A stretch of 64,000 bases of DNA. Source: Parasegetibacter sp. NRK P23. GTDB taxonomy: Bacteria; Bacteroidota; Bacteroidia; Chitinophagales; Chitinophagaceae. Where the stretch lies: NCBI RefSeq assembly GCF_023721715.1, contig NZ_JAMDLG010000001.1, positions 2,705,784 through 2,769,783 of the forward strand. The letters are read 5' to 3'. The translations under genes were made by a program, and so were the position numbers. Below, piece by piece: positions 1-64,000 of the stretch. The notes below the pieces were generated by a model. The model did not search any database, had not been told where the DNA came from, and worked only from the letters and a program-made list of their open reading frames with translations. Position 1 is the stretch's first letter. Each line of letters opens with the position of its first letter.

Positions 1-948
1 TTCAATGAACGGAAGCACTTGCGCGGCGGCATCGTTGATCTTCTTCCAGGCTTCATCCTGCGAAGGATTTGAAGGCTTGTACAGCGTAAATAGACTGGGC
101 CCGCCGGGCATATCTTTTCTCAGTACTTTATAAGTTGGGTCAGCGGCCCACATAAAATCGTGCACATTGGGTGCGGTGAAATGCCATGTATGTGTTTTAC
201 CGGAGGCTTTAGGTACTTTCACCCCTTTATCTTCATAACCGAAGCCAATTTCATTGGCATTTACAAGGTATCCGGTTCCACCGATCACATAAGATTTATC
301 GATGGTGATCTTCACATCAAAATCGCCCCACACACCATAGAATTCACGGGCGATATAAGGTGTGGGATGCCAGCCTTCATAATCATATTCACACATTTTA
401 GGATACCACTGCGCCATGCTGAAGCGTATACCCTCCGCATTGTCGCGTCCGCTTCTCCTCACCTGCACGGGCACCTGCGCTTCGAAATTCATATCGAATG
501 TAACATTTGAATTGGGCAGGATGGGCTGATCGAGGATCACTTCCAGTATGGTTTCGCGCAGCTTCACTTCCTGCGGCCTGCCGTTCATGGAAAGGGAGAT
601 GATTTTCTGGTACCCGATCTCTTCCGGCTTCAGGTTGCTGATGCGGTCGCGCACCCGTCCGTCCCAGTCGGGACGGCCATTGATCAGTGTTTTACCCAGT
701 TCCTGACTGCGCACGTCCATCATACTGTTGGGCTGAAACGCATTCCAGTAGAGGTGGTAGAACACTTTAAAAAGTGTATCCGGGGAATTGTTCCAGTACT
801 GCAGCTTTTGTTTCCCGGTAAATTTGTTGGCAGCGGCATCCACGTTGATGTCCATGTCATATTTCACACGTTGCTGCCAGCGGGAAGGCTGGGCTGATGC
901 TGTAGTAACCAACAGCAGAAAGATGGGAAGCAGGTGTAGTTTTCGCAT
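1..948 (-). CDS. M1 family metallopeptidase, N-terminal part (cut by window edge)
   Basis: The frame opens with ATG at 948 and runs off the window at base 1, giving the first 316 residues. It begins with a Sec signal peptide (basic MRK, hydrophobic core, ASAQ cleavage region near residue 20). The following beta-rich domain contains stretches typical of the M1 aminopeptidase N-terminal domain of Bacteroidota, such as YHLYWNAFQPNS and MAQWYPKMCEYD. The HExxH zinc site would lie beyond the edge, so catalysis cannot be confirmed. The protein is probably a periplasmic or outer-membrane-associated peptidase. The family call rests on recognition of the N-terminal domain only. Confidence 0.8.
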   Translation of the reverse strand, partial: MRKLHLLPIFLLLVTTASAQPSRWQQRVKYDMDINVDAAANKFTGKQKLQYWNNSPDTLFKVFYHLYWNAFQPNSMMDVRSQELGKTLINGRPDWDGRVRDRISNLKPEEIGYQKIISLSMNGRPQEVKLRETILEVILDQPILPNSNVTFDMNFEAQVPVQVRRSGRDNAEGIRFSMAQWYPKMCEYDYEGWHPTPYIAREFYGVWGDFDVKITIDKSYVIGGTGYLVNANEIGFGYEDKGVKVPKASGKTHTWHFTAPNVHDFMWAADPTYKVLRKDMPGGPSLFTLYKPSNPSQDEAWKKINDAAAQVLPFIE

Positions 949-971
949 ATGTTAGGTTGAAATTCAAAATC

Positions 972-1424
972 CTACAAAGTAATATTGTCCTTCAGCAAGC
1001 GACCTTCGCTGCTGAACAAAAGGTTCTTTCTTTGAATATCGCTTTTTATGGCCTGCACACGGTACTGAATTTTATCACCGGGCAGCATGATTTTATGAAC
1101 GGTTCCCATTTCCCACTCGGCATACTTGCTTTTTTCATATCCTTCAATCACACCAGCAGGAAGGTCTTCGGCGGGCAATTGCCTTTCGGTATTCAGCCAT
1201 TCTCCCTTACCGTTGAAACGCGCTTCGTACGTGATATTATCTTCTTCATAACGGGCCATGAAAGAAGTCAGTTTGTCGCTCCATTCCACGTTGGTCGCGG
1301 AGGGGTATTTTGACTTGAAGGCTTCCGTAACGGCCGCCGGCACTTTACGCACCTGGGCCGAAACACTATTTACAAGGAACACTGTTCCCATCACTACACC
1401 TAAAGCGATCATTCTTAATTTCAT
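972..1424 (-). CDS. secreted PepSY-like protein
   Basis: This is a 150-residue exported protein. I chose ATG at 1424 over an upstream start because the signal peptide (MKLRMIALG... VNSVSAQ) starts there. The mature part has two similar halves: a segment like 'VPAAVTEAFKSKYP..TNVEW' and one like 'LPAGVIEGYEKSKY', each followed by beta-strands. That is the layout of the Bacteroidota PepSY-like (beta-lactamase-inhibitor-like) family. Such proteins are small, periplasmic and of unknown role. It lies 55 bases downstream of rsmI on the same strand, but nothing suggests a functional link. Confidence 0.75.
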   Translation of the reverse strand: MKLRMIALGVVMGTVFLVNSVSAQVRKVPAAVTEAFKSKYPSATNVEWSDKLTSFMARYEEDNITYEARFNGKGEWLNTERQLPAEDLPAGVIEGYEKSKYAEWEMGTVHKIMLPGDKIQYRVQAIKSDIQRKNLLFSSEGRLLKDNITL

Positions 1425-1479
1425 ACGAGTTGTTTTTGAACAAAGTGCAAATATCAATCCCGGAACTGAAAAGGAAATC

Positions 1480-2166
1480 CTAAATTCCTGCCACCACAAT
1501 CACGATCTCTCCTTTTACTGTTTTCTGCCGGAAATGATCGGCCACTTCTTTTAAAGTACCCCGCGCATTTTCTTCGAACTTTTTAGTGAGTTCACGGGAA
1601 ACACAGCAGGCACGGTCGGCCCCGAAATATTCCGCGAGTTGATCTAGGGTTTTCACCAACCGCACCGGTGACTCGTAGAACACCATTGTCCTTTCTTCTT
1701 TCGCCAGTTCAGTCAGCAAAGTATGCCTGCCTTTTTTAAGGGGAAGAAAACCTTCAAAGCAAAACCGGTTAATGGGCAATCCACTGTTCACCAGAGCGGG
1801 CACAAAAGCGGTAGCGCCGGGTAAACATTCTACTGGTACACCTTCCTGCACGCAGGCACGAACGAGGAGAAACGCCGGATCGGAAATCCCTGGTGTACCC
1901 GCGTCTGTAAGCAGGGCCATCACTTTACCGGCCTTCATTTGTTCGGTGAGGTGTTGAAATACCCGGTGTTCGTTGTGCTGGTGGTAGGCGGTGAGCGGTT
2001 TCTGAATGCTGTAATGCTGCAGCAAAACGGAAGACGTGCGGGTATCCTCCGCAAGGATAAGATCGGCCGATTTCAATGTCTCCACCGCACGAAAAGTAAT
2101 ATCGGCCAGGTTCCCGATGGGGGAAGGAACGAGAAAAAGTTTACCGGAGGCTGTACTTTCGTTCAA
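1480..2166 (-). CDS. rsmI: 16S rRNA (cytidine(1402)-2'-O)-methyltransferase
   Basis: RsmI adds a 2'-O-methyl group to C1402 in the decoding centre of 16S rRNA, using SAM. The 228-residue protein has the tetrapyrrole-methylase fold motifs of the family: PSPIGNL (14-20), EDTR (40-43), DAGTPGISDPA (88-98) and GATA (117-120). The C-terminus is shorter than in E. coli, as is common in Bacteroidota. No in-frame ATG precedes the conserved region, so the start appears to be TTG at 2166 (rare, but forced by the motif position). It follows purS with a hairpin in between. Confidence 0.93.
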   Translation of the reverse strand: MNESTASGKLFLVPSPIGNLADITFRAVETLKSADLILAEDTRTSSVLLQHYSIQKPLTAYHQHNEHRVFQHLTEQMKAGKVMALLTDAGTPGISDPAFLLVRACVQEGVPVECLPGATAFVPALVNSGLPINRFCFEGFLPLKKGRHTLLTELAKEERTMVFYESPVRLVKTLDQLAEYFGADRACCVSRELTKKFEENARGTLKEVADHFRQKTVKGEIVIVVAGI

Positions 2167-2187
2167 TGTGTTTGGTTTAAACGGAAA

Positions 2188-2227
2188 ATGTTGAATACCC
2201 TGGCAGCAGTACCCTGGTATTCAACAT
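2188..2227 (-). terminator. hairpin between purS and rsmI
   Basis: Bases 2188-2199 and 2216-2227 form a perfect 12-bp stem with a 16-base loop. On the minus strand it is followed by a short T-rich stretch (ATTTTCC). It could end purS transcription just before rsmI. The arms contain the ATGTTGAAT word of the intergenic repeat family seen elsewhere in the window, so it may instead be one repeat copy. Confidence 0.55.
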
Positions 2228-2243
2228 CTCAGTATTTTTATCC

Positions 2244-2489
2244 TTAGTTCACTGATATCTCGAAGTATTCCATCACCTGGTTGGCCAGCAGCTTCTTAGC
2301 GGCGGTTTCAGCGATGGCTTTCGCGGCGGCTTCATCGGCCGCTTCTATCTGAAGGGTAATGTTCTTGCCGATCCGTACATCAGCCACTTCCTTAATACCG
2401 AGGTTTTCCAATCCGCCCATTACGGCTTTTCCCTGGGGGTCCAGCAATTCTTTCAGCGGCATCACTTTTACCTGAACTGTGTAGGTCAT
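2244..2489 (-). CDS. purS: phosphoribosylformylglycinamidine synthase subunit PurS
   Basis: This 81-residue protein matches PurS, the small dimeric subunit that with PurL and PurQ makes formylglycinamidine ribonucleotide in purine synthesis. It shows the typical opening TYTVQVKVMPLKELLDPQGKAV, the central GLENLGIKEVADVRIGK, and a C-terminal 'ANQVMEYFEISVN'. ATG at 2489 is preferred; longer frames upstream run into pssA coding sequence. purL and purQ are not in the window. It starts 7 bases after the pssA stop, so the two are probably co-transcribed. Confidence 0.92.
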   Translation of the reverse strand: MTYTVQVKVMPLKELLDPQGKAVMGGLENLGIKEVADVRIGKNITLQIEAADEAAAKAIAETAAKKLLANQVMEYFEISVN

Positions 2490-2496
2490 GATCCTG

Positions 2497-3264
2497 TTAT
2501 TTGTTGGTTGTTTTAAAAGAGGCCAAAGATAAGACAATGTAGGCGATAAATACGAACGGCACCGCCAGCCAGCTGAGGAAAACACCGGCCACGGCCGCAA
2601 TCAGGACCAAAAGGTATTTCGACGCGTTGTTCTTCCAACTGTAATCCCTGAACTTCATGGCCATGAGTGGCAGTGTGGACACCATCAGCCAGGAAACCAG
2701 GATACATACCGCATACAACACCCATTTGTTCAACAATATCTCGTTGATCCCATACGGATTATACAGCAAGATCAGGGGAAAGGAGGCGATCACCAGTCCC
2801 GCCGCAGGTGCGGGGCATCCTTTAAACCCATAAGACTGCGAAGGGTCGATGTTGAAGCGGGCCAGCCTGTAAGCCGCGGCGGCTGGAACCAATAAGGCGG
2901 GCAACAGCCAGGCCACACTCACCTCGATGCCATCCACTTCCCGGAGGAAAGTCATGCGCAGCATCTGGTAAAGGATCATCCCCGGAGCCACGCCAAAACT
3001 CACCACATCCGCAAGGGAATCGAGTTGTTTGCCCATCTCAGATTCAGCTTTGAACAGCCTGGCCACGAACCCATCCAGGAAATCGATCACCGCCGCAATG
3101 CCGATGAACACACTTCCCCACCATATTTTTTCCGGCAGATTGATGATTACACTCGTTCCATCATACAAAGAAGCGAGGTTCTCCCCGGGTTGCAGGATGC
3201 AGATGATGGCCACGCAGCCGAAAACCAGGTTGAGCAGGGTAAATATGTTCGGGATTTGTTTCAT
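2497..3264 (-). CDS. pssA: CDP-diacylglycerol--serine O-phosphatidyltransferase
   Basis: This integral membrane enzyme makes phosphatidylserine, the precursor of phosphatidylethanolamine. The 255-residue protein carries the full CDP-alcohol phosphotransferase motif: D64, G65, A68, R69, G78, D82 and D86 (D-G-x2-A-R-x8-G-x3-D-x3-D). The rest is a series of hydrophobic helices, including residues 9-24, 48-63, about 120-135 and several near the C-terminus. The start ATG at 3264 directly precedes a typical 'KQIPNIFTLLNL' N-terminus. The gene lies just upstream of purS in the same transcriptional direction. Confidence 0.93.
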   Translation of the reverse strand: MKQIPNIFTLLNLVFGCVAIICILQPGENLASLYDGTSVIINLPEKIWWGSVFIGIAAVIDFLDGFVARLFKAESEMGKQLDSLADVVSFGVAPGMILYQMLRMTFLREVDGIEVSVAWLLPALLVPAAAAYRLARFNIDPSQSYGFKGCPAPAAGLVIASFPLILLYNPYGINEILLNKWVLYAVCILVSWLMVSTLPLMAMKFRDYSWKNNASKYLLVLIAAVAGVFLSWLAVPFVFIAYIVLSLASFKTTNK

Positions 3265-3291
3265 GTTGTTTGTGCTGATTTGAATGCTGAA

Positions 3292-4584
3292 TTATTTCTT
3301 CTTCATCAACGCCTCAATATCTTCGGCTTTAATGGGAATATTCTTCATCAGGTCAACATTGCCTTTTTTGGTGATCCAGACGTTGTTCTCCAAACGCACG
3401 CCCATTTGTTCTTCCTCAATATAAATACCGGGCTCAATGGTAAACACCATGCCTTCGGTAATGGGATCGGTTTTCGTGCCCACATCGTGCACATCAATGC
3501 CGAGATGGTGGGAAATGCCGTGGTAAAGGTATTTTCGGTAGGCCCTGTTGTTGGGGTCTTCATTCTTCACCTCTTGCTTAGTGAGCAACCCGATCTTCTG
3601 GAAAACTTTCGTGGCCTCCTCTCCTACCTTGTCCTGGTAGGCCAGTACGGAGATGCCGGGCACCAATATGCTTTTCGCATAGTCATGCAGGTGAAGACAC
3701 GCGTTGTACACTTCTTTCTGGCGTTTTGAAAACTTGCCGTTCACGGGCACGGTGCGGGTAAGGTCCGCGCAATAGCCGCCGTATTCAGCGCCAAAGTCCA
3801 TCAGCACCATTTCACCATCCTTACATTCCTGGTTGTTGAATACATAATGCAGTATCCGCGCACGGTCGCCGCTGGCAATGATGCTGTTGTAAGCCGGGCG
3901 GGTGGCGCGTTGCGTGAGGAAGGAGTGCCATATTTCGGCTTCAATTTCGTATTCCATCACACCGGGACGGATGAATTGCAGCAATCTTCTGAAAGTATGT
4001 TCGGTAATATCAATCGCTTGCTGCATCACCACCACTTCTTCCTTGCTTTTGATGGCGCGGAGATCGCGCAGGATCGGTGCGCTGCGCAGGTACTGGTGCA
4101 GGGGATATTTGCGTTTCATGTCTTCGATGAAACGGTAATCACGTACGGGAACGATGGTCGATTTACGGTCGTGCTCGTTGGTATTGAGGTATATTTTATC
4201 GGCGAGGTGTATCCAGCCGATGAGCAATGCTTCCAGGGTGTCCAGCCAAACGATGGTAGTAATACCCGATATAGCTGTGGCTTCGTTGGTGCGGAGCCTT
4301 TTTCCATCCCATTTCTCTTTCAGTTCATTCGGACGAACCAATACCAGTACTTCCCTGTATTTGGGGTCGGGGTTATCGGGGTAAAGAATCACCATTGAAT
4401 CTTCCTGGGTAATACCTGAAAGCCAGAAAAGATCGGAGTTCTGTTTAAAAGTATGTTGCGCGTCGGCATTGGTCGGCAATTCATCATTGCTGTTGAAGAT
4501 CGCAATGGCATTTTTTTCCATTCTTTTCACAAAGCGCTTCCTGTTCTGAACGAATATAGCCGGATCTAAAGGGAGGTATTTCAT
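3292..4584 (-). CDS. pepP: Xaa-Pro aminopeptidase (M24B)
   Basis: This cytoplasmic metallopeptidase removes N-terminal residues preceding proline. The 430-residue protein has an AMP_N domain (about 1-140) and a pita-bread catalytic domain (about 180-425). The five predicted metal ligands are present: D263, D274, H359 (in GISHHLGIDVHDVG), E384 (FTIEPGIY) and E399 (VRLEN). ATG at 4584 is chosen because the extra 65 residues of a longer frame are low-complexity translation of an intergenic repeat. It ends 27 bases before pssA on the same strand. Confidence 0.92.
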   Translation of the reverse strand: MKYLPLDPAIFVQNRKRFVKRMEKNAIAIFNSNDELPTNADAQHTFKQNSDLFWLSGITQEDSMVILYPDNPDPKYREVLVLVRPNELKEKWDGKRLRTNEATAISGITTIVWLDTLEALLIGWIHLADKIYLNTNEHDRKSTIVPVRDYRFIEDMKRKYPLHQYLRSAPILRDLRAIKSKEEVVVMQQAIDITEHTFRRLLQFIRPGVMEYEIEAEIWHSFLTQRATRPAYNSIIASGDRARILHYVFNNQECKDGEMVLMDFGAEYGGYCADLTRTVPVNGKFSKRQKEVYNACLHLHDYAKSILVPGISVLAYQDKVGEEATKVFQKIGLLTKQEVKNEDPNNRAYRKYLYHGISHHLGIDVHDVGTKTDPITEGMVFTIEPGIYIEEEQMGVRLENNVWITKKGNVDLMKNIPIKAEDIEALMKKK

Positions 4585-5009
4585 ATCGTAGCTTTTGAAG
4601 GTGGCAAGATAGGGATTTTGGATTTTGAATGTTGAATTTGGGATGGGGGATTTTAGTATGGATGGGGGGAGCAATTGCTTGTGCGGACGAAATGGAGGAT
4701 AGTCTTGCCGCATTGGGTAGCTGTACGATCCAAAGGATGGAATTGGTAAATCAATCAGATGGGTTGGTGGAATTCCCATAAAAACGCTGCACCGGGATAG
4801 GTAGATTTATTTAGGTGAACGGGAAGATTTAGCGGGCATTCAAAGGAATCCGGTTTCATTTCTAAAATCATCAGCAAAGCCTCTGTTTTAGAGAATATTC
4901 AAAAATAAAGGCATTAAAACTATTTAAAATAAACAAAACCCATTTTAATTGCCACTTGATTAGATAAATTTTAATATTTAGTTTTGTAACAAACAAATGC
5001 GATTGCTTC
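4585..5009. other. intergenic region upstream of pckA
   Basis: This 425-base divergent spacer separates pepP (minus) and pckA (plus). Bases 4611-4650 carry a GATTTTGAATGTTGAAT copy of the interspersed repeat family. The right half is very AT-rich and ends in the pckA promoter (4956-4986). I see no credible small gene in it. Confidence 0.6.
4956..4986 (+). promoter_or_regulatory. Bacteroidota-type promoter of pckA
   Basis: TTG at 4956-4958 and TAGTTTTG at 4979-4986 match the Bacteroidota -33 (TTTG/TTG) and -7 (TAnnTTTG) elements, with a 20-base spacer. Predicted transcription would start near 4992, leaving a leader of about 18 bases before the pckA ATG. Confidence 0.7.
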
Positions 5010-6614
5010 ATGTCAGTACCAACCTTTACGATCCCTGCGGAGAAATTAACGCAGCTGGGATTGCGTTTTTCAGACAACATCCACTACCAGCTTACGCCCG
5101 AAGAACTGGTTCAGGACACGCTCCGTATTGGAGAAGGTGAATTGAACGATACCGGCGCACTGGTGATCAAAACCGGGAAATTCACCGGCCGCTCGCCCAA
5201 AGACAAATTCATTGTAAAAGATGAACTCACCGCTAAAACGGTAGACTGGAACGATTTCAACATCCCCCTGGAGCCACTGTATTTCGACCGCATCTTCGAT
5301 TCCATCATGGCTTACATGAACCGCCTGCCTGAAATGTGGGTACGCGATTGCTACGCCTGTGCCGATCCCCGTTACCGCCTTAACATCCGCGTGGTAAACG
5401 AAAAGCCCTGGATCAACCTGTTTGCGCACAACATGTTCCTTCGCCCCGAAGAAGAGGAACTGGAAACCTTCCGGCCCGACTGGCACATCATTTCCGCGCC
5501 GGGACTAAAACTCGATCCCGTAAAATGTGGTACCCGCCAGGAGAACGCGGCCGTGGTCAGTTTCCGTCATAAAATGATTCTGATCGCAGGAACAGGCTAC
5601 ACGGGCGAAACCAAGAAAGGCATCTTCACCATCCTCAACTATATTCTTCCGCTGGAGCAAAAAGTGCTGAGCATGCACTGCTCCGCGAACATGGGTGAAG
5701 CAGGCGATACGGCCATCTTCTTCGGACTGAGCGGTACCGGCAAAACCACCTTGAGCGCCGATCCCAACCGGAAATTGATTGGCGACGATGAACATGGCTG
5801 GACCAACGATGGTGTTTTTAATTTTGAAGGCGGATGCTACGCGAAGTGTATTGATCTTTCCGAAGAGAAAGAGCCCGAAATATTCCACGCCATCAAACCA
5901 GGTGCGCTGGTAGAGAACGTTCGTTTCTTTGAAGGCACCAACCGCATCAATTTCGCGGATGGCTCCATTACAGAGAATACACGCGTTTCGTATCCGCTGG
6001 ATTTCATCAGCAACGCATTGGAACCCAGTATCGGCGGTATGCCGAAGAACATCTTCTTCCTCACCTGCGATGCGTATGGTGTACTTCCACCCATTTCCAA
6101 ATTATCTCCGGGACAAGCTATGTACCAGTTCATCAGCGGATATACCGCTAAAGTTGCCGGCACTGAAACAGGCATCACTGAGCCTAAGTCCACATTCAGC
6201 GCATGTTTCGGAGCACCGTTCCTTCCCTTGCATCCGGGCAGATACGCGGAAATGCTGGGCGAAAAAATGAAGGAACACAAAGTAAAAGTTTGGCTGATCA
6301 ATACCGGCTGGACCGGAGGCGCGTTTGGAACGGGATCACGCATGAAGTTGTCTTATACCCGTGCCATGATCACCGCCGCGCTGGAAGGCAAACTGGATGA
6401 TACCGCATTTACCATTGATCCTGTATTTGGGGTAGCCGTGCCGGTAAGTTGTCCGGGTGTACCACAAAACATACTGATACCTAGGCAAACATGGGCCAGT
6501 GCTGAGGCCTACGATGCGCAGGCGCGTAACCTGGCACAGCAGTTCGTTAAAAACTTTGAAAAATATGCCGCGGGCGTTTCAAAAGAAATTTTAATGGCCG
6601 GGCCTAAGATATAA
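5010..6614 (+). CDS. pckA: phosphoenolpyruvate carboxykinase (ATP)
   Basis: PckA converts oxaloacetate and ATP to phosphoenolpyruvate and CO2, the entry step of gluconeogenesis. The 534-residue length fits the ATP-dependent family. Visible motifs are GKFTGRSPKDKF (57-67), the kinase P-loop GLSGTGKTTLS (239-249), the metal-binding LIGDDEHGW with D259 and D260, and the late GGAFGTGSRMKL segment. It is a single-gene unit: a clear promoter ends 24 bases upstream of the ATG and a strong terminator sits 78 bases after the stop. Confidence 0.97.
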   Translation: MSVPTFTIPAEKLTQLGLRFSDNIHYQLTPEELVQDTLRIGEGELNDTGALVIKTGKFTGRSPKDKFIVKDELTAKTVDWNDFNIPLEPLYFDRIFDSIMAYMNRLPEMWVRDCYACADPRYRLNIRVVNEKPWINLFAHNMFLRPEEEELETFRPDWHIISAPGLKLDPVKCGTRQENAAVVSFRHKMILIAGTGYTGETKKGIFTILNYILPLEQKVLSMHCSANMGEAGDTAIFFGLSGTGKTTLSADPNRKLIGDDEHGWTNDGVFNFEGGCYAKCIDLSEEKEPEIFHAIKPGALVENVRFFEGTNRINFADGSITENTRVSYPLDFISNALEPSIGGMPKNIFFLTCDAYGVLPPISKLSPGQAMYQFISGYTAKVAGTETGITEPKSTFSACFGAPFLPLHPGRYAEMLGEKMKEHKVKVWLINTGWTGGAFGTGSRMKLSYTRAMITAALEGKLDDTAFTIDPVFGVAVPVSCPGVPQNILIPRQTWASAEAYDAQARNLAQQFVKNFEKYAAGVSKEILMAGPKI

Positions 6615-6691
6615 TCAGAATTAATTCCGTAGTTTTAAATTGATTGCGGAAGTTTTTGCTTTCACAGTCGCTTGCATGTTTTGTTTTGAGG

Positions 6692-6722
6692 CTCCCTCGG
6701 TTCCCCGGGGGAGTTCTTTTTT
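6692..6722 (+). terminator. rho-independent terminator of pckA
   Basis: Bases 6692-6700 pair with 6705-6713 in a 9-bp GC-rich stem (one G-T wobble) closed by a TTCC tetraloop, followed by TTCTTTTTT. It lies between the convergent pckA and deoxynucleoside kinase genes. The T-run favours plus-strand termination. Confidence 0.85.
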
Positions 6723-7356
6723 AGAACAGGCCGTACAGTTGTCCGTCGATGCGGTTGATGATCTCACCAAGGTGCTCTTCGCTTTCCGCGAACTTGTTCT
6801 TATCTACATCTATCACCAGCAACGGACCTTCTTTATAATCTTCGATCCATTTATTGTAATAATCGTTCAGGCGTTTGAGGTAGTCGAGGCGGATGTTCTC
6901 TTCGTATTCCCTGCCGCGTTTCTGTATCTGCGCCACCAGTGTGGGCACCGAAGCCTGCAGGTAGATGAGCAGGTCGGGGGGTTGCACCATAGACTTGAGG
7001 TTCTGAAAGAAAAGAAAGTAGTTGTCGAAATCGCGTTTGCTCATCAGCCCCATTTCGTGGAGGTTGGGTGCGAAGATGTGTGCGTCTTCGTATATAGTTC
7101 TGTCCTGAATAATTGTTTCCGTTCCACGTTGGATATCGAGCAACTGACGCAGCCTGCTGTTAAGGAAATAAATCTGGAGGTTGAAACTCCAGCGGGGCAT
7201 CTCTTCGTAAAAATCGTTGAGGTACGGGTTGTGTTCCACATCTTCAAACTGCGGGATCCATTTGTAATGCTTGCTCAGCATTTCGGTGAGGGTGGTTTTG
7301 CCCGCGCCTATGTTTCCTGCAACTGCAATGTGTTTGGGTTTTTTCAGCTTTGCCAT
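6721..7356 (-). CDS. deoxynucleoside kinase (deoxyadenosine/deoxyguanosine kinase type)
   Basis: This cytoplasmic salvage enzyme phosphorylates deoxynucleosides with ATP. The 211-residue protein shows the dNK-family P-loop GNIGAGKTT (14-22), the substrate-site EDVEHNPYL, the MPRWSFNLQ segment with W56, the DRTIYEDAHIF motif (D85-R86-T87) and the lid-region arginines near residue 145. The stop codon (TTA at 6721-6723) sits inside the terminator T-run shared with pckA. Sequence alone does not decide whether dA, dG or dC is preferred. Confidence 0.88.
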   Translation of the reverse strand: MAKLKKPKHIAVAGNIGAGKTTLTEMLSKHYKWIPQFEDVEHNPYLNDFYEEMPRWSFNLQIYFLNSRLRQLLDIQRGTETIIQDRTIYEDAHIFAPNLHEMGLMSKRDFDNYFLFFQNLKSMVQPPDLLIYLQASVPTLVAQIQKRGREYEENIRLDYLKRLNDYYNKWIEDYKEGPLLVIDVDKNKFAESEEHLGEIINRIDGQLYGLF

Positions 7357-7414
7357 AATGGTAACGGTGTGAGGGACACAAAATAAGAAATAATATGTTG
7401 TTGCGTGGGAAGGA

Positions 7415-8413
7415 TCAGAAGTATTTAAGGCCCATATGCTCCCTCACCAGCGCCAGCGTTGCTCCGGCGCTTTTCCGCGCTTTTTCCGCCCCTGTTTGCA
7501 TTACCTCGGCCAGGTATTTTTCATCGGCATAAATGGCCGCGGCCTTTTCTCTGATGGGCGCTATAAAAGCCACCATATCTTCCGCCATCTGCTTTTTCAT
7601 ATCACCGTACCGGATGGTGCAGTTGTTGTAATCCGCTTCAAACTGGTCCACGGTCTCTTTTTTAGAAACGAGGCGCATCAGTTGGAAGAGGTTTTCAATA
7701 TAGTCAGGCTTATCACTGTTCGGTTCGGTTGGCCCGGAGTCGCTTTTTGCTTTCATCACTTTTTTGCGGATCAGTTCATCATCATCGGCGAGGTAAAGCG
7801 TGGCCATCTGGTTTTCGCTTTTGCTCATCTTGCCGGCGCCATCCAGGCTGGGTACTTTCACCAGACTTTCTCCGAAGTTGAATGCAACGGGTTCAGGAAA
7901 AACATCACCATAACGGTGGTTAAAACGCTGGGCGAAGTTGCGGGCCATTTCAAGGTGTTGCTCCTGGTCTTTACCAACGGGCACCTTAAAGGCACGGTGC
8001 ACGAGGATATCCGCGGCCATCAATACCGGATACGTCAGCAAACCCGCGTTCACGTTCTGCGGTTGTAACCGCACCTTATCTTTAAAAGTAGTTGTTTTTT
8101 CCAGCTCGCCTTTATAAGCGAGCATGTTCAACAGCATATAGAGTTCGGCGATCTCCGGCACATGACTTTGCACGTACAGGCATGCTTTTTCAGGATCGAG
8201 TCCACACGCGATGTTCTCCGCGAGTACGCGCAGCACACTGTTGCGCAGCTCTTTCGTGTCCGGATGAGTGGTAAGTGCATGCCAGTCGGCTACAAAAAAA
8301 TAGCAATCGAAATCATCCTGCATGCGCACGTAGTTGCGCATGGCGCCGAAATAGTTTCCCAGGTGCAGGAAACCCGTGGAGCGTATACCGCTCAATACAA
8401 CCTCTTTCTGCAT
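7415..8413 (-). CDS. trpS: tryptophanyl-tRNA synthetase
   Basis: TrpRS charges tRNA-Trp. The 332-residue protein has the class-I signature as HLGN (17-20), within the segment from 'SGIRSTGFLHLGNYFGA', and KMSKS at 195-199. It also has the GKDQEQHLE motif (147-154) that helps to bind Trp-AMP. The length fits the bacterial enzyme. On the minus strand a TATCTTCG element (8427-8420) with TTTG 21 bases further up lies just before the start, so it may have its own promoter inside the end of the upstream ROK gene. Confidence 0.96.
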   Translation of the reverse strand: MQKEVVLSGIRSTGFLHLGNYFGAMRNYVRMQDDFDCYFFVADWHALTTHPDTKELRNSVLRVLAENIACGLDPEKACLYVQSHVPEIAELYMLLNMLAYKGELEKTTTFKDKVRLQPQNVNAGLLTYPVLMAADILVHRAFKVPVGKDQEQHLEMARNFAQRFNHRYGDVFPEPVAFNFGESLVKVPSLDGAGKMSKSENQMATLYLADDDELIRKKVMKAKSDSGPTEPNSDKPDYIENLFQLMRLVSKKETVDQFEADYNNCTIRYGDMKKQMAEDMVAFIAPIREKAAAIYADEKYLAEVMQTGAEKARKSAGATLALVREHMGLKYF

Positions 8414-8435
8414 AGGGCGCGAAGATACTGATTCA

Positions 8436-9407
8436 TCATTTCAATTCCCAAACAAGGGCGCTGGCGCCCAGCACGGCGGCATCGGATTCTTTCAGTTCAG
8501 AGATGATGAGTTTTACCTTATTGCGGAAGATGGGCAGCAGGTCTTCTTCCATGTATTTGCGTACCGGTTTCAGCAACAGGTCGCCGGCCTTGGTAAGGCC
8601 CCCGAACAGGATCACCGCTTCGGGACTGGAGAACATCACGAAATTGGCGAGCGCTCTTCCAAGTATCTCACCGGTAAAGGCGTATACATCGTTAGCGATT
8701 TTGTCTCCTTTAACGGCAGCTTCGTATACAAGGCGGGCATCAATCTCTTCGGGTTTATAGGCCCGGAGCAGACTATCTTCTTCGGGACGGTTTTCGAGGA
8801 ATTCCCTGGCGGTAACCGTAACGCCGGTGGCGGAGGTATAGGCTTCAAGAGAGCCGTGCGCCCCTGTTCCCCAGTGTTTTCTTCCCCCGGGAATAATGAT
8901 GGTATGTCCCAGTTCTCCCGCGAACCCATCGTGCCCGTAAATCAGGTGGCCGTTGGCCACGATACCGCTTCCTACGCCTGTTCCGAGGGTAATCATGATA
9001 AAATCCTTCATGCCCCTGGCGGCTCCGTACATCATTTCTCCCACGGCGGCGGCGTTGGCATCGTTGGTGAGCGCGGCGGGTAAGGCGAACTTCTTCGTGA
9101 CGATGTCGGCCATATGAATTTTCCCTTTCCACACCAGGTTGGGCGCATCTTCAATGGTTCCGGTATAATAATTCCCGTTGGGCGCGCCGATACCGATTCC
9201 ACGGAAGGCGGCAATCCCCCCGGCCTCATCAATGGCGGGCAGCAGCGCCTCATACAATTCATCAATAAAAGCTTCCGGCGTACCGTGTTTGCGCGAAGAG
9301 ATCACGCCTCTGTATAATATTTCACCGCGGTGGTTCACGATACCATACTTCGTGGTCGTGCCCCCGATATCTATCCCGATGCCCAGTTGCGGATTGATTG
9401 TACTCAT
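8436..9407 (-). CDS. ROK family sugar kinase/glucokinase-like protein
   Basis: ROK proteins of this kind phosphorylate hexoses with ATP in the cytoplasm. The 323-residue protein begins with the phosphate-binding GIDIGGTTTKYG (11-22), has the catalytic Asp in LTNDANAAAVGE (D117), the adenosine-site LGTGVGSGI (141-149) and GELGHT with H168. The usual zinc-site cysteines after GHT are absent: the segment reads HWGTGAHGSLEAY (178-190), with none of the expected CxCGxxGC. There is no HTH, so it is a kinase-type rather than repressor-type ROK. It follows an FHS permease gene by 70 bases. Confidence 0.88.
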   Translation of the reverse strand: MSTINPQLGIGIDIGGTTTKYGIVNHRGEILYRGVISSRKHGTPEAFIDELYEALLPAIDEAGGIAAFRGIGIGAPNGNYYTGTIEDAPNLVWKGKIHMADIVTKKFALPAALTNDANAAAVGEMMYGAARGMKDFIMITLGTGVGSGIVANGHLIYGHDGFAGELGHTIIIPGGRKHWGTGAHGSLEAYTSATGVTVTAREFLENRPEEDSLLRAYKPEEIDARLVYEAAVKGDKIANDVYAFTGEILGRALANFVMFSSPEAVILFGGLTKAGDLLLKPVRKYMEEDLLPIFRNKVKLIISELKESDAAVLGASALVWELK

Positions 9408-9477
9408 ACGAACTATTGAAAATGCGTTGAAAACGCATAGTTATTACAGAATTCCTTTCTTCCCAAAAAAAATCACC

Positions 9478-10995
9478 TTAATGTCCTTTTCCACTTACGG
9501 ATGGCGCGTTGGCGGCATCGTAATCGATCCCCTGCGTCTTCAGGATGCCCTTCACTTTCCAGGCGTAGAAAGCCAGGTAAAGGAAACATGCCGCCCCCAC
9601 AAGATACGACCATTTGATCCCCAGAATAGCGTCATCGGCCACCACACCCTGCAACACACTGATGAAGCCGCCACCCATGATCATCATAATAAGGAAACTA
9701 CTGCCCTGGTTGGTATGTTTGCCGAGACCAGCCACGGCCAGCGTGAAGATGCAGGGCCAGAGCGTACTGCAGAACAAACCTACGCTTATAAACGCATACA
9801 CGCTTACCATCCCGCCCGTGAGCATGCCCACGAACAATGCAATGGTGCCCATGATCGAGAAAAGCAGCAGCATGCGCGCCGGATTGCCCTTGCTTAAAAT
9901 ATCCCCGGCAATCATAGCGAGGATCACGAAACCGTATACATAAAAGCTGGATACATCGTGTTTGGCGATGGTATTCACCAGCAGGAAAATGGCGAATGCC
10001 AGGTAAGGCATGAAGAAACCCAGGATTTTTTTGGTACCCGCACTTACATCGAAAGCACCAACGGCTCCCGTCCAGCGGCCAATCATCAAACTGGCCCAAT
10101 ACAGGGAGATGAAGGGCGCGTTCATGTCATCTGTGAAAGGCAATGCGCCGGGAAGGTTGAGCGATTTCAATACATATTTCCCATCGAGTACAGCAATCTG
10201 CTGACGCAGGTATTCCGGCAGGTTGCTGGCCGTGGCCACTTCCACGCCTACGTACACGAAGATGGCGATCATGCCCATCCAGAGCTGGGGGTAACCGATA
10301 GCTGATTTCTTATGCAGGATTTTTTCGTCGTTGATGGCTTCATCTTCCGCCACTTCTTCCAGGTCAATCTTATTGGGGATGGAAGAGAGCTTAAAGAAGA
10401 CGGCCACCAGTATAAATGCCGCACCGAGTATCAGGTAGGGCACTTTTACACTTTCTATGCTGGCCTCCGTATTGGCGCCGGTCACACTGCCGAAGATGGC
10501 GAAACTCACCAGCAGCGGTCCGATGGTGGTACCGAAATTGTTCACCCCTCCGGCCATGGTGAGACGCTGGGAGCCTGTTTTCGGATCACCGATCACAATG
10601 GCGAGCGGGTTGGCCGCGATCTGTTGCAGGGAGAAACCGAGCGCTACTACAAAAAGCCCGGTAATCATCAGCGCAAAAGAGGAATTATTGGCCGCGGGAT
10701 AAAACAACAATGTTCCGATCGCCGAAATGATCAGGCCGATCGCGATACCGTTTTTATACCCTACTTTATTCAGAAAATCACCACCCATCGCCTTGGAAAT
10801 ACCCAGGTAAATAATTGATCCAACGGTATAAGCCACGTAGAACGCGAAGGCCACCAACTGGCTCTGCCATTGCTCCAGGTTGAACTTACTTTTGAAAACG
10901 GGGATGAGAATATCGTTGCTGGCGGCCACGAAGCCCCAGAAAAAAAATACGGAAATCAGGGTTCCGAACTGTGACCATTTTGTTGGAGCGTTCAT
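9478..10995 (-). CDS. FHS-family sugar MFS transporter
   Basis: This is a 505-residue inner-membrane permease with about 12-14 hydrophobic helices, of the fucose/glucose/galactose:proton symporter group. The family motif LQQIAANPLAIVIGDP is followed by SQRLTMAGGVNNFGTTIGP, close to the L-fucose permease pattern. Helix 1 holds FFFWGFVAASNDILIPVFK. I prefer ATG at 10995 to a TTG two codons upstream. The adjacent ROK kinase (70 bases downstream, same strand) suggests a hexose uptake and phosphorylation pair. The substrate is unknown. Confidence 0.88.
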   Translation of the reverse strand: MNAPTKWSQFGTLISVFFFWGFVAASNDILIPVFKSKFNLEQWQSQLVAFAFYVAYTVGSIIYLGISKAMGGDFLNKVGYKNGIAIGLIISAIGTLLFYPAANNSSFALMITGLFVVALGFSLQQIAANPLAIVIGDPKTGSQRLTMAGGVNNFGTTIGPLLVSFAIFGSVTGANTEASIESVKVPYLILGAAFILVAVFFKLSSIPNKIDLEEVAEDEAINDEKILHKKSAIGYPQLWMGMIAIFVYVGVEVATASNLPEYLRQQIAVLDGKYVLKSLNLPGALPFTDDMNAPFISLYWASLMIGRWTGAVGAFDVSAGTKKILGFFMPYLAFAIFLLVNTIAKHDVSSFYVYGFVILAMIAGDILSKGNPARMLLLFSIMGTIALFVGMLTGGMVSVYAFISVGLFCSTLWPCIFTLAVAGLGKHTNQGSSFLIMMIMGGGFISVLQGVVADDAILGIKWSYLVGAACFLYLAFYAWKVKGILKTQGIDYDAANAPSVSGKGH

Positions 10996-11277
10996 ACGCA
11001 AGCTTTTGTTGGTTGGTTGAATTTGGTTGATATTTGAGTTTTCGTTGCCGCGAAGTTAAGCGTTGTACCGCATCGTTTTGTAACGTTCGCGTGCGCAATT
11101 TGGGAAAATTCATCCCAATTAACTTCAATATTTACAATCCGTTAGGAATTACACTTTCTACACCTGAAGCGTTTCCCGCTCCCATGGCGGGTTGCAAGAC
11201 AATCGTTTGTGGGATTTTGCAGGTTTTGACCGGAAAATGCGGATTCTTGTTTATGTTCGGGAAAATTTTCGAAATCA

Positions 11278-12588
11278 ATGTCAACTATTACTTCAACTGC
11301 TCCCGTTTCCATGACGGGTGAGAAGAAAAGCAATTTGCTGCCGATGCTGATGATCGGCGCCTTGTTTTTCATTTTCGGATTTGTAACCTGGGCCAACAGC
11401 ACGCTGATCCCCTTCCTTAAGCTGGCCTGCGGCCTGGAATCCGACTTACAGGCGTTCCTGGTTACCTTCGCCTCTTACATGGCTTATTTTTTCCTGGCGC
11501 TGCCTTCTTCCTGGCTGCTCAAAAAAATGGGATTCAAGAATGGCATCGTAGTGGGCCTTCTGATCCTCGCGCTGGGCTCACTGATCTTCCTGCCCGCCGC
11601 CGATTCCCGCGCATTCGGTATGTTTCTGACCGGACTTTTCGTACAGGGCGCGGCATTGTCCCTGCTACAAACCGCCTCTAACCCATACATCAGCATTATC
11701 GGCCCCATTGAAAGCGCGGCCAAAAGGATCAGTATCATGGGACTGTGCAACAAATTCGCCGGCATGATCGTGCCAATCGTGATGGGCACCTTGTTCCTTA
11801 AAAATTCTGAAGCGATAGAAGCCAAGATCAATAATGCCGCCACTACGGTTGCGGAAAGAGAAGCGCTGCTGAACGAAGTGGTTGGTCGCGTAAACACCCC
11901 CTATATTGTACTCGCGATACTGTTCGCGGCCTTTGCATTAGTGGTAAAACTTTCCAAACTCCCCGAAATCAATGTGGATGCCGAAGAACCGGTTGATCCA
12001 ACCGCTGCCGTAAAAACTACCAAAACCAGCATATTCCAGTTTCCACACCTTTTTCTCGGCGCATTCTGCATATTCGTATATGTGGCCGCTGAAGTGATGG
12101 CGGGAGATATTATCGGCACGTACGGAAAAGAACTCGGCATCAGCGCCGACATCGCCAAGTACTTTACCACCCTCACTTTGGGCGGTATGATGGCCGGTTA
12201 TGCCATAGGCATTGTAACCATTCCGAAATACATTACACAACAGGCTGCCTTGCGCATCTGCGCCATCCTCGGCATCATTTTCACCATTGGCGCCTTTCTT
12301 ACCAGCGGTTATACTTCCGTGATATTCGTGGCTTTGCTGGGACTCGCCAACTCCCTGATGTGGCCCGCCATTTTCCCGCTGGGCATCAAAGATCTCGGCA
12401 GGTTCACCAAAACAGGATCAGCCATTATGGTAATGGGTATCGCAGGTGGCGCCATCTGGCCGCTGCTGTATGGTTTCCTGAAAGATGAAGCCGGTGTAAA
12501 TTTTCAACTGGCTTTCTTTATAAGTATTCTCCCCTGCTATTTGTATATACTATACTTTGCTGTGAAAGGGCATAAGATCAGAAAGTAG
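11278..12588 (+). CDS. FHS-family sugar MFS transporter (second copy)
   Basis: This is a 436-residue permease with 12 predicted membrane helices. It is a distant paralogue of the divergently transcribed transporter 282 bases away. Family signatures are FFIFGFVTWANSTLIPFLK in helix 1 and LSLLQTASNPYISIIG followed by AAKRISIMGLCNKFAG in the middle. It is shorter than its neighbour, mostly in the loops. Sugar:proton symport is inferred from the family. A perfect 24-bp inverted repeat follows the stop codon and may end transcription. Confidence 0.88.
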   Translation: MSTITSTAPVSMTGEKKSNLLPMLMIGALFFIFGFVTWANSTLIPFLKLACGLESDLQAFLVTFASYMAYFFLALPSSWLLKKMGFKNGIVVGLLILALGSLIFLPAADSRAFGMFLTGLFVQGAALSLLQTASNPYISIIGPIESAAKRISIMGLCNKFAGMIVPIVMGTLFLKNSEAIEAKINNAATTVAEREALLNEVVGRVNTPYIVLAILFAAFALVVKLSKLPEINVDAEEPVDPTAAVKTTKTSIFQFPHLFLGAFCIFVYVAAEVMAGDIIGTYGKELGISADIAKYFTTLTLGGMMAGYAIGIVTIPKYITQQAALRICAILGIIFTIGAFLTSGYTSVIFVALLGLANSLMWPAIFPLGIKDLGRFTKTGSAIMVMGIAGGAIWPLLYGFLKDEAGVNFQLAFFISILPCYLYILYFAVKGHKIRK

Positions 12589-12620
12589 TTCACCGCATTC
12601 CAGCAAACAATCAGACTACC

Positions 12621-12690
12621 CGTTGCGCCGTAGCGTCGTTGCGACAGATTTCTTCAAATACTTTTCTCGCAACGACGCTACGGCGCAACG
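12621..12690. repeat. perfect 24-bp inverted repeat, probable bidirectional terminator
   Basis: Bases 12621-12644 and 12667-12690 are exact reverse complements, separated by 22 bases. The arms are built from CGTTGCG and CGTAGCGTCG words. CTTTTTG follows on the plus side. It lies between the convergent transporter (plus) and YkgJ-type gene (minus), where a two-way terminator is expected. The arm length and word content also resemble a repetitive extragenic palindrome. Confidence 0.8.
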
Positions 12691-12707
12691 CTTTTTGAAG
12701 GGAGCAC

Positions 12708-13199
12708 TTACTGAGTGGTTAATGTCTCCATCACATAAAACACCGCGGGACACACCGTTGTATTCTTCAGCGTTAACGCAGGACGTTTCACCAATACATC
12801 TTCATCCGTATATGGATACCTGGCGCAATCCGAAGGACGATCTTCATAAATCGAACAGGCATTATCATCGCCAATGAACGGGCACGGACTGCTTTTCACC
12901 ACATAATCCCCATCTTCATCCAAACGAAGGTAGGTATCGATGAATGCAGATTCCTTCATACGGAGGCGTTTTGAAATCCTCTTGATGTCCGGAGTCTTAA
13001 AGCGGGGAGAATAATTTCTGCAGCAGCGGGCGCAAGCGAGACAATTGATTTTACTGAAAGCCTCCTCGTGCAGATCGGGCAGTTCCTTCATCACCTTTTT
13101 CACATTCGCACGTTGCAGCCATTGCTTGTAACGTTTCGCATGTTCAGCCGCCGTTTTCTCCCAGGAGGCAGGCAAAGGATATGGATGCTCCTGCGCCAT
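12708..13199 (-). CDS. YkgJ-family cysteine cluster protein
   Basis: This is a 163-residue cytoplasmic protein of the YkgJ/CxxCxxCC family, thought to bind a metal or Fe-S centre; the function is unknown. Its cysteines are C53, C56, C59, C60 (CLACARCC), C106 (CPFIG), C115 (CSIYEDRP), C125 and C150, the standard eight-cysteine spacing of the family. The start ATG follows the cytidine deaminase stop TAG with no gap, so the two are translationally coupled. Confidence 0.85.
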   Translation of the reverse strand: MAQEHPYPLPASWEKTAAEHAKRYKQWLQRANVKKVMKELPDLHEEAFSKINCLACARCCRNYSPRFKTPDIKRISKRLRMKESAFIDTYLRLDEDGDYVVKSSPCPFIGDDNACSIYEDRPSDCARYPYTDEDVLVKRPALTLKNTTVCPAVFYVMETLTTQ

Positions 13200-13685
13200 C
13201 TACAACAGGTTTTCGGAAGTAAAACTTAACGGGAGCAAACTGCCGGCACTTTCAATCACGATCACCTCCCCTTCCATGCCACCCAATATCAGTTTGATGG
13301 GATGTTTGCGGCGTTGTTCAAACTCCTGTAAAGACTGCCGGCAAATACCACAGGGAGAGATGGGCCGGTTGCTTTCGCCATTGTTGTTGAAATAGCTGAT
13401 AGCAATGGCCTCAATGGCAACATTGGGATACAATGAAGTAGCGGCCGAAAGCAATACCCGTTCAGCACACAGTCCAACGGGAAACGAGGCGTTTTCCTGA
13501 TTCGACCCTGCCACCACTTCCCCATTGGCAAGCAATGCCATAGCACCTACCTGGAACCGTGAGTAGGGCGCGTAAGCCTGGTCGGTTACTTCCCGCGCCT
13601 CGTTCAGCAACCACGCGTAGCGCTCCGGCAATTCGTTGGCGGAGCTGTAAACGGTGTAGGTGAATTCCTGTTTTTTTTGCTGCAC
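13200..13685 (-). CDS. cdd: cytidine deaminase
   Basis: Cdd deaminates cytidine and deoxycytidine to uridine in pyrimidine salvage. The 161-residue protein has the zinc-site motifs CAE (C73-A74-E75, with E75 the proton shuttle) and PCGIC (111-115), plus FQVGAMALL and the NQENASFP substrate loop. No ATG is available before the conserved part; the start appears to be GTG at 13685. The stop codon abuts the ATG of the YkgJ-like gene. Confidence 0.92.
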   Translation of the reverse strand: MQQKKQEFTYTVYSSANELPERYAWLLNEAREVTDQAYAPYSRFQVGAMALLANGEVVAGSNQENASFPVGLCAERVLLSAATSLYPNVAIEAIAISYFNNNGESNRPISPCGICRQSLQEFEQRRKHPIKLILGGMEGEVIVIESAGSLLPLSFTSENLL

Positions 13686-13716
13686 GGCGCGGTTTTATAT
13701 TGAATCCGGAAGAAAA

Positions 13717-15228
13717 TTATTTGATGCTCCTGAATAACCTGTTCCAACGGGGACCATTCTCCCAACTGAACCAGATCAAGGAAGCCTTACCCACAATATG
13801 GTCCTCCGGCACAAATCCCCAGTACCTTGAATCGGCTGAGTTGTGGCGGTTATCCCCCATCATCCAGTAATAATTCATGTTGAAGGTATAGGAAGATGCG
13901 GGTTGGTTATTGATGTAAATCTGCCCATTGCGCATATCAATGGACTGTCCCTCGTATACGCGGATTGCTCTTTCATAGATGCTGTAATTCTGCGCGTTCA
14001 ACGGCATCGCGGTTCCTTTCTTCGGAAGGATCACCGGGCCGAAATCGTCCTGGCTCCAGTTGTGCAGGGTATCGAACGGGAAGATGTAACCGCCCTCATC
14101 CTTCGCCACCTGTATGCTGGTAACGGCACCGCTTTTCTCCAGTTTCGCCTTTGCTTCCGCGGTGAGCAACATCCTGAAAAGACCGGGCTGCTCCAGTTTC
14201 GTAAACTCTGAAGCATCGTTCATGTCCACATCGTATTCACTTTGCATCACTTCCTCATCCAAAGGCTGCCCCTTCGTTTGCACGTAATAAGGCATTTCAG
14301 AATGGATGGGCACATCGTTCACTTTTCCATTCACCCATACCACGCCGTTCTTTATTTCAAGCGTATCTCCCGCAATGGCCACACAGCGTTTAATGAAGTT
14401 CTCTCTTTTATCTACGGGGCGCACCACCAGCGGAAAATCATCTTCCCGGCGGAATACTTCCTCCCTGCCGATTTGCCGCACCACATCATAATACGTGATG
14501 GCGGATTGGAACTCATCTTTATTGATCACAGTATCACCTACGGGGAAATTGAATACCACCACATCGTTCCTTTTTACCGGGCTTTCGAACCAACGGATAT
14601 AAGGGAGTTTTATCCATTCGAGGTAGGACTTACCTTTGGTAACGGGCATGGTATGGTGCACGAAAGGCATGGCCAGTGGCGTATTGGGAATACGGGGACC
14701 ATAAGCCGTTTTGCTCACAAAAAGAAAATCGTTCACCAATAAAGTTTTTTCCATGGAAGGCGTGGGAATGGTATACGCTTCAAAAATAAACGTACGGATA
14801 AGCGTGGCTGCTACAATTGCGAAAACACCCGCATCCACCCATTCCCGTGTGGTCGATTTCTTATACAGCTTTACCTTTTCGGGACCGATAAAACGCGCAT
14901 GTTGATTGGTGCCGATCACATTCATATACAAACCCAGTGTAAGCACAATGAGCGCGTGTTCCCAAAAGGCAAACCGGCCATAGGCTTTCACAAATTCAAT
15001 ATAGATACCGAAGGTAATGAACCAGCCCACTACCGGGATCAGTTGCCAGTACACCCAGTGTTTCTGCCGTCCCGCCACCTGGAGCATCGTGTAGGTATTG
15101 TAGAAAGGAACGAAAGCTTTCCAACCTTTCTCCCCCGCTTTTTCAAACATCTTTGACACCCCGAAAGCCGGCAGCAACCAGATCAGCAGCGAAATAAAAA
15201 TAATGACCAGCAAATGATCAATAGCCAT
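13717..15228 (-). CDS. lepB: signal peptidase I, long Bacteroidota form
   Basis: LepB cleaves Sec signal peptides at the outer face of the inner membrane. The 503-residue protein is much longer than E. coli LepB. An N-terminal part with several membrane segments (about 1-20, 60-80, 90-105) precedes the S26 domain, which starts near residue 130 with another helix. The catalytic dyad is S158 (TIPTPSMEKTLL) and K280 (FIKRCVAIAGD). Box E is seen in MMGDNRHNSADSR. A TACTTTTG -7 element lies 24 bases before the ATG. The many exported proteins in this window are its expected substrates. Confidence 0.94.
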   Translation of the reverse strand: MAIDHLLVIIFISLLIWLLPAFGVSKMFEKAGEKGWKAFVPFYNTYTMLQVAGRQKHWVYWQLIPVVGWFITFGIYIEFVKAYGRFAFWEHALIVLTLGLYMNVIGTNQHARFIGPEKVKLYKKSTTREWVDAGVFAIVAATLIRTFIFEAYTIPTPSMEKTLLVNDFLFVSKTAYGPRIPNTPLAMPFVHHTMPVTKGKSYLEWIKLPYIRWFESPVKRNDVVVFNFPVGDTVINKDEFQSAITYYDVVRQIGREEVFRREDDFPLVVRPVDKRENFIKRCVAIAGDTLEIKNGVVWVNGKVNDVPIHSEMPYYVQTKGQPLDEEVMQSEYDVDMNDASEFTKLEQPGLFRMLLTAEAKAKLEKSGAVTSIQVAKDEGGYIFPFDTLHNWSQDDFGPVILPKKGTAMPLNAQNYSIYERAIRVYEGQSIDMRNGQIYINNQPASSYTFNMNYYWMMGDNRHNSADSRYWGFVPEDHIVGKASLIWFSWENGPRWNRLFRSIK

Positions 15229-15248
15229 GAGTATTCTATTTTTGAATC

Positions 15249-15260
15249 GTACAAAAGTAC
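15249..15260 (-). promoter_or_regulatory. lepB -7 element inside a small palindrome
   Basis: On the minus strand TACTTTTG (15259-15252) matches the Bacteroidota -7 consensus exactly, about 24 bases before the lepB ATG. It is embedded in GTAC-AAAA-GTAC, an inverted repeat that resembles the half-site of the operator at 15321-15337. No clear -33 element is visible. Confidence 0.45.
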
Positions 15261-15320
15261 CATATTAAACCCGGTAGTACTATTCCGGCGCACAAAGTTT
15301 TCTTAAAAATGCACCGAAAA

Positions 15321-15337
15321 TGTACAAAATTTGTATA
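15321..15337. promoter_or_regulatory. palindromic operator candidate for the CarH-like regulator
   Basis: TGTACAAAATTTGTATA contains an exact 13-base palindrome (TACAAA-A-TTTGTA, 15323-15335) 12 bases before the regulator's ATG. MerR/CarH/LitR regulators bind palindromes of the TGTACAA type, so autoregulation is a natural reading. This is inference from sequence and position. Confidence 0.5.
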
Positions 15338-15347
15338 AAGGTGCTGC

Positions 15348-16226
15348 ATGCATAGTTTTACCATTCGCGACATAGAAAACCTCACCGGCATAAAAGCGCA
15401 TACCCTGCGTATTTGGGAACAGCGGTATGGCCTGTGTCCTGCCCGGCGCCGCGACAGCAATCACAGGTTCTACGATAACGACGACCTGAAACGCATCCTG
15501 CGGGTGAACGTGCTGTATAAGCAGGGCTTCAAGATATCAAGGATCGCGGCTATGGAAGACGAGGAAATATTGGGCGCCATCAGTCGGCTCAATGGATCGG
15601 ACCAATACGAATCGGTGATCAACCAACTTATCGAATGCAGTATAGACTTTGAAGAAACCCGGTTCAACATGATCGTGCACCGGGTGATCGCGCACATGGG
15701 GCTGGAAAAATCATTGCGATATGTGTTGTTTCCCTTCCTCGAACGGATTGGACTGCTTTGGCTGACGAACCATGTAATCCCGGCGCAGGAACATTTTGTG
15801 AGCTACCTGATCCAAAAGAAGATCATCACCGCTATAGATGGACTGGACCAGCCCACGCCAAAGGAAAACACCAATGTATTGTTGTTTACACCCGAAGGTG
15901 AAGAACATGAAATACCGTTATTACTCACCCATTACCTCCTGAAAAAAAACGGCATCCCTTCGGTGTATTTCGGGAAGAATGTTTCGGTGGAATCACTGAA
16001 AACATATTGCGAGCAGAAAAAGATCAGCCATCTTTACCTGCATGTGCTGACCCATTTTTCAGAAGGAAGCCTGGAAGAATACCTCCGGAAATTGTGCGCC
16101 ACATTCCCGGATATACAAATCGTGATGGCAGGTGAACCGGCAACCCAAATAGACTTTTCACTTCCGAACCTCAGAACGATTTCCAGGGAAGAGATTCCGG
16201 TGTTCGCGGGGAACCCCGGAATCTGA
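15348..16226 (+). CDS. MerR-family regulator with CarH-like cobalamin-binding domain
   Basis: This 292-residue protein has an N-terminal MerR winged helix (about 3-72, with HTLRIWEQRYGL and FYDNDDLKRI), a helical bundle (about 85-165) and a Rossmann-like C-terminal domain. CarH-type AdoCbl photoreceptors need W-x9-EH in the bundle and E/D-x-H-x-x-G in the Rossmann domain. Here W138, E148 and H149 are in exact register, and the second motif is E185-x-H187-x-x-P190, with proline in place of glycine. It is probably a light- or B12-responsive repressor. It is divergent from lepB, and no carotenoid or photolyase gene is nearby. Cofactor binding is likely but not certain. Confidence 0.8.
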   Translation: MHSFTIRDIENLTGIKAHTLRIWEQRYGLCPARRRDSNHRFYDNDDLKRILRVNVLYKQGFKISRIAAMEDEEILGAISRLNGSDQYESVINQLIECSIDFEETRFNMIVHRVIAHMGLEKSLRYVLFPFLERIGLLWLTNHVIPAQEHFVSYLIQKKIITAIDGLDQPTPKENTNVLLFTPEGEEHEIPLLLTHYLLKKNGIPSVYFGKNVSVESLKTYCEQKKISHLYLHVLTHFSEGSLEEYLRKLCATFPDIQIVMAGEPATQIDFSLPNLRTISREEIPVFAGNPGI

Positions 16227-16234
16227 CCGATTAT

Positions 16235-17395
16235 TTAACGGGGAGAAACATAACTTTTCACATCCTCTTCCGTGATGGTTTTGCCCGAAAGAATGATCAG
16301 GCGTTCCACCACATTGCGGAGTTCCCTGATGTTGCCGGACCAATTGTACTCCTGCAACCCTTTGATGGCGCCTTCATCGATAGACTTTTTAGAAATGCCG
16401 TAATCTACACAAATATCGGCCAGGAAACGGTCTACCAGCAACGGAATATCAGGCCTTCTTTCATTCAAAGAAGGCACATGAATCAATATCACACTCAGCC
16501 GGTGGTATAGGTCGAGGCGGAAGTTTTTATCTTCCACTTCCTTCAGCAAATCCTTATTGGTAGCGGCGATCACGCGCACATCCACGCTGATGTCTTTATC
16601 GGCGCCTACCCTCGTAATTTTTCCTTCCTGGAGGGCACGGAGCACTTTAGCCTGGGCGCTGAGGCTCATGTCCCCAATTTCATCGAGGAATAAAGTTCCG
16701 CCGTTGGCCTGTTCGAATTTTCCGATTCGCTGTTTGATGGCGGACGTGAAGGAACCTTTTTCGTGGCCGAACAATTCGCTTTCGATAAGTTCGGTTGGGA
16801 TGGCCGCGCAGTTTACTTCCACCAGCGGGCCGGTGGCGCGGTTACTCTTCTCATGTATCCAGCGGGCCACGAGTTCTTTTCCCACACCGTTTTCTCCGGT
16901 AATGAGCACACGTGCCTCGGTGGGCGCCACTTTTTCGATGGTATCTTTAATTTTCCTGATCGGTTCAGATTCCCCGATCATCTCCTGCACCTTGCTTACC
17001 TTTCTTTTCAGCACTTTGGTTTCCGTAACCAGCGAGGTTTTATCGAGGGCGTTCCTGATGGTAATCAGCAACCGGTTCAGGTCCGGTGGTTTGGAGATAT
17101 AATCGAAAGCCCCTTTTTTAACGGCTTCCACAGCGGTTTCGATGGTTCCGTGTCCGGAGATCATGATCACGGGCACATCCGCATTGATCTCTCCGGCTTT
17201 GTCGAGGAATTCGATCCCGTCCATTTTCGGCATTTTGATGTCACAAAGCACTACATCGTAAGTTTTCTCCTTGAACAGCCGGAGTCCTTCTTCGCCGTCG
17301 GCGGCTTCATCGATCTTATACCCTTCATAGGAAAGAATTTCACCCAGCGTTTTACGGATCGCCTTTTCGTCGTCGATGATCAAAATGCTTGACAT
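16235..17395 (-). CDS. sigma-54-type response regulator without a DNA-binding domain
   Basis: This 386-residue two-component regulator has a receiver domain (1-118; D8, D9, phosphoacceptor D52, K102) and an NtrC-type AAA+ domain (about 138-385). Walker A is GENGVGKE (168-175) and Walker B LFLDEIGD (235-242). The sigma-54 contact loop reads GSFTSA (214-219) instead of GAFTGA. The protein stops 30 residues after GNIRELRNVVERL, so the Fis-type HTH is missing. It faces the CarH-like gene tail-to-tail (8-base gap). No histidine kinase gene is adjacent. It may act from solution or by a route other than classical sigma-54 activation. Confidence 0.88.
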   Translation of the reverse strand: MSSILIIDDEKAIRKTLGEILSYEGYKIDEAADGEEGLRLFKEKTYDVVLCDIKMPKMDGIEFLDKAGEINADVPVIMISGHGTIETAVEAVKKGAFDYISKPPDLNRLLITIRNALDKTSLVTETKVLKRKVSKVQEMIGESEPIRKIKDTIEKVAPTEARVLITGENGVGKELVARWIHEKSNRATGPLVEVNCAAIPTELIESELFGHEKGSFTSAIKQRIGKFEQANGGTLFLDEIGDMSLSAQAKVLRALQEGKITRVGADKDISVDVRVIAATNKDLLKEVEDKNFRLDLYHRLSVILIHVPSLNERRPDIPLLVDRFLADICVDYGISKKSIDEGAIKGLQEYNWSGNIRELRNVVERLIILSGKTITEEDVKSYVSPR

Positions 17396-17499
17396 ATTGG
17401 TAGTTTAGTGGTTTCCCGCACCGTTTCGGGAGGGATTATACTGTAAATTAATCGTTTATTCTCCAAATTGGAGAAGGTTGCTTTGCGTTTTCAAAAAAA

Positions 17500-17597
17500 G
17501 TGCCAGGTATTGGTGGCACCGCTGTAGCGGCAGCTCCGTGTCTGGTGAAAACACCGAACGCACATCGGGGAAAATCCCGCTTGCCCAGGGTGTTTTT
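17500..17597 (+). ncRNA. candidate structured RNA leader
   Basis: This non-coding stretch can form a row of hairpins: GTGCCA/TGGCAC (17500-17505/17514-17519), CCGC-TGTA-GCGG (17519-17530), GGTG-AAAA-CACC (17544-17555) and CGGG/CCCG (17566-17579). AAAACACC (17548-17555) can alternatively pair with GGTGTTTT (17589-17596), which ends in a T-run and would act as a terminator. The two pairings of CACC exclude each other, like an attenuator. I do not recognise a known riboswitch class. It precedes a 49-residue ORF. Confidence 0.35.
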
Positions 17598-17676
17598 ACA
17601 TTCCCGCCGAACCTGTATTTCCCCTATTGCACGAGCCGGACCGGATGCTTAATTTTAAACAACAAAATCCAATTCT

Positions 17677-17826
17677 ATGCAAACAAGCAATGCCCTTGAA
17701 CAAGAACACCATCCTTCGGGCTGGACCATGTTCTCACGACTCTTCGTGCTGGCCGCCGCCATGATGGCCCTTAGTTACGGACTCATCATGAGCACCCTGA
17801 CCGTTCATAAATGGCTAACGCAATAG
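17677..17826 (+). CDS. 49-residue single-pass membrane protein (small ORF)
   Basis: ATG at 17677 opens a 49-codon frame ending with TAG at 17824-17826. The first 17 residues are polar (MQTSNALEQEHHPSGW). They are followed by one hydrophobic helix of about 20 residues rich in Ala, Leu and Met, then a short basic tail (HKWLTQ). It ends 3 bases before the stop of the convergent TonB receptor gene. It resembles no family I can name. The membrane helix and the structured region upstream make it more credible than a chance frame. Confidence 0.5.
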   Translation: MQTSNALEQEHHPSGWTMFSRLFVLAAAMMALSYGLIMSTLTVHKWLTQ

Positions 17827-17829
17827 CGT

Positions 17830-19863
17830 TTACCATGTAACGTGAACGCCTGTTTCAATGCTGCGCCGCGGAGCAGCGTTGTAATACCTTCTCCCTACGG
17901 CGTTCAGGTCGTTACCCAGGCTGTATTTTTCATCCAGCAGGTTGTCGCCAGAAACAAAAAAGACAATATCGGTTCTTTTTATGGGCAGCGTTTTCTCCAA
18001 ACGCGCCTGTACCAGGAAATAGGGCGCGGCACGTTCATTGCCCGCGTCATTCAATGGAATGGCGGCACAATGGTAGCCGTTCAGGAAAAAACGCCATTGC
18101 CCCGGTACATTCAGGTTAACGCCTGAAGAAATAGTATGCGCAGGAATCCCGGTCACTTTGTTTCCTGAAAAATCATCGTTACCCGTTTTGTAATCGAGGA
18201 AACGGAAATCGTACCACGACACACTTCCCCACCAGTTCAGTGCATTCCGCTCCGCGCTTCCCTTTACCAGGACGGCATCCCATTCCAGTTCAAGTCCCTG
18301 CTGTTTTGTTTCACCGGCATTCACGAAATACTCTCCGCCATTCGCGGCGATTCTTCTAACAATGGTTTCCTGTAGTCCGAACCTGAACACATTCGCGGCA
18401 ATCCGGACATTTTCTTTCCGGTTCCTGAAACGAATCCCCAACTCCCGGTTCCAGCCGTATTCCGGCTGAAGCTCCATGCGCAGACTGCCATCTGATGGCC
18501 GCACTTCTGCCGTGCTCGGAGCGGAAAACCCTTTGCCCAGCACAGCATATAAAGACCATTGCGAAGCAATGCTCCGTTGGATGGAGAGCCGTGGCAGCAA
18601 TTGGGGATCATTATTTTTAGTTTGGAAGCGTGGGTCCGTTTCCGTTAATCTTTTCACTCCATAACCCTGGAAATTGTAACTAAGCCCAGCCTGGAGGTTC
18701 CAGTTTTTTCTCCATTGGAAAACACCCTGCACAAAGGGAAACAGGTACCAGGTACGCAAACGGTCATCATACATCATTGTTCCCTTTTCACCACTGTTGT
18801 TTTCGAAATTCGCCACCTGAGCTGCCAGGTAGCCGTATTCCGCACCGCCTTCAAGTTGCATTACCGTTTCACCTGCACTCCTTTTAAACACCGATTGGTA
18901 CCTGCCTGTAAAACCAGGCTCTTCTCTTTCTTCAAAATTCGTAATGAACGGATTTCTGAAATTCGTGTAAGCCGTTGTAAGTCCCAACTGATGCTCCCAC
19001 TCTGCGGAAGGGGCATAACGTACAGCCGCACCCGCAAAAACAGTTTTATTATAGATGCCGGCATCCTGTTCCACTGCGCCCGGAACCACTGCAGTGGCGG
19101 GCCTTGCCGCTTTAGGGTTGGCTTCAAACTGTGCGGAGGTAAGTCCACCTGGCGTTTGATAGTACATATCGCTGGCCAGCAACAACCAGTTTGTTTTCCA
19201 TTTCCCTTGTTCGTGCACACCCTGCAATTGAATATTCGTCCTCCGCATCCTGCTGTGTTCACGGTATCCATCGGCCTGCCGGTGTTGTGCCATCACCTTA
19301 AAGCCATGGTTTCCTTTATGGAACTCCTTTCCTGCCCCTATTGAAAAACTGCCATAACTACCGCCCGTTACAGTGGCGTAGCCGGATTCATTTCGCATTT
19401 TGTCTTCCATCAGCACCACACCACCAGTGCCGGATCCATACAAACTTCCTCCCGGTCCTTTCAACACTTCCATGCCACTGAGTGAATTTCTGTCGATCAG
19501 GTTGAAATAAGTATTTCCTCCGGCATCCGTAAACGGAAGCCCGTTCCAGTACATTTTAATATTACGCACACCAAACGGGGAGCGCAACAAACTTCCGCGG
19601 ATAGAGAGCCTGTAACTGCCGGGGGTCCGTTCTTCCATCCTCACGCCGGCCACGGCATTCATGACGGGAACCAATGATGGCACTCCGAACCGCGCCTTCG
19701 TTTCTTCATTGATTACTGAAACGGTCGCGGGCAAGGAAAAAGCCGGTTGTAAAAGATTGAACGCACGAACCTCAATATGTTCAAGGAGTTTTACTGAATC
19801 CTTTTGAGCGAATGCGTGGTAAAAAAAAGACAGCAGGAGAACGCAGAAAAAAGTTTTTTTCAT
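17830..19863 (-). CDS. TonB-dependent outer-membrane receptor
   Basis: This 677-residue receptor has a signal peptide (MKKTFFCVLL... HAFAQ, ATG at 19863 preferred over an upstream start), a plug domain (about 35-150, with SIRG and a GPGGSLYGSGTGGV turn) and a beta-barrel ending in VHVTW. There is no N-terminal carboxypeptidase-like domain and no partner SusD, which points to a small ligand such as an iron complex or vitamin rather than a glycan. The substrate is not visible. A -7 element TATCTTTG (19876-19869) precedes the start. Confidence 0.88.
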   Translation of the reverse strand: MKKTFFCVLLLSFFYHAFAQKDSVKLLEHIEVRAFNLLQPAFSLPATVSVINEETKARFGVPSLVPVMNAVAGVRMEERTPGSYRLSIRGSLLRSPFGVRNIKMYWNGLPFTDAGGNTYFNLIDRNSLSGMEVLKGPGGSLYGSGTGGVVLMEDKMRNESGYATVTGGSYGSFSIGAGKEFHKGNHGFKVMAQHRQADGYREHSRMRRTNIQLQGVHEQGKWKTNWLLLASDMYYQTPGGLTSAQFEANPKAARPATAVVPGAVEQDAGIYNKTVFAGAAVRYAPSAEWEHQLGLTTAYTNFRNPFITNFEEREEPGFTGRYQSVFKRSAGETVMQLEGGAEYGYLAAQVANFENNSGEKGTMMYDDRLRTWYLFPFVQGVFQWRKNWNLQAGLSYNFQGYGVKRLTETDPRFQTKNNDPQLLPRLSIQRSIASQWSLYAVLGKGFSAPSTAEVRPSDGSLRMELQPEYGWNRELGIRFRNRKENVRIAANVFRFGLQETIVRRIAANGGEYFVNAGETKQQGLELEWDAVLVKGSAERNALNWWGSVSWYDFRFLDYKTGNDDFSGNKVTGIPAHTISSGVNLNVPGQWRFFLNGYHCAAIPLNDAGNERAAPYFLVQARLEKTLPIKRTDIVFFVSGDNLLDEKYSLGNDLNAVGRRYYNAAPRRSIETGVHVTW

Positions 19864-19960
19864 GGAGCCAAAGATATAACGATTCCAATGCAATGTTCGG
19901 GCCTTACTATTCAACTACTTCAGCAGGAGAAACAACCTCTCCCAAACATTTTGCGACATT

Positions 19961-19986
19961 AAAAAAGCCCCTTATTCAGGGGCCTT
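19961..19986 (-). terminator. rho-independent terminator of pdhB
   Basis: GCCCCT (19967-19972) pairs with AGGGGC (19978-19983) around a 5-base loop. On the minus strand the hairpin is followed by six T residues. It sits just after the pdhB stop and before the TonB receptor promoter. Confidence 0.85.
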
Positions 19987-19990
19987 TCAT

Positions 19991-20974
19991 TTATTTCTTC
20001 ATATACATTACTTCTTTCACCAGCTTCACTGTTCTTGGTACGTCCGGGAGGTAACCGGCCACCAGGTTGGGCGCGTAGTGCATCGGTGCATCGGCGCAGG
20101 TGATGCGGCGGATCGGTGCATCGAGGTAGTCGAATCCTTCTTTCTGAATGCGGTAGGCGATTTCAGAAGAAACGGAAGCAAAGGGCCACTGTTCTTCTAC
20201 AATCACCAGGCGGTTGGTTTTCTTCACGCTCTCGAGTATGGTGAACCAGTCGAGCGGACGAATGGTACGCAGGTCGATCACTTCAGCACTGATGCCTTCT
20301 TTTTCCAGTTCGGCAGCGGCAGCCAGGGCCACCTTCATCATTTTATTGAAAGAAACGATCGTAACATCTTTACCGGCCTTTTTGATATCAGCCTTTCCGA
20401 TGGGAATCAGGTATTCTTCATCAGGAATTTCACCTTTATCGCCGTAAGCCTGCTCGGCTTCCATAAACATCACGGGATCTTCATCGCGGATGGCGGCTTT
20501 CATCAAACCTTTCGCATCATAAGGCGTAGCCACGGAGATCACTTTCAAACCTGGGATATTCGCGTACAACGCTTCGAAAGCGGTGGAGTGCTGTGCACCC
20601 AGTTGTCCGGCGGAACCGTTAGGTCCACGGAAAACAATGGGGCAACCTACCTGCCCGCCACTCATAGCCAGCATTTTTGAAGCTGTATTGAGGATCTGGT
20701 CCAGCGCCAGCACGGCGAAGTTCCAGGTCATGAATTCCACGATCGGGCGAAGACCGTTCTGTGCGGCGCCCACGCCAACCGCGGCAAAACCGAGTTCAGA
20801 GATCGGTGTATCGATCACCCTTTTAGGACCAAATTCAGCCAGCATACCCTGGCTTACTTTATAAGCTCCATTGTATTCAGCTACTTCTTCTCCCATCAGG
20901 AACACCCGCTCATCTCTTCTCATTTCCTCACTCATCGCCTCGCGCAAAGCTTCCCGTAAAGTGACAGTTCTCAT
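19991..20974 (-). CDS. pdhB: pyruvate dehydrogenase E1 component, beta subunit
   Basis: This 327-residue protein is the beta chain of a thiamine-diphosphate-dependent 2-oxoacid dehydrogenase E1, which decarboxylates pyruvate for acetyl-CoA synthesis. It shows the N-terminal pyrimidine-binding domain with LMGEEVAEYNGAYKVSQG and E59 in DTPISELGF. It also has GGQVGCPIVFRGPNG, QHSTAFEALYANIPGLKV and the C-terminal transketolase domain EEQWPFASVSSEIAY. It has its own promoter and terminator, so it is monocistronic; the alpha subunit and E2 are not nearby. A branched-chain 2-oxoacid substrate is less likely but not excluded. Confidence 0.92.
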   Translation of the reverse strand: MRTVTLREALREAMSEEMRRDERVFLMGEEVAEYNGAYKVSQGMLAEFGPKRVIDTPISELGFAAVGVGAAQNGLRPIVEFMTWNFAVLALDQILNTASKMLAMSGGQVGCPIVFRGPNGSAGQLGAQHSTAFEALYANIPGLKVISVATPYDAKGLMKAAIRDEDPVMFMEAEQAYGDKGEIPDEEYLIPIGKADIKKAGKDVTIVSFNKMMKVALAAAAELEKEGISAEVIDLRTIRPLDWFTILESVKKTNRLVIVEEQWPFASVSSEIAYRIQKEGFDYLDAPIRRITCADAPMHYAPNLVAGYLPDVPRTVKLVKEVMYMKK

Positions 20975-21008
20975 GAATCTTCAGCGTTATATGTGTTAAT
21001 TAAAGTCG

Positions 21009-21040
21009 CAAAAATATTGGTAAAGCACCAAACCCCCAAA
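21009..21040 (-). promoter_or_regulatory. Bacteroidota-type promoter of pdhB
   Basis: On the minus strand TTTG (21040-21037) and TATTTTTG (21016-21009), with a 20-base spacer, match both consensus elements exactly. The predicted start near 21002 leaves a leader of about 28 bases. Confidence 0.75.
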
Positions 21041-21045
21041 AGTTG

Positions 21046-21753
21046 TTAGGATGCCCTGCCGAAAACCTTTTTCAGCAGCTCCGTGGTACGTGCCAGCGGA
21101 TCTCGGCGGATTTTCTGCTCTTCCAGCGAAACCTGGTGGAAAATACCATTCAGCGCACGTTCTGTTACATAGCCGGAAAGATCCGGATTGATTTTCGTGG
21201 TTGAAAACTTATTATAAGTATTAAAAACATCACCCCAGTATTTTGTAGCGTTTACCTTGTTCAGCGAACTTTCAATCACGGGTTTAAACGCTGCCGTAAG
21301 CGCTGCCGTAGTTTTCCCTTTCAGGTAATTGGTAGCGGCAAAATCACCTCCCTTTAAGATGCCCATCGCATCCTGGATAGACATCTGCAAAATGGCACCC
21401 CGGAAAATCGGGGCCGCTTTGGTGGCCGCATCTTCGGCCGCACGGTTGAGGGACAGCACCGCTTTATCCACCAGCGACGACATCCCCAGATCACGCAGTG
21501 TTTTCTCTACTTTCTGCGCCTCCTCCGGCAACAATATTTTAACGGCGGCATTTTTAAAGAACCCATCGGTAGCCGACAACAGATTGCCAGAGTTCTCCGC
21601 CCCGATGGTAAGCGCCTGCTTCAACCCGGCTGTTATCTCCTGCGTGGTAAGTCCGCCCGAACTTTTCTCCATTTCAGTGAGAATCTGCTGGGCCGTTTCA
21701 CAACGGATGCTCACCAGGGAAAGGATACTGAATAAAAGGATCATTCTTTTCAT
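21046..21753 (-). CDS. DUF4197 domain-containing exported protein
   Basis: This 235-residue protein has a hydrophobic N-terminus and matches DUF4197. Recognisable parts are LTTQEITAGLKQAL, NAAVKILLPEEAQKVEKTL, GDFAATNYLKGKTT and the final NPDLSGYVTERALNGIF. The domain is all-helical and of unknown function, probably periplasmic. A TACATTTG -7 element lies at 21765-21758, only four bases before the ATG at 21753. If used, it would give an almost leaderless message, or favour the internal Met at 21744. Confidence 0.82.
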   Translation of the reverse strand: MKRMILLFSILSLVSIRCETAQQILTEMEKSSGGLTTQEITAGLKQALTIGAENSGNLLSATDGFFKNAAVKILLPEEAQKVEKTLRDLGMSSLVDKAVLSLNRAAEDAATKAAPIFRGAILQMSIQDAMGILKGGDFAATNYLKGKTTAALTAAFKPVIESSLNKVNATKYWGDVFNTYNKFSTTKINPDLSGYVTERALNGIFHQVSLEEQKIRRDPLARTTELLKKVFGRAS

Positions 21754-21911
21754 CCAGCAAATGTAGAGAAAAGAACATACAGCGGTGGCACCAACGTTGT
21801 TTTCCGGATAGCAACGCCGTGTTTACACTGAAAATCAACCGGTACTAACACCATTGCTATAAAAATCCGGTGGATTCCCCCGACTTTTGTGTGGTAAAAA
21901 ATGCGGCAATT

Positions 21912-23048
21912 ATGCAGACAAGTATTTGGGAGGATGAAGTTTTTTTCAAGCGGCAGCATGTGGTAATTATTGGTGGTGGACTGAATGGTTTGTGGGCGGG
22001 CTGGCACCTTAAACAGATGTCGCCATCTTTGGAAATTACCATTGTGGAACGTGGAGATATCCCGACAGGTGCGAGCACACGCAATGCCGGTTTCGCCTGT
22101 TTTGGCAGCGCGGGAGAACTGGTGGCCGATATCGCGACTATGGGTGCTGAAAAAGTATGGCAACTGGCGGAAATGCGTTATAAGGGACTCCAATTGATAA
22201 GGAATACATTTGCGGCAGAAGAAATCGACTTTCAATTGCTAGGCGGCTATGAACTCTTCGACCGTACACAGAGAGAACGCGCGGAACAGATAATTGAACT
22301 CCTCCCGGAGCTGAACAGGAACCTGGCCGTATTTACCGGCAATAACGAGGTTTTTTCTTCCAGGCCAGAACAAACGGCACATTTTGGATTTAATAAGATC
22401 AGCCATCTTATATATAATCCTTTGGAAGGACAGTTGCACTCGGGGAAATTGGTGGCGGGATTGCTTAAAAGAGTATTGGGCGCGGGGGTACGCGTACTCA
22501 ATGGATTCGAAACCATCCGCATGGAAGCATCTTCCGGTAGTACAACTTTATTTGCATCCAACGGGCGTTCCATTGCCGGGGAAAAGGTACTCATCTGCAA
22601 CAATGCCTTTGCCGGTGAACTTATCCCTGAACTGGATGTGATCCCGGCCCGGGGCCAGGTATTGCTTACTGCGCCGGTGGAAAACCTGCCAATAAAAGGT
22701 TGTTTCCATTTCGATGAAGGGTATTACTATTTCCGGAACCTGGGCGACAGGTTATTGCTGGGCGGTGCACGCAATAGCGACTTTCGGGGAGAGGAAACGA
22801 CTGAAATGGAAACCAGCGCCGTTATTCAGAGCAGGCTTGAATCGTTCCTGCAAGAGGTACTTTTACCCGGTGAAACACCTGAGATCACACACCGCTGGGC
22901 GGGCATTATGGGAATGGGATCTGAGAAAACGCCCATCATCCGTGAGGTGAGTAAAGGTGTGTTTTGTTGTGTCCGTATGAGTGGCATGGGTGTGGCGCTG
23001 GCGCCGGTTGCCGCAAAAAAAGCGGCGGAACTATTGAGTTCCGCCTGA
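21912..23048 (+). CDS. FAD-dependent oxidoreductase (DAO family)
   Basis: This is a 378-residue flavoenzyme of the glycine/D-amino-acid oxidase fold. The N-terminal FAD-binding motif is VVIIGGGLNGLWAGWHL. It is followed by a conserved STRNAGFACFGS segment that wraps the flavin, and near the C-terminus by HRWAGIMGMGSEKTPII. ATG at 21912 is preferred to a GTG 42 bases upstream because it directly precedes the Rossmann strand. The amine substrate cannot be told from sequence. The gene is transcribed alone, divergent from the DUF4197 gene. Confidence 0.87.
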   Translation: MQTSIWEDEVFFKRQHVVIIGGGLNGLWAGWHLKQMSPSLEITIVERGDIPTGASTRNAGFACFGSAGELVADIATMGAEKVWQLAEMRYKGLQLIRNTFAAEEIDFQLLGGYELFDRTQRERAEQIIELLPELNRNLAVFTGNNEVFSSRPEQTAHFGFNKISHLIYNPLEGQLHSGKLVAGLLKRVLGAGVRVLNGFETIRMEASSGSTTLFASNGRSIAGEKVLICNNAFAGELIPELDVIPARGQVLLTAPVENLPIKGCFHFDEGYYYFRNLGDRLLLGGARNSDFRGEETTEMETSAVIQSRLESFLQEVLLPGETPEITHRWAGIMGMGSEKTPIIREVSKGVFCCVRMSGMGVALAPVAAKKAAELLSSA

Positions 23049-23139
23049 TACTTACAACCACAATATGTTACAGATCGTTCGTTAAGATCGGTTTGGGCTA
23101 TGGCAGGTGGCATTGTGAAAATTACGCCAACAAAATCTT

Positions 23140-24378
23140 TTACATTTTCACGAACTTCTCGCGCCACTCGCCGGCATTGCCTTTCAGTTGAACAAAGTAA
23201 ATGCCTGGTTTGAATTGTGAAGTGCTGATGGTAGTGACCGTCTGGGAGATTTGCTGTTGGAAGATTTGCTGCCCCATGTGGTTAAATACCTGAAGCGTGG
23301 TATATGCAGGCACCTCAGACTTCAGGTCCAGTGTGAGCTTTCCCTGAACGGGGTTCGGGAAAAGCCTGATGCTTGGCGTTGCCTGCGGTTCAGTGCTGGT
23401 TTCGGGCAAAGGCGCCTTTGCTATCCCTTCGGAACGGGCGGCATCAGATTGCGTTAATGCGTACATATATCCTCCGGGCTTGAAATTGCTGCGCATGGCT
23501 GCACGCTGGCCGGCGGTGAAAGTGTACATACAGGCATCATCGGTAAAGTCCATGAAGTTCATGTACATATCACCGTGAGACGTGGTACCGCAACTGAAAA
23601 TCTCGCCGGACGGGCAGCCACGGCTTCCCTTCTGTTGAGGAGGGGTATCGGCTATACCGTCGTCACCGCACCAGTAATCACCCCAAAGGTGCTTGAGACC
23701 GAGCCAGTGTCCAAGTTCGTGTACGAGGGTTCTACCTTTATTGTATGCGCCGGACACATAGGGTGCCGTGCCGAAAACTTTATAATCGATCACCACACCA
23801 TCACGATTAGCGGGACCACCGGGGAAACTGGCGTAGCCCATCAGGTTGAGATCAAGGTCGCAGACCCAGATATTCAGGTACTTCGAGGCATCCCAGGCAT
23901 CCGCGCCGGAGGATGTGGTAAACTTCACCTGGTCATCGTCTTTGAAATAACGCTTAGTGGTTTTAATGCGGTTGATGCCGGAGGTTGAAAAGCCCTGGGG
24001 ATCTTTTTTGGCGAGTTCAAAGCGTACGCCCGCTCCGGCTGCCAATGGTTTAAAATAAGCGGGAATCTTTTGTAGGTCGGTGGTTTGGCCATTGAAATCC
24101 TTATTCAGGGCATCCAGCTGCGACTGAATTTGTTGGAGCGAAATATTTTGCTCGTTGCTGAAATACACAACATGAATCACCACCGGGATGGTGATGGTTG
24201 CCGTATCGGGGGTATTATAATTTGCATCATCCGTACTTTCCGACTGCACGCGCGCTTGTTGTTCGTGCGGAAATTTACTTTTGATCGTCTCTGCGTATTC
24301 TCCGCTTACGCATTGCCGTTGGGCCGCGAGTGGCAGAAAATAAGTGCAGAAAACCAGCACTAATAGAAAACGTGTCAT
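23140..24378 (-). CDS. secreted M43 metalloprotease with T9SS type A sorting domain
   Basis: This 412-residue protease has a signal peptide (LPLAAQ at residue 20), a cytophagalysin-type M43 domain and a C-terminal T9SS domain. The zinc site is HELGHWLGLKH (H220, E221, H224, H230), with the Met-turn near YMNFMDF (M276) and family cysteines in CGDDGIADTPP. After a Pro/Thr linker, residues 336-412 start with IRLFPNP and end with PGIYFVQL...KFVKM, the type A sorting signature. It should be exported through the outer membrane by T9SS and used for external protein digestion. Confidence 0.92.
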   Translation of the reverse strand: MTRFLLVLVFCTYFLPLAAQRQCVSGEYAETIKSKFPHEQQARVQSESTDDANYNTPDTATITIPVVIHVVYFSNEQNISLQQIQSQLDALNKDFNGQTTDLQKIPAYFKPLAAGAGVRFELAKKDPQGFSTSGINRIKTTKRYFKDDDQVKFTTSSGADAWDASKYLNIWVCDLDLNLMGYASFPGGPANRDGVVIDYKVFGTAPYVSGAYNKGRTLVHELGHWLGLKHLWGDYWCGDDGIADTPPQQKGSRGCPSGEIFSCGTTSHGDMYMNFMDFTDDACMYTFTAGQRAAMRSNFKPGGYMYALTQSDAARSEGIAKAPLPETSTEPQATPSIRLFPNPVQGKLTLDLKSEVPAYTTLQVFNHMGQQIFQQQISQTVTTISTSQFKPGIYFVQLKGNAGEWREKFVKM

Positions 24379-24805
24379 GATAGCTTCTTTTGTGGTTGAG
24401 GCTGGTCATCACGGATTGGGCACTGATTTTCTATACGAATATTGGAGAATGAGCGGTACAGGATTTTACGCACGGCACAAAATGGCCATGAGACTATTTA
24501 AATAGGGACGAAGTATTAAATTTTAAAAGAGGTAGAATTTTCGGAGGAAAGTGGATTACGGTAAGCTGGTATGCAATTATGCGACCAGGGCATTTCAGGG
24601 GATTGGTGTGGAGATAAGCGAAGTAAAAAAAATACAAATTCCCCGAACTACAAAGCTTTTGCTAAAAATTTTATATCAAAAACTTATTAAGAATTAATAA
24701 TCAACAAATTATGATAAAAAGACTTGAGGAACGATTTTCCCATCTTCTACACCAATGTATTCATTTCAAATCCTAACCCTATTTTTGACTCCATAATTTC
24801 AACTG
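24379..24805. other. AT-rich intergenic region with the glutaminyl cyclase promoter
   Basis: This 427-base divergent spacer is very AT-rich in its right half. An exact -7 element TATTTTTG lies at 24780-24787, 18 bases before the plus-strand gene; no good -33 element is visible. I see no small ORF or structured RNA in it. Confidence 0.5.
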
Positions 24806-25645
24806 ATGAAGAAAGTTATCCTTTGCTCGATTATAGCCGTCACGCTCGGAACTGCCTGCAACAACGCTTCACCCGACACGCCTGCTGACCAGCAGGCTGA
24901 CCCTGTAACGAGTAGTGCACCCATGGCCATGACCTATTCTATCGTTAATATTCTTCCGCACGACTCTACCGCTTTCACGCAAGGCCTGTACTGGTACAAA
25001 GGAAAATTGTATGAAGGAACCGGAGCACCTGAACCATACCGGTACACCAGTTCCCTCCGGATACTTGATCCCGCAACAGGTAAGCTTGAAAAAAAACTTG
25101 AACAGGGAAAAGACTTCTTTGGGGAAGGCATCACCATCCTCAACAATAAACTTTACCAACTCACCTGGCAGAACCGTAAAGTATATGTTTACGATCCCGA
25201 AACGTTCAAAAAAACAGCGGAATTTGACTGGAATGGAGAAGGATGGGGCATTACAAGCGATGGCGAAAAACTATTGATCAGTGACGGTTCCAACAATATT
25301 TCCGTGACAAACCCCGAAACAATGCGGGTGGAAAGGATCATTGGCGTATACGACAACAACGGTCCGGTGGGCAGAATTAACGAACTGGAATATATTGACG
25401 GCTACCTCTATGCCAACCAGTGGGAAACGGATTATATCCTGAAGATTGACTTATCGGACGGGAAAGTAGTGGGCAGGGCCGATTTCTCAGGACTCCTGGC
25501 GCGCAACACAAAAGAAAATGTGCAACTGGAAAAATACAGACAGGGCAGCGCCGTGCTGAATGGGATCGCTTATGACAGCACTTCGAAAAACCTGTACATC
25601 ACCGGGAAATTGTGGCCGAATATCTTTGAAATAAAATGGCAGTAA
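24806..25645 (+). CDS. glutaminyl-peptide cyclotransferase lipoprotein (plant/bacterial type)
   Basis: This 279-residue protein matches the glutamine cyclotransferase family (five-bladed beta-propeller). Such enzymes convert N-terminal Gln of proteins to pyroglutamate. Family segments are HDSTAFTQGLYW, the GEGITILNNKLYQLTW stretch, GEGWGITSDG, GRINELEYIDGYLYANQW and the final LNGIAYDS...FITGKLWP-like end. The N-terminus has a lipobox ending at C18 (LGTAC), followed by a polar linker, so it is a periplasmic lipoprotein. It could act on the many exported proteins here that have Gln after the cleavage site. Confidence 0.9.
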   Translation: MKKVILCSIIAVTLGTACNNASPDTPADQQADPVTSSAPMAMTYSIVNILPHDSTAFTQGLYWYKGKLYEGTGAPEPYRYTSSLRILDPATGKLEKKLEQGKDFFGEGITILNNKLYQLTWQNRKVYVYDPETFKKTAEFDWNGEGWGITSDGEKLLISDGSNNISVTNPETMRVERIIGVYDNNGPVGRINELEYIDGYLYANQWETDYILKIDLSDGKVVGRADFSGLLARNTKENVQLEKYRQGSAVLNGIAYDSTSKNLYITGKLWPNIFEIKWQ

Positions 25646-25647
25646 AT

Positions 25648-26544
25648 TTACTGCTTGCTGAACCTGTAAATAAGTGAACTGCATTTTTCGGGCCTGAACA
25701 CCGTTTTCAGATTCGACCATAATCCAACGAAGAAAGCTTTTACGATACTTCCCTTCCTGTATTGCTCACTCAACATGGAAACATAGAAGCTATCGTACCA
25801 CATGGGTCTGATGCCTGTCGCGCTGAAGCCATGGCTTTTCATCAGCATGTCAACAGAAAGCGGTGAGAAATGATACAGGTGCCGGGGTACATCCCAGGCG
25901 GCCCAGAAACCGCCGTAATGTTCAGCATCAGCCGAAGTGTAGTTCGGCACAGCGATCAGCAGTTTACCCCCGGGCTTCAGGAGGCGCCGGAATGATGCCG
26001 CATAACCTTGCAGATCGTGCACATGCTCGAGTACGTGCCATAAAGTAATAACATCATAAGTAGCAGTTGGGAGCGCATCCATCTTTTCAGGTGAAAATAT
26101 CTCCTGCCCTGTTTTTTCAGTGGCCAGGGTTCGGGCGCCGGGGTCCGGTTCAAGTCCTTCCACCTTCCATCCGTCCGCTTTCATGGCTGCCAGAAAACTT
26201 CCGGTACCGCAACCTATATCCAACAGCGTTCCTTTTCTTCCTCCGCACCATGTATTGATCATATTCACTTTCCCCTTAATGGTCCGCCTTTTTACCATCT
26301 GGTACACTTTGTTCACCAACCCCTCCTTTGTGTCGGAATGGGAAACATAATGCGTAGCGGCATAAAACGGGCCTATTTCCTGCGCGGGCGGGGCGTCCTG
26401 CGTGAAACGAAGCGTACATGTAGCACACATCCACACCGGAAAAACGGCACCCGATATGGAATGATCCTTCACATCTGTGATAAAGCTGATATCGGTGGAA
26501 TGACATGCCGGGCATGAAGTATGGTGAACGGGAATAAAAGACAT
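25648..26544 (-). CDS. class I SAM-dependent methyltransferase with N-terminal zinc-finger-like motif
   Basis: This is a 298-residue cytoplasmic protein. Residues 10-45 hold two CxxC pairs (C11, C14, C40, C43), a probable zinc site common in methyltransferases that act on sugars or lipids. The Rossmann core begins with LLDIGCGTGSFLAA (108-120). It is followed by VITLWHVLEHVHD, a feature of the Methyltransf_23/UbiG-like group. The substrate is unknown. The start codon lies two bases after the stop of the upstream HU-CCDC81-like gene, so they form an operon. Confidence 0.85.
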   Translation of the reverse strand: MSFIPVHHTSCPACHSTDISFITDVKDHSISGAVFPVWMCATCTLRFTQDAPPAQEIGPFYAATHYVSHSDTKEGLVNKVYQMVKRRTIKGKVNMINTWCGGRKGTLLDIGCGTGSFLAAMKADGWKVEGLEPDPGARTLATEKTGQEIFSPEKMDALPTATYDVITLWHVLEHVHDLQGYAASFRRLLKPGGKLLIAVPNYTSADAEHYGGFWAAWDVPRHLYHFSPLSVDMLMKSHGFSATGIRPMWYDSFYVSMLSEQYRKGSIVKAFFVGLWSNLKTVFRPEKCSSLIYRFSKQ

Positions 26545-26546
26545 GT

Positions 26547-27161
26547 TTATGGGAAGATCAACTGACGGTTACCGGTAAAGCTACCGGCACCTGCATTAAA
26601 AATATGGTATCCTAGAAAGAGCAGGCCTATGATGGCGAGCAGAAGCACGTACCAGCCCCAATGCAACGGTTTTCTTTCCGTTTCTCCGAAAAGCCTCTCC
26701 TGCATTTCTCCGGTATCCGTTTCCTCATCACCTACCAGCATCGCATACTGACGATCTTTACGGATGATGCGGTTCGCCCCCACCGGTCCTAAGGCCGAAC
26801 CGGAGTAATGGTATGGAATCAGGATCGTTTCGCTGATGGAGTTACCCGCGGAAAGCACACCCACCCCCTGCCAGTCTACGGCCTTACCGCTTTTCAGTTG
26901 CTGCCGCATTTCGAACAGGCAGGTATTGAACTGCTGGATGGCTTCCAGTTCAGAAATATCCAGTTTCCTCGCGATATAATCGAACAGTTCCTTTTGTGTG
27001 GGTGGCTGTTCGTCTGTCATCTGAATTTCGGGAACAGGCGGAAAAAGCTGCTGGTGCACAGCATCATAGCGGGCCGTGCCTGAAAGCAGCCGGAAATGCC
27101 CTACACCCGGCAGGAACAATGATTTACGTTGAATGAGATAAGTATAGAGTATCTGAAGCAT
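26547..27161 (-). CDS. HU-CCDC81-like protein with C-terminal membrane anchor
   Basis: This 204-residue protein is of a type common in Bacteroidota. The N-terminus (LQILYTYLIQRKSLFLPGVG) and the middle (ELFDYIARKLDISELEAIQQFNTCLFEMRQQLKSGKAVDWQ split by short loops) resemble the two HU-like folds described in bacterial CCDC81-type proteins. A single hydrophobic helix (about 168-188) then anchors it, with a short outer tail. The HU-like part would face the cytoplasm. Its role is unknown; a link between envelope and DNA or protein partners is only a guess. It is co-transcribed with the methyltransferase. Confidence 0.65.
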   Translation of the reverse strand: MLQILYTYLIQRKSLFLPGVGHFRLLSGTARYDAVHQQLFPPVPEIQMTDEQPPTQKELFDYIARKLDISELEAIQQFNTCLFEMRQQLKSGKAVDWQGVGVLSAGNSISETILIPYHYSGSALGPVGANRIIRKDRQYAMLVGDEETDTGEMQERLFGETERKPLHWGWYVLLLAIIGLLFLGYHIFNAGAGSFTGNRQLIFP

Positions 27162-27188
27162 CTATCTTTGGATGGGGCTCAAAGATAG
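27162..27188. promoter_or_regulatory. 9-bp inverted repeat containing a -7 element
   Basis: CTATCTTTG (27162-27170) and CAAAGATAG (27180-27188) are exact inverted copies around nine bases, ending right at the ATG of the HU-CCDC81-like gene. On the minus strand TATCTTTG (27187-27180) matches the -7 consensus, so the palindrome may be both promoter and operator. A -33 element is not evident. Confidence 0.45.
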
Positions 27189-27193
27189 GCAAT

Positions 27194-28369
27194 TCATCGG
27201 TCTACGAATAATTTGGTGGAAACGGAAGTTCCTCCGGAAACGGAAGTGGCTTTCAGGATGTACATGCCGCGCTGGATAGTGTTGTTCAGTTGCAGCCTGG
27301 AGAAACCATTAGGCGTTTTAATATTGCTTTGCTGAACGGCTTTTCCATCAAGACTGAAGATTTGTATGTTCCAGTCTTTTGAAGAATGGCTCCTGAGGTC
27401 TATACCCACATGGTCACGTGCCGGGTTGGGAAAAACATCAATCGCGTAGAAGTCACGCTGCCATTCGATTCTTTTTACTGGTGAATATTTTTTCTCACCA
27501 CCGGCTTCCACCTGAACGATCCTGAAATACAAAGCATGTTCTTTACCCGAAGCACGCTTGCCTGAATACTTGTAACCAGCCATACCCTGAGTTGTGCCGA
27601 GTCCGGTAAGACTTCCGTCTATTGAAAAATTCTTTCCATCCAGGCTTTTTTCAATGAGGTATTTCCTTCCAGGCATCTCTTCTGAAACATTCCAAAACAA
27701 ACCATATTTTTCATCATCAATCTTCAGTGCGCTGAAGTTAATGACATCATCTGAAAGGATAACCTGAGAGCAGTAATTGTAGGTGATCTCAAAAGTGGTG
27801 GATAAGGACGAATAAGTAGTGATTACGTTAGGGTTACCATACGGATTATAAGTACTGGTTTCCAGTTCAAACAAAATATTACCGCTTCCCTGGTAGTACC
27901 CGCCGCCATCTATTTCATCAATTACGGGTTCCCCTGTCCATACATCTCCCATTGACCCGCTTCTGAAATCAGTTCCACTGCCCGGAACGCCATCGCTGGG
28001 CTGAAGCTGATAGTTGGGGGTTCTTTCCAAAATTGCATTATCAAATGAAATGGGTATATCAGGACTGGTAATGAAATCCTCCTTTTGAGCGCCCACCCGG
28101 TAAAATACCGATGTAGGATTGGGGTTTTCCATTTGGTAATTGAAGTCGTGCAGCGTAACGAATGTGCGGACATGTGCATTTAAAAATGTACCTGTGAGAC
28201 CGAATTTGGGAACCGAGAATTGATGAAACTCGGTGCCGAAAGCATTGGTAACGGTATGCGTATAAGTAACAGAATTGGGCGTGTACCCACTCTGGCATTG
28301 GGACACAGCATCCCTTGAAATAAAAGAAGTCAACAGCATTCCTGCTGCCAGGTACAAATTACGCTTCAT
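27194..28369 (-). CDS. secreted protein with T9SS type A sorting domain
   Basis: This 391-residue exported protein has a signal peptide (to about AVSQ, residue 24). It continues with a beta-rich N-terminal region of no family I know (residues 25-210) and a segment (about 215-290) like the beta-sandwich often placed before sorting domains (FWNVSEEMPGRKYLIEKS). The C-terminal T9SS type A domain contains VFPNPARDHVGIDL and RGMYILKATS, and ends in VDR. It is probably released or attached at the cell surface. The stop is 33 bases from the HU-CCDC81-like start, on the same strand. Confidence 0.8.
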   Translation of the reverse strand: MKRNLYLAAGMLLTSFISRDAVSQCQSGYTPNSVTYTHTVTNAFGTEFHQFSVPKFGLTGTFLNAHVRTFVTLHDFNYQMENPNPTSVFYRVGAQKEDFITSPDIPISFDNAILERTPNYQLQPSDGVPGSGTDFRSGSMGDVWTGEPVIDEIDGGGYYQGSGNILFELETSTYNPYGNPNVITTYSSLSTTFEITYNYCSQVILSDDVINFSALKIDDEKYGLFWNVSEEMPGRKYLIEKSLDGKNFSIDGSLTGLGTTQGMAGYKYSGKRASGKEHALYFRIVQVEAGGEKKYSPVKRIEWQRDFYAIDVFPNPARDHVGIDLRSHSSKDWNIQIFSLDGKAVQQSNIKTPNGFSRLQLNNTIQRGMYILKATSVSGGTSVSTKLFVDR

Positions 28370-28670
28370 CGGACCGGATGGTTTAGACTTTTCAGGTATT
28401 GGAAATGGACAATTAACAGACGTAAAGTTAGCACAGGTATTTTTCTCTACCTGTTACATTTATGCAGAATAAGAGTTTTTACCTAAACCACCTTCGTGTT
28501 TTAACCGAAAAAAACTGCCATTGCTCCGGTCCCTTCTTAAAAATACCCAATCAATTTACCGCTCATGTATTGGTCACTTATTCCCGCCCTTTATCCCAAA
28601 TCGTTTTAACAGTTTGTTCATAAAGGCCAATTTTGGTATTAGGTTACCGAACACACACAAACACATAGTC
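28370..28670. other. divergent intergenic region
   Basis: This 301-base spacer separates the T9SS cargo gene and the barrel protein gene. It contains ACAGGTA-N8-TACCTGT (28433-28454), a perfect 7-bp inverted repeat that could be an operator, and a near-consensus minus-strand -7 TAACTTTA (28430-28423). No ORF of note is visible. Confidence 0.4.
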
Positions 28671-31130
28671 ATGAAAAAACTTTTGCTGGCGGCCCTTTCA
28701 ACGGGATTCGTCTACTTATCCTATGCACAGGAGAAGAACGCTTCCGTTTCGGGAAGTGTGGTGAACAACGAAAAGCTACCTGTTGTTTCCGCTTCTGTTC
28801 AACTCCTCCGTGCTTCCGATTCTGCACTCGTAAAAACCGCACTCAGTAATTCAACCGGAAAATTTGAGATTGGTGGTTTTCAGCCGGGCAATTATTTTCT
28901 ATCTGTCTCGGCTGTGGGTTTTTCTACCCGGTTTTCAGAAAAAACCAACTTGCGGGCAGGGGAAAATACCGTTCCCGTTATCAGTCTTTCTCCCGCCGCG
29001 GCCACGCTGGGCGGTGTAACGGTGGTAGGTAAAAGGCCACTGATTGAAAACAAGATTGATAAAACAGTGGTGAATGTGGATGCCTCCATTACCAATGCGG
29101 GCACCACTGCGATGGATGTGCTGGAAAAATCTCCGGGCGTTATGGTGGACAAAGACGGCAACATCAGCCTGAAAGGAAAACAGGGCGTAATGGTGATGAT
29201 CGACAACAAACCCACTTACCTGAGCGCGCAGGATCTCGCCAATATGCTCCGAAACATGTCGGCCAACCAGCTTGACCAGGTGGAGATCATGACACAACCT
29301 TCCGCACGTTACGACGCTTCAGGAAATTCCGGCATCATCAACATCAAAACCAAAAAGAACAAACAAAAAGGTTTCAACGGAAACTTCACCACCAGTTATA
29401 TTCAGGGCGTTCAACCCAAAAACACCAATAGTTTACAGGCCAATTACCGCACGGGCAAACTGAACATATTCGGCAACTACGGCTTCAACTACTGGGAAGG
29501 CTTCAATGAACTGGAACTGAACCGGACCTTCCGCACCAACGGAACCATTTCCTCCATTTTCGATCAGAACAGCTTCATCAAATTCTACAGCAGGAACCAT
29601 AGTTTGCGCGGTGGAATAGATTTTTACGCCGACAAAAGAACCACGTTCGGACTGGGCTTTAACGGCACCATCGACCGAAGAAGTAATGATGTGAACAGCA
29701 ATACCGACCTCATGGATGCCTATGAGAACATCGAATCCCGGAACGTGGCCCTCACCTCTAACAGAGACAAGTGGCGCAATGGCGGTATCAACCTCAACTT
29801 CAGAAGAATCCTCAACGATAAGGGCAGAGAACTGACTGCGGACCTGGACTACATTACATACGATACCAAAAGCAGTCAGCAATCAACGAATACACTTTAT
29901 GACCTTGATGGAGATGTAATTGATAATCCCGGCACCATTGTGCCCAACCCCTATATTCTCCGGGGAGAAGTGCCGTCTCAGATCAACATATACAGCGGAA
30001 GAGTCGACTATATTCATCCACTGAAAAAGAACGGCAAACTGGAAGCCGGCTGGAAAAGCAGTTATGTGGAAACAGATAATAATTCGCCCTACGAATTCCT
30101 TGAAAACGGAGAATGGAAACCGGACGCCCGTTCCAACCACTTCATTTATAAAGAAAACATCAACGCACTTTACGCCAACTATAGGGCACAGTTCAAAAAA
30201 CTGGGCGTACAGGCAGGCCTCCGGATGGAAAACACCATCGCGAACGGGCACCAGGTGGTGAAAAATGAGAAATTCAAAAGAAACTACACTGAATTCTTCC
30301 CTACCGCCTACCTCAGTTATGCGGCTTCTGAAAAAAGTCAGTTAGGGTTGTCTATCGGCAGAAGGATAGAACGTCCCAATTACCAGGATATGAACCCCTT
30401 CCAGCGGATACTCGACCAGTTCACGTACCAGGAAGGCAACCCCTACCTCCGGCCCCAGTTCAGCAAAAACGTGGAACTCAGTTACAACTACAAAGGCGAA
30501 TGGAACTTCAATCTGAATTACACCAGTACAAACGACATCATAAACGAAATCCTGCGTCAGGACGACGCGGCGAAAGTAACCTACCAGACCAAAGAAAACA
30601 TCGCTTCCAGCCGGAACCTCGGGCTTTCCGTGAGTTACAACAAACAACTGCTGAAATGGTGGACCACCAGCGTATTCGCCAATGGCTTCTACAATAAATT
30701 CGCAGGCACGGTGAACAATGCCGAACTGGAAGCCGATCTTTTCGCCTACATGGTGAACGTGAACAACATGTTCCGCTTTAACAAAGGCTGGGGCGCGGAA
30801 GTAAGCGGATTCTACCGCTCCAAATCGCTGGAAGGCGGCATTATCGTGGCCAGGCCCATGGGCGTGGTGAACTTCGGCGCATCCAAACAAATACTGAATA
30901 ACAAGGGTACCCTTCGCCTGAACCTCCGCGATCCTTTCTGGATCCAGCGTTTCCGGGGATATACCCGGTTCGATAACCTGGACCTGAAAATCAACAACCG
31001 CTGGGACAACCGCCGTGTGGCCGTCACATTTTCCTACCGGTTTGGAAAAGGACAGCAGGCACCGCAACGCAGGAAAACCGGCAGCGCTTCCGATGAGCAA
31101 AAACGCGTGGGCAGCGAAGGACAGCAGTAG
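28671..31130 (+). CDS. outer membrane beta-barrel protein (TonB-receptor-like, OMP_b-brl_3 type)
   Basis: This 819-residue protein has a signal peptide (MKKLLLAALS... YLSYAQ; ATG at 28671 chosen for this reason). It continues with a carboxypeptidase-regulatory-like domain (about 25-105), a plug-like domain (about 115-215, with DVLEKSPGVMVDKDGNISLKG and IDNKPTY split by short loops) and a large barrel. This order is the 'outer membrane beta-barrel family' common in Bacteroidota and related to TonB receptors. The tail (GKGQQAPQRRKTG...) is polar and extends past the last strand. The transported substrate is unknown. It stands alone, without SusD. Confidence 0.88.
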   Translation: MKKLLLAALSTGFVYLSYAQEKNASVSGSVVNNEKLPVVSASVQLLRASDSALVKTALSNSTGKFEIGGFQPGNYFLSVSAVGFSTRFSEKTNLRAGENTVPVISLSPAAATLGGVTVVGKRPLIENKIDKTVVNVDASITNAGTTAMDVLEKSPGVMVDKDGNISLKGKQGVMVMIDNKPTYLSAQDLANMLRNMSANQLDQVEIMTQPSARYDASGNSGIINIKTKKNKQKGFNGNFTTSYIQGVQPKNTNSLQANYRTGKLNIFGNYGFNYWEGFNELELNRTFRTNGTISSIFDQNSFIKFYSRNHSLRGGIDFYADKRTTFGLGFNGTIDRRSNDVNSNTDLMDAYENIESRNVALTSNRDKWRNGGINLNFRRILNDKGRELTADLDYITYDTKSSQQSTNTLYDLDGDVIDNPGTIVPNPYILRGEVPSQINIYSGRVDYIHPLKKNGKLEAGWKSSYVETDNNSPYEFLENGEWKPDARSNHFIYKENINALYANYRAQFKKLGVQAGLRMENTIANGHQVVKNEKFKRNYTEFFPTAYLSYAASEKSQLGLSIGRRIERPNYQDMNPFQRILDQFTYQEGNPYLRPQFSKNVELSYNYKGEWNFNLNYTSTNDIINEILRQDDAAKVTYQTKENIASSRNLGLSVSYNKQLLKWWTTSVFANGFYNKFAGTVNNAELEADLFAYMVNVNNMFRFNKGWGAEVSGFYRSKSLEGGIIVARPMGVVNFGASKQILNNKGTLRLNLRDPFWIQRFRGYTRFDNLDLKINNRWDNRRVAVTFSYRFGKGQQAPQRRKTGSASDEQKRVGSEGQQ

Positions 31131-31164
31131 CCGGAAAACCTTACCTTCGCACAAAACAGTTCGT

Positions 31165-31656
31165 ATGCCCTCATTCGATATCGTGAGCAAAGTAGATGTT
31201 CAAACACTCGACAACGCCATCAATACCACGGTGAAGGAACTCAGCAACAGGTTCGATTTTAAAGGATCGCACCTCGTGATCGACCTCAACAAAAAGGATT
31301 TTAAAGTGAACCTGGAAGCTGATAGCGACATGAAAATGAAGCAGATCATCGATGTTATGATCAGCCGGTCCATGAAGCAGGGCCTGTCCGCTGAAATCTA
31401 CGACCTCAGTAAAGAACCCTACCCCAGCGGTAAGGTGACCAAACAAGAAGTTCCGGTGCGCAACGGATTAAAACAGGAAGATTCCAAGAAAATCGTTAAA
31501 TTGATCAAAGATTCAGGCCTGAAAGTACAGGCAGCCATCATGGACGATATCGTTCGGGTGACCGGGAAAAAGATCGATGACCTCCAGGAAGTGATTCAGG
31601 CTTCCAAAAGCTGGAACATCGGCATTCCCCTGCAATACATCAACATGAAGAGCTAG
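31165..31656 (+). CDS. YajQ family cyclic di-GMP/nucleotide-binding protein
   Basis: This 163-residue cytoplasmic protein matches the YajQ family: MPSFDIVSKVD at the start, NTTVKELSNRFDFKGS, KQGLSAEIYDL and KLIKDSGLKVQAAIMDD, ending in SWNIGIPLQYINM. YajQ proteins have two ferredoxin-like domains; some bind cyclic di-GMP and act with transcription factors, others have been linked to chaperone or RNA roles. ATG at 31165 is the family start. A TACCTTCG element (31142-31149) just upstream is a possible -7. Confidence 0.92.
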   Translation: MPSFDIVSKVDVQTLDNAINTTVKELSNRFDFKGSHLVIDLNKKDFKVNLEADSDMKMKQIIDVMISRSMKQGLSAEIYDLSKEPYPSGKVTKQEVPVRNGLKQEDSKKIVKLIKDSGLKVQAAIMDDIVRVTGKKIDDLQEVIQASKSWNIGIPLQYINMKS

Positions 31657-31667
31657 GCAAAAAAACG

Positions 31668-31698
31668 TTGTATAAACAATGAAAATTAGCTATTTTTG
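31668..31698 (+). promoter_or_regulatory. Bacteroidota-type promoter of rpmE2
   Basis: TTG (31668-31670), a 20-base spacer and TATTTTTG (31691-31698) fit the consensus. The predicted start near 31705 leaves a leader of about 46 bases. Confidence 0.75.
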
Positions 31699-31750
31699 CA
31701 TCCTGTTATAACCCAACTTGGCAAAATCCAAGTGCAAATAATTGAAAATC

Positions 31751-32002
31751 ATGAAACAAGGTATCCATCCTTCTAATTACAGGCTCGTAGTTTTTAAAGA
31801 CATGAGTAACGGTACGGCTTTTCTTTGCCGTTCAGCAGCGAATTCAAAAGAAACCATTCAGTGGGAAGACGGTAACGAGTATCCTGTGATCAAACTGGAG
31901 ATCTCCAATACATCGCACCCCTTCTACACAGGTAAGAATGTACTGGTGGATACCGCAGGTCGTATCGACAAATTCAAAAAACGTTACGCAAAGAAAGACT
32001 AG
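31751..32002 (+). CDS. rpmE2: 50S ribosomal protein L31, type B
   Basis: This 83-residue ribosomal protein starts [21 protein letters not shown] and ends [10 protein letters not shown]. It lacks the CxxC zinc pair of type A L31, which makes it the zinc-independent type B form. ATG at 31751 is preferred to an upstream TTG. It is a single-gene unit with its own promoter and a strong terminator 42 bases after the stop. Confidence 0.95.
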
Positions 32003-32043
32003 TCTTTCTTTCTCATATTTTTTTGTTTTTCATGGCTATACTT

Positions 32044-32074
32044 TCCCTCTCGTCTCTACGGGAGGGATTTTTTT
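32044..32074 (+). terminator. rho-independent terminator of rpmE2
   Basis: Bases 32044-32053 pair with 32058-32067 in a 10-bp stem with a CTCT loop and one wobble pair, followed by seven T residues. Confidence 0.88.
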
Positions 32075-32133
32075 ATGATACCTTTTATCATTTATTGCGC
32101 TAAATTTTAACGGCAAATAATTACCTTTCAATC

Positions 32134-32436
32134 ATGGAAGTAAACGATCAGCTTATCGATAAACTGGCCCATCTTTCAAGGCTGGAATTCGGGGAAGAAG
32201 AAAAAAACACCATACGCGACGATCTCAAAAAGATGATCGCTTTCGTGGAAAAACTGAATGAACTGGACACCACCGGCGTGGCGCCTTTGCTCCACATGAG
32301 CCCGGAAGTGAACGTATTGCGCGAAGATAAAGTGCAGGGCTCCATCCCCCGTGAACTCGGCCTGAAGAACGCGCCTACACACGACAACCAGTATTTCAAG
32401 GTTCCCAAAGTTATCAAAAACCCTTCCGAAGCATAA
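32134..32436 (+). CDS. gatC: Asp-tRNA(Asn)/Glu-tRNA(Gln) amidotransferase subunit C
   Basis: This 100-residue protein is the small helical subunit of GatCAB, which converts misacylated Glu-tRNA-Gln or Asp-tRNA-Asn to the correct product. It has the family pattern DKLAHLSRLEFGEEE, LKKMIAFVEKLNELDT, GVAPLLHMSPEVNVLREDKV and the C-terminal F-K-V-P-K-V-I, which packs on GatA. gatA and gatB are not in the window. It is followed 20 bases later by an ABC ATPase gene on the same strand. Confidence 0.93.
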   Translation: MEVNDQLIDKLAHLSRLEFGEEEKNTIRDDLKKMIAFVEKLNELDTTGVAPLLHMSPEVNVLREDKVQGSIPRELGLKNAPTHDNQYFKVPKVIKNPSEA

Positions 32437-32456
32437 TCACCTAAACACTTACTCCT

Positions 32457-33164
32457 ATGCAGGGCATCATTCACCTGGAAAACATCCAAAAAAGTTATTT
32501 CATGGGAACGCAGGCCATCCCGGTACTGAAAGGGATTGACCTCGATATCTTCAAGAACGAATACGTGGCGCTGATGGGGCCCTCCGGCTCCGGCAAAAGC
32601 ACCCTGATGAATATTCTCGGTTGTCTCGATACGCCAACCGGAGGAAAATATGTACTGAATGGCCACGATGTAAGCAAGATGATCGACGACGACCTGGCCG
32701 CCGTGCGCAACCGGGAAATCGGCTTTGTTTTCCAGCAGTTCAACCTCCTGCCCAGACTTACCGCGGCCGAAAACGTGGCGCTGCCACTGGTGTACGCCGG
32801 TGTCGCCAAAAAAGAACGTACGGAAAGAGCGATGGATGTACTGCAAAAAGTAGGGTTGGCGGAAAGAAGCCACCACAAACCCAACGAACTCAGTGGCGGA
32901 CAGTGTCAGCGGGTTGCCATCGCACGCGCGCTGATCAACAATCCTTCCTTGATTCTGGCGGATGAGCCCACGGGAAACCTGGACTCCCGCACTTCAGACG
33001 AGATCATGGCAATCTTTGGCGCCATCCAGTCCGCAGGAAACACCGTAGTACTCGTAACACACGAAGAAGACATCGCCATGCACGCCAAGCGCATCGTACG
33101 CCTTAAAGACGGTGTAGTGGAAAGCGATAAAATGAATGCCGACACATTCGCTGTACAACATTAA
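32457..33164 (+). CDS. ABC transporter ATP-binding protein (MacB/LolD-like)
   Basis: This is a 235-residue ATPase. Walker A is GPSGSGKS, the Q-loop [10 protein letters not shown], the signature [15 protein letters not shown] (with Cys instead of the usual second Gln) and Walker [12 protein letters not shown], followed by the H-loop VTHEEDIA. The DEPTGNLDS block places it in the MacB/LolD/FtsE group, which drives efflux or envelope processes through FtsX-fold permeases. No permease gene is adjacent. It may be co-transcribed with gatC. Confidence 0.9.
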
Positions 33165-33241
33165 TTTTGGATGTTGAATGCTGGATTTTGAATTAACATT
33201 GAAACCCGATTCAACATTCAACAGCTAAAATTCAACATTCG
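33165..33241. repeat. intergenic GTTGAAT-family repeat, head-to-head pair
   Basis: The whole spacer is made of GGATGTTGAATGCTGGATTT-type words on the left (33167-33200) and their inverted counterparts, TTCAACATTCAAC and TTCAACATTC, on the right (33209-33240). Together they can form an imperfect long hairpin. Related copies occur at 4611-4650, 34846-35152 and 58815-58895. Confidence 0.7.
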
Positions 33242-33242
33242 G

Positions 33243-33800
33243 ATGAAGATTTACACCAAAACAGGAGATGCCGGCAAAACCTCACTTATCGGGGGAACGA
33301 AAGTTCCTAAAAGCCATATCAGGATTGAAACCTATGGCACGGTGGATGAACTGAACTCCTACATTGGACTACTGAACGATCACCTCACAGATACCCACAC
33401 ACGAAGCATTCTACGCATCATACAGGACCGTCTTTTCACCGTAGGCGCATCGCTGGCCTGCGACCCGGAGAAGGAAACGAAGATGCGTATCCCTGATCTT
33501 AAAGAAGAGGATATTCACCTGCTGGAACAGGAAATGGACCAGATGAATGAACAACTGCCGGCGATGAAATTCTTTATCCTTCCCGGTGGACATCCAGCGG
33601 TTTCCACTGCGCACATCGCCCGTTGTGTGTGTAGGAGAGCGGAAAGATTATGCGTTCAATTGCAACAGGAAGATATGTTTATTGAGCCCATCGTGCTGAA
33701 ATACATGAACCGTTTGAGCGATTACCTGTTCGTTGTGGCTCGGTATACTGGTATGCTACTGCAGGTGGAAGAAATTCCCTGGCGACCGGCAGTGCGTTAA
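33243..33800 (+). CDS. corrinoid adenosyltransferase, PduO type
   Basis: This 185-residue enzyme transfers the adenosyl group of ATP to cob(I)alamin to make coenzyme B12. It begins with the family ATP-binding motif KIYTKTGDAGKTSLIGGTKV and TVDELNSYIG. The C-terminal half carries FILPGGHPAV, ARCVCRRAERL and MNRLSDYLFVVARY, also diagnostic. The product would serve B12 enzymes and the CarH-like regulator at 15348. Its last four bases overlap the convergent LolD-like gene. Confidence 0.93.
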   Translation: MKIYTKTGDAGKTSLIGGTKVPKSHIRIETYGTVDELNSYIGLLNDHLTDTHTRSILRIIQDRLFTVGASLACDPEKETKMRIPDLKEEDIHLLEQEMDQMNEQLPAMKFFILPGGHPAVSTAHIARCVCRRAERLCVQLQQEDMFIEPIVLKYMNRLSDYLFVVARYTGMLLQVEEIPWRPAVR

Positions 33801-34453
33801 GGCGCCATGAGTCCGTCTTTCATGTGCAGTACCCGGTCGCTCATCTGGGCAAGTTCCTCGTTATGGGTCACCACAAGGAAGGTCTGGTTGAACTCATTTT
33901 TCAGATCGAAGAACAAATGGTGCAATTCCCTAGCATTGGCTGAATCGAGGTTTCCCGTGGGCTCGTCGGCAAAAACGATCGCCGGGTTGTTGATGAGGGC
34001 TCTGGCTACGGCAACCCGTTGCTGCTCGCCGCCGGACAATGCCGCGGGCTTGTTCTCCAGCCGGTGCCCCAATCCGAGTTTCTCCAACAGCGATTTCGCC
34101 CTGGCCTCCACTTCTTTTTTGCTTTTATCCTTAAAGATCCAGCCAGGGATGCACACGTTTTCCAATGCGGAGAACTCGGGGAGCAGATGGTGGAACTGGA
34201 AAACGAACCCGATGTGGCGGTTCCTGAAATCGGACAGTTTTTTGCCCTTAAGCTGGTCTATCCGTTGCCCTTCCAGGTAAATTTCGCCTTCATCCGCTTT
34301 ATCCAGGGTGCCCAGAATATGGAGCAACGTACTTTTTCCGGCACCTGAAGACCCAACAATGCTGGCGATCTCCCCCTGCCGGATATCGATATCCACTCCT
34401 TTCAGAACCAATAAATCTCCAAATGAACGTTTAATGTTTCGGGCGCTGAGCAT
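33797..34453 (-). CDS. lipoprotein-releasing-type ABC ATPase (LolD-like)
   Basis: This is a 218-residue ATPase of the LolD/MacB group. Walker A is GSSGAGKST, the Q-loop FQFHHLLPEFSALENV, the signature LSGGEQQRVAVARAL, Walker [13 protein letters not shown] and the H-loop VTHNEELA. The HHLLPEFSALENV block and the overall length are close to LolD, which powers release of lipoproteins from the inner membrane together with LolCE. No permease gene is adjacent, which is usual for isolated lolD genes in Bacteroidota. It overlaps the end of the adenosyltransferase gene by four bases. Confidence 0.88.
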   Translation of the reverse strand: MLSARNIKRSFGDLLVLKGVDIDIRQGEIASIVGSSGAGKSTLLHILGTLDKADEGEIYLEGQRIDQLKGKKLSDFRNRHIGFVFQFHHLLPEFSALENVCIPGWIFKDKSKKEVEARAKSLLEKLGLGHRLENKPAALSGGEQQRVAVARALINNPAIVFADEPTGNLDSANARELHHLFFDLKNEFNQTFLVVTHNEELAQMSDRVLHMKDGLMAP

Positions 34454-34569
34454 GCAACGAAATTAAGGGTTCCCGCATCAAAAAATAAAATGGGAATGCA
34501 CATTTGCCCGTTTAAATGTGGAAAACACCGGTTTTAGGAAAACACTAATACCGTTCTTTCAACATTTGA

Positions 34570-34600
34570 TTTGGATATTTCGTTGTAAAAATTACATTTG
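34570..34600 (+). promoter_or_regulatory. Bacteroidota-type promoter of the DUF2795 gene
   Basis: TTTG (34570-34573), a 19-base spacer and TACATTTG (34593-34600) match both elements exactly. It lies 23 bases before the ATG. Confidence 0.78.
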
Positions 34601-34623
34601 CCAAAAATTAAACAATCAGTGAT

Positions 34624-34845
34624 ATGTTCTGGACACTTGAACTAGCATCGTATCTTGAAGACGCACCCTGGCCGGCCACAAAGGACGAACTGATCGATTA
34701 CGCCATCAGAAGCGGCGCCCCCATTGAGGTGGTAGAGAACCTGCAGGAACTGGAAGACGAAGGCGAGATCTATGAAGGGATCGATGATATATGGCCCGAC
34801 TATCCTTCCCAGGAAGACTTTTTCTTCAACGAGGACGAGTATTAG
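34624..34845 (+). CDS. DUF2795 small acidic protein
   Basis: This 73-residue, strongly acidic protein matches DUF2795: MFWTLELASYLEDAPWPATKDELIDYAIRSG (two blocks) and VVENLQELEDEGEIYEGIDDIWPDYP, with a Phe/Glu-rich tail. The family is widespread in Bacteroidota and has no known function. The high acidity and small size suggest a protein- or ion-binding partner. A consensus promoter and a downstream hairpin make it a single-gene unit, so it is probably well expressed. Confidence 0.85.
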   Translation: MFWTLELASYLEDAPWPATKDELIDYAIRSGAPIEVVENLQELEDEGEIYEGIDDIWPDYPSQEDFFFNEDEY

Positions 34846-35152
34846 GATTTTGAATGTTGAATGATGGATGTTGGATTATTGATCCTGCACCCCGTTGTTC
34901 TGTTTTTATCAATAAGCGTATGTACATGTTTGATACAGGTATATACGCTTATTATTTTTTTGTTTGGGGGATTGATTTTGGATGATGGAGTGAAGGGAGA
35001 ACTAGAATCGCCATGTTCAATACAGCTGCTACAGCCTTGACTATATGCTTGCCTGGTTAATATCCAAGCTGAAAATTTGTGAAGCTGAGGCAAAAAAAAT
35101 GGATTCTGAATTGAGTTTCCCCATCCAAAATCCATCGTTCAAAAATTAAAAA
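34846..35152. repeat. spacer flanked by inverted GTTGAAT-family repeats
   Basis: The left copy (34846-34876) carries GGATTTTGAATGTTGAATG and GGATGTTGGATT. The right copy (35110-35152) carries the inverted words CCATCCAAAATCCATCG and TTCAAAAATTAAAAATTCC. A third partial copy (GGATGATGG) lies near 34978. The spacer holds the hairpin at 34911-34961 and no gene. Confidence 0.6.
34911..34961 (+). terminator. hairpin and T-run after the DUF2795 gene
   Basis: AATAAGCGTAT (34911-34921) pairs perfectly with ATACGCTTATT (34943-34953), with about 21 bases between, and ATTTTTTTG follows. The stem is AT-rich, but the T-run supports termination of the upstream gene. Confidence 0.6.
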
Positions 35153-35156
35153 TTCC

Positions 35157-35972
35157 TTACTCTACCCCAAGCTTCTGCATTACTTCATTGCTCACGCCGG
35201 TATTGGAATAGCCACCGTCGTGGAACAGGTTCTGCATCGTAACCATCTTTGTAAGATCGGAGAAGAGTGTAATACAGTAGTTCGCGCAATCTTCAGCGGT
35301 GGCGTTGCCCAGGGGGGCTATCGCATTGGCATAATCGTAGAAATCGCCAAACCCTTTGATACCGGTGCCGGCAGTTGTTTTTGTGGGCGACTGGGATACG
35401 GTATTGATACGCACTTTCTTTTCCAGGCCATAATGATAGCCGAAGCTACGGGCGATGGATTCCAGCATGGCTTTGATATCGGCCATATCGGTATAGAACG
35501 GGAAGGTACGTTGCGCGGCCATATAAGTAAGGGCCACCACGCTTCCCCATTCGCTGATCGCGTCCAGTTTACGGGCAACGCTCAGCATTTTATGGAACGA
35601 AAGGGCCGACACATCGATTCCTTTCAGGAAATAATCATAATTAGATTCAGTGTAGGGCACATTTTTACGGATGTTCACACTCATGCCGATGGAGTGCAGT
35701 ACAAAGTCGATTTTGCCACCCAGCACTTCCTGGGATTGGGTGAAAAGCGTGGTCAATTCCTCTACATTGGTAGCATCAGCGGGAATGATCTGGGAACCGG
35801 TTTTTTCGGCCAGTTTTTTAATTTCTCCCATCCGCATGGCGATAGGCGCGTTGGTGAGCACGAAAGTGGCACCTTCTTCGTGTGCTTTTTCGGCTACTTT
35901 CCAGGCTATTGAGTTTTCATCTAACGCGCCGGTGATGATACCGCGCTTCCCCTTTAAAAGGTTGTATCCCAT
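35157..35972 (-). CDS. fabI: enoyl-[acyl-carrier-protein] reductase (NADH)
   Basis: FabI carries out the last reduction step in each cycle of fatty acid synthesis. The 271-residue short-chain dehydrogenase opens with LLKGKRGIITGALDENSIAW, the FabI-type NAD motif. It has LHSIGMS and the catalytic pair Y-x6-K in FPFYTDMADIKAMLES. The C-terminal LFHDGGYSNTGV is the family end. It is transcribed alone; a near-consensus minus-strand -7 element, TATTTTTA (36004-35997), lies upstream. Confidence 0.95.
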   Translation of the reverse strand: MGYNLLKGKRGIITGALDENSIAWKVAEKAHEEGATFVLTNAPIAMRMGEIKKLAEKTGSQIIPADATNVEELTTLFTQSQEVLGGKIDFVLHSIGMSVNIRKNVPYTESNYDYFLKGIDVSALSFHKMLSVARKLDAISEWGSVVALTYMAAQRTFPFYTDMADIKAMLESIARSFGYHYGLEKKVRINTVSQSPTKTTAGTGIKGFGDFYDYANAIAPLGNATAEDCANYCITLFSDLTKMVTMQNLFHDGGYSNTGVSNEVMQKLGVE

Positions 35973-36025
35973 ATTGTTTACTTTAAATTCAGGCCGTAAA
36001 AATAGCTATATCGGGGGAAATACCG

Positions 36026-37681
36026 TTAAGAATTCACCAATTCCCTTGCGTTTTCAAGCGCTGCGGCCGTAGGTGTTTCTCCGCTCAGCATCTGCGCGAT
36101 GGCGTTTACCCTTTCTTCTTCTCCCAAAAGCCGGATATTGGTCCGCACCTTGTTGTTCCGGGTTTCCTTGTAAACAAAGTAATGCGCATGGGCCTTACCC
36201 GCGATCTGCGGTTGGTGGGTTATGCAGAGCACCTGCCTTTGGGTGGCCAGTTTCCGGAGAATTACCCCAACCTGTTTGGCGGCTTCTCCTGAAATACCGG
36301 TATCGATCTCGTCGAAAATCATCGTAGGCAGGTCCATTGATCCGGCCACCAATGATTTGATGCACAGCATCAGCCGGCTCAACTCACCACCCGAAGCCAC
36401 TTTGCGCACGGGTTCAAAGCGACCACTTTTATTGGCATCAAAGAGAAATTCCACCTGGTCCATACCTTGCGGTTCGGGTTCGCACGGCGTTAAGCTCAGT
36501 TTCAGCAGGGCATTGGGCATACCTACCTGCGTGAGTAAAGTATTTACTTCTTTCGTAAACGGACCTGCGGCCTCCTGCCTTTTTTCGGACAGTTTCTTCC
36601 CGGTTCCCCGCAAAGCCGATTCTTCTTTCGCGGCCTTTATTTCGAGGGCGGTGATGCGGTCGCCATTTTCTGAAGAAGCCTGCAACTTCTTCTCCAGTTC
36701 TTCTTTTATGGCAATCAAGTCCGCGGTCGTGTTCACGCCATGTTTCTTCTGAAGCCTGTAGCCCGCCGCCAGCCTTTCATTGAGGAAAGCCAACCGCTGC
36801 GGATCGTGTTTAATATGGTCCTGAAGCCGGTCGAATTCCCCGGCAATATCCTGTAACTCCACATGCACTGATTGTAACCGCTCTACGAGCTCCTTCAATG
36901 GCGCATATCCATCGCTGTAAGTCTGCACCTGTTGCAGCATCTGCTTCAGTTGCTGCACGATGGGCTGTTCGGACTCCGACAAATTATAACAAACAGCAGC
37001 CAGTGCGCCTTGTAACTGTTCTGCCTGGGAAAGCATCTTTAGTTCCGCTTCCGTTTCTTCCAATTCATCGGCACGGAAATTCATTTCATCCAGTTCGTTG
37101 AACTGGAACTGGTGGTAATCAAGGTCGCGGTTGAACTGTTCCTGTTCTTTGCGTAGTCTGTTCAGTTCGCGGAGCGTTGCCTGCCACTCCGCGTATTGGG
37201 CCATATAAGCGTCTTTAAGAACACCATTTCCTGCCACCGCATCCAGCACGGACCTTTGGAAGTCTACCTTGCCAATATCAAGCGTATCGAATTGCCGGTG
37301 AAGATCAACCATCATCGCGCTTAATGTGCGCAGTTGTTCCAGCGAAACGGGTGTATCGTTGATGAAGGCGCGTGATTTTCCCGCGGTACTGATCTCGCGG
37401 CGGATGATCAGTTCATCGGAAGGATCGAGGTCGCCGTTCTCCAGGAACGCCGCCACATCTTTCCTGCCCCCCGTCAGGAAGATGCCTTCCACTACACATT
37501 TCTGTTCCCGGTTCTGCAAATAAGACGTATCGGCCCTTTCACCCAAAATCAGGGAAAGCGCGCCCATTAGGATGGATTTACCCGCCCCGGTTTCCCCGGT
37601 GATGATATTGAGTTGGGGAGAAAAACCGATGGACAGTTCATCTATGATGGCGTAGTTACGGATATTAAGTTTGAGCAGCAT
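36026..37681 (-). CDS. recN: DNA repair protein RecN
   Basis: RecN is an SMC-like ATPase of double-strand-break repair. The 551-residue protein has the N-terminal ATPase half LKLNIRNYAIIDELSIGF and GETGAGKSI (Walker A), long coiled-coil arms (about 150-350), then the C-terminal half with VASGGELSRLMLCIKSL and Walker B TMIFDEIDTGISGEAA. ATG at 37681 is preferred: the longer frame translates an interspersed repeat (PHPNPSPAERGS). A TATATTTG -7 element overlaps 37694-37687, six bases before the start, suggesting a very short leader. Confidence 0.95.
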   Translation of the reverse strand: MLLKLNIRNYAIIDELSIGFSPQLNIITGETGAGKSILMGALSLILGERADTSYLQNREQKCVVEGIFLTGGRKDVAAFLENGDLDPSDELIIRREISTAGKSRAFINDTPVSLEQLRTLSAMMVDLHRQFDTLDIGKVDFQRSVLDAVAGNGVLKDAYMAQYAEWQATLRELNRLRKEQEQFNRDLDYHQFQFNELDEMNFRADELEETEAELKMLSQAEQLQGALAAVCYNLSESEQPIVQQLKQMLQQVQTYSDGYAPLKELVERLQSVHVELQDIAGEFDRLQDHIKHDPQRLAFLNERLAAGYRLQKKHGVNTTADLIAIKEELEKKLQASSENGDRITALEIKAAKEESALRGTGKKLSEKRQEAAGPFTKEVNTLLTQVGMPNALLKLSLTPCEPEPQGMDQVEFLFDANKSGRFEPVRKVASGGELSRLMLCIKSLVAGSMDLPTMIFDEIDTGISGEAAKQVGVILRKLATQRQVLCITHQPQIAGKAHAHYFVYKETRNNKVRTNIRLLGEEERVNAIAQMLSGETPTAAALENARELVNS

Positions 37682-37736
37682 ACGCACAAATATAAGTCGT
37701 TGAGAAGGTATGTTGGAGGGGATGGGTGAAAAAACG

Positions 37737-37770
37737 GAGCCCCTTTCTGCAGGAGAGGGGTTGGGGTGAG
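37737..37770. repeat. interspersed palindromic repeat upstream of recN
   Basis: CCCCTTTC and GAGAGGGG (37740-37747/37753-37760) form a hairpin followed on the plus side by TTGGGGTGAGG. Read on the minus strand in one frame it gives PHPNPSPAERG. I recognise this sequence type as a common extragenic repeat in bacterial genomes, which can be misread as N-terminal extension of proteins. On the minus strand a T-run (CCGTTTTTTC) follows the hairpin. Confidence 0.65.
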
Positions 37771-37774
37771 GCCC

Positions 37775-37803
37775 AAAAGAAAAGCCCTTCACAACGGAAG
37801 GGC
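37775..37803 (-). terminator. rho-independent terminator of the zinc-ribbon gene
   Basis: GCCCTTC (37784-37790) and GAAGGGC (37797-37803) pair around a six-base loop. On the minus strand the stem is followed by TTTTCTTTTGG. It lies 28 bases after the zinc-ribbon gene stop. Confidence 0.85.
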
Positions 37804-37831
37804 CTTCAACATATTAAAACCGCAACAGGTA

Positions 37832-38584
37832 TTAAACTTCAACGGAATCGTTCAGATCGGAATCAACCAGGATACGACCGCAGTTTTCACAAACGATGAT
37901 CTTTTTGTGCTGACGGATCTCACTCTGGCGCTGAGGGGGGATCGCGTTGTAGCAACCGCCACAGGCATCGCGGAGAACTGGTACAACGGCGAGGCCATTG
38001 CGGTAGTTCTTGCGGATACGATCGTAAGAATGCAGTAAGCGGGGATCTACCTTTTCACGGGCAGCATTGGAAGAAGTGGAGAACGCGGTCTCTTCCTTTT
38101 CTGTGCTGGCGATGATTTTATCGAGTTCCTCTTTTTTGTGCTTGAGGGTATTTTCTTTGTTGGCGATCTGTTTTTTCGCGGCTTCCAGCAGGCGTGCTTT
38201 ATCGGCCACCTCTTCGTTGGCGTCGCGGATGTGTTTTTCAGCCAGCTTCATTTCCAGTTGCTGCATTTCGATCTCTTTATTGATCGCTTCAAACTCACGG
38301 CTGTTCTTCACATTAGCACTCTGCTTTTCGTATTTCTGGATCAGCGCGTCGGCTTCGGTAATGGCGTTCTTCTTGGTGTTGATGAACTCCTGGATACCGT
38401 TGATTTCCTCTTCGATACGGTTCTGGCGCGCATGAAGGCCCTGCACTTCATCTTCCAGGTCGCTTACTTCCATCGGAAGTTCACCTTTCAAAATCTTGAT
38501 TTCGTCCAGTTTGGACTCAATCTTCTGCAGTGTGATCAGCGAGGCTAATTTTTCCTCAACGGAGAATTCTTTAACTGTAGCCAT
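37832..38584 (-). CDS. coiled-coil protein with C-terminal zinc ribbon
   Basis: This 250-residue protein has a long alpha-helical hairpin (about 10-175, Lys/Glu-rich coiled coil) and a C-terminal C4 zinc ribbon with C208, C211, C232 and C235. The family (CT398/HP0958 type) has been linked to flagellar export and RNA binding in other bacteria, but this organism shows no flagellar genes here, so the role is open. It starts one base after the stop of the Nif3-like gene and ends in a clear terminator. Confidence 0.88.
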   Translation of the reverse strand: MATVKEFSVEEKLASLITLQKIESKLDEIKILKGELPMEVSDLEDEVQGLHARQNRIEEEINGIQEFINTKKNAITEADALIQKYEKQSANVKNSREFEAINKEIEMQQLEMKLAEKHIRDANEEVADKARLLEAAKKQIANKENTLKHKKEELDKIIASTEKEETAFSTSSNAAREKVDPRLLHSYDRIRKNYRNGLAVVPVLRDACGGCYNAIPPQRQSEIRQHKKIIVCENCGRILVDSDLNDSVEV

Positions 38585-38585
38585 A

Positions 38586-39689
38586 TTATATATAATATTG
38601 AATCGGGTTTGTTATGACGTCCGATTTAAGGACGGCAAAGTTAGGAAATTTTTTCAGCAAAATTTCATATAGCAATTCTACGGTAAATTGTTCACTTTCA
38701 AAATGCCCGATATCCGCGATCACCATTTGCCCTTCCGCTCCGAAAAATTCATGGTATTTCACATCAGCGGTTATATAAAAATCCACTCCTTGACGTAATG
38801 CATTGGAAATCAAAAAACTACCTGCGCCACCACAAACGGCTACGCGACGTACCTCACGGTTCCTGAGCGGCGTGTGCCGTAAGGCTGTTAGTCCAAAGGA
38901 TTTTTTAATCCGTGCCAGAAATTCCTGTTCCGCAACCGGCTGGGTGAGCTCCCCCACAATTCCGGCGCCATTTTCAGGATGCTGGTTTTCAAGGCGTACC
39001 ACCTCGTAAGCAACTTCCTCATAAGGATGCGCGGCGCGAAGCGCCTTTAAAACGGCCCCCTCCTTCCAGGATTCAAACAGCACTTCAAGCTTATGCTCCT
39101 GCTCCAGGTGGCGCGCCCCCTTTTCTCCAAGGAATGGGTTTGCACCATCCATTGCCCGGAAGGTACCTTCGCCCGGGGCCTGAAAACTGCATTCATCGTA
39201 TAATCCGATGGTTCCCGCCCCGGCGTTGAATAAGGCAACCCGTACCTGCTCCAGGTGACTTGCCGGAACATAAGTATATAATTTCCGGAGCAACCCGTTC
39301 ATCGGCTGTAGCACCTTCTGTTTCTCTAACCCCATTTTATCGGCCATCCGGCCACTCACGCCGTTGATCCTGTTGTCGATATTCGTATGAATGGCGTAAA
39401 GTGCAATATCGTTCCGGATCGCTTTTATAACCGTTCTTTCCACATGATTCCTCCCGGTCAGTTTCTTCAGTCCTTTGAAAATGACCGGGTGGTGCGCCAC
39501 CACCATATTACAACCGCGGGCAATGGCCTCATCCAGTACCGCTTCAGTAACATCTAAGGTAACCAGTACGCCGGTACAAATGGTTTCCCCGTTGCCTGTA
39601 AGCAGCCCGGAATTGTCCCATTCTTCCTGCAATGCCGGAGGCGCTATGATTTCCAGCCAATCCGATATATCTTTAATACGTGTAGCCAT
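38586..39689 (-). CDS. Nif3-like dinuclear metal centre protein
   Basis: This 367-residue protein belongs to the NIF3/YqfO family: toroidal hexamers with a two-metal centre. N-terminal ligands are seen in EEWDNSGLLTG, CNMVVAHHPVIFKGLKK and IHTNIDN; the C-terminal set in FYITADVKYHEFF and DIGHFESEQ. The middle insert (about 135-235) is the PII/CutA-like domain of the long form, with HPYEEVAYEV. Biochemical function is unsettled; roles such as GTP cyclohydrolase-like activity have been proposed. It is tightly linked to the zinc-ribbon gene (1-base gap). Confidence 0.9.
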   Translation of the reverse strand: MATRIKDISDWLEIIAPPALQEEWDNSGLLTGNGETICTGVLVTLDVTEAVLDEAIARGCNMVVAHHPVIFKGLKKLTGRNHVERTVIKAIRNDIALYAIHTNIDNRINGVSGRMADKMGLEKQKVLQPMNGLLRKLYTYVPASHLEQVRVALFNAGAGTIGLYDECSFQAPGEGTFRAMDGANPFLGEKGARHLEQEHKLEVLFESWKEGAVLKALRAAHPYEEVAYEVVRLENQHPENGAGIVGELTQPVAEQEFLARIKKSFGLTALRHTPLRNREVRRVAVCGGAGSFLISNALRQGVDFYITADVKYHEFFGAEGQMVIADIGHFESEQFTVELLYEILLKKFPNFAVLKSDVITNPIQYYI

Positions 39690-39754
39690 ATCTTCCGCCC
39701 TTTTAAACTTCCGTTCAAATCTAAATAAAGAAATTACGCCCGTTCATCCAAAAT

Positions 39755-39787
39755 TTTGCCACATTGCTGCAATTTAAAATATCTTTC
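39755..39787 (+). promoter_or_regulatory. probable promoter of the S9 peptidase gene
   Basis: TTTG (39755-39758), a 21-base spacer and TATCTTTC (39780-39787, one mismatch from TAnnTTTG) fit the Bacteroidota pattern and lie 46 bases before the chosen ATG. Confidence 0.5.
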
Positions 39788-39832
39788 CCGTCAACCAATG
39801 ATACATCTTTCACTAAAATGCAAAGCAACCGA

Positions 39833-42601
39833 ATGAAAAAATTCTATCGCCTGTTACTGGCAGGTGCACTGCTTGCCGGCATTACCGGCAACGCTCAAAC
39901 GAAAAAACAGTTAAAGCCCGAAGATTACGGCAAATGGCAAAGCCTGGGCGCCACCGCTATTTCCAACAATGGCGCATGGCTCGCCTGGCAGATGATGGTG
40001 CAGAAGGACAATGACAGTCTGTTCCTCGAGAACCTGCTCACCAAAAAGAAATACGCCATCGCTTTCGCTTCAGGACCGGTATTTTCCGGCGACAATCAAT
40101 GGATCGCTTACAGGGTTGGCGTATCCTACAAAGAATCGGAAAAGCTGGAAGAACAAAAAAAGCCGGTAGAATACAGTACGGGCTACATGAACCTGGTTAC
40201 AGGCAGGCAGTATTCCATCAAAAATGCGGGCAGGTTTTCATTCAGTGAAAATGGGAAGTTCCTGGCCATTACCCTCGATCCGGCCAAAGGTAACACGGAA
40301 AAAGGAAGCATCCTGTTGCTCCGGAACCTGACTGACAGCACCACACGAACCATCGGGAACGTTACGGCATCCGCTTTCAATAAAAAAGGAGATTTCCTCG
40401 CTTATGTTATTGAAGGCGCCAACGACGCGGCCAACAGCGTGGAACTTTTTAACCTGAACACTTATGCGCTGAAAGTGCTGGCCAGCGACACCTGCAGGTT
40501 CAGCCAGCTGACCTGGCAAAAAAACGGGGATGCACTTTGTTTCATGAAAACCGTTAAATCACCGGACCATGAAGAAGAAACCGGTGTGATCTACACGTAT
40601 ACGAATGTATACAAAACACCTGCACTCACCCTGCTTTCGAACAGCGATCTTGCAGGTCTTCCAAAAGACATGCGTATTGTGCCTACGGCGAATATCGGGT
40701 TAAGCGAAGATATTACCAGTGTATTCTTCGGATTGAACAAGTGGACCGAAAAACCCAAAAAGGATACGGCAAAGAAAGCGCCCGCCGCAAAAGATTCCAC
40801 CAGGAAAGATTCCGCAGCCCTGGTAAAGGCAGCGCCTAAAAAGGATTCCTCGCTGAAAAACCCTTCCGGACTTGATATCTGGCATTGGAAAGATGAAGAA
40901 ATCCAACCCCGCCAGAAACTCACCTACAACCAGGATAAAAACGCCAACTTCCTCGGTGTTTACAACTTCGATAAAAAGAACTTCATCCAGGTGGCCGACA
41001 GTGTTTTTCCCCGTGCATCCATTGGCGGAAAACAAAAGATCGCAGTGGTGATGAACGACACTAAATACAAACCGGCATTCAAAGAAGATTACGCCGATTT
41101 TCACCTCGTAGACCTGAAAACCGGTACTCGAAAGTTACTGGGAGAAAAGAAACTTGCCGGATATTACACAGGCTTCAACTCCTCACCTGATGGAAAATAC
41201 CTCACCTATTTCGCCGATCAGAACTGGTGGGTATACGATGTGCAGCAAAACCAGCACAGGAACCTGAGTGGTGGTATAAAAACTGATTTCTGGAATACCA
41301 AAGACGACCATCCCGCTACTAAACCGCCTTTCGGTATGGCAGGCTGGACAAAAGGTGACAAAGACCTGCTGGTGTACGATGAATACAATATCTACGCACT
41401 TCAGGCCGATGGCAAAAAAACAAGGAAACTGACCAGCGGCGAAAAAGACGAAATCGTTTTCCGCATAGTGCGCACCGATGCTGAAAATGAATATTTCGAT
41501 GAAACAAAACCCATCATACTCTCCGCGTATGGCGATAAAACAAAGCGCAGCGGTTTCTACCAACTGAACAAAGGTCAGGTGCAGGAACTCGTATATGCAG
41601 ATAAAGCCATGGGCAGGCTTACCAAAGCAAAAGACGCTGACGTATACGCCTACCTGCAGCAAACCTTCAGCGAATCACCTTCCGTAGTGGCCGTGAATGG
41701 CGACTGGAAGAAATCCACTGTAGTGGCCACGACCAACCCGCAACAGAAAGATTATGCCTGGGGTAAAAGCGAACTGGTGAACTTCACCAATAAGAAAGGT
41801 CAGCAACTCCAGGGCGCCCTCTTCTACCCTGCCGATTACCAGCCCGGAAAAAAATATCCGATGGTGGTGTACATCTATGAGATACTGTCCAACACCCTGC
41901 ATGGCTATACTTCTCCCAACGAGAGAAGCGCATACAATACCACCAACTTCACGACCAACGGTTATTTCATTTTCCGCCCGGATATCGTTTACGACATCAA
42001 CGAACCCGGTATGTCGGCCGTGAACTGTGTGGTGCCGGCTGTGGAAGAAGTTTTAAAAACAGGCATGATCGATGAAAACAAAGTTGGTTTAATGGGGCAC
42101 AGCTGGGGGGCTTACCAAACCTCCTTCATCATCACCCAGACGAATCTCTTCAAAGCGGCCATTGCCGGCGCGCCTTTAACGGACCTGATCAGTATGTCGA
42201 TGAGTATTTACTGGAACAGCGGTGTTCCGGATCAGAAAATATTCGAGACCTCACAAGGCCGTTTCGATGGTCCCTGGTACGACAGGATGGAAGAGCATAT
42301 CCGCAACTCTCCCATGTTCCAGGCGAAGAACATCAATACACCGCTGATGGTTGCTTTCGGAGACAAGGACGGCGCTGTTGACTGGCACCAGGGCATTGAA
42401 ATGTACGGCACCCTGCGCAGAATGCAGAAGCCACACATCATGCTGGTATATGCCGACGAAAACCATGGCCTGGCCAAAAAAGAGAACCAGATTGATTACC
42501 AGAAAAGGCAATTTGAATTCTTCGACCATTACCTGCTAGGCAAGCCCGCTCCGAAATGGATTGAAGAAGGCGTGAAATACTCGGAAAAAATGAAGAAGTA
42601 G
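39833..42601 (+). CDS. secreted prolyl oligopeptidase-family (S9) peptidase
   Basis: This is a 922-residue exported serine peptidase. The start ATG at 39833 heads a signal peptide (MKKFYRLLL... GNAQ); another ATG at 39818 is possible. Residues about 25-620 form a WD/beta-propeller-like domain, with an insertion rich in Lys, Ala and Ser near 320-350. The alpha/beta-hydrolase domain holds the nucleophile S757 (GHSWGAY), Asp 846 (DKDGAVD) and H878 (ENHGL). The active-site loop is GxSxGA rather than GxSxGG. It is a periplasmic dipeptidyl- or oligopeptidase-type enzyme. Confidence 0.9.
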   Translation: MKKFYRLLLAGALLAGITGNAQTKKQLKPEDYGKWQSLGATAISNNGAWLAWQMMVQKDNDSLFLENLLTKKKYAIAFASGPVFSGDNQWIAYRVGVSYKESEKLEEQKKPVEYSTGYMNLVTGRQYSIKNAGRFSFSENGKFLAITLDPAKGNTEKGSILLLRNLTDSTTRTIGNVTASAFNKKGDFLAYVIEGANDAANSVELFNLNTYALKVLASDTCRFSQLTWQKNGDALCFMKTVKSPDHEEETGVIYTYTNVYKTPALTLLSNSDLAGLPKDMRIVPTANIGLSEDITSVFFGLNKWTEKPKKDTAKKAPAAKDSTRKDSAALVKAAPKKDSSLKNPSGLDIWHWKDEEIQPRQKLTYNQDKNANFLGVYNFDKKNFIQVADSVFPRASIGGKQKIAVVMNDTKYKPAFKEDYADFHLVDLKTGTRKLLGEKKLAGYYTGFNSSPDGKYLTYFADQNWWVYDVQQNQHRNLSGGIKTDFWNTKDDHPATKPPFGMAGWTKGDKDLLVYDEYNIYALQADGKKTRKLTSGEKDEIVFRIVRTDAENEYFDETKPIILSAYGDKTKRSGFYQLNKGQVQELVYADKAMGRLTKAKDADVYAYLQQTFSESPSVVAVNGDWKKSTVVATTNPQQKDYAWGKSELVNFTNKKGQQLQGALFYPADYQPGKKYPMVVYIYEILSNTLHGYTSPNERSAYNTTNFTTNGYFIFRPDIVYDINEPGMSAVNCVVPAVEEVLKTGMIDENKVGLMGHSWGAYQTSFIITQTNLFKAAIAGAPLTDLISMSMSIYWNSGVPDQKIFETSQGRFDGPWYDRMEEHIRNSPMFQAKNINTPLMVAFGDKDGAVDWHQGIEMYGTLRRMQKPHIMLVYADENHGLAKKENQIDYQKRQFEFFDHYLLGKPAPKWIEEGVKYSEKMKK

Positions 42602-42604
42602 GTT

Positions 42605-44992
42605 CTACTGCACCACTTTCTCCAACCTTAACAACCGCCCTTCGGCGTCTACACCTTCCACCACTATCCGGAAACGGGTGGTCACATCGTTGTTGTAGAA
42701 CCGGATGGCGGTTTTTCTTTCCTTCGCTCCCACCAAAATATAAGGCTGCCAAAGGATGGTGGAACGAAAATCTCCATAAGGATTGGCTTCGGGATCGAGT
42801 TCGTAATCCGGGCTATAGAATTGTTTGAGTTGGTTGTACCCCGCCATCGTTGTTTTCTCCAGTCCGGGAACAGAAGAATTACCATCTCCTCCTCTTTTGG
42901 TAAAGATGGCGATCGCACCGTTCGCGCCACCACCTGCTCCGCCGAAGAACGGAGGACGGAATACTTTTACCAGCGCAATGTCTGTAACAGGAATACCTGA
43001 AAGCATCTGCGCATCCACCGGCATCTGGTCGAGGAAAAGAGAGGGTGCCCCACCCCGGTAGGAAAGCGACACATTTCCACCCATACCTGAAACCTGTAAA
43101 CCGGCTACTCTACCCTGCAGGAACTGGAAGATGTCCATCATTCCCATTGGCGGTTCGTTGATAAAATCGAAACTGGTGGCATTATCGGAAGAGAACAAAC
43201 CCGTTGCGTACTTTTCATCAATCATCTGGAGCGGTGATTTCTTGCGGGCACGAACAATTACTTCATCCAGCACACCTTTCTGGCCATATAACCTGTCGAA
43301 AATATTCTTCCTGTTCAAAGCCAGGTTTCGCATGGCGGTATCCTCCAGGAAGTAGGCATTCTTCTCCGCGAGCGGGGGAAGCGCCGTCATAAGAGAAGGC
43401 ACGGAAGGACTAAGGCGCAACAGCACATCTTTGGCGTCGCCTTTCGATTTGTTCAACTGGTAATAAACATTCACGGTATCAAAGAACACCATGCCGGGCA
43501 TTTTAAAAGTACCCGTGATATCTGTCATGGCCGTGAGTATCTGTTTGGAAGAATCCTTTCCCGCCATAATGAGCATCAGTTCCTGGTTGGGCAGTGATTT
43601 TCTACCGGAGGCGGTGGAAACATCTCCTTTTAACGTGAGGTATTGTTCAGGTTTCACGCGGATCGGTGGATAGAATCCTTTGGCCATCACTTCCCAGTTG
43701 TATTTCCGCCATCCCTGTGTGAGGAGCAATAGATCCAAAGCTTTCCTGGTGGAATCGTAGGGCTTCGACAAATACCATCCCGGATTGTACACCCTTCCTT
43801 TCAGTTCTCCTGTAAGCTGGAACCTGGTGAGCAGGTTTTCTTCCAACTCAGTTCCAGGTACCCGATCTGCATCGGTGATGGAAAGGGAGAGATTTCCGGC
43901 GGCACCTTCGGGCAAATTCAGTTCCCAGACATTGAGTCCTCTGGGTTTAACGGACGTCGTATCATGCTTCAGCGTGAGCAAGGGGAGCGCCGTTGAGTCA
44001 TCTTTTACAAAACAAATTCTTTCCGCTACCGGCTTCCAGTTGTCGGCGAATACGGTAAGCACCAACACGCCGGTGGGCAAGCCTTTCAGGGGTATGCGGC
44101 CACTGATGCCTTCCGACAGTTTTCCGACCTGCGCGATGGCCTTGTACACCAACTGCTGGTTCATATAAGCGGCCACGGTAATATTCGGCATCAGCGTTTT
44201 GAACATGGGGGCCGATTGCAACTGGAACAGCAACTGCTGCGAAGTTTGCTGCACCCTTAACGACACAGTGTTGTTGGTGGCGGGAGGAAGCGGGAAACGT
44301 TTTGTTTTACCCTCGGCCTCCACAATGGCCGTATACGTTTTCCCTTCCTGGGGCACCATCAGAAAGTTCCCCATTCCATCGTGGACAGATTGAAAGTCGG
44401 TGATAGCTTCTTCTGTACCTTCTTCCACCACTTTTCCCTTCACCTGCACGGGCATACCATTTGATCCGCGCACAATGAAAGCCATATTGTTCACCACGCC
44501 GGCTACCCAGTTGCCGCCTTCGGGCAACATTTTAAATCCGAAATCGAACTGCACACCTTCAGGCTTTGCATTGCCCGTTTCCACCACCACGATGTTCTTA
44601 CGGAAAAAAAATGCCGTATCGTTGTTCATCATCCAGGGCGTGTATGCACGAAACTGGTACACGCCAGCTTTCAGATCCTTTAGTGAAAAAAAACCTGCCG
44701 CGCTTCCTTCCAGCACGGGCCACAATGTGCGGGCCACCAGTTTTCCTGAAGCATCGGCCAGATCGGCGAGCAAGGTGGTACTCAGTACAGAAGGAATCCC
44801 GTTCTGCATGATATAGGCTTTGAACCAGGCCGTATCGTTGGAAACAAAATGTGACTTATCGGTTTGCACGTACACCACTTCTTCCGGGTAATCCCTGCTC
44901 AGCCGGTTCAGCATGGAATCAATATCCTGGGCGCCGGCAACAAGGGAAACACATACACACAGCAATGCCAGTAAGCTTTTTCGTAAGGTCAT
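42605..44992 (-). CDS. macroglobulin-like protein with C-terminal TonB plug domain
   Basis: This 795-residue exported protein has a signal peptide (LVAGAQ, near residue 22). It continues with an MG2-like N-terminal domain (YVQTDKSHFVSNDTAWFKAY), further beta-sandwich repeats and, at about 590-715, a TonB-receptor plug domain with DIFQFLQGRVAGLQV, LSYRGGAPSLFLD and ANGAIAIFTKRG. No barrel follows: the protein ends about 80 residues later. Similar proteins are found in Bacteroidota and are usually called hypothetical or plug-domain proteins. Where the plug docks is unknown. Confidence 0.82.
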   Translation of the reverse strand: MTLRKSLLALLCVCVSLVAGAQDIDSMLNRLSRDYPEEVVYVQTDKSHFVSNDTAWFKAYIMQNGIPSVLSTTLLADLADASGKLVARTLWPVLEGSAAGFFSLKDLKAGVYQFRAYTPWMMNNDTAFFFRKNIVVVETGNAKPEGVQFDFGFKMLPEGGNWVAGVVNNMAFIVRGSNGMPVQVKGKVVEEGTEEAITDFQSVHDGMGNFLMVPQEGKTYTAIVEAEGKTKRFPLPPATNNTVSLRVQQTSQQLLFQLQSAPMFKTLMPNITVAAYMNQQLVYKAIAQVGKLSEGISGRIPLKGLPTGVLVLTVFADNWKPVAERICFVKDDSTALPLLTLKHDTTSVKPRGLNVWELNLPEGAAGNLSLSITDADRVPGTELEENLLTRFQLTGELKGRVYNPGWYLSKPYDSTRKALDLLLLTQGWRKYNWEVMAKGFYPPIRVKPEQYLTLKGDVSTASGRKSLPNQELMLIMAGKDSSKQILTAMTDITGTFKMPGMVFFDTVNVYYQLNKSKGDAKDVLLRLSPSVPSLMTALPPLAEKNAYFLEDTAMRNLALNRKNIFDRLYGQKGVLDEVIVRARKKSPLQMIDEKYATGLFSSDNATSFDFINEPPMGMMDIFQFLQGRVAGLQVSGMGGNVSLSYRGGAPSLFLDQMPVDAQMLSGIPVTDIALVKVFRPPFFGGAGGGANGAIAIFTKRGGDGNSSVPGLEKTTMAGYNQLKQFYSPDYELDPEANPYGDFRSTILWQPYILVGAKERKTAIRFYNNDVTTRFRIVVEGVDAEGRLLRLEKVVQ

Positions 44993-45290
44993 CTGTTCAT
45001 CTTTTAGATATGGAAAGTTATAACAAGTTCAGGGAATTCTTATTCAAGATCAACAAAAAGGGTTAAAACACGGTATTGCTTATCATGATGACAACCTATT
45101 GCTTAAATTGCCCGTCATTCCCGGTGTGTGTCGCGACCTCTGAAAGCTATTCATCCTTTTGCTGTCGGCTCTTACATTGTAGTAAGATGGTGGTCGGTCA
45201 GCGCCGGGCGATCTGTTTTACAGTCGCCCGTTTTTTATTTTGCGCTGGAATTAGCGTTAAACAACCGAAATTCGCCGCAAACTTTCACAA

Positions 45291-46793
45291 ATGTCCCCAT
45301 CCGAAACTTACAGCAGCCTTGTTCAGAAAATGCAGGAAGTAGCCGACCTCCGTTATGCCTCCGCCGTTTTACAATGGGACCAGGAAACCTATATGCCACC
45401 AGCAGGCGCCGCCACCAGGGCCAGGCAGGTAGCCACACTCACGGAACTGGCGCATGCTAAATTCGTTTCTCCTGAAATACATGACCTGCTGGAAGAACTG
45501 GGAGAAGGGCATGGCCTTGAAGCGGACCAGCAACACAACCTCCGTCTGATCAGAGAAGATGTAACCAAGAGCCGTAAACTCCCCGGGAGTTTTGTGCGCC
45601 AGATGAGTGAAACCATCTCTAAAAGCTTTAACCAGTGGATGAGCGCGCGTAAAGAAAACAACTTCTCGCTTTTCGCGGCTCCATTGGCGGAAGTGGTGGA
45701 ACTCAAAAAACAGGAAGCTGACCTCCTCGGCTACGAAGGCCACCGTTATAATGCTTTGCTGAACGATTATGAAAAAGGCGCTACCGTTACTATGCTTGAC
45801 GCCGCTTTCCATCAATTAAAACAACCGCTGCGGGAACTGATAGCACGCATCGGCAGCGCGCCGCAGGTGGACAATGGGTTTCTGCATAAAAATTATCCCA
45901 AACAGGAACAGTGGGATTATGGCATGAACCTTTTGAAAGAAATGAACTACGACCTGGAAGCTGGCCGGCAGGATATCGCGGAACATCCCTTCAGCATCAA
46001 TTTCTCTGCAAGAGATGTGCGCATCACCACACGCGTGGATGAGCACGACCTTGGCAATATGGTATGGAGCACCATTCATGAACTGGGCCACGCCCTTTAT
46101 GAACAGGGGCTGCCGGAAGACCAGTATGGACTGCCCCTGGGAGAAGCGGCTTCACTCAGTATCCATGAATCCCAGTCGAGGATGTGGGAGAACAACGTTG
46201 CCCGGGGCCTCAGCTTCTGGAAACACCAGTACCCCCGTTTGCAACAAGCTTTTCCCCAACAACTGGCGGGCGTTGATCTTCCCCATTTCTACAAAGGCAT
46301 CAACCAGGTGAAACCCTCTTTTATCAGAACGGAAGCCGATGAACTCACCTACCATTTTCATGTGATGATCCGGTACGAACTTGAAAAGGAATTGATTGGC
46401 GGTAACCTTGCGGTGAAAGACATTCCGGCCTTCTGGAACGAACAATATAAGAACTGGCTCGGCGTTATAGTGGAGAACGACCGTAACGGCTGTTTACAGG
46501 ATGTGCACTGGAGCCATGGCAGCTTCGGATACTTTCCTACTTACAGTCTCGGAAGTTTGTATGCCGCACAGTTCTATAAAAAAGCCACGCAAGACATTCC
46601 GCAACTGGAAGCAAACCTGGCACAGGGGAATACACTTCCGTTACTGGAATGGCTGAGAACAAACATTCACAGGCACGGCAGGAAATACACCAGCAATGAG
46701 CTTTGTACGCTGGTTACGGGAGAGCCTTTGAACAGCGCGCATTTCATGGAATATGTGACCGGTAAATATGCATCCATATACCTATTGACCTAA
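45291..46793 (+). CDS. M32 metallocarboxypeptidase
   Basis: This is a 500-residue cytoplasmic zinc carboxypeptidase of the Taq/Pfu carboxypeptidase family. The metal site is HELGHALYEQG (H263, E264, H267), with the third ligand in the diagnostic IHESQSRMWEN. Other family words are QWDQETYMP near the N-terminus, VRITTRVDE and FGYFPTYSLG. It trims C-terminal residues except proline. ATG at 45291. A lipocalin-like gene starts 12 bases after its stop and is likely co-transcribed. Confidence 0.95.
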   Translation: MSPSETYSSLVQKMQEVADLRYASAVLQWDQETYMPPAGAATRARQVATLTELAHAKFVSPEIHDLLEELGEGHGLEADQQHNLRLIREDVTKSRKLPGSFVRQMSETISKSFNQWMSARKENNFSLFAAPLAEVVELKKQEADLLGYEGHRYNALLNDYEKGATVTMLDAAFHQLKQPLRELIARIGSAPQVDNGFLHKNYPKQEQWDYGMNLLKEMNYDLEAGRQDIAEHPFSINFSARDVRITTRVDEHDLGNMVWSTIHELGHALYEQGLPEDQYGLPLGEAASLSIHESQSRMWENNVARGLSFWKHQYPRLQQAFPQQLAGVDLPHFYKGINQVKPSFIRTEADELTYHFHVMIRYELEKELIGGNLAVKDIPAFWNEQYKNWLGVIVENDRNGCLQDVHWSHGSFGYFPTYSLGSLYAAQFYKKATQDIPQLEANLAQGNTLPLLEWLRTNIHRHGRKYTSNELCTLVTGEPLNSAHFMEYVTGKYASIYLLT

Positions 46794-46805
46794 CCCGTTT
46801 TGCCT

Positions 46806-47228
46806 ATGCGCAAATTCTTTACCCCACAAGTGGCACTTGCCGCGCTTATTATCTGCATCATTCATTCCCACTGCGTTAAAAAGAAAGTGGAAGCAAAGGT
46901 GAACGACATTGTGGTAAAAGCCATGATTTCAGGCAAATGGTACATCGTGCGTTTCGAAGAGCAGGGCGCGGAAACAACCGGCAGCTATGCGCCGTACGAG
47001 TTCAAATTTAATGAAGACGGTTCCGTGCAGGGCATTGCCGGAGGTGAAACCATTGAAGGTACCTGGGAAGGAGATTTCCTGAACAAAAAAATCGCCGCCA
47101 GTTTCCCGGACGGATCGGTTCCGCTGGAGAACATCACGGGCGAATGGAAGATCACCGATAACAACTGGACCAATGTGCACGCGGCAGCCGGAAATCCCGA
47201 CCGCAAAATGCACCTTAAAAAGAAATAA
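46806..47228 (+). CDS. small exported lipocalin-like protein
   Basis: This is a 140-residue protein. The N-terminus (MRKFFTPQVALAALIICIIHSHC) is a signal peptide. A cysteine at its end may be lipid-modified, although the residues before it (HSH) do not fit a strong lipobox. The rest is beta-rich, with WYIVRFEE, FKFNEDGSVQGIAGGETIEGTW (two blocks) and GEWKITDNNW, like short lipocalin-type domains in Bacteroidota. I cannot assign a function. It probably shares a message with the M32 gene. Confidence 0.65.
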   Translation: MRKFFTPQVALAALIICIIHSHCVKKKVEAKVNDIVVKAMISGKWYIVRFEEQGAETTGSYAPYEFKFNEDGSVQGIAGGETIEGTWEGDFLNKKIAASFPDGSVPLENITGEWKITDNNWTNVHAAAGNPDRKMHLKKK

Positions 47229-47275
47229 CCGGGCATTTTGAAGTAACTTGAACCCGAACTCCACCCGCCCGCAGC

Positions 47276-50200
47276 ATGAAACACGTGCTAACCGCACTTC
47301 TATTTTTTCTGCCCGGTATGTTGTTGGCCCAACTGAAAGCCGATTTCAGCGCCAACATCACATCGGGATGTAATCCTATTGTGGTAGAGTTCACCAATCA
47401 ATCTACGGGAGCGGTCAGCTACCTGTGGAACCTCGGGAACAATACGGTTACCACACAACAAAATCCGAAAGTAAGTTATACCGATACCGGCTGGATCACG
47501 GTAAAACTGGTCATCACGGCCGCCAACGGCCAGAAGGACTCTATCGTCAAGAACCAGTACATCCGCGTGAACGCTTCGCCGAAGGTGAATTTCACCGCAT
47601 CGGCCACCACCGGCTGCTTTCCTTTGCGCGCGCAATTTTTCGATGCCAGTACACCAGAAGCCGGCACCATCAGCACCTGGCTCTGGGACTTTGGAGATGG
47701 CACCACCTCCGATCAAAAGAACCCCGAACATGTGTACACCAGGGCGGGGAATTTTAATGTAACGCTCCAGGTCACCAACAGTGAAGGTTGCAAGAGCACT
47801 TTTTCAAAACCGAATTATATCCGTCTTTCCGACGGTGTAAAGGCCGACTTCACCTTTAGCGCACCCAGCAGTTGTAAGCCGCCAACCGCCATTCAGTTTA
47901 CCAACACATCATCCGGAACAGGCAGCAGAACATACACCTGGCATTTTGGTGACGGCAATACCAGCACCGGAATGAACCCGGCCTACTCCTATACAAAAGC
48001 GGGTACTTATACCGTAATGCTGGTGGCCCTGAACGACAAAGGATGCAGGGATACCATGAAGCAGGAGAACGCCATTACCATTGGTACAGTGAAAGCCGAT
48101 TTCAGCATGGCCGCTACCGCCTGTCAACGCAACCTGGTTCAATTCAGCAACACATCTTCTCCCGCACCATACAGCGCGTTCTGGGAGTTCAGCGATGGCG
48201 GAACGGCTTATGGCCTGAATGCATCGCACCGCTTTGCCAATGCAGGAAAACATACCGTTAAGCTCACCAGCTACTTCGGCGCCTGCCAGGATGTGGTAAC
48301 CAAAGAAATCGAGGTACTGCCCACGCCGCGCCCGGATTTCAGTACAAGCGACTCCTCCGCCTGTTCCGTACCATTCCCCGTTACGTTCAACAACCTGAGT
48401 TCCGGCAATCCCGCCAGCTACTTCTGGCGTTTCGATGATGGCGGTACAAGTACGTCGGCAAATCCGAACCACACGTACAATACTACCGGATACTTCAGTC
48501 CAACACTCGTAGTGGTTGGGGCAAACGGCTGCCGGGATTCCGTTGAAAAAAGATACCTGATACAGATTGTTCGTCCCAATATTGGCTTCTACAACGCTTA
48601 CGCGGAAGGATGCGCTCCACTTACTTATCGCCCCATCCCTTATGTAATGAACACTTCGGAAACCGTTGTTAAATACGAATGGTATTTCGGAGACGGGGGC
48701 TATTCTTCCCAGCAAACCCCGAACTACACCTATACCACAGCGGGCGTATACAATGTAAAACTTGTGATCACCACTGCAGGCGGATGTAAGGACTCCGTTA
48801 CATACGCGGCCACCGTGAGAGTAGGCGGCAAAAGCGGGAGAGATTTTTCGGCCACGCCACTGAACGGCTGCGCAAACGATCCGGTAATTTTTACACAAAC
48901 GGGGAACGGCAGTAATTCGGACCTCTGGCTATTCGGAGATGGCGCTTCCGTATCCGGCGTTGGCGCCACGCACCAATACAGTGACACCGGAAAATTCACC
49001 GTAAAGCTGGTTACTTACAACAACGGTTGCAGGGATACCATCACGAAAGAAAATTACATCTTCATCAAACCGCCCATCGCCAGGTTCTTTACCAATGCTG
49101 TAAACTGCAATGCGCCATTTGACAGAAGCTTTACCGATCAATCGATAGAACCGCTCACCTGGAACTGGGATTTCGGAGACAATACCAGTTCCACTTCCCC
49201 GTCGCCTGCTCATACATATGCGAAGAACGGCGTGTACAATGTAACCCTCACCGTTACCAACGGCGGATGCACCAACCGGTACACACAGACTGTCTCGATA
49301 GAAGTGTTTACGCCCGACCTTTCCATCGCCACAGCGGAAGCCTGTAAAAATACTATGGTGGTGTATACGCCATCAGGCGTAAGCACCATTACCAGTGCGC
49401 CGTATGTTTACTGGGAATTTACCAATGTGGGTAAAGGTTACACATATTACTCCGCGTCCTTCAGCAACACCCCGTTAAATATGGCTTTACCTGAAGCGGG
49501 GAAATACAATATTACGATGCGCGTTACAAACCAATATGGTTGTACTTACACGGTAAACAAACCACAGGCAGTTGAAATATTCGGGCCCACGGCCAGATTC
49601 ACCCCTTCCAAATACCGGCCCTGCCTTAACGAGACATTCACCCTAAACGATCAGTCCTTTTCAGATGGGAAAAACCCTGTCACCCAATGGATCTGGCAAT
49701 ATGATCCCACTGATGCGGACACGCTCGCCGCGCCTCCCTTTCAACACGCTTACAGTTCGGGCGGCGCCAAATTCCCCATGCTCACGGTAACGGACAGTCG
49801 CGGATGCAAACACAGTGAATCAGGCGCCTACATGTTCGTACCCACTCCGAAAGCATCTTTCTTCGCCTCCGCGACGGAAAGCTGCGACAACAAACCTATC
49901 CGGTTTACCAACAACTCTTCCGCGGACCTCCCTACTTACAGTTGGGATTTCGGCAATGGATCAACCTCGAACGCCTACGAACCCACCACACAATACGAAG
50001 GTGATGGTATCTATACCGTGCGTCTCGCCATCAGGGATTATTATGGTTGCACCGATACATTGGTTCAGGAAAAATCGGTCACCATCGCCAATCCGGTAGC
50101 GGCTTTCACGATCAGCGACAGCGTCAGCACCTGCCCACCGCTGCTCGTCAATTTTACGAATACCTCTTCCAACTTCACTTCCATGATATGGGATTTTGGC

Positions 50201-52081
50201 GATAACAGTCCGCTGAGCCCGCTTCCCGCCCCCGCGCATTTTTACAATACCCCGGATTCCTTCCTGGCGAAGATTTACATCAATTCTATTGGCGGCTGCG
50301 CCGATACGGCCACGAGGGCCATCGTGGTAAGAGGTCCGCGTGGCACCATGCAGTACAACGGCATTACGGGTTGCGTGCCCGTAAAACTGAACCTGGAGGC
50401 GGTCACCAACGATAAAGTGAGTTTTATATGGGATTACAATGATGGTATAACAGAGAATACAACGGCCAAAACCACGGAACACATTTATGAACTGGCGGGA
50501 ACATACTTTCCGAAACTGATATTGGTGGACGCAGATGGCTGCAAGATTCCCATTGAAGGAACCGATGCGGTGGAAGTGAAAGGTGTGAAAGCTAATTTCG
50601 GCATGTCGGACACCACCTTTTGTGACATTGGCACAGTTCAGCTTTATGATTCCAGCAAAGGGAACGACCTGGTCACAAAATACACCTGGCGGCTGGGCGA
50701 GGGCACCTCTAAAAACGGTCAGAACGTTTCGCATACTTACACACAAACCGGCAGGTATCCCGTAAAACTGGTAATTGAAACGGCTACCGGATGCAGTGAT
50801 TCACTTGAAACTACTGCGCCGGTAGTGGTGGCACCGAGTCCGGAGATTAGTTTTTCGGGAATGATGGAGGCCTGTGAACCAGCCCTGCTGCAGTTTACCG
50901 GGAACATCCTCCGGAACGACACCTCCACGCTCACCTGGAAATGGGCGTTTGGAAACGGGCAGGAAGCCACCGGCATCAGTTCCGGTCCGGTACATTACGC
51001 CACGGCCAACAATTACCTGGTAATACTCACGGCCAGCACCGGATTTGGCTGTTCACACAGTTATTCAACGAACGCGGTGGTGCATCCTACTCCTCCCATT
51101 AATGCGGGCACCAATTCAGTGATCTGCCTGGGAGAAAATTTCACCCTTCAACCCACCGGCGGCGCCAGATATGTATGGACCCCGCACCCAGACCTTCCCT
51201 GTACTGATTGTGATGCACCAACCGTTGCACCCATTTCGGACCGGAAATATTTCGTAACAGGCTATAGCAGCTTCGGTTGCAGTGCCACCGATTCCATAGA
51301 ACTCAGGGTAAAACAACCTTTCACCATCAGCTTCAGTTCGGCCGACACACTTTGTGCCGGAGCATCCGTAAGGCTTTTCGCCAGTGGCGCGGAACTTTAT
51401 TCCTGGACGCCGGCCACTTCCATCAGCAATACCTCCACCCCGAATCCTACCGTAAATCCATCGGTTACCACCACGTACCAGGTAATTGGAAGGGACGACA
51501 ACAATTGTTTTACAGATACAGGAAACGTAACGGTTACCGTGTACCCCATTCCTGTTGTACTGGCCGGTACAGACATCACCATACCTGTTGGCTCCGGCGC
51601 AAACATCAGCGCTTCCTTTTCGGCTGATGTCACCAATATCCGATGGGTGCCGGCCACAGGACTGAGTTGCGCTGATTGCCCCGCTCCATTCGCCAGCCCG
51701 AAAAACACCACCACTTACCGGGTTACAGGCAGCAACCCCGGCGCCTGTGCCACCAGTGATGAAGTTACCGTACATGTGGTGTGTAACGATGGAAACCTGT
51801 TTTTGCCCAATACCTTCTCTCCCAACGGCGATAACATGAACGATATCCTCTATCCACGGGGAAAGGGCATTTACGGCATCCGTTCCTTCCGGATATATGA
51901 CCGCTGGGGACAGCAGATTTTTGAGCAGCGAAATTTTTTAGCCAACGAACCCAACAAAGGCTGGAACGGGACGTTTAAGGGTAAATTACTTGATCCGAAC
52001 GTATTCGTTTATACACTGGAAGTAGTTTGCGAAAACAACCAGGTGCTTCTTTTTAAAGGAAATATCACCCTGGTGCGTTAA
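47276..52081 (+). CDS. giant PKD-repeat adhesin with T9SS type B sorting domain
   Basis: This 1601-residue surface protein has a signal peptide (MLLAQ, near residue 19), then about 14 PKD-like repeats of roughly 85-100 residues with W-D-F-G-D-G-type cores (e.g. WDFGDGTTS, WHFGDGNTS, WYFGDGGYS), and two or three Ig-like domains. It ends with a gliding-motility-type C-terminal domain: NTFSPNGDNMNDILYPRGK, RIYDRWGQQIFE and GNITLVR. This end is the T9SS type B signal used by SprB-like adhesins. The following gene is a similar adhesin, then a PorP/SprF partner. It is probably an attachment or gliding adhesin. Confidence 0.92.
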   Translation: MKHVLTALLFFLPGMLLAQLKADFSANITSGCNPIVVEFTNQSTGAVSYLWNLGNNTVTTQQNPKVSYTDTGWITVKLVITAANGQKDSIVKNQYIRVNASPKVNFTASATTGCFPLRAQFFDASTPEAGTISTWLWDFGDGTTSDQKNPEHVYTRAGNFNVTLQVTNSEGCKSTFSKPNYIRLSDGVKADFTFSAPSSCKPPTAIQFTNTSSGTGSRTYTWHFGDGNTSTGMNPAYSYTKAGTYTVMLVALNDKGCRDTMKQENAITIGTVKADFSMAATACQRNLVQFSNTSSPAPYSAFWEFSDGGTAYGLNASHRFANAGKHTVKLTSYFGACQDVVTKEIEVLPTPRPDFSTSDSSACSVPFPVTFNNLSSGNPASYFWRFDDGGTSTSANPNHTYNTTGYFSPTLVVVGANGCRDSVEKRYLIQIVRPNIGFYNAYAEGCAPLTYRPIPYVMNTSETVVKYEWYFGDGGYSSQQTPNYTYTTAGVYNVKLVITTAGGCKDSVTYAATVRVGGKSGRDFSATPLNGCANDPVIFTQTGNGSNSDLWLFGDGASVSGVGATHQYSDTGKFTVKLVTYNNGCRDTITKENYIFIKPPIARFFTNAVNCNAPFDRSFTDQSIEPLTWNWDFGDNTSSTSPSPAHTYAKNGVYNVTLTVTNGGCTNRYTQTVSIEVFTPDLSIATAEACKNTMVVYTPSGVSTITSAPYVYWEFTNVGKGYTYYSASFSNTPLNMALPEAGKYNITMRVTNQYGCTYTVNKPQAVEIFGPTARFTPSKYRPCLNETFTLNDQSFSDGKNPVTQWIWQYDPTDADTLAAPPFQHAYSSGGAKFPMLTVTDSRGCKHSESGAYMFVPTPKASFFASATESCDNKPIRFTNNSSADLPTYSWDFGNGSTSNAYEPTTQYEGDGIYTVRLAIRDYYGCTDTLVQEKSVTIANPVAAFTISDSVSTCPPLLVNFTNTSSNFTSMIWDFGDNSPLSPLPAPAHFYNTPDSFLAKIYINSIGGCADTATRAIVVRGPRGTMQYNGITGCVPVKLNLEAVTNDKVSFIWDYNDGITENTTAKTTEHIYELAGTYFPKLILVDADGCKIPIEGTDAVEVKGVKANFGMSDTTFCDIGTVQLYDSSKGNDLVTKYTWRLGEGTSKNGQNVSHTYTQTGRYPVKLVIETATGCSDSLETTAPVVVAPSPEISFSGMMEACEPALLQFTGNILRNDTSTLTWKWAFGNGQEATGISSGPVHYATANNYLVILTASTGFGCSHSYSTNAVVHPTPPINAGTNSVICLGENFTLQPTGGARYVWTPHPDLPCTDCDAPTVAPISDRKYFVTGYSSFGCSATDSIELRVKQPFTISFSSADTLCAGASVRLFASGAELYSWTPATSISNTSTPNPTVNPSVTTTYQVIGRDDNNCFTDTGNVTVTVYPIPVVLAGTDITIPVGSGANISASFSADVTNIRWVPATGLSCADCPAPFASPKNTTTYRVTGSNPGACATSDEVTVHVVCNDGNLFLPNTFSPNGDNMNDILYPRGKGIYGIRSFRIYDRWGQQIFEQRNFLANEPNKGWNGTFKGKLLDPNVFVYTLEVVCENNQVLLFKGNITLVR

Positions 52082-52128
52082 ACGGAATAGTTTTTGCACA
52101 GTGCTTCCTGCTACCAAACAAACCACTA

Positions 52129-55100
52129 TTGTACCCGCTTCATTATACCCGGCTGCTGCTCACCCTGTTCGTATGCCTGGCCTTTAAGGCCGCTGGCGCG
52201 CAGGTGCCCGTAGCACAGTTTACCGCCAACGTTACCCAGGGCTGCGCACCGTTATCAGTAAGATTTACGGATCAATCCACAGGATCACCACAATTCTGGA
52301 ACTGGGATTTCGGAAACGGGCAATTGTCCAATCTCCAGAACCCCACCGTTAATTTTTCGACACCCGGAACCTATACGGTAACGCTGGTGGTACGCAACCA
52401 GGATGGCGTGGATGGGGAAACGAAAACAGGCTATATCACTGTTAATCCTTCGCCTGTCGCCGCATTTGAGGCCAACCTTACGGAGGGCTGTCTTGGCAGC
52501 ACCATCAGGTTTACCGACCGCTCCACCGATGCCGGAGGTACCATAACGGCCTGGAGCTGGGATTTCGGCGACGGAACCACCTCCACCCAACGCAATCCCA
52601 GTAAACAATACACCGCGAACGGCTTTTACACGGTAACCCTTACCGTAACCAGCAGCACCGGCTGCCGGAGAACCGTATCACGCGGAAGATATATTCGCAT
52701 CCTTTCAGGTATAACAAACGCGTTCAGACACGCACAGGATAGTGTTTGCCGTGCTCCCTTCCCCGTGCGCTTCACCAATGAGAGCGCAGGCCCGGGCACC
52801 CTTTCTTACAACTGGAATTTCGGCAACGGAACAACCAGTACCGACAAGGACCCCACCGCCAATTTTTCAGCGCCGGGCACTTATAATATTACGCTTGTAA
52901 CCACCAGTGCTTTAGGCTGTAGTGAAACATTAACCCGTTCCATCACCGTCACTGGCGCCAACCCGGCTATTTCCGCAGGCACCGTTGCCTGTATCGAAAC
53001 ACCATTTCCCTTTACCAACAACAGCAGCCCTGCCCCGGTTTCAAGCACCTGGGATTTTGGAGACGGTAATACCTCAACCGCAACATCTCCCAGTCATACC
53101 TACAATACAGCCGGAACTTACCAGGTAAAACTTGTTACAGACTTTGGCTTCTGCAAAGATTCAGTTACGCGTGCGCTGACCGTGACGCCCCGTCCCGCGG
53201 TTAACTTCTCCGCTTCGGGCAGAACTGGCTGTGCAGCGCCGCTCACCACCAATTTCACGGCAAACGCACCAGGCGCGGTTTCCTGGAACTGGGATTTCGG
53301 AGATGGCAACAGCTCCAACCTCGCCAACCCATCGCATACTTACAGCACGGCAGGCAATTATAATGTTAGCCTCACCATCACCAACGCTAATGGTTGCACT
53401 AATACAATCAGGCAAGACAACTATATTCGGATTCGTCAACCCCAGATAAATACAGCTAGTTTGCAAGGAGCGGGATGCGCCCCCTATACTTACACCCCCA
53501 CGCCCGTTGTGAACACGGTTGTTCCCGTCACATCCTGGCTTTGGGACTTTGGAGACGGCACCACCAGCAATGTGCAAAACCCCACCCATGTTTACACGAA
53601 TACCGGCAATTACACCGTTATACTTACCGTTAGCGGGCCAGGATGCAATACTACCGTTACCGCGACCAATGCTGTGCGCGTAGGCAGTTCGCCAGGCACG
53701 GCTTTCACCAGCTCGGCTACCCAAAGCTGTGTAGGTTCCGGCATTCAATTCACCAATACCTCCGCTCAAAGTGACGCCTGGGAATGGGACTTCGGAGATG
53801 GCAATACATCCACGGAGGAAAATCCCGCTCATTCTTACGCGGAACCAGGAACTTATACCATCCGGTTTGTTGCCATCAACAATGGTTGCAGGCAGGAGAT
53901 CACCAATACAAATTATATTACGGTATTACCACCATTAGCAAGGTTTGATTTTGCAGTGCAATGCCCTGATTTCAGGGAAGTGGTATTTACGAACAACTCC
54001 CTCATTGATAATACACAAACAGTCTCCTACCTCTGGGAGTTTGGTGATGCTACGGCCTCCACTTCCACTAATCCAAATCCATCCTTCATTTTCCCGGCTG
54101 TTGGTTCTTATAATGTGGCCCTCACAGTAACAAACGGCACCTGTTCCCACCGGATTCAACGTGAAGTGATCATTACCTCACAATCCGCTGATGTTTCCGT
54201 TTCCAACAACAACGCCTGTAAACATGAACGTATTACCGTGAGCGCCATCAACAGCGACCCGACACTGATACGCTCCTACGAATGGCGCATCAACGGAGGT
54301 ACGCCTTTCGCCGGAGGCAGAAGTTTTGATACAAGTTTCGCGAATAATGGCAACTATACGATCAGCCTTACCATTACAGATATCAACGGGTGCGTTACCA
54401 GTCTCGGCACTCCGGTTTCCATTGCAGTAACGGGCCCGGTACCCGGACTCAGCGCCAGCAATACAGGCGCCTGCGTTAACGGCGACATCACACTGAACAG
54501 CACCGCCACCTCTTCCAATGGCATCAGCCGGTACAGGTGGGATTTTGGCGATGGAAACATTATTGACAACAGCACCGCATCTGTTGTACACCGCTATGCC
54601 AATTCCGGCAACTATCTTCCCTCCCTCACGATAGCGGACACACGTGGCTGTACCGATACCGCTTTCATTCCCGTAGCCCTTCAGATTACCAGTCCGAAGG
54701 CGGGATTTGACATTTCTGATACATTGTTTTGTCCAACGCTTCCCGTTCAGTTCACCGATACATCTTCCGGGTACAACCTCAGCTACCGTTGGGATTTCGG
54801 GAATGGCAATACATCCGCCGAACAAAATCCAACTCAGGAATTCAGAGGCGGAGACACCACTTACACCATCTTCCTTGAAGTGACCGACGGTTATGGCTGC
54901 GTGGATTCCATCCGGAAAGAAAACCTGATACGCATTGTTAATCCCGTAGCCGCATTCATGGTTTCAGACAGTCTTTTCCTGTGCGCGCCCGCTGAAGTGC
55001 AGTTTACCAATCAAAGCGCGGGATATGAAGCGCTGCTTTGGGATTTCAACAACGACAATACTTCCACGCTGGAGAACCCGAACCAGTTCTTCAACAACAT

Positions 55101-56463
55101 TGGAGTATATAACGTGAAGTTGTATGCGTATGGCTTCGGCGGATGTGTGGATTCCGCGGTACAGGCCATCCGTTTCCCTGATCCCGGCACCACTGTTATG
55201 AATTATTCTCCCATAACCGCATGCAATGAAATCACCACGAATTTTACTATTTCACCCATAGAAGGATTGTCATACAATTTCTTATTCGGCGATGGACAGG
55301 ATACTACCGGTGCTACTTCTTTTTCGCACCGTTACGGCTCTCCCGGCACCTATGCGCCCCGTATCACCTATACGGACAGAATGGGCTGCATCGCCAGCGT
55401 AGGCGGACCATCCACGATCCGCGTGAGCGGCGCTATCGTTGCTTTCGCGAAGGATCGAAAAGAATTCTGCGACAACGGTGCGGTAAGCTTCACCAATTAT
55501 ACCATCCCGCTTGCGGCAGATCCGATCAATTCCATCAACTGGAACTTCGGAGATGGCGGTACCAGTACGGACCAAAATCCTAATTATCAATTCAACCATC
55601 CCGGCACGTTCCCCGTTACGCTGAACGTGTCTACACAGGCAGGATGTACCAGTACTTTCAGCGATACCATCCGTGTTTACCGCACGCCTTCGCCCATCAT
55701 CAATACATTACCGGGGATATGTGTGTTTGATACATTAGATATCAATGGATCACTCGCTTTCGCAGATACTTCCATCACCTGGAGATGGAGCATTGGCAAT
55801 GGCATGAACTTAACGGGACCTGAACACCGCGTTGTGTTCAATTCACCAGGAACCATCACGGCAAATCTTAGTGCCGCCAACCTGTTGAATTGTACGGGCA
55901 GCACCAGCGCTACCATTGAAGTATATCCCTTGCCCGAAATCCAGGTACCCACAAATATTACCGTTCCTTCCGGCGGCTCGGCGCCACTGCAACTTTCTTA
56001 CAGCCAGGAGGTCACCTCCTGGACCTGGACGCCGTCTACGGCGCTGAGTTGCACCAACTGCGCCCAACCAATCGCCAATCCGCAGTTCAATACCGTGTAC
56101 ACTGTTGCGGTGGTAGACCAGAACGGTTGCCGCAATACGGCTGAGGTGCCCGTTACCGTTATATGCAATACCTTGAATTTCTTTATTCCCAATACTTTCA
56201 GTCCGAATAAAGATGGCATGAACGATGTATTTTATCCCAGGGGAAAAGGTATTGAACGCATCGCTTCCATGCGCGTATTCAACCGCTGGGGACAAATCAT
56301 GTTCGAAAAGAGGAACTTCGGGGCCAACGATCCGGCAATGGGCTGGGACGGCAATTTCCAGGGAAAACCCGCATCAAGCGACACTTATGTGTACGTAGTT
56401 GAACTCATTTGTGAAAACGCCACTATAATTCCTTATAAAGGAAACGTAACTTTAATCCGGTAA
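52129..56463 (+). CDS. second giant PKD-repeat adhesin with T9SS type B sorting domain
   Basis: This is a 1444-residue paralogue of the preceding protein with about 15 PKD-like repeats (WDFGNGQLS, WDFGDGTTS, WDFGDGNTS and others). Its C-terminal domain is closely similar: NTFSPNKDGMNDVFYPRGK, RVFNRWGQIMFE, GNVTLIR. The signal peptide ends near AAGAQ (residue 25). No ATG fits before it, so the start appears to be TTG at 52129. It lies 47 bases after the first adhesin and nine bases before the PorP/SprF gene, so the three form an operon. Repeat number and C-terminus imply whole-gene duplication. Confidence 0.9.
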   Translation: MYPLHYTRLLLTLFVCLAFKAAGAQVPVAQFTANVTQGCAPLSVRFTDQSTGSPQFWNWDFGNGQLSNLQNPTVNFSTPGTYTVTLVVRNQDGVDGETKTGYITVNPSPVAAFEANLTEGCLGSTIRFTDRSTDAGGTITAWSWDFGDGTTSTQRNPSKQYTANGFYTVTLTVTSSTGCRRTVSRGRYIRILSGITNAFRHAQDSVCRAPFPVRFTNESAGPGTLSYNWNFGNGTTSTDKDPTANFSAPGTYNITLVTTSALGCSETLTRSITVTGANPAISAGTVACIETPFPFTNNSSPAPVSSTWDFGDGNTSTATSPSHTYNTAGTYQVKLVTDFGFCKDSVTRALTVTPRPAVNFSASGRTGCAAPLTTNFTANAPGAVSWNWDFGDGNSSNLANPSHTYSTAGNYNVSLTITNANGCTNTIRQDNYIRIRQPQINTASLQGAGCAPYTYTPTPVVNTVVPVTSWLWDFGDGTTSNVQNPTHVYTNTGNYTVILTVSGPGCNTTVTATNAVRVGSSPGTAFTSSATQSCVGSGIQFTNTSAQSDAWEWDFGDGNTSTEENPAHSYAEPGTYTIRFVAINNGCRQEITNTNYITVLPPLARFDFAVQCPDFREVVFTNNSLIDNTQTVSYLWEFGDATASTSTNPNPSFIFPAVGSYNVALTVTNGTCSHRIQREVIITSQSADVSVSNNNACKHERITVSAINSDPTLIRSYEWRINGGTPFAGGRSFDTSFANNGNYTISLTITDINGCVTSLGTPVSIAVTGPVPGLSASNTGACVNGDITLNSTATSSNGISRYRWDFGDGNIIDNSTASVVHRYANSGNYLPSLTIADTRGCTDTAFIPVALQITSPKAGFDISDTLFCPTLPVQFTDTSSGYNLSYRWDFGNGNTSAEQNPTQEFRGGDTTYTIFLEVTDGYGCVDSIRKENLIRIVNPVAAFMVSDSLFLCAPAEVQFTNQSAGYEALLWDFNNDNTSTLENPNQFFNNIGVYNVKLYAYGFGGCVDSAVQAIRFPDPGTTVMNYSPITACNEITTNFTISPIEGLSYNFLFGDGQDTTGATSFSHRYGSPGTYAPRITYTDRMGCIASVGGPSTIRVSGAIVAFAKDRKEFCDNGAVSFTNYTIPLAADPINSINWNFGDGGTSTDQNPNYQFNHPGTFPVTLNVSTQAGCTSTFSDTIRVYRTPSPIINTLPGICVFDTLDINGSLAFADTSITWRWSIGNGMNLTGPEHRVVFNSPGTITANLSAANLLNCTGSTSATIEVYPLPEIQVPTNITVPSGGSAPLQLSYSQEVTSWTWTPSTALSCTNCAQPIANPQFNTVYTVAVVDQNGCRNTAEVPVTVICNTLNFFIPNTFSPNKDGMNDVFYPRGKGIERIASMRVFNRWGQIMFEKRNFGANDPAMGWDGNFQGKPASSDTYVYVVELICENATIIPYKGNVTLIR

Positions 56464-56471
56464 TCAAAGAT

Positions 56472-57503
56472 ATGAGACCAGCATTGCTGAAATACCTGTT
56501 CATCTTATTACTTCTCCGGGGAGGTATTTCGTATGCGCAAGACATCCATTTTTCACAGTTCTTCGAAGCGCCATTACTCCGGAACCCTTCATTGGCCGGT
56601 ATCTTCAATGGCGATATCAGGGTGCAGGGCGTTTACCGCGACCAGTGGAACAGCTTCACCAACGCGTACCGCAGCGGTTCTTTCAACATGGAATACAAAC
56701 AACCAATCGGCAGGCAGGACGATTTTATTACGATGGGCCTCCAAACCGTGTACGATAAGGCAGGCAGTGTGGCACTCACTACCACCCAGATTCTTCCCGC
56801 GCTGAATTACCATAAATCACTGAACAGCGACAGGAACATGTACCTCTCGCTGGGATTCATGGGCGGGCTCGTGCAGAAAAGACTGGACCGTTCCCGCGTT
56901 ACAACGAATAACCAGTACGATGGAAACGGCTACAACCCTTCCCTCCCCGACGGAGAATATTTCACGGATTTCAAACAAAATTACTGGGATGGAAGTGTGG
57001 GCATGAGTTTTAACTCGAACCTCAGTTCGAATGAGGACAACACTTTTTTTATAGGTGCCGCTTACCACCACTTTAACCGCCCGCTCAACTCGTTCTACAA
57101 GGATCCTACCATTGGGCTGGAACCGAAATGGGTGTTCAGTTCTGGCGTGAAACTTGCCATCAACGAATACTCCTTTTTCAACCTTCAGGGCGATTATTCC
57201 CAGCAGGCTGGCAGCCAGGAAGTGGTTGCCGGTGCATTATACGGGCATAAGCTGGGAGATTTTCCTGACGATCCGCAATACATCATCTATGCCGGTGCGT
57301 TCCTGCGCTGGCGCGACGCCCTGATACCGGTGGTGAAGATCGATTTCAGGCCAATGTCCGTAGCCATCAGCTATGATGTGAACGTTTCACAACTCAAAAC
57401 CGCCAGCATGGGCAGGGGCGGCGTGGAGCTTTCCGTTTCCTATATGGGCTTCCTGGACAGGTTCAATACGACCAGAGACGCCGTGCGCTGCCCGAGGTTC
57501 TAA
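56472..57503 (+). CDS. PorP/SprF family outer-membrane protein
   Basis: This is a 343-residue outer-membrane beta-barrel with a signal peptide (GGISYAQ, residue 23). The start of the mature part is diagnostic: DIHFSQFFEAPLLRNPSLAGIFNGD, as two short blocks, then VQGVYRDQW. SprF of Flavobacterium johnsoniae is needed for secretion or anchoring of SprB, and each type B adhesin gene is often followed by its own SprF-like gene. The position nine bases after the second adhesin fits this. It may serve both adhesins. Confidence 0.93.
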   Translation: MRPALLKYLFILLLLRGGISYAQDIHFSQFFEAPLLRNPSLAGIFNGDIRVQGVYRDQWNSFTNAYRSGSFNMEYKQPIGRQDDFITMGLQTVYDKAGSVALTTTQILPALNYHKSLNSDRNMYLSLGFMGGLVQKRLDRSRVTTNNQYDGNGYNPSLPDGEYFTDFKQNYWDGSVGMSFNSNLSSNEDNTFFIGAAYHHFNRPLNSFYKDPTIGLEPKWVFSSGVKLAINEYSFFNLQGDYSQQAGSQEVVAGALYGHKLGDFPDDPQYIIYAGAFLRWRDALIPVVKIDFRPMSVAISYDVNVSQLKTASMGRGGVELSVSYMGFLDRFNTTRDAVRCPRF

Positions 57504-57570
57504 CGGGTATCCGTTAAAATACCGTCCTTAAAATGGTGATTTCACCGAATTATCCTCAACAAACATGCTT

Positions 57571-57578
57571 TACCTTTG
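57571..57578 (+). promoter_or_regulatory. -7 element of the peroxiredoxin gene
   Basis: TACCTTTG matches the Bacteroidota -7 consensus exactly and lies 58 bases before the peroxiredoxin ATG. No TTG is found at the expected -33 position. Confidence 0.45.
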
Positions 57579-57636
57579 TTGGAGTAGACCGCTGCCATCT
57601 GGCACCGGATTAGTTTATTCAAAAATATAATCAAAT

Positions 57637-58110
57637 ATGGCAATTCAGACAGGACAACCAGCACCGGCGATCAGTTTGTACGATACGGATAAAAACAAAG
57701 TAAACCTTGCCGACCTGAAAGGAAACAATGTAGTGATCGTTTTCTTCCCGCTCGCATTTACAAGCGTTTGCACCGCCGAATTGTGCAGTATCCGTGACAG
57801 TATCTCCACCTATAATTCCGCGGACGCTAAGGTATTGGGCATATCAGTGGATTCCGTATTCACACTGGGCAAATTCAAGGAAGAACAGCAACTCAACTTC
57901 CCTTTGCTCAGCGACTTTAACAAAGAAGCATCCAAAGCATTCGACGTATTGTATGAAACCTTCCCGGCATTTGAAATGGCTGGTGTAAGTAAGAGAGCCG
58001 CTTTTGTGATCGATAAAGAAGGTGTGATCAGGTATGCTGAGGTTTGTCCAACGCCTGGCGACCTTCCTGATTTTAATGCGATCCAGGAAACGCTTGCGAA
58101 ACTGAACTAA
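57637..58110 (+). CDS. peroxiredoxin (AhpC/TSA family)
   Basis: This is a 157-residue thiol peroxidase with a thioredoxin fold. The active-site loop is PLAFTSVCTAELC (38-50), with peroxidatic C45 and a possible resolving C50 (C-x4-C, as in PrxQ/Bcp), although the PLAFT wording is nearer to AhpE-type enzymes. The catalytic Arg is expected near residue 117 in VSKRAAFVIDKEG. There is no signal peptide, so it acts in the cytoplasm against H2O2 and organic peroxides. It is a single-gene unit. Confidence 0.92.
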   Translation: MAIQTGQPAPAISLYDTDKNKVNLADLKGNNVVIVFFPLAFTSVCTAELCSIRDSISTYNSADAKVLGISVDSVFTLGKFKEEQQLNFPLLSDFNKEASKAFDVLYETFPAFEMAGVSKRAAFVIDKEGVIRYAEVCPTPGDLPDFNAIQETLAKLN

Positions 58111-58463
58111 CAATAAAACCTTGGCGGTAATATAATTTATGGCGCATAGTTTTGATATTTATCCATGGAATGCGCTATTTGTAAACCCTGCGGAGCTCAT
58201 AAAGTGATCCCGCAGGGTTTATTGGCCACTAGGATTATAGCAGCTTTCGATGTAATTTATCATTCTTGAGCACATGATGCCCAGACCTGGAATAAAGCTG
58301 GAATAAAGAACATTACACCTGCACAAGGAATGAGCAATACCCAAATCCGGCATGAAGCGGTAAGTATATTATTGTATCCTGCCGGTATTTTCGCTTTTTT
58401 TTAAGGGTTTCTGTTTGTAAATTTGAAAGAACGTATTATTTTGGCAACACATCCGAACCATAT
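58111..58463. other. intergenic region with a hairpin after the peroxiredoxin gene
   Basis: This spacer is 353 bases long. AAACCCTGCGG (58183-58193) pairs perfectly with CCGCAGGGTTT (58210-58220) around 16 bases; it may be a terminator although its T-run is short. Near the right end, TTTG (58414-58417) and TTATTTTG (58436-58443), 18 bases apart, form a fair promoter for the next gene. A 34-codon frame from 58164 with four Cys exists but shows no support as a gene. Confidence 0.55.
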
Positions 58464-58811
58464 TTGAAGAAATTCTACTTTATATTATCGCTTTTACTGG
58501 TTTTCACAACACAGAGTTTTTCCCAGGAGAAAAAATCAGGCACCGGGCACGATGAGGCACCGTCTAAGATGGTACGCTTCTACCCTAACCCCGCCACTTC
58601 TGATATTAATTTCGATTTCACCAAAGGATACGACAACTCCTACACTTTCCAGATTTACAATATGATGGGCAAAAAAGTGCATGAAATCAGTAAGGTTACG
58701 CCGCGTAACAACGTGAACCTCAACAATTTCTTCCGTGGGATTTACATTTTCCAATTGAAAGATAAAAACGGAAGGGTCCTGGAAAGCGGGAAATTTCAGG
58801 TGGCGAAATAA
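58464..58811 (+). CDS. minimal secreted protein consisting of a T9SS type A sorting domain
   Basis: This 115-residue protein has a signal peptide (TQSFSQ, ending near residue 21), a linker of about 15 residues, and then only the type A sorting domain: VRFYPNPATSDINFDF, FQIYNMMGKKVHEI, GIYIFQLKDKNGR and the basic end. No catalytic or binding domain precedes it. The start is TTG at 58464, fixed by the signal peptide. It could be a processed tag, a dominant competitor or a small surface protein. Confidence 0.8.
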   Translation: MKKFYFILSLLLVFTTQSFSQEKKSGTGHDEAPSKMVRFYPNPATSDINFDFTKGYDNSYTFQIYNMMGKKVHEISKVTPRNNVNLNNFFRGIYIFQLKDKNGRVLESGKFQVAK

Positions 58812-58814
58812 TGG

Positions 58815-58895
58815 AAATGACGAATGTTGGATATCGAAAGATGAATGATAGACATTCCTTCAAAAAATTCAACATCCAATATTCAACCTCCAAAA
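58815..58895. repeat. intergenic GTTGAAT-family repeat, head-to-head pair
   Basis: CGAATGTTGGATATCG (from 58816) on the left and TTCAACATCCAATATTCAACC (58868-58888, in shorter blocks) on the right are inverted relatives of the same 10-12-base word. The element fills the space between the convergent T9SS mini-gene and RlmI-like gene, where it may also help to end transcription. Confidence 0.6.
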
Positions 58896-58898
58896 TTC

Positions 58899-60071
58899 CT
58901 ACCGCACTTCTACAATCAAAAACTTCAGGTAATTCGTATTCTCCATGCCCCAGATGATTGGGTGATCAGAGGCCTGCGCCTGGAAAGTGACCTGCCTTAG
59001 TTTCTTACGGGCATCTTTGGCGGCCATTTCGATGGTTTGGAGAAAGAGGTCGGGTTGCACCAGGTTGGTACAGGAAGCCGTAACGAGGAAACCACCAGGT
59101 TTTACCAGTTTCATGCCCCGCAGGTTAATTTCCTTGTAACCGGTGATGGCTTTTTGAATATTTTCCCGGCTCTTGGTGAACGCAGGCGGATCGAGCATCA
59201 CCACATCGTACTGGCGACCTTCTTTTGCCCAGAGTTTCAACACATCGAAGGCGTTTACTGCATCAAACTTACACACATCCTGCAGGTTGTTCAGTTCCGC
59301 ATTCTTCCGGGCCTGCGCCACCGCATTTTCAGAAATATCCAGTCCCAGAACAGATTTTGCGCCGTAATGGGCGGCATGAAGGGAAAAGGTTCCGGTATAG
59401 CAGAACGCTTCCAGCACATCTGCATCCCTGACAATATTTCGGATGGCGCGGCGGTTGTCCTGCTGATCCAGGAAGTAGCCGGTTTTCTGTCCGTTGAGAA
59501 TATCGACATGGAATTTGAGCCCGTTTTCGTTGATCACGATATTCGTATCGAACTCTGGGGAAAGAAAACCCTTCTGCTGCGGCATTCCTTCCAGTTCGCG
59601 CACCGGCACGTCGTTTCTTTCAAAAATACCCTTGGGGGAGAAAATCCGGTTCAATGCCGAGACGATGGCCGGTTTCCAGAGGTCCATTCCCAGGGAAAGG
59701 GTCTGGATCACAAAATAATCGTTGAATTTATCGACAATAAGGGCCGGGAGGAAATCCGCTTCCCCGAAAACCAGGCGACAATTCTCCTCATAGCCCAGTT
59801 TTTTCTTGTAGTTCCAGCAATCGAGCAATCTGTTGTAGAAAAACGCCTCGTTGATCTCTTCTTTGGGATCACGGGTTAAAAGTCTTGCCACAATCTGACT
59901 CTGCGGGTTGGCATACCCTCTTCCCACAAATTTTTTATCGTGAAAATATACTTCAACCGTTGCGCCGGGTTCAATATCTCCGTCTACTTCATTTACTTCA
60001 TTGGCGAATATCCAGGGGTGCCCGTTAGCGATCCGGGTAGTGATCTTTCTTTTGAGAAACAGTTTTGTCAT
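58899..60071 (-). CDS. class I SAM-dependent rRNA methyltransferase, RlmI-like
   Basis: This is a 390-residue protein with an N-terminal PUA domain (about 1-80, with GHPWIFANEVNE) and a C-terminal Rossmann methyltransferase domain. Visible parts are GQKTGYFLDQQDNR, VLEAFCYTGTFSLHAAHYGA (SAM motif I, in blocks), LDISENAV and the catalytic-loop MLDPPAFTKS. RlmI methylates C5 of a cytosine in 23S rRNA; the exact target here is inferred. ATG at 60071 is preferred to a longer frame because the conserved PUA domain starts there. Confidence 0.88.
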   Translation of the reverse strand: MTKLFLKRKITTRIANGHPWIFANEVNEVDGDIEPGATVEVYFHDKKFVGRGYANPQSQIVARLLTRDPKEEINEAFFYNRLLDCWNYKKKLGYEENCRLVFGEADFLPALIVDKFNDYFVIQTLSLGMDLWKPAIVSALNRIFSPKGIFERNDVPVRELEGMPQQKGFLSPEFDTNIVINENGLKFHVDILNGQKTGYFLDQQDNRRAIRNIVRDADVLEAFCYTGTFSLHAAHYGAKSVLGLDISENAVAQARKNAELNNLQDVCKFDAVNAFDVLKLWAKEGRQYDVVMLDPPAFTKSRENIQKAITGYKEINLRGMKLVKPGGFLVTASCTNLVQPDLFLQTIEMAAKDARKKLRQVTFQAQASDHPIIWGMENTNYLKFLIVEVR

Positions 60072-60117
60072 GCCGCGAAGATACAGATACCCCGCCAATT
60101 TGTCTTTCCTTCTCCCA

Positions 60118-60147
60118 TTGGCAAAACTTTTGACAGTTGTACCTTTG
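60118..60147 (+). promoter_or_regulatory. Bacteroidota-type promoter of grpE-dnaJ
   Basis: TTG (60118-60120), a 19-base spacer and TACCTTTG (60140-60147) fit the consensus. The predicted start near 60153 leaves a leader of about 48 bases. I see no CIRCE-type inverted repeat, so HrcA control is not indicated. Confidence 0.72.
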
Positions 60148-60200
60148 CAAGAATTTTCAGGCCAGGCCTGAACGAACACCTGCTATAATCTGGAAGAAAT

Positions 60201-60758
60201 ATGGAAGAAAAACAACAAGAGAACCACGTTCCTGACACTGAAATGGACATTAACGCGGATGCCGATGTAAGCGGAACGGCCCACCTGACCGAACCTGTTG
60301 CCGAAGGCAGTGAACTGGAAAAGCTGAAAGCCGAAGTAGAAGAATTGAAAGACAAATACCTGCGCCAGGCAGCGGAGTTTGATAATTTCAGGAGAAGGAC
60401 CGCTAAAGAAAGGATTGAGCTGATGCAGACCGCCGGCAAGGAAGTGATCTCCGAAATGCTGGAAGTGCTGGACGATTGCGACCGTGCCCAACAGCAGTTC
60501 GCCAGCCAGCAGGACGCGGAATCCCTGAAACAGGGCATCGGCCTTATTTTTACCAAACTAAGGAACAAACTGACCGCCAAAGGACTGAAACCCATGGAAA
60601 CAAAAGGTACCGACTTCGATGCTGACAAGCACGAAGCCATTACCGAAATACCCGCCCCCACCCCCGAGATGCAGGGAAAAGTGATTGATGAAGTGGAAAA
60701 AGGTTATTACCTGAACGACAAGATCATCCGCTTTGCCAAAGTGGTGGTTGGAAAATAA
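60201..60758 (+). CDS. grpE: nucleotide exchange factor GrpE
   Basis: GrpE releases ADP from DnaK. The 185-residue protein has an acidic, disordered N-terminus (about 1-35), a long helix (KLKAEVEELKDKYLRQAAEFDNFRRRTAKE, in blocks) and the beta-rich C-terminal domain with PMETKGTDFDADKHEAI and GKVIDEVEKGYYLNDKIIRFAKVVV (blocks). It is followed 19 bases later by dnaJ, the usual pairing. dnaK is not nearby. Confidence 0.95.
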   Translation: MEEKQQENHVPDTEMDINADADVSGTAHLTEPVAEGSELEKLKAEVEELKDKYLRQAAEFDNFRRRTAKERIELMQTAGKEVISEMLEVLDDCDRAQQQFASQQDAESLKQGIGLIFTKLRNKLTAKGLKPMETKGTDFDADKHEAITEIPAPTPEMQGKVIDEVEKGYYLNDKIIRFAKVVVGK

Positions 60759-60777
60759 TTAAAGCTGAAAAAACTGT

Positions 60778-61938
60778 ATGGCAAAGAGAGATTACTACGA
60801 AGTACTCGGTGTATCTAAAGGCGCCTCCGCGGATGAGATCAAAAAGGCATACCGCAAGGTAGCCATGCAATACCACCCCGACCGGAACCCAGGTGATAAA
60901 GAGGCCGAAGAAAAATTCAAAGAGGCCGCGGAAGCCTATGAAGTATTGAGCGACAACGATAAGAAAGCGCAATACGACCGCTTCGGCCATGCCGGCATGA
61001 GCGGAAACGGACGCGGTGGCTTCAGTGGTGGACACGGCATGAACATGGACGACATCTTCAGTCAGTTCGGCGACATCTTCGGCGAAGACATGTTCGGCAG
61101 TTTCTTTGGTGGAGGCGGCGGAGGAAGAAGAAGTCGTGGCACCGGCACCCGCGGCAGTAATCTCCGGATCAAACTTAAACTCACTTACGAAGAGATCGCG
61201 AAAGGGGTCACCAAGAACATCAAAGTTAAAAAATACGTTTTCTGTACCACCTGCGGTGGCAGCGGCGCCAAAGACAAAAGCAGTGTGCAAACCTGCAATA
61301 CCTGCGGCGGTAGTGGCCAGGTGCGTAAAGTAACCAGCACTTTCCTCGGCCAGATGCAAACCGTAACTACCTGCCCTACCTGTAACGGTGAAGGCACCAG
61401 CATCACCGCCAAATGCGGCAGCTGTAAAGGGGAAGGAAGAGTGTACGGAGAAGAAACCGTTAGCATCGATATCCCCGCCGGCGTTCAGGAAGGCATGCAA
61501 CTGAGCATGAGCGGCAAAGGCAACGCAGGCGAAAGAGGCGGCGCACCCGGCGACCTCATCATCCTCATCGAAGAGGAAACACATAAAGACCTGCAACGCG
61601 ATGGGCTCAATGTGGCCTGTGAATTATATATATCCTTCCCTGAAGCGGTTTTCGGCACACAGGTGGAAGTTCCCACCATCGATGGCAGGGCAAAAATCAA
61701 AATACCCGCGGGAACACAAAGCGGAAAAATATTCCGGCTCAAAGGAAAAGGGTTCCCCGCAGTGAACTCCTACGAAAAAGGAGACCAGCTCATTCACGTG
61801 AATGTGTGGACGCCACAAAATGTTTCGGCTGAAGAAAAAGCGGCTATCGAGAAGATGAGTGCATCACCTAATTTTCAGCCTAAGCCGGACAAATCGGAGA
61901 AGACTTTCTTTGATAAGGTGAAGGAGATGTTTTCGTAA
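60778..61938 (+). CDS. dnaJ: chaperone protein DnaJ
   Basis: This is a 386-residue type I J-protein. It has a J domain with H33-P34-D35 (YHPDRNPGD) and a Gly/Phe-rich linker (about 70-120, with GGGGGGRRS-like runs). The zinc centre has four CxxCxGxG-type repeats: [24 protein letters not shown] and CGSCKGEG. The C-terminal client-binding domains follow. It stimulates DnaK ATPase. Together with grpE it forms a two-gene operon from the promoter at 60118. Confidence 0.96.
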
Positions 61939-61954
61939 TGTTTTCACAGAGAGA

Positions 61955-62431
61955 TTTTCACGCAATTGCTTTGTGCTGCGCACTGCGCAACGCAAGGAAG
62001 CAAGGACGCAAAGTGTTAATTAGATGGGAAAAGTTTCTATTGCGCAGGTGTTTTGCGAGATGAGAAAAATAGCTGAACTGTTGCTGTTTGGAGGATATTT
62101 TTCCGCAACGGCCGACGCAACGTTAGCAGTTGATTTAATTTCCTGATCAAAATATATAGTAAGGGTGTGCCTTTTCGCAAGGCACACCCTTATATTTTAG
62201 GTAATTCGGGGTGCAACAATCGCAACTATAAAACAAATACTGAGCAAGCCAGCGATTAATCAGTACTCGGTGTCGCCGCACCTGCGAGGTAAGAAGCAGT
62301 GCGAGAAAACAATAACGAAACCATATATTCCTCCAACCTGTTAAAACACAAACAACGCTGCGAGGCACGAAGCAGTGCGTCCTTGCTCCCTTGCGCTGCG
62401 CAGTGCGAAGCACAAAGCAGTTGCGTGAAAA
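61955..62431. repeat. 477-bp element with 56-bp terminal inverted repeats, no gene inside
   Basis: Bases 61955-62010 and 62376-62431 are inverted copies (52 of 56 matches by my alignment) made of words such as TGCTTTGTGC, CGCACTGCGCA and GCAAGGACGCA. The 365-base interior has a strong central hairpin (62160-62192), an 88-codon frame I consider spurious, and further GCAGTGCGAG words near 62290. It may be a non-autonomous mobile element or two inserted extragenic repeats in opposite orientation. No target duplication is clear. Confidence 0.6.
62160..62192. terminator. strong hairpin, probably a bidirectional terminator
   Basis: TAAGGGTGTGCCTT (62160-62173) pairs perfectly with AAGGCACACCCTTA (62179-62192) around TTCGC; the downstream side carries TATTTTAG. 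It lies between dnaJ (plus) and the convergent oxidoreductase gene (minus), at the centre of the inverted-repeat element. Confidence 0.75.
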
Positions 62432-62435
62432 AAAA

Positions 62436-63767
62436 CTAAACCTCCCTCGAAGCCATCGGTTTCAAACTCGTTAAAGACGCAATCTTCACCGGCATCCCCG
62501 TATCAATTGAATTCCGCGCGGCAATCCCCACAAGAATAGACATCGCCCCATCCCTGCTTCCGGCAATCTGTTTCAAAGGATCATTCCCATCAGGTTTGAA
62601 AAGCTGTTTGCGCAAACGCACATCTCCTCCCCCGTGCCCGGCCTCAGTATTGGAAACGCGGATGATTTCCCGTTTTCCGAAATTGCTGGTAACCTGTATT
62701 TCATCAAACTTTTCAGCTTCCCAGGGTTGGCTTTCCTGAATCCAGGCATCAAGTTTTCCTTTGGTACCGTTAAAGGAGATGCGGTAACCTTCATAAGGAG
62801 AATAAGTGGTGAGCGAATAACTCACCTGCACTTTGTTGGCATATCTGATCTGCACCGCCATCTTATCGAAGATGTCGATGTCTTCCCTCCAAACACAGCC
62901 ATCGCGGTGGTAACCGTCATATTTTTCATTGTCCGCGTACAGTTTTACCAGGCGCGCGCTTTTGTTGATGTCCCAGTAAAACTTACATTCCGATTTGTGT
63001 GGGCAGGGTCTGCAATGTGTATGACGGAAAGCGTTGTTTTTACCATAATGCTCCAATGCACCATATGCATATACTTCTTCCGGCTCAGATTGGAGCCACC
63101 AGTTCAGCAGGTCAAAATGGTGGGTGGATTTGTGCACCAGCAACGAACCTCCGTTCTTGCGGAGCCGGTGCCAGCGACGGAAATAATCGGCACCATGGTG
63201 TACATCGAGGTACCAGTGGAAATCTACGGAAGTAATTTCTCCTATGGCTCCCTCGCGGAGCAGTTCATAAATTTTCTGTCGATGCGGCGAGAAGCGGTAG
63301 TTGAAAGTAACGTGTACCTTACGGCCAGTGCGCTTTTCAGCATCCAGGATCAGCTGGCATTTCTTTTCATCGATGGTCATCGGTTTTTCCGTGATGATAT
63401 CGGCACCGAGCTCCAGTCCGCGTACAATATGTTCATGGTGCACGCCATCCATACTGGTGACGATGAGTAATTCCGGTTTTGTTTCTTTCATCATCTTCTC
63501 AAAGTCCGTGAAAGTGGGACATTGCACACCAATCATCTTCCGGCCAGTTTCCACTCTTCCGGGATTGCTGTCGCACAAACCCACGAACTCCACGATATCA
63601 CCGAATTCTTCCACCACGGAAGAACCCCACATGCTGGTACCACGGTGACCTGTACCTACCATGGCGATCCGTTTTTTCGCGCCTGGAGCGGCCTGTAGAA
63701 TTTCGGGAACAAGAAGCGTACTTAAGCCGGCTGCACCGGTTTGGTGAAGAAAGTGTCTGCGGTTCAT
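62436..63767 (-). CDS. Gfo/Idh/MocA family oxidoreductase, exported (Tat-like signal)
   Basis: This is a 443-residue NAD(P)-dependent oxidoreductase. The N-terminus has NRRHFLHQTGAAG, a twin-arginine-type signal. The Rossmann motif is VGTGHRGTSMW (37-47) and the catalytic-lysine motif EKPMT (127-131). Residues 250-262 form an unusual cluster, HCRPCPHKSECKF (C252, C255, C261) with C291 later, which could bind a metal or Fe-S centre. Sugar or sugar-derivative substrates are typical of the family. A dehydrogenase gene lies upstream on the same strand. Confidence 0.88.
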   Translation of the reverse strand: MNRRHFLHQTGAAGLSTLLVPEILQAAPGAKKRIAMVGTGHRGTSMWGSSVVEEFGDIVEFVGLCDSNPGRVETGRKMIGVQCPTFTDFEKMMKETKPELLIVTSMDGVHHEHIVRGLELGADIITEKPMTIDEKKCQLILDAEKRTGRKVHVTFNYRFSPHRQKIYELLREGAIGEITSVDFHWYLDVHHGADYFRRWHRLRKNGGSLLVHKSTHHFDLLNWWLQSEPEEVYAYGALEHYGKNNAFRHTHCRPCPHKSECKFYWDINKSARLVKLYADNEKYDGYHRDGCVWREDIDIFDKMAVQIRYANKVQVSYSLTTYSPYEGYRISFNGTKGKLDAWIQESQPWEAEKFDEIQVTSNFGKREIIRVSNTEAGHGGGDVRLRKQLFKPDGNDPLKQIAGSRDGAMSILVGIAARNSIDTGMPVKIASLTSLKPMASREV

Positions 63768-63856
63768 AATGGCAACAATTTATTCGATAAGATAGCCATT
63801 AATGAAATACCAGTTTCGTGCGCAGCACGGAAAATTTACGCAAACGTAGCCGGAAC

Positions 63857-64000
63857 CTAATATCCTTTCCGGAGTTGAACCCTGTCTTCCGGATCCTGCC
63901 CACTTTCGAAAGAAGAAAAATTCTTCAGGAAATACCGCACAAATCCTTCTTCCTCCCGCTCCTGTCCTCCGCCGGTGTGCTGGGTCAGGATCACGTTGTT
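63857..64000 (-). CDS. D-isomer-specific 2-hydroxyacid dehydrogenase, C-terminal end (cut by window edge)
   Basis: The frame enters at base 64000 and ends with TAG at 63857-63859, giving the last 47 residues. NVILTQHTGGGQEREEEGF resembles the 'P-H-x-G' segment near the catalytic His of this family (here Q-H-T-G-G), followed by the usual C-terminal helix and an end in RKGY. The family oxidises or reduces 2-hydroxyacids with NAD. The call rests on a short stretch only. It lies 90 bases upstream of the oxidoreductase gene. Confidence 0.55.
   Translation of the reverse strand, partial: NNVILTQHTGGGQEREEEGFVRYFLKNFSSFESGQDPEDRVQLRKGY

Follow-up and report, generated by a model that had tools for sequence, protein, structure and literature searches.

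Whether one outer-membrane carrier can serve two giant adhesins, and whether the fibres it holds are towed over the cell or fixed in place, are the questions raised by a three-gene locus in Parasegetibacter sp. NRK P23. In the window analysed here (a stretch of 64,000 nucleotides of contig NZ_JAMDLG010000001.1), two adhesins with type-B C-terminal domains (CTDs) for the type IX secretion system (T9SS) are encoded directly ahead of a single PorP/SprF-family carrier. Such carriers either ride the gliding track or are static, and the static ones are encoded beside a PorE-like OmpA protein (PMC12618676). Which of them ride and which stay put has only recently become testable, in one genus. Gliding of F. 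johnsoniae requires twin cysteines in its carrier SprF (PMC12635249). The window carrier has one lone cysteine where the gliding carrier has two, and its hook to the gliding machinery may therefore be simpler. On balance we favour a type-B T9SS adhesin locus in which one carrier anchors both fibres and may be docked on the track by that cysteine.

Results

Two adhesin genes and one carrier gene

All three genes lie on the plus strand. Adhesin A1 (47276-52081; 1601 aa, ATG start) is followed after 47 nt by adhesin A2 (52129-56463; 1444 aa, with a TTG start and no ATG within reach of it), and A2 after a further 8 nt by the carrier gene (56472-57503; 343 aa, ATG start). An earlier note on this DNA had described adhesins of 1601 and 1444 residues with a SprF-like barrel gene within nine bases, and the open reading frames lie at exactly the coordinates it gave. 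It had also proposed an operon. The tight gaps, the common strand and a gene order kept in 7/7 tandem loci (see below) all support this, and we treat A1-A2-carrier as a predicted operon; promoter and terminator scans at the locus gave results no better than those for shuffled sequence. Upstream on the same strand are an M32 carboxypeptidase gene (45291-46793), which also neighbours the locus in relatives and is used here as a synteny anchor outside the mechanism, and, between it and A1, a gene for a small lipocalin-like protein (46800-47228) that may be co-transcribed. A peroxiredoxin gene lies 133 nt 3' of the carrier gene. The window also encodes (58464-58811, plus strand) a 115-aa protein consisting of a signal peptide and a type-A T9SS sorting domain (PF18962, 48.8 bits) with nearly no passenger.

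Each adhesin begins with a signal peptide and ends in a type-B CTD, at residues 1510-1601 of A1 (51803-52078, plus strand) and 1353-1444 of A2 (56185-56460, plus strand). Both CTDs score above the NCBIfam cut-off of TIGR04131 (44.7 bits for A1 and 49.6 for A2; cut-off 35) and above that of CHU_C PF13585 (45.2 and 52.8; cut-off 27). The CTD of A1 has the conserved cysteine pair; in A2 the corresponding cysteines (C84 and C166 of a fragment comprising its last 182 aa) are invariant in 45 sequences. This A2 fragment is predicted to form beta-sandwich modules (pLDDT 93), and a fold search with the predicted CTD matched generic Ig-like and adhesin folds only. Between signal peptide and CTD, a repeat profile places 15 PKD repeats in each protein at matching positions, followed by degenerate PKD/Ig-like modules, of which A1 has three and A2 one. 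There are thus two separate fibres, of 18 modules (A1) and 16 modules (A2). The single chain of about 29 PKD-like repeats described previously comes close to the summed number of PKD repeats (30), but these are split over two proteins and no single chain of 29 exists. On our assumption of roughly 4 nm per module, each fibre would reach about 60-70 nm; the reach of SprB is quoted as about 200 nm (PMC12635249).

Fibre length varies little. Among complete adhesins of 1380-1700 aa, the median is 1605 aa for A1 (quartiles 1601-1611, n=37; 16-18 repeats found) and 1450 aa for A2 (quartiles 1444-1465, n=27; 15-16 repeats found), with a few outliers beyond that range, such as an adhesin of 2209 aa at locus L083. 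In our judgement this fixity is unusually strict for repeat adhesins that are only about 40% identical. The near-constant length of both fibres in genera that have diverged strongly suggests selection on their reach, or on their relative reach.

The carrier and its C-terminal tail

The carrier exceeds both family cut-offs (TIGR03519, 137.9 against 90.55 bits; PF11751, 104.3 against 22.3 bits). An AlphaFold2 model predicts a FadL/PorV-like barrel of 14 long strands (pLDDT 82) with a tail that follows the last strand and is disordered from residue 327. Searches with this predicted structure in Foldseek matched FadL and chain F of the T9SS translocon structures 8gl6 and 6h3i, at a TM score of about 0.5; sequence searches of the PDB, whether with the single sequence or a profile, gave no match. 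The tail ends in CPRF (57489-57500, plus strand), which contains Cys340, the sole cysteine of the protein. Of 111 non-redundant orthologues, which come from dozens of genera, 106 keep a tail cysteine; Pro341 is invariant and Phe343 nearly so. In 90 of the 111 the mature carrier has no cysteine besides the one in the tail, which rules out an internal disulfide in those proteins. A Cys-Xaa-Cys tail occurs in none of the 111 orthologues, and no carrier with such a tail was found anywhere in this genome.

Distribution and history

A relative of the carrier is present in 115 of 119 genomes of Chitinophagaceae. We read orthologue loci with their surroundings at 60 sites besides the window, plus 80 from named genomes, which include Flavihumibacter, Niastella, Terrimonas and Ferruginibacter. 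The cargo beside the carrier at the 61 loci that include the window is A1-A2 in seven, A1 in 21, A2 in 22, two A1-like adhesins in seven, two A2 adhesins in one and something else in three. The order A1-A2-carrier holds in all seven A1-A2 tandems; the M32 peptidase gene lies within the stretch taken for six of these, and is also found at A1-only and A2-only loci. Dozens of genera have full-length relatives (36-47% identity), so the locus is not a product of chance: it is real and widespread in Chitinophagaceae. On the adhesin tree A1 and A2 split into distinct clades with good support, which identifies them as old paralogues and not as a recent local duplication. At three related loci (L227, L229 and L230) the carrier gene is flanked by one cargo before it and another after it.

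A probable shared carrier for two cargos

The genome encodes seven PorP/SprF proteins and fourteen type-B CTDs. Among these fourteen, the CTDs of A1 and A2 are mutually nearest, at 55% identity, and they have in common with three others a five-residue insertion. A single F. johnsoniae shuttle serves three CTDs that are more than 44% identical, and crosstalk was shown at 68% identity and not at 43% or 26% (PMC12618676), which puts the A1/A2 pair in the permissive range. None of the six other PorP/SprF paralogues exceeds 35% identity to the carrier, and the nearest of them, at 35%, has its own cargo. With no better carrier for either adhesin in the genome, sharing becomes very likely, and we infer with high confidence that A1 and A2 both use the window carrier. 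The shared carrier that the earlier note had suggested is thus backed by the single adjoining gene, the pairing of the CTDs and the remoteness of the paralogues; a separate SprF for each adhesin, which would have refuted it, was sought in this genome and not found.

Related genomes give a varied picture. A1 and A2 were found nowhere but at the tandem locus in four other genomes that have it; in G049, G071 and G005 they occupy separate loci, each with its own carrier. On the carrier tree, which is unrooted and has many weak inner branches, A1-only and A2-only carriers fall mostly into separate clades with the tandem carriers, the window's included, in between. Cargo labels change 8 times for A2 and 10 times for A1 on this tree, against 18.4 and 17.8 after shuffling. 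The simplest reading of these patterns is that an ancestral carrier may have served both adhesins and then become specialised in lineages that lost one of the two.

Two stray genes of the Parasegetibacter genome belong to the same inventory. A 1479-aa paralogue of A1 and A2 (L043:6894-11333; G000:C1 about 3346893-3351332) is an orphan with no adjoining carrier and may borrow one. A stand-alone type-B CTD open reading frame of 106 aa without a passenger (L042:4303-4623; G000:C1 about 3600300-3600620) is 38-43% identical to the window CTDs and is possibly the remnant of a lost adhesin.

Gliding-track genes and the PorE rule

T9SS genes and the track genes are present in the genome. GldK is identified by its family model (585 bits), and GldL-, GldM- and GldN-like genes adjoin it, as judged by order and sequence. 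A PorU-like gene, recognised on the same grounds, lies beside GldJ; the GldJ score of 343 bits is under the NCBIfam cut-off of 458, as it is in all 119 family genomes searched. Cys317 of GldK aligns with Cys343 of the GldK of G141, whose cysteines occupy positions 285 and 343, exactly those published for F. johnsoniae. This cysteine is kept in 13/13 carrier-bearing genomes checked. Three of the four genomes without any carrier relative (G019, G023 and G117, complete genomes of the family from two genera) have no GldJ; in the remaining one, G075, GldJ is matched more weakly and an arginine stands in place of the GldK cysteine. Overall the GldK cysteine is absent in three of these four genomes, two of the three (G023 and G117) being poorly aligned there, and is present in G019. 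The cysteine is, however, not specific to carriers, as PorG also needs it. A search for SprC and SprD found neither in this genome nor in two tandem-bearing relatives, save weak cross-matches of PorP barrels and CTDs, and found both in Flavobacterium. In the literature we found no report on gliding of the named relatives.

No PorE gene lies beside any of the 132 carriers of the orthologue set, window included. Among 77 other PorP/SprF proteins, the tail cysteine is missing in 29 of the 31 with a PorE-like gene directly downstream and present in 33 of the 46 without a PorE neighbour, a contrast with a Fisher p of 6e-9 that overstates the independent evidence, since both states show few changes along the tree (8 and 6); there are 3 to 6 independent phylogenetic pairs, too few for a pair test. 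PorE assignment was tested on two seeds, both of which contain the OmpA domain; the PorE family model scored 342 bits on one of them, under its strict cut-off of 600. In G141, the PorE-linked carriers that we read all terminate in SPRFF or TPRFF; those of the SprF and Fjoh_1677 kinds have CPC or CNC tail motifs. Among the carriers sampled, twin cysteines turned up in 12 of the Flavobacterium family and in one elsewhere; the other cysteine tails have a single cysteine.

Discussion

The locus resembles the sprC-sprD-sprB-sprF operon of F. johnsoniae in having a giant type-B adhesin gene directly 5' of a gene for a PorP/SprF carrier, an operon without PorE, a cysteine in the carrier's C-terminal tail, and GldJ and GldK track genes in the genome. 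It differs in that two PKD adhesins replace SprB, peptidase and lipocalin-like genes stand upstream in place of sprC and sprD, and the tail is a single-cysteine CPRF where that of SprF is Cys-Pro-Cys. The likeness to sprB-sprF drawn in the earlier note therefore stands for the track genes and the GldK cysteine and fails for sprC/sprD and the Cys-Xaa-Cys tail: the track-attachment parts are present, and on two features the locus falls outside the SprB/SprF system of F. johnsoniae. In its probable sharing of one carrier among several type-B cargos with similar CTDs, as in its cysteine tail and lack of a PorE neighbour, it recalls the F. johnsoniae orphan shuttle Fjoh_1677 (PMC12618676), but here the cargos are clustered with the carrier and the tail has one cysteine instead of CNC. 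Static PorE-linked carriers (Fjoh_3952-3951-3950; P. gingivalis PG1035-PorP-PorE) likewise follow a type-B cargo gene, and the Flavobacterium ones have a PRF motif at the C-terminus in common with the window carrier; they differ from it in that the window carrier has a tail cysteine and no PorE gene. We dropped an equation of the window cysteine with the GldK-bonding Cys326, as its support, L149, is an orphan carrier and a probable orthologue of Fjoh_1677; the gene of the sprF type that does have a giant type-B cargo encodes a Cys-Pro-Cys end, which leaves it ambiguous whether the window cysteine matches Cys324 or Cys326.

In the mechanism that we propose, Sec would export A1 and A2 and the T9SS translocon would take them across the outer membrane; the single carrier encoded downstream would capture the type-B CTD of each. 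The carrier would stay bound and anchor each fibre, giving separate carrier-A1 and carrier-A2 complexes. Its periplasmic tail may dock on the GldJ/GldK/GldN track with Cys340 as the point of attachment: a single-cysteine disulfide between this residue and GldK Cys317 (equivalent to Cys343 of F. johnsoniae) is conceivable, and the two fibres may travel along the cell in gliding or surface exploration. Whether the complexes ride the track seems to us evenly poised, and a covalent link through Cys340 a tentative proposal that falls just short of that. In its favour, P. gingivalis PorG forms such a bond through a single cysteine; against it, SprF Cys324Ala, with one cysteine left, gave little adduct and cells that failed to glide on agar (PMC12635249). 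The tether of a single cysteine to the track is an attractive hypothesis. The fit to gliding that had been claimed for the locus is plausible in view of GldK-L-M-N, GldJ and the GldK cysteine; with neither sprC/sprD nor a Cys-Xaa-Cys tail it is unproven.

The most serious alternative is static display, in which the carrier would fix both fibres in place, where they would mediate adhesion to surfaces or to other cells; the tail cysteine would serve another function or none. We regard this as a doubtful but substantial possibility, as the type-B CTD of Fjoh_3952 yields static foci in F. johnsoniae (PMC12618676), CPRF resembles the [ST]PRFF of PorE-linked carriers, and sprC and sprD were not found. 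Against it, no PorE adjoins the carrier or its relatives, a tail cysteine is very rare in PorE-linked carriers, the track genes are in the genome, and genomes that lack GldJ lack the carrier family too. The [ST]PRFF motif also raises the prospect that the tail has another role, such as folding: PRF with its terminal aromatic could be a signal for barrel assembly or quality control, the cysteine being incidental. An invariant Pro341 and nearly invariant Phe343, PRFF without a cysteine in PorE-linked carriers, and a poorly ordered tail after the last strand would all suit such a signal, yet 106/111 orthologues retain, in an oxidising periplasm, a cysteine that is mostly their only one, which makes this reading unlikely.

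A further possibility concerns sharing itself. A2 might use the adjoining carrier, whose gene it touches, and A1, which does not touch it, a paralogue such as G000:C1:1372570 or the orphan at C1:841541. Many relatives do have A1 or A2 alone with its own carrier, three genomes have both as separate loci and carriers sort by cargo on the tree, but the nearest paralogue is only 35% identical and has its own cargo, the CTD nearest to that of A1 is that of A2, and tandem carriers take a place on the tree between the clades with A1 only and with A2 only, which could suit a carrier that serves both. We therefore consider separate carriers in this genome quite improbable and retain a single carrier for A1 and A2. 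The two-cargo layout is not unique to this family: in G217, of the Flavobacterium family, an sprF-type carrier gene also lies 3' of two tandem giant type-B adhesin genes. Those adhesins measure 2738 and more than 3600 aa (L304 and L305), with sprC/sprD-like genes upstream.

The locus thus offers a second lineage with a simple layout of two cargos, one carrier and one cysteine, in which small changes could test whether the carrier is shared, whether twin cysteines are needed and whether the rule relating the tail cysteine to PorE holds. If true, a single-cysteine tether would make the need for twin cysteines, as observed in F. johnsoniae, less strict. More speculatively, and on present evidence rather unlikely as a whole, gliding-type carriers outside the Flavobacterium family may be tethered to the moving track by a single tail cysteine, with one carrier in Chitinophagaceae towing two fibres of near-fixed length (18 and 16 modules), descended from an ancestral carrier that served both and specialised later where one adhesin was lost.
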